A DNA stretch of 7,746 bases from Deltaproteobacteria bacterium. GTDB taxonomy: Bacteria; Desulfobacterota; GWC2-55-46; S146-70. The stretch is taken from contig WGFD01000091.1 in NCBI GenBank assembly GCA_015492395.1, positions 1 through 7,746 on the forward strand, read 5' to 3'. Below the pieces are notes generated by a model that was given only the letters and a program-made list of their open reading frames with translations, was not told the DNA's origin and made no database searches. A program made the position numbers and the translations under genes. Shown piece after piece: positions 1 through 7,746 of the stretch. How positions within the stretch are numbered: the first letter of the stretch is position 1; every line of letters starts with the position of its first letter.

Positions 1-244
1 GCGCACAGCGTAATGAAAAATGACTCTTAACCTTAATGCGGGAATGAAGGCTTTGGCTCTGGGGCAATCCTGGACAAAGAAGCGGCTGAAGGCTGTCCGT
101 TTCAAACTGATCAACCTTCCCGCAAGGATAGTAGAGCGGTCAAACAGCTTGTGGATAAGAGTGTCTGGAAATCATCCATCATTAGAGTTGTTGCTGTCGA
201 TGCGGAGCAAGATAGCGGCGCTGGTTCCGGCTCCATCGGGATAG
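1..244 (+). pseudogene. Decayed C-terminal end of an IS1380-type DDE transposase
   Basis: The reading frame at 20-244 encodes a stretch with LNLNAGMKALALG, KRLKAVRFKLINLPARIV and NHPSLELLLSMRSKI. From memory this matches the extreme C-terminus of IS1380-family transposases (DDE group 1), where a '(L)NLNAAMK..ALG..W..KRxKAxRF.LINLPGRVV' block is followed by a helical tail. The frame is preceded by TAA TGA at 11-16. In the other frame, bases 1-27 read AHSVMKND, which in the same family lies about 20 residues further upstream ('AHSVMKND' before the 'G.LPSG.FG.NAAWW' block). The two pieces abut here in different frames, so I infer an internal deletion of roughly 60 bases with a frameshift. The copy cannot encode an active enzyme, and its 5' part lies outside the window. 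The IS1380 assignment is by recalled motif only; membership of the wider DDE transposases is safer. Confidence 0.7.
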
Positions 245-485
245 GAGCAGAGAGTTTTAAGAGGAAAAAGAGGAAACAACGGGATAGGTGCGTCTAAGAT
301 CAATCAAAATGGTGGATTGCAGGTTAAGGGAATAAGATCAGCACTTGCCCGGCGCCATGAATGAGTTAAAAACATGCTAAAAGACAGTCAAAGGGGGCTG
401 CCACACTTTAGGCGGTGGATTTGGGGGAAGGTCTACACTTCACGCAGATATTTTGATATATTATGCATAGGAAGGTAGGCCGGGT
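245..485. other. Gene-free stretch between IS remnant and DUF1786 gene
   Basis: No plausible coding frame or RNA gene is visible. A GTGGATTGCAGGTTAAGGG segment at about 311-329 lies where the right end of the insertion sequence would be expected. I could not find the matching left end, because it is outside the window, so this is only a guess. The AT-rich stretch at 450-466 just before the DUF1786 ribosome site (AGGAAGGT, 469-476) is a reasonable place for that gene's promoter, but no pair of hexamers is convincing. Confidence 0.4.
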
Positions 486-1568
486 ATGAAGGTACTTTGC
501 ATCGATGTAGGTATGGGTACACAGGATATTCTTCTCTTCGACTCGGAGAAGAGACCGGAAAACTGTATCCAGTTGGTGATACCTTCCAGGGCGGCGCTGG
601 CCAGCAGGACAATGCAGACGGCCATCATAGAGGATAGGGATATCCTCTTTACTGGTCCTGCCATGGGTAGTTTTTCTTTAGGGACTGAGTTTGAGTCTTA
701 TGTAAAGAGAAGGAGTGTGTACGCGACGGAGACTGCCGCGGTGACCTTCGACGACGACCCGGAAGCGGTCACTGCCACGGGAATCAAGGTGGTGGCGGAG
801 GATGAGGCCCTTCGCCTCAGGAGGAGTGGCATGCTCCACTTCGAGATGGGGGACGTAGACCTTGCTGGAATTACAGGGGCCATCGAGGGGTTTGGTGAGA
901 GGGCCGACTGGAATGGCATAGCGGTTGCGGTCCAGGATCACGGGGCGGCGCCGGGATCGATGAGTGACAGGGAGTTCAGGTTTCGGAACTACCGCCGGCT
1001 CTTGGAGAACGGCGCCGGTTTGCCGGACTTCTGCTACAGGACCGGTGAAATACCCGGATATCTTACGAGGATGAAGGCCGTGGCTGAGTCCCTCGCGGGT
1101 GTGCATAATTTGCTCCTTATGGATACCGGGATTGCCGCCGTACTCGGCAGTCTTGAGGACGAGAGGGTCGCTCAATCCTGGAGGAAGCTGCTTGTAAATG
1201 TGGGCAACGGCCATACCCTTGCGGTGCTCATGGATGGGTATGAGATAATAGCGTTGTATGAACACCATACCTCCATTCTGAGGAGGAGAAATGAGGGGGA
1301 CCCCGGATCACTCCACGATTATATAGGGGGGCTTCTGGACGAGGGGCTTACGCACGACGATGTCTTTTCAGACGGAGGACACGGTCTTTATGTACGCGAA
1401 GGTGCCACTCATGAGGCTATCGAGATAAGGTCGGTCATCGGTCCTAACAGATTCCTTCTTGGGGGCGAAGGTTTTTACCATCCCTCCCCGCATGGCAATA
1501 TGATGCTTGCGGGTTCATACGGCCTTTTGAGAGGTTACGAGATGAGGTACGGGTTGGACCGCCGATAG
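486..1568 (+). CDS. DUF1786 family protein (ASKHA-like nucleotide-binding fold, function unknown)
   Basis: A 360-residue protein of the DUF1786 family, found mainly in archaea and some anaerobic bacteria and sometimes labelled 'pyruvate formate-lyase activating enzyme related' without experimental support. The N-terminus has CIDVGMGTQDILLFD (residues 5-19), an acidic-glycine loop like the phosphate-1 motif of actin/sugar-kinase/Hsp70 (ASKHA) proteins. Residues 236-246 (LVNVGNGHTLA) look like the second phosphate loop. Other family-like blocks are VAVQDHGAAPG (147-157), LLLMDTGIAAVLG (209-221) and the C-terminal LAGSYGLLRGYE (341-352). No signal peptide, membrane segment or radical-SAM CxxxCxxC motif is present, so it is not itself an activase. 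AGGAAGGT at 469-476 is the likely ribosome site, about 9 bases ahead. The next gene starts 142 bases later behind its own likely promoter, so the two need not be one operon. The family call is fairly firm; the role is unknown. Confidence 0.8.
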   Translation: MKVLCIDVGMGTQDILLFDSEKRPENCIQLVIPSRAALASRTMQTAIIEDRDILFTGPAMGSFSLGTEFESYVKRRSVYATETAAVTFDDDPEAVTATGIKVVAEDEALRLRRSGMLHFEMGDVDLAGITGAIEGFGERADWNGIAVAVQDHGAAPGSMSDREFRFRNYRRLLENGAGLPDFCYRTGEIPGYLTRMKAVAESLAGVHNLLLMDTGIAAVLGSLEDERVAQSWRKLLVNVGNGHTLAVLMDGYEIIALYEHHTSILRRRNEGDPGSLHDYIGGLLDEGLTHDDVFSDGGHGLYVREGATHEAIEIRSVIGPNRFLLGGEGFYHPSPHGNMMLAGSYGLLRGYEMRYGLDRR

Positions 1569-1606
1569 GCCCCTCTGTAACTGTTCTCGTTGAAATAAGT
1601 GGTATG

Positions 1607-1636
1607 TTGATTAATCCTAGAGAGTTTTGCTAAGAT
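1607..1636 (+). promoter_or_regulatory. Putative sigma-70 promoter for the M20 amidohydrolase
   Basis: TTGATT (1607-1612), an 18-base spacer and TAAGAT (1631-1636) with an extended -10 TGc immediately before it. Transcription would start near 1643, giving a leader of about 68 bases. No transcript evidence is available; the call rests on hexamer match only. Confidence 0.4.
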
Positions 1637-1710
1637 ATAGGGCCGTTCGGACAGATAGAGATGCGTGGCGGGCGAAGTCCCCTCCCCTTGCAGCATTTGG
1701 ATAGCGGAAG

Positions 1711-2922
1711 ATGGATCGACTCAAACAGCGTATAATCGGTATTACCGAGGAGCTTGCCGGGATAGTCGTAAAGTACAGGAGGGAGCTCCACAGCCATCCG
1801 GAGCTGAGTGGTATGGAAAAGGAGACCTCCGCCTATGTGGCGGCGGTGCTCGAGTCTAACGGCATCGAGGTCAGGAGGAATGTAGGGGGTTATGGGGTTG
1901 TCGGGCTCATAGAGGGAAAGGGGGAAGGCGGGACCGTGGCCTTGAGGGCCGATATGGATGCGCTACCACTCCAGGACGCAAAGAAGAGCGATTATGCCTC
2001 CAAGGTCCACAAGGTAATGCATAGTTGTGGTCACGATGTCCATACGGCGGTGCTCCTGGGTACCGCTTCCGTTCTCTCAAGGACCAAGGAGTATCTGCAC
2101 GGCACCGTCAAACTGATCTTTCAGCCCTCCGAGGAGAGGCCTCCGGGGGGAGCGAAGTCCATGATAGAGGAGGGGGTCTTGGAGATGCCTGTGCCCTCCG
2201 CGATAGTGGCACTCCATGTCTTTCCCGATCTCCCGGCCGGTACTATAGGCTGCAAACCTGGGATGATGACGGCCTCCTCGGACAGGTTTTCCGTGGTGCT
2301 CTACGGGAGGAGCGGCCATGGTGCCAAACCGCACCAGACCATTGATGCAGTCCTAGTTGCCGCCAAGGTTATCACGACGCTCCAGCATATCGTAAGCAGG
2401 CGCATAGACCCAATTCGCCCCGCCGTCATAACCATCGGTACCATCTCCGGCGGTACCGCGGAGAATATAGTCGCCGACAGGGTTGAGCTCACGGGTACCG
2501 TGAGATCGCTCGATACGAGCGTGAGGGAAGAGCTGCCGAGACTTATGGAGCAGGTCATTAAGGGGATAACGCTGGCCATGGGAGCGGAATATGAATTCTC
2601 CTTCGCCAGGGGAAACCCCTCGGTGGTCAATGACCCGAAGCTGACCTCTCTTCTTATGGAAAGCGGTAAAGAGATACTCGGCCGCGACAGGGTTGTAGAG
2701 ATCACTGAACCGACGATGGGGGGAGAGGACTTCGCATTTTACGCGGAAAGGGTTCCAGCCTGTTTCTTCAGGCTCGGCACCGGCAACCCAGAAAAGGGGA
2801 TAATCTATCCGCTGCACCACAGGCACTTCGATATAGATGAAGGGGCCATTCCGGTAGGAGTGAAGGTACTGGCCTGGACTACCGTCCGTATACTTAACAT
2901 GAGCGGGAGGGTAGAGAGATAG
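1711..2922 (+). CDS. M20 family metallo-amidohydrolase (N-acyl amino acid / hippurate hydrolase type)
   Basis: A 403-residue di-metal peptidase of the M20D group (IAA-amino acid hydrolase, hippuricase, N-acetyl-diaminopimelate deacetylase relatives), which cleaves N-acyl amino acids to amino acid plus acid in the cytoplasm. Visible hallmarks: YRRELHSHPELS (22-33), RADMDALP (79-86), MHSCGHDVHTA (103-113) with metal ligands Cys106 and His108, the catalytic Glu pair PSEERPPGG (139-147), ALHVFP with His169, the dimerisation-domain block GRSGHGAKPHQTIDA (199-213), and near the C-terminus GGEDFAFY (337-344) plus LHHRHFDIDE (368-377) with the last ligand His370. Length is normal and all ligands are present. 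The start is fixed by an in-frame TAG at 1702-1704; GGAAG directly precedes the ATG, a tight ribosome site. No signal peptide. A small membrane-protein gene follows 4 bases after the stop and is probably co-translated. The exact substrate cannot be read from sequence; deacetylase in lysine synthesis is one option among several. Confidence 0.9.
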   Translation: MDRLKQRIIGITEELAGIVVKYRRELHSHPELSGMEKETSAYVAAVLESNGIEVRRNVGGYGVVGLIEGKGEGGTVALRADMDALPLQDAKKSDYASKVHKVMHSCGHDVHTAVLLGTASVLSRTKEYLHGTVKLIFQPSEERPPGGAKSMIEEGVLEMPVPSAIVALHVFPDLPAGTIGCKPGMMTASSDRFSVVLYGRSGHGAKPHQTIDAVLVAAKVITTLQHIVSRRIDPIRPAVITIGTISGGTAENIVADRVELTGTVRSLDTSVREELPRLMEQVIKGITLAMGAEYEFSFARGNPSVVNDPKLTSLLMESGKEILGRDRVVEITEPTMGGEDFAFYAERVPACFFRLGTGNPEKGIIYPLHHRHFDIDEGAIPVGVKVLAWTTVRILNMSGRVER

Positions 2923-2926
2923 CCGT

Positions 2927-3100
2927 ATGGGGATGAACAGGATGCAAAAGATGAACGATATCCTCTATAAGATATGGGTGGTGGTACTGTGCATCCTTGC
3001 CATCTATCTGCTCGTGCACAACGTCTACCCGGATCTCTCCATCCCGTTTGTTGATGACTTTATCGGGATCTTCGGAAAGGAGGATATAGAGGCTCAGTAG
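2927..3100 (+). CDS. Small single-pass membrane protein, function unknown
   Basis: A 57-residue ORF starting four bases after the amidohydrolase stop, so likely translated by coupling; no good separate ribosome site is visible (GGGAGGG at 2905-2911 is rather far). Residues 1-15 carry R5, K8 and K15. Residues about 16-33 (IWVVVLCILAIYLLVHNV) form one strongly hydrophobic helix, and the rest (YPDLSIPFVDDFIGIFG, then KEDIEAQ) is short and acidic at the end. By the positive-inside rule the N-terminus would be cytoplasmic and the tail periplasmic. I recognise no family. The stop overlaps the 3' end of the opposing moeB-like gene by 7 bp, leaving no room for a terminator between the two convergent units. 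Other in-frame ATGs (2933, 2942, 2951) could be used and would shorten only the N-terminal tail. Confidence 0.6.
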   Translation: MGMNRMQKMNDILYKIWVVVLCILAIYLLVHNVYPDLSIPFVDDFIGIFGKEDIEAQ

Positions 3101-4251
3101 CGTGGTATGTCCTCGTCTATCTCCCTCGACCAGGCGTCTATTCCACCTTTCATGCTCTTCACGTTGGAGAATCCAATATCTCGCAGATACCTTGTCGCCT
3201 TGAGGCTGCGCATGCCGTGATGGCAGTAAGTCACTATCTCTCCGGTAAGGTCGAGATTGTTAAGCGCGGACTTCAGTGTGTTGAGGGGTATGAGTGTGGC
3301 GTTTTCGATGTGGCATATCCTGTACTCCTCAGGTTCACGCACGTCTATGAATTGGATGGGTTTGCCATGCCTTATCAGTTCCACCACCTCTTCGGGTGTT
3401 ATCTCCATGCTTCCCTCCCCTGAGGCCGGTTCCTCTCCTTGCCCTATTCCGCAAAACTCCTCGTAGTCTATCAGACTTGTGAGTACGGCCTTCTCACTGC
3501 ATATAGGGCAGTCGGGCGATTTATTAAGTTTATACTCCCTGAACTTCATGTCCAGGGCATTGAAGGTGAGCAGTCTCCCGACCAACGTCTTCCCCTTACC
3601 AAGGATGATCTTCAATGTTTCAGTGGCCTGTATCGTTCCTATGATTCCTGGAAGAACCCCCAGGACACCACCCTCCGCGCAGCCCGGCACCTCTCCCGGA
3701 GGCGGTGGCTCGGGGTAGAGGCATCTGTAGCATGGTCCCGCGCCTGGATCGAATACCGAGGCCTGCCCGTCGAACCTGAATATGCTTCCATAGACGTTGG
3801 TTTTTTTCAGGAGGACACATGCATCGTTGACGAGATATCGTGTGGCGAAGTTGTCCGTTCCATCTACGACAACATCGTAGTCGCTGAATATCTCCATAGC
3901 ATTTTCGCTTGTGAGCCTGGTTTCGTATATGATTACATCCGTCCTGGGATTCAGTGAGCGTATACGGGATCGCGCCGATTCGGTCTTTCTCTTCCCTATC
4001 CACTCCTCACCGTGGATGATCTGGCGCTGGAGATTGCTCTTGTCCACAACATCGAAGTCGATTATACCAAGCCTGCCGATACCGGCTGCGGCGAGGTATA
4101 GTGCAAGGGGTGAGCCCAGCCCTCCCACGCCAACGCATAGGACGGATGCGTCACAGATCTTCTCCTGTCCATCCACACCGACTTCCGGCAGCAGGAGGTG
4201 CCTGCTGTAACGGTCTATCTGCTCATCGGTCAAGGAATAGCTCTTACTCAT
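3094..4251 (-). CDS. moeB: MoeB/ThiF-type adenylyltransferase fused to a C-terminal rhodanese sulfurtransferase
   Basis: A 385-residue E1-like enzyme. In this family the N-terminal domain adenylates the C-terminal Gly-Gly of a ubiquitin-like sulfur carrier (MoaD, ThiS or similar), and the rhodanese domain supplies persulfide sulfur to make the thiocarboxylate. Seen: LTDEQIDRYSRHLLLPEVG (7-25), the ATP loop GVGGLG (41-46), NLQRQ (73-77), the catalytic Asp in DGTDNFATRYL (130-140), zinc cysteines C174xxC177 and C248xxC251, and Cys191 in GCAEGGVLGVLPG, the crossover-loop position. The rhodanese spans about 285-385: FIDVREPEEYRICHIENA, active loop CHHGMRS with Cys343, and a final MKGGIDAW. Both active sites look intact. 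This architecture matches bacterial MoeZ/MoeBR-type and eukaryotic MOCS3/Uba4 proteins. No carrier-protein gene lies in the window, so its partner could be in molybdopterin, thiamin, tRNA thiolation or cysteine synthesis. The start overlaps the upstream stop as ATGA, behind GGAGGC. Confidence 0.9.
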   Translation of the reverse strand: MSKSYSLTDEQIDRYSRHLLLPEVGVDGQEKICDASVLCVGVGGLGSPLALYLAAAGIGRLGIIDFDVVDKSNLQRQIIHGEEWIGKRKTESARSRIRSLNPRTDVIIYETRLTSENAMEIFSDYDVVVDGTDNFATRYLVNDACVLLKKTNVYGSIFRFDGQASVFDPGAGPCYRCLYPEPPPPGEVPGCAEGGVLGVLPGIIGTIQATETLKIILGKGKTLVGRLLTFNALDMKFREYKLNKSPDCPICSEKAVLTSLIDYEEFCGIGQGEEPASGEGSMEITPEEVVELIRHGKPIQFIDVREPEEYRICHIENATLIPLNTLKSALNNLDLTGEIVTYCHHGMRSLKATRYLRDIGFSNVKSMKGGIDAWSREIDEDIPRY

Positions 4252-5018
4252 ATCGCCTCCGTTGCTAGGGGTGGTTCACCCTTGATTTTTTTGGAGATAA
4301 AGTCAAAGGCCTCTCTGACCCCCTTCTTCGTGCCTTCGAGTGAGATGACGACGGCCCCTTCGCTGCCTACGACACCGCCTGAGGCTACATGGACTCCTTT
4401 TACCCCGAAGAGGATGTCGAGTGCCCTCGTCTCCGTTACGGTATTCGCACCTACGAGCGGCATCATCCCAACCCTGTCACCAGTGGAGTGGTCGAAGCGG
4501 TTCTGGCCGCAGGCCATCGACGCCTCTACGACGGAGGGGACCAACTTTTCAAGTCCCACGGGGATTATAAGGTGAGCACCCCTGGCCATGACAATACCGA
4601 TGGCCGTACCTATGGTACCGCCCGTCCGTGAACTCATCAATACCCCGGCATTGCCATAAGGATCTATGGCGTTTGCACCTTTTAAAAAGACGTCATCCGA
4701 GGTAAACTCCTCGAGGACCTCACATGGCTTCCTGTCGACCACCTTCCCGTTTATTAGTACTATGGGGTTTATCCTCTTCGCAGGATCGTTGGCGCCGAGC
4801 ATACCGGCGGTGACCCGCCCGGCCGTATACCAGAACTTGTCGATCTTTTTTTTGGTAAGCTCTTCCGCCACATAGGCATTGGTCGTCCCTCCGCTTATTA
4901 TTATCCGCCCCCTCCTGAGCGCGCTTCGCACCTGCGGCAGGGTCGCTACGGCGATGGCTATGAGACGCTTGGACTCGGCCGGTATGAGCACGACGATGGC
5001 ACGGCTCTCCTTCGCCAT
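4248..5018 (-). CDS. Unrecognised conserved-looking protein with NagB/LUD-type fold features
   Basis: A 256-residue soluble protein I cannot assign to a named family. Features suggest the NagB/RpiA/CoA-transferase/LUD (DUF162) fold. ISGGTTNAYVAEEL (41-54) resembles the SGGTT phosphate/substrate loop of sugar-phosphate isomerases. FLKGANAIDPYGNAGVLMSS (111-130) followed by an Ala/Gly stretch and AHLIIPVGLEKLV (148-160) resembles the LutC-type 'TGAN.L...G..V......R....GP.KVI.V.G.NK.V' arrangement. Residues 167-186 contain ASMACGQ and FDHSTGDRVGMM; the tail has GVHVASGGVVGSEGAVVISLEG (208-229), a glycine-rich strand-turn. No signal peptide, membrane helix or metal-cluster motif. The ribosome site AAGGAGG lies just before the ATG. 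The stop overlaps the MoeB-rhodanese start by ATGA, which implies translational coupling and a shared task, possibly handling a sugar-phosphate, acyl-CoA or sulfur-carrier substrate. The fold call is by eye and could be wrong. Confidence 0.6.
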   Translation of the reverse strand: MAKESRAIVVLIPAESKRLIAIAVATLPQVRSALRRGRIIISGGTTNAYVAEELTKKKIDKFWYTAGRVTAGMLGANDPAKRINPIVLINGKVVDRKPCEVLEEFTSDDVFLKGANAIDPYGNAGVLMSSRTGGTIGTAIGIVMARGAHLIIPVGLEKLVPSVVEASMACGQNRFDHSTGDRVGMMPLVGANTVTETRALDILFGVKGVHVASGGVVGSEGAVVISLEGTKKGVREAFDFISKKIKGEPPLATEAI

Positions 5019-5028
5019 ATCCCCCTCC

Positions 5029-5136
5029 TTAAATTCCTTCCGGCATCCGTCTCTTTCCTCTCCTTCCGCAGAAGAAACCCGGAAGCCCGAGGATCTTGCG
5101 AGGCGGATCTTCTAGTGTGTACGGGTAAGTGAGCAA
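5029..5136 (-). CDS. Possible very small ORF or gene fragment ahead of the NagB-like gene
   Basis: In the frame that continues from the DUF5615 stop, the minus strand reads open for 52 codons and ends with TAA 10 bases before the next ATG, directly against that gene's ribosome site. The text (LLTYPYTLEDPPRKILGLPG, then FFCGRRGKRRMPEGI) reads like real protein: balanced composition, 'LEDPPRK' and a basic C-terminus with one Cys. There is no ATG or GTG in frame; the only start is TTG at 5134-5136, one base after AGGA, a poor spacing, giving 35 residues. It may be a small gene with a weak start, or the surviving 3' part of a gene whose front was replaced by the DUF433/DUF5615 cassette. It may also be chance. 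I know of no matching family. Confidence 0.25.
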   Translation of the reverse strand: MLTYPYTLEDPPRKILGLPGFFCGRRGKRRMPEGI

Positions 5137-5187
5137 ATCCTGCCAGGTCTGTCGTTTCCATCGGTCGTGCGCCGGACGGACGGTGGA

Positions 5188-5598
5188 TTATCGTGACTGT
5201 TCATACATGGTTTTGGTGCGTGGCTTTAAGTCCTGGAGAGGCATTACCTGGTAGTTTTGGTTGTTGATCATTACGATGTTGTCACGCAACTCTTCGAAAT
5301 CCACCTTGTCGAAGAAGAGCTTGAGCGCGGGGTGGAGTACCTCCGTGGTCTGCGGATGGACCCTTATCAGGATAAGACCGAGGAAAAGGGCCCGTTTGGT
5401 CTGGAAGAAGAGCGGGGCGTGTACGTCGTATGTCATGAGAAAAAGGTTCTCTCTCTTGGCGAGGGAGTATACCGCCTCATCGGTGCGCTCAACAATCGCC
5501 TCCCCCACCTCGATCACATCCAGGCCAAGCTCCCTTAAGAAGGCGGTCGTCTTCGGAGAGATGTTTTGATCGATAAGAAATCTGAAGTCACTCATCAT
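5188..5598 (-). CDS. DUF5615 family PIN-like protein (putative RNase toxin)
   Basis: A 136-residue protein with the DUF5615 signature of small PIN-like nucleases that pair with DUF433 proteins. FLIDQNISPKTTAFLRELGLDV (7-28) carries the first acidic residue Asp10. VGEAIVERTDEAVYSLAKRE (31-50) gives the middle acidic positions (Glu33, Asp40/Glu41). NLFLMTYDVHAP (51-62) supplies Asp58, where relatives usually read 'LLTxDxDF'. So the acidic triad expected for Mg-dependent RNA cleavage looks intact. Residues 72-81 (FLGLILIRVH) form the next core strand. The tail from about 110 (INNQNYQVMPLQDLK, then basic) is slightly long for the family. Two ATGs are adjacent; GAGGAG lies about 5 bases ahead of the first, and the start lies inside the end of the DUF433 gene (11-bp overlap). 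Toxicity is inferred from the family and arrangement, not shown; some DUF5615 proteins may not be toxins. Confidence 0.8.
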   Translation of the reverse strand: MMSDFRFLIDQNISPKTTAFLRELGLDVIEVGEAIVERTDEAVYSLAKRENLFLMTYDVHAPLFFQTKRALFLGLILIRVHPQTTEVLHPALKLFFDKVDFEELRDNIVMINNQNYQVMPLQDLKPRTKTMYEQSR

Positions 5599-5806
5599 CA
5601 GGCTCCTCTTCGGGGATAAGGTGTTTGGTCTGTTCCAGTATCGCCCTGATGTCGTCCACCTTTAAAGAGGGATAATAATCGGCTATTTGCTCCTCCGAGT
5701 AACCGCCCACCTTCAGGCTGAGGATATTCGCCACCATGATCCTGGTACCCTTTACGGAGGGTTTCCCATGGCATACACTCGGGTTCGATGCTATAAGATC
5801 TGTCAT
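5588..5806 (-). CDS. DUF433 family HTH protein (putative antitoxin)
   Basis: A 72-residue protein of the DUF433 family, small winged/HTH-like antitoxins typically placed just upstream of DUF5615 PIN-like toxins, as here. Conserved elements: IASNPSVCHGKPSVKGTRIMV (5-25), NILSLKVGGYSEEQIADYYPSL (27-48) containing the helix-turn-helix, and KVDDIRAILEQT (49-60), followed by an acidic tail EEEPDDE. An upstream GTG at 5855-5857, overlapping the fabI stop as GTGA, would add 17 residues. I chose the internal ATG because GGAGGC sits 3 bases before it and because family members begin a few residues before the 'NP..CHGKP' block. The spacing to fabI is then 47 bases. It probably neutralises the following gene product and may repress the pair. 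No separate promoter is evident, so it may be read from the fabI transcript. Confidence 0.82.
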   Translation of the reverse strand: MTDLIASNPSVCHGKPSVKGTRIMVANILSLKVGGYSEEQIADYYPSLKVDDIRAILEQTKHLIPEEEPDDE

Positions 5807-5853
5807 ATCGCCTCCACGGCCGACTCCATACGGCTTCAATACACTCTTGCCTG

Positions 5854-6624
5854 TCACATGCCTATTATATTATATCCGGCGTCTACGTAGATCGTCTCTC
5901 CCGTTACGCCGCTGGAGAGGTCGCTCAGCAGGTAGAGGGCAGTTTTTGCCACTTCTTCCGCGGTGATGTTGCGCTTCAAGGGCGACCGATCCTGAATGTG
6001 GCCTAGGATCTCCTTGAACCCTGAAATACCCATGGCCGCGAGTGTCTTGATGGGCCCAGCGGATACGGCGTTCACGTTTATACCCTTCGGACCCAGGTCG
6101 GCCGCCAGGTACTTTACACTGGCCTCCAGGCCCGCCTTCGCCACACCCATGACATTATAGTTGGGTATCACCTTTCTGCCCCCGAGATAGGTCATCGTGA
6201 TGATCTTACCTCCGTTTGACTCCATGAGAGGGTACGCCCCCCTGGCCATGGCGATCAGGGAGTAGGCACTGACGTCCATCGCTAGCGCGAAGCCCTGCCG
6301 TGTAGTGTCGACGAATGCCCCCTTGAGCTCGTCTTTGTTTGCGAAGGCGATGGAGTGCACAAGGATGTCGAGCGCCCCCCACTCTTCCCGGATCTTGCCA
6401 AATAGGGAGTCGATATCTTCATCCCTGGTTACGTCGCAGGGTATTAAGAGTCCGGCACCGATACTTCCGGCCAAGATCCTTACCCGTTCTTCGAGCCTCT
6501 CTCCCGCATACGAAAAGGCGAGCTCGGCGCCTTCCTTATGGAGTTCCCGGGCGATGGACCATGCTATGCTCTTATTGTTAGCAACGCCGAGTATCAGCCC
6601 TTTCTTACCTTCCAGTAAACCCAT
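5854..6624 (-). CDS. fabI: Enoyl-[acyl-carrier-protein] reductase, FabI type
   Basis: A 256-residue short-chain dehydrogenase fold enzyme that reduces trans-2-enoyl-ACP with NAD(P)H, the last step of each type II fatty-acid elongation cycle, in the cytoplasm. Seen: the FabI-specific nucleotide loop [13 protein letters not shown] (13-25) in place of the ordinary GxxxGx[11 protein letters not shown] (63-72), [13 protein letters not shown] (90-102), and TMTYLGG with Tyr146. The catalytic pair is Tyr156 and Lys163 (YNVMGVAK), followed by [17 protein letters not shown] (181-197) and [15 protein letters not shown] [11 protein letters not shown] (240-250). Tyr146, Tyr156 and Lys163 fall at exactly the E. 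coli FabI numbers. Position 93 is Ala where E. coli has Gly, as in many Gram-positive FabI proteins. Length is normal. AGAGG lies only 2 bases before the ATG, an unusually tight ribosome site, but the [10 protein letters not shown] start matches the family. First gene of the minus-strand block. Confidence 0.95.
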
Positions 6625-6667
6625 ATCCTCTTTCAGCCGTTAACGATATATATGCCCACATTTTAAG

Positions 6668-6693
6668 ATTCCCCGCAGCTTGCTGCGGGGAAT
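6668..6693. repeat. Perfect palindrome with 12-bp arms (ATTCCCCGCAGC / GCTGCGGGGAAT)
   Basis: ATTCCCCGCAGC (6668-6679), TT, GCTGCGGGGAAT (6682-6693): a perfect hairpin on either strand, equally read as an 11-bp stem with a CUUG tetraloop. It sits between the divergent fabI and rubrerythrin genes, where a terminator is not needed for either, and has no T-run on either side beyond TTTTAA. A REP-type or MITE-like dispersed repeat is the most natural reading; a leader hairpin of fabI is the alternative. Confidence 0.8.
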
Positions 6694-6711
6694 ACAGGAT
6701 ATCCAACATTA

Positions 6712-6740
6712 CTATTACCACTATTCCGGCAGGTATTCAA
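6712..6740 (-). promoter_or_regulatory. fabI: Weak candidate promoter for fabI
   Basis: On the minus strand TTGAAT (6735-6740), a 17-base spacer and TAATAG (6712-6717). The -35 is fair and the -10 poor. If used, transcription would begin near 6705 and the palindrome at 6668-6693 would form a hairpin in the fabI leader. An AT-rich TATATATCG element nearer the gene is an alternative -10 without a clear -35. Confidence 0.25.
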
Positions 6741-6763
6741 GCAATATTCTACTAATATTTGGC

Positions 6764-6792
6764 TTGCATGCCGGCCGGCCATCTGCTAAATT
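6764..6792 (+). promoter_or_regulatory. Sigma-70 promoter of the rubrerythrin-like gene, with a palindrome in the spacer
   Basis: TTGCAT (6764-6769), a 17-base spacer, then TAAATT (6787-6792) preceded by TGc (extended -10). The predicted start near 6799 leaves a leader of about 24 bases containing the GAGGAGGAGA ribosome site. The spacer holds GGCCGGCC (6773-6780), a perfect 8-bp palindrome placed where a repressor would block RNA polymerase. Whether it is an operator is unproven. Confidence 0.55.
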
Positions 6793-6822
6793 ACAGGAGA
6801 ACCCGGTTTAGAGGAGGAGAGT

Positions 6823-7305
6823 TTGTTCGAACACCTGGAGGAGAAAGAGGCCGTAAAGATAGCCACCCTTATCGAGGAGAACGGATACCTGTTCTATACT
6901 CACCTTGCTAAGAGAACCGATGACAAGGACCTAAAGGCGGTCCTAAAGAAGCTGGCGTACGAAGAGAAGAAGCATAAGAGGATTCTTGAAAACAAATACT
7001 ATCCGGAGGCCGGCTTCGGGGAGACCATCACCGATGAAGAGATAGATATCGAGGAGTACGTGGAAAAGACGACCGATCCCAAGGTCTTCACACTTAACAT
7101 AGACATGGAGAAGCTTGTCGACGCGATAGACAGTCCGAAGAAGGCCATCCTGTTGGCCGTGCAGGCGGAGCGGTATGCCTCGGAATACTTTGAAGGGATG
7201 GCCGGGAAGGCATCTACCGAGGATGGCAGACGGATGTATAAGGAGTTAGCCGACGAGGAGAGGCATCATATCGATATGTTGGAGACCCTGATAAAGACCC
7301 TTTAA
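6823..7305 (+). CDS. Rubrerythrin-like ferritin-family diiron protein
   Basis: A 160-residue four-helix-bundle protein of the ferritin-like/rubrerythrin group, which in anaerobes reduces hydrogen peroxide or handles iron in the cytoplasm. Two half-repeats carry the diiron ligands: an EENGYLFYTHLA helix (18-29, Glu18/19), YEEKKHKRIL with Glu48 and His51, AERYASEYF with Glu116, and DEERHHIDML with Glu146 and His149. Between the halves lies an insert rich in acidic residues (about 57-95). There is no C-terminal rubredoxin domain (no CxxC pairs, no cysteine at all), so electrons must come from a separate partner. The start is TTG: the frame begins TTG TTC GAA with GAGGAGGAGA (6811-6820) two bases before it, and no in-frame ATG fits the helix start. 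It stands alone, divergent from fabI, with its own promoter. Peroxidase function is inferred from the family. Confidence 0.85.
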   Translation: MFEHLEEKEAVKIATLIEENGYLFYTHLAKRTDDKDLKAVLKKLAYEEKKHKRILENKYYPEAGFGETITDEEIDIEEYVEKTTDPKVFTLNIDMEKLVDAIDSPKKAILLAVQAERYASEYFEGMAGKASTEDGRRMYKELADEERHHIDMLETLIKTL

Positions 7306-7323
7306 CCCCCTCCTTCCCCTTTT

Positions 7324-7400
7324 CTGTAATTGGATACAGGCCATAGATATCGACTGACGATATGAATAGTTTTCATAACTGTGCAGCTATATTCATAGCT
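7324..7400. repeat. Series of four short inverted repeats downstream of the rubrerythrin-like gene
   Basis: Exact short dyads follow each other: CTGTA-N6-TACAG (7324-7339), ATATCG-N5-CGATAT (7347-7363), TATGAA-N5-TTCATA (7361-7377) and AGCTAT-N4-ATAGCT (7385-7400). None is followed by a T-run, so none looks like the terminator of the preceding gene. They are more like protein-binding sites upstream of the sigma-54 promoter. Individually each could be chance; the density is what is unusual. Confidence 0.45.
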
Positions 7401-7413
7401 ACCTTCAAAGGAA

Positions 7414-7440
7414 CAGGTCGAGGCCGACCTGCGCTGGTCG
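7414..7440. promoter_or_regulatory. Candidate enhancer (upstream activator) site: two overlapping dyads
   Basis: CAGGTCG-AGGC-CGACCTG (7414-7431) is a perfect inverted repeat with 7-bp arms. Its right arm is shared with a second dyad, CGACC-TGCGCT-GGTCG (7425-7440). The centres are 10 bp apart, one helical turn. Relative to the predicted sigma-54 start (about 7524) the pair lies at about -110 to -84, the usual place for a bacterial enhancer-binding protein. A weak terminator of the rubrerythrin-like gene is an alternative for the second dyad, since CGGTTTTAT follows it. Confidence 0.5.
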
Positions 7441-7497
7441 CGGTTTTATACAGGCAAATAAGGCACTTACACGTATCTCCCCTTTACGTTTTTTCTA

Positions 7498-7514
7498 TGG
7501 CACCGATCTTGCTT
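7498..7514 (+). promoter_or_regulatory. Sigma-54 (RpoN) promoter, -24/-12
   Basis: TGGCAC-CGATC-TTGCTT matches the RpoN consensus TGGCAC-N5-TTGCW at every specified base, with the required 10-base spacing between the invariant GG (7499-7500) and GC (7511-7512). The predicted transcript start is about 7524, immediately ahead of the riboswitch region, so this promoter belongs to the gene starting at 7743. Activation would need an ATP-dependent enhancer-binding protein; a candidate site lies at 7414-7440. Confidence 0.85.
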
Positions 7515-7524
7515 TCAATAGGAT

Positions 7525-7551
7525 GGCAGAGGGATAGGTATGTTCTCTGCC
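7525..7551 (+). promoter_or_regulatory. 5'-terminal hairpin competing with the riboswitch P1 strand
   Basis: GGCAGAG (7525-7531) and CTCTGCC (7545-7551) form a perfect 7-bp stem around a 13-base loop. From the predicted sigma-54 start it would be the first structure of the RNA. Its 3' arm covers the bases that lead into the GEMM aptamer and would pair with GGGC at 7620-7623 in P1, so it could act as an anti-P1 stem. This is inference from base pairing only. Confidence 0.4.
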
Positions 7552-7630
7552 CAGAGCAAACCAGTGGAAACATTGGGACGCAGAGCAGCGGGACTAAAGG
7601 AAATGGACTTCCGGGTCGCGGGCCGGCTAT
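7545..7630 (+). promoter_or_regulatory. GEMM-I (cyclic-di-GMP-I class) riboswitch aptamer, possible cGAMP-type variant
   Basis: The conserved core is unmistakable: AGCAAACC (7555-7562), then a helix CCAGTG (7561-7566) / CATTGG (7571-7576) closed by a GAAA tetraloop (7567-7570), then GGGACGCAGAGC (7575-7586). A second arm at about 7588-7619 contains the receptor-like CTAAA, an inner stem GGAA/TTCC (7599-7602/7609-7612) and an outer GAC/GTC with GCG/CGC. It ends in GCGGG (7618-7622), as in Vibrio Vc2. P1 can form from GCCC (7549-7552) and GGGC (7620-7623). Aligned to Vc2 (CAGGGCAAACC), this aptamer reads CAGAGCAAACC, placing A at the ligand-contacting position G20. A20 marks the GEMM-Ib group that prefers 3',3'-cGAMP in Geobacter. 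The class call is firm; ligand preference depends on that alignment. It lies between a sigma-54 promoter and the gene at 7743. Confidence 0.9.
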
Positions 7631-7668
7631 GAACTGTGAATCCGGAATGGAGATTTCCCAAGTCGGCC
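7621..7668 (+). promoter_or_regulatory. Alternative stem in the riboswitch expression platform
   Basis: GGCCGGCT (7621-7628) can pair with AGTCGGCC (7661-7668) over 8 bp with a single G-U. It uses three of the four bases that close P1 (7620-7623), so it cannot coexist with that P1 pairing. In addition CCGGGTCGC occurs twice, at 7611-7619 (3' strand of the second arm and junction) and 7667-7675 (just before the terminator), giving a second possible strand exchange. Confidence 0.4.
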
Positions 7669-7673
7669 GGGTC

Positions 7674-7710
7674 GCCAGAGAGGGTTGTTCTTTGGCAGTT
7701 TCATTTTTTT
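7674..7710 (+). terminator. Candidate riboswitch-controlled intrinsic terminator
   Basis: GCCAGAGA (7674-7681) pairs with TCTTTGGC (7689-7696), 8 bp with one G-U, around a 7-base loop. AGTTTCA and then seven T (7704-7710) follow. The T-run begins 7 bases after the stem, which is looser than ideal. It stands between aptamer and start codon, where a transcription-terminating platform is expected. CAGAGA in its 5' arm can also pair with TCTCTG at 7544-7549, in the P1 5' strand. Confidence 0.5.
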
Positions 7711-7742
7711 GTTATTCGAGATCAACAGACAAGGAGGTCATT

Positions 7743-7746
7743 ATGG
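7743..7746 (+). CDS. Start of a gene cut by the window edge, controlled by the riboswitch
   Basis: AAGGAGGT (7731-7738), a perfect anti-16S match, lies 4 bases before ATG at 7743. Only the start codon and one further base are in the window, so the product is unknown. In Geobacter-type bacteria GEMM-I riboswitches often precede c-type cytochrome, pilus or other extracellular-electron-transfer genes. That is context knowledge, not evidence from this sequence. Confidence 0.7.

What the first reader, a model, noticed from the sequence alone, without database searches (positions are those of the whole stretch)
7545..7630. GEMM-I riboswitch carrying A at the ligand-specificity position (possible cGAMP sensor)
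The core, GAAA-capped helix and GGGACGCAGAGC junction identify a cyclic-di-GMP-I class aptamer. Where Vc2 has CAGGGC this one has CAGAGC, which by my alignment replaces G20 by A. Published work on Geobacter GEMM-I RNAs links A20 to recognition of 3',3'-cGAMP instead of c-di-GMP. If correct, the host has a Hypr-type GGDEF signalling branch.
Basis: partly seen in the sequence, partly recalled or inferred. Interest (0 to 1): 0.8.

Follow-up and report, generated by a model that had tools for sequence, protein, structure and literature searches.

The report
Likely cGAMP riboswitch beyond Geobacter
This stretch encodes a known kind of bacterial RNA switch with two bases changed in its signal-binding pocket, changes that likely retune it from cyclic di-GMP to cyclic GMP-AMP, and closely similar switches lie in genomes labelled Nitrospirota, Gemmatimonadota and Geobacteraceae.

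Summary
RF01051 (c-di-GMP-I) matches 7545-7679 at 51.4 bits, and the column of Vc2 G20 is A, at 7555. A second A20/G48 copy lies elsewhere in the genome. Of 50 aptamers read in the class, 27 are A20/G48; a pattern scan of GTDB genomes gave 42 more such loci. Class relatives carry two conserved GGDEF families with the published Hypr marks: Ser in 80 of 80 read, GGDE[F/Y], no Arg at the cross-dimer site. Against: none of the host's 13 GGDEF hits shows Ser (10 Asp, 1 Asn, 2 unread); one genus has G20 in orthologous switches; Ser enzymes are common in the class with or without the switch. A cGAMP-preferring ON switch is the best reading (0.6). Ligand, host enzyme and controlled gene are unproven. 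New variant of a known kind.

The parts
7545..7680 (+). GEMM-I (c-di-GMP-I) aptamer with A20 and G48 and a long P3
   Evidence: RF01051 match 7545-7679, 51.4 bits; P1 closing base 7680 from the sequence
7545..7549 (+). P1 5' strand CUCUG
   Evidence: pairs with CAGAG 7676-7680; over 73 sequences of this type (the window among them) 344 of 365 P1 cells pair, with U-A, C-G and G-C alternatives; 1000 column shuffles mean 303, max 314, relatedness not kept
7555..7555 (+). A20: predicted contact of the alpha base of the ligand; G in the c-di-GMP type
   Evidence: alignment, column 11; letters
7561..7576 (+). P2 hairpin with GAAA tetraloop (7567-7570)
7583..7583 (+). G48: pocket base, A in the RF01051 consensus
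   Evidence: alignment; letters
7675..7675 (+). C92: predicted reader of the beta guanine of the ligand
   Evidence: sequence; named as a key base in PMC3764141 (passages)
7676..7680 (+). P1 3' strand CAGAG, shared with the terminator
7674..7696 (+). intrinsic terminator hairpin that reuses the P1 3' strand, followed by AGUUUCAUUUUUUUG
   Evidence: terminator scan; fold of 7672-7712 -12.7 kcal/mol, z -3.7, 0 of 200 shuffles as good
7732..7737 (+). Shine-Dalgarno-like AGGAGG of the controlled gene
   Evidence: sequence
7743..7745 (+). predicted ATG of the controlled gene; the contig ends at 7746, so the gene is unknown
   Evidence: contig length 7746; sequence

Best explanation
Window 7545-7680 carries a GEMM-I aptamer with A20 and G48 in its ligand pocket, and it likely works as a cGAMP-preferring ON switch in which bound ligand would hold helix P1 closed and so keep the overlapping terminator (7674-7696) from forming. 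Shown: the aptamer match, both pocket bases, covariation of P1, the overlap of P1 and terminator, and a second A20/G48 copy in the same genome with the same layout. Inferred: that A20 selects an adenine at the alpha position while C92 reads guanine at the beta position (by analogy with Geobacter); that G48 is a co-adaptation; that the unseen downstream gene encodes a surface or secreted protein as in many relatives; and that cGAMP is made by a Hypr-type GGDEF of the kind conserved in the class, which was not detected in this assembly.
For: A20 in the RF01051 alignment. A published A20G change turns cGAMP into c-di-GMP selectivity (PMC6456294 passages). Of 50 class aptamers read, 27 are A20/G48, and outside one genus every G48 aptamer read has A20 (related sequences, so not independent). 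Terminator sharing the aptamer 3' strand: 22 of 27 class A20/G48, 4 of 5 class G20/G48, 32 of 38 pattern-found loci, 1 of 2 same-phylum A20/G48, against 2 of 13 class and 3 of 17 same-phylum G20/A48 and 0 of 2 class A20/A48; letter-shuffled downstream means 1.0, 0.1, 1.4, 0.0, 0.4, 1.0 and 0.0. Class enzymes: Ser at the specificity site, GGDE[F/Y] and a non-Arg cross-dimer residue in 50 of 50 GAF-GGDEF and 30 of 30 receiver-GGDEF orthologues read; in 77 of the 80 that residue is Ser, Ala or Gln, which in tested Ser enzymes goes with mostly cGAMP, and Ser enzymes with GGEEF are said to be non-functional (PMC6456294 sections 13, 14). Best homologue is Ser-type in 12 of 17 named genomes with the switch (4 Asp, 1 unread).
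Against: Own genome: 13 GGDEF hits, 10 Asp, 1 Asn, 2 unread, none read as Ser; no SMODS cGAMP-synthase domain. Five orthologous switches of one genus (g11) have G20 with G48, although three of those genomes (G011, G019, G031) have both Ser enzymes, G046 has both with two in-frame stops in one, and G060 has one plus an unread part of the other. The GAF-GGDEF is found in 52 of 63 class genomes, with or without an A20 switch, so co-occurrence does not discriminate. In the 12 named Ser enzymes only 3 have Tyr, Ser or Gln at the cross-dimer site; the rest have Phe, Leu or Gly. G48 has no biochemistry that I found. No ligand was tested.
Confidence: 0.6

Rival explanations
1. The switch still senses c-di-GMP, or both dinucleotides, because G48 compensates for A20 or because A20 alone only relaxes selectivity.
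For: A natural A variant in Desulfobacca gained cGAMP affinity with perhaps a slight loss for c-di-GMP (PMC9481103 section 38). Genus g11 has G20 in place of A20 in the same switch before the same kind of gene. Own assembly has ten Asp-type GGDEFs and none read as Ser-type.
Against: A20 is kept in 27 of 32 G48 aptamers read in the class, and class relatives hold enzymes with the published marks of cGAMP synthases.
Confidence: 0.28
2. The double change A20/G48 makes a pocket for some other dinucleotide or related signal.
For: Two of the four bases named as key for recognition (G20, C92, A47, A48; PMC3764141 passages) differ; the own genome has one GGDEF with Asn at the specificity site (C81).
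Against: C92 and A47 are kept; published A20 aptamers bind cGAMP.
Confidence: 0.08
3. A decayed or non-functional GEMM-I copy.
For: The gene behind it cannot be seen; the P3 arm is long; the fold of the whole leader is not unusually stable (z -1.1).
Against: P1, the terminator, a second copy in the genome and many relatives keep the same layout.
Confidence: 0.04

Closest known systems
c-di-GMP-I (GEMM-I) riboswitch, RF01051
   Same: fold, GAAA tetraloop, C22-G45 and G21-C46 pairs, A47, C92; above gathering score
   Different: A20 instead of G20, G48 instead of A48
Geobacter cGAMP riboswitches (GEMM-Ib)
   Same: A20; a terminator as expression platform; cytochrome-like or surface-protein genes behind some relatives
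   Different: The eight A20 copies of G086 read here, which I take from memory as the Geobacter type, have C21, G46 and A48; the window type has G21-C46 and G48, with a terminator that reuses the P1 strand
c-di-GMP-I-GGC (RF03167)
   Same: the second own copy scores best with it when the threshold is relaxed (40.8 bits)
   Different: below its gathering score of 59; the window itself matches RF01051
Hypr GGDEF enzymes (GacA)
   Same: class relatives: Ser, GGDE[F/Y], non-Arg cross-dimer residue
   Different: one family is GAF-GGDEF, next to genes that I read as pabB and pabC in G001 and G011; none found in the host assembly

Membership tests
GEMM-I / c-di-GMP-I riboswitch (RF01051) | covariance model match over gathering score | tested here: met
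   51.4 against 35 bits, all 87 positions; the second own copy scores 33.3, below it
GEMM-I / c-di-GMP-I riboswitch (RF01051) | G20 and A48, bases of c-di-GMP-type pockets | tested here: not met
   A at 7555 and G at 7583: a member of the fold family, not of the typical c-di-GMP type
cGAMP riboswitch (GEMM-Ib) | A at position 20 | tested here: met
cGAMP riboswitch (GEMM-Ib) | selective binding of 3',3'-cGAMP | not testable with these tools
   needs in-line probing or ITC
cGAMP riboswitch (GEMM-Ib) | C21-G46 and A48, as in the Geobacter-like copies read here | tested here: not met
   window has G21-C46 and G48; 8 copies of G086 have C21, G46, A48. Not known to be required
cGAMP riboswitch (GEMM-Ib) | genetic ON switch through a terminator | tested here: inconclusive
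   P1 and terminator exclude each other on paper; direction not measured
Hypr GGDEF in the host | Ser at the specificity position of a GGDEF domain | tested here: not met
   0 of 11 readable among 13 hits; assembly 93.4% complete in 359 contigs, so a missing gene is possible
Hypr GGDEF in class relatives | Ser + GGDEF (not GGEEF) + non-Arg cross-dimer residue | tested here: met
   80 of 80 read in two families (one, of G046, with two in-frame stops); activity not tested

The most novel reading that the evidence does not exclude
A20/G48 aptamers with a P1-sharing terminator form a cGAMP riboswitch subclass of their own, with a pocket different from the Geobacter one, used across Nitrospirota (including the manganese lineage Candidatus Manganitrophus), Gemmatimonadota and this unnamed class to turn on secreted fibronectin-type surface proteins and redox genes; one genus (g11) has switched it back to c-di-GMP by a single base.
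Probability: 0.5. Interest if true: 0.75.

Novelty: new variant of a known kind. Interest (0 to 1): 0.58.

Why it matters
cGAMP riboswitch signalling is known chiefly from Geobacter, where it controls contact-dependent metal respiration, and its authors left open whether it is more widespread (PMC6456294 section 14). A coherent A20/G48 subgroup in genomes of other phyla, with predicted synthases in relatives and an A20/G20 difference between neighbouring genera in one orthologous switch, makes that question directly testable with a few RNAs and enzymes. It also questions reading ligand identity from base 20 alone.

Tried and rejected
Looked for the controlled gene: the contig ends one base after its ATG, so it is unknown.

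Looked for a host cGAMP synthase: no GGDEF read as Ser-type, no orthologue of the class GAF-GGDEF or receiver-GGDEF at E 1e-60, no SMODS domain. In G001 and G011 the GAF-GGDEF follows genes that I read as pabB and pabC; in G025 that side is cut by the contig end. In the own genome the only pabB-like hit (C207, 37% identity) lies beside genes that I read as trpG and trpD and is probably trpE; two pabC-like hits (32% and 28%) lie on C269 and C107, contigs without a GGDEF hit. So an assembly gap, loss or another location are all possible.

Co-occurrence of A20 switches with Ser enzymes in the class was considered as evidence and rejected: a Ser enzyme was read in 17 of the 19 class genomes with A20/G48 (not in G000 and G052), but 52 of 63 class genomes searched have the GAF-GGDEF orthologue anyway (G037 and G024 not read). 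The 42 named loci were chosen by a pattern that fixes A20 and G48, so they say where the type occurs, not that the two bases go together.

A first terminator test with stems of 6 or more pairs was too lax (55 of 73 against 23.4 by shuffling) and was replaced by the stricter one. Rows dropped there: L184, L194, L196 (no 3' end found), L057, L018, L203 (too little sequence downstream); two rows with base 48 unread (L050, L069) had no such terminator.

Prior reports: the searches listed no paper that by title or abstract reports A20/G48 aptamers or cGAMP riboswitches in Nitrospirota or Gemmatimonadota; one search showed 25 of 2,693 papers. Three founding PNAS papers (2015, 2015, 2016) are not held and were not read, so earlier mention there cannot be excluded. 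Of the papers used: PMC6456294 outline, passages and sections 13 and 14; PMC9481103 passages and section 38; PMC8835794 part 1 of 6 and passages; PMC6274999 parts 1 and 2 of 7; PMC3764141, PMC7288161, PMC7266159, PMC12342949 and PMC9302825 passages only.

Full report
What is there. The window is a complete 7,746-base contig (C91) of a fragmented genome (2.09 Mb, 359 contigs, 93.4% complete). Its last 200 bases hold one RF01051 match, 7545-7679, 51.4 bits. Lining up the model pairs with published numbering (C22-G45 pair, A47, A48, A49, C92; PMC3764141 passages), the window reads A18 G19 A20 G21 C22 at 7553-7557 and C44 G45 C46 A47 G48 A49 at 7579-7584, with C92 at 7675. A solved cGAMP aptamer contacts its ligand through A14, A41, A42 and C75 among others (PMC7288161 passage); that these are positions 20, 47, 48 and 92 is my renumbering from memory.

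How it probably switches. P1 is CUCUG (7545-7549) with CAGAG (7676-7680). A terminator hairpin at 7674-7696 uses the same CAGAG in its 5' arm (fold -12.7 kcal/mol, 0 of 200 shuffles as stable). The two cannot form together, so a ligand that locks P1 should prevent termination. This matches the Geobacter reporter, in which cGAMP induces expression (PMC6456294 passages), but direction was not measured here. AAGGAGGTCATTATG follows at 7731-7745, and the contig ends at 7746. The fold of the whole leader is not unusually stable (z -1.1).

A second copy. The own genome has one more GEMM-I, on C31 at 313 (33.3 bits, below gathering), also A20/G48, with its terminator directly overlapping the 3' strand (-29.1 kcal/mol), before a 526-aa protein without a Pfam or NCBIfam match and a DUF1501 protein.

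Relatives. Of 117 genomes searched, 54 had a match at E 0.001 or better (strict filters, so some weak ones may be lost). I fetched the loci of all class members listed with a match: 50 aptamers with the two own ones. From the same phylum I read the best locus of 20 of the 24 genomes with a match. Class: 27 A20/G48, 5 G20/G48, 13 G20/A48, 3 A20/A48, 2 with base 48 unread; same phylum: 2 A20/G48, 18 G20/A48 (the cut-off rows L057 and L018 read by eye; for L026 and some C21-G46 rows the first script misread base 48 and the second corrects it). The five G20/G48 copies are all of genus g11 (G011, G019, G031, G046, G060) and sit before the same kind of gene as the A20 copies of neighbouring genera. 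G086, of the same phylum, has eight copies of another A20 type, with C21, G46 and A48, which I recognise from memory as the Geobacter cGAMP type. So A20 occurs in two pocket settings: with C21-G46 it goes with A48 (9 of 9 read), with G21-C46 mostly with G48 (29 of 31 read). These sequences are related and are not independent events.

Beyond the class. A pattern scan of one genome per GTDB species for A20/G48 gave 42 loci, in records labelled Nitrospirae, Nitrospirota or Nitrospiria, Candidatus Manganitrophus (three on the GAC4 chromosome, two in a Manganitrophaceae bin), Gemmatimonadota, Geobacteraceae, Desulfuromonadales, and bins called Proteobacteria or Gammaproteobacteria. The labels are the depositors'; the pattern fixes both bases. 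An Rfam scan of 12 loci that I chose found RF01051 matches in all 12 (17 in all), some in neighbouring pairs. Across 73 sequences (the two own ones among them) 344 of 365 P1 cells pair, against a mean of 303 and a maximum of 314 in 1000 shuffles (shuffles do not keep relatedness). A terminator reusing the aptamer 3' strand is found in 22 of 27, 4 of 5, 32 of 38 and 1 of 2 in the sets with G48, and in 2 of 13, 3 of 17 and 0 of 2 in sets with A48.

Genes behind it. Behind the switches of this type in family f7 the first gene is a secreted protein of about 605 aa, printed in full for six genomes and recognisable by its start in others; the one scanned has fn3 and PKD domains and a CFI-box C-terminus. 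A Manganitrophus copy precedes an fn3 protein. In G017 one switch is followed by a 4Fe-4S/FAD oxidoreductase, an ankyrin protein, an unassigned protein and a protein with CxxCH motifs; SZUA-242 has a similar oxidoreductase. Other relatives have, by eye, short lipoproteins or small unnamed proteins. For several loci no downstream gene could be read.

The signal. In the own genome 13 GGDEF hits give 10 Asp, 1 Asn and 2 unread at the specificity site. In the class, two families carry Ser: a GAF-GGDEF protein (orthologues at 56% identity or more, one of them in fragments, in 52 of 63 class genomes) and a receiver-GGDEF protein (33 of 68 genomes searched). All 50 and all 30 that I read have Ser, a GGDE[F/Y] motif, and Ser, Ala, Gln, Thr or Gly instead of Arg at the cross-dimer site (77 of 80 Ser, Ala or Gln); one of them, of G046, has two in-frame stops. 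Of the Asp-type domains read for comparison, those of relatives have Arg, His or Lys there (37 of 37 read of 39), those of the own genome Arg in 7 of 10 and Tyr, Ala or His in the other 3. Ser, a GGDEF and not GGEEF motif, and Tyr, Ser, Ala or Gln at that site are published marks of GGDEF enzymes that make mostly cGAMP (PMC6456294 sections 13 and 14, read whole). In 17 genomes that I chose from those behind the 42 named loci the best homologue is Ser-type in 12, Asp-type in 4 and unread in 1; of the 12, three have Tyr, Ser or Gln at the cross-dimer site and nine Phe, Leu or Gly. Whether the host has such a gene outside its assembly is open.

What speaks against. No Ser-type enzyme read in the host; G20 in five orthologous switches although those genomes keep Ser enzymes (one with stops, one partly unread); Ser enzymes are common in the class with or without the switch; G48 is uncharacterised in what I could read; and a natural A variant in Desulfobacca is only a partial change of ligand (PMC9481103 section 38). 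I therefore put cGAMP preference at about 0.6.

Verdict. A real GEMM-I riboswitch of a variant type, likely a cGAMP ON switch, and one of many A20/G48 copies in several phyla. New variant of a known kind.

Noticed in passing
own genome C81 (L012, L284): Hybrid kinase-receiver-GGDEF protein with Asn at the GGDEF specificity site and Leu at the cross-dimer site; several orthologues in family f6 also have Asn, with Tyr, His or Asn at the cross-dimer site, while others have Asp.
   Followed up: partly
L052, L058, L063, L071, L089: Five switches of one genus (g11) carry G20 with G48 before the same kind of fibronectin-type gene: a natural single-base difference at the specificity position.
   Followed up: partly
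L083 (G054:C149): Two G20/A48 switches and one A20/G48 switch lie within 4 kb before similar small proteins: possibly two signals on one gene family.
   Followed up: no
L192: Candidatus Manganitrophus GAC4 has two neighbouring pairs of c-di-GMP-I matches within 8 kb.
   Followed up: no
window 5188-5857, minus strand: Adjacent small genes with DUF433 and DUF5615 domains, an arrangement that from memory resembles toxin-antitoxin pairs.
   Followed up: no
L051, L065, L073, L077, L083: Small proteins of about 115-190 aa sharing a motif like 'DPxAxSYYALC' follow switches in families f4 and f12; no family search was run on them.
   Followed up: no
L056, L057 (G018): Two aptamers with A20, G21-C46 but A48, a further A20 combination in the class.
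   Followed up: no
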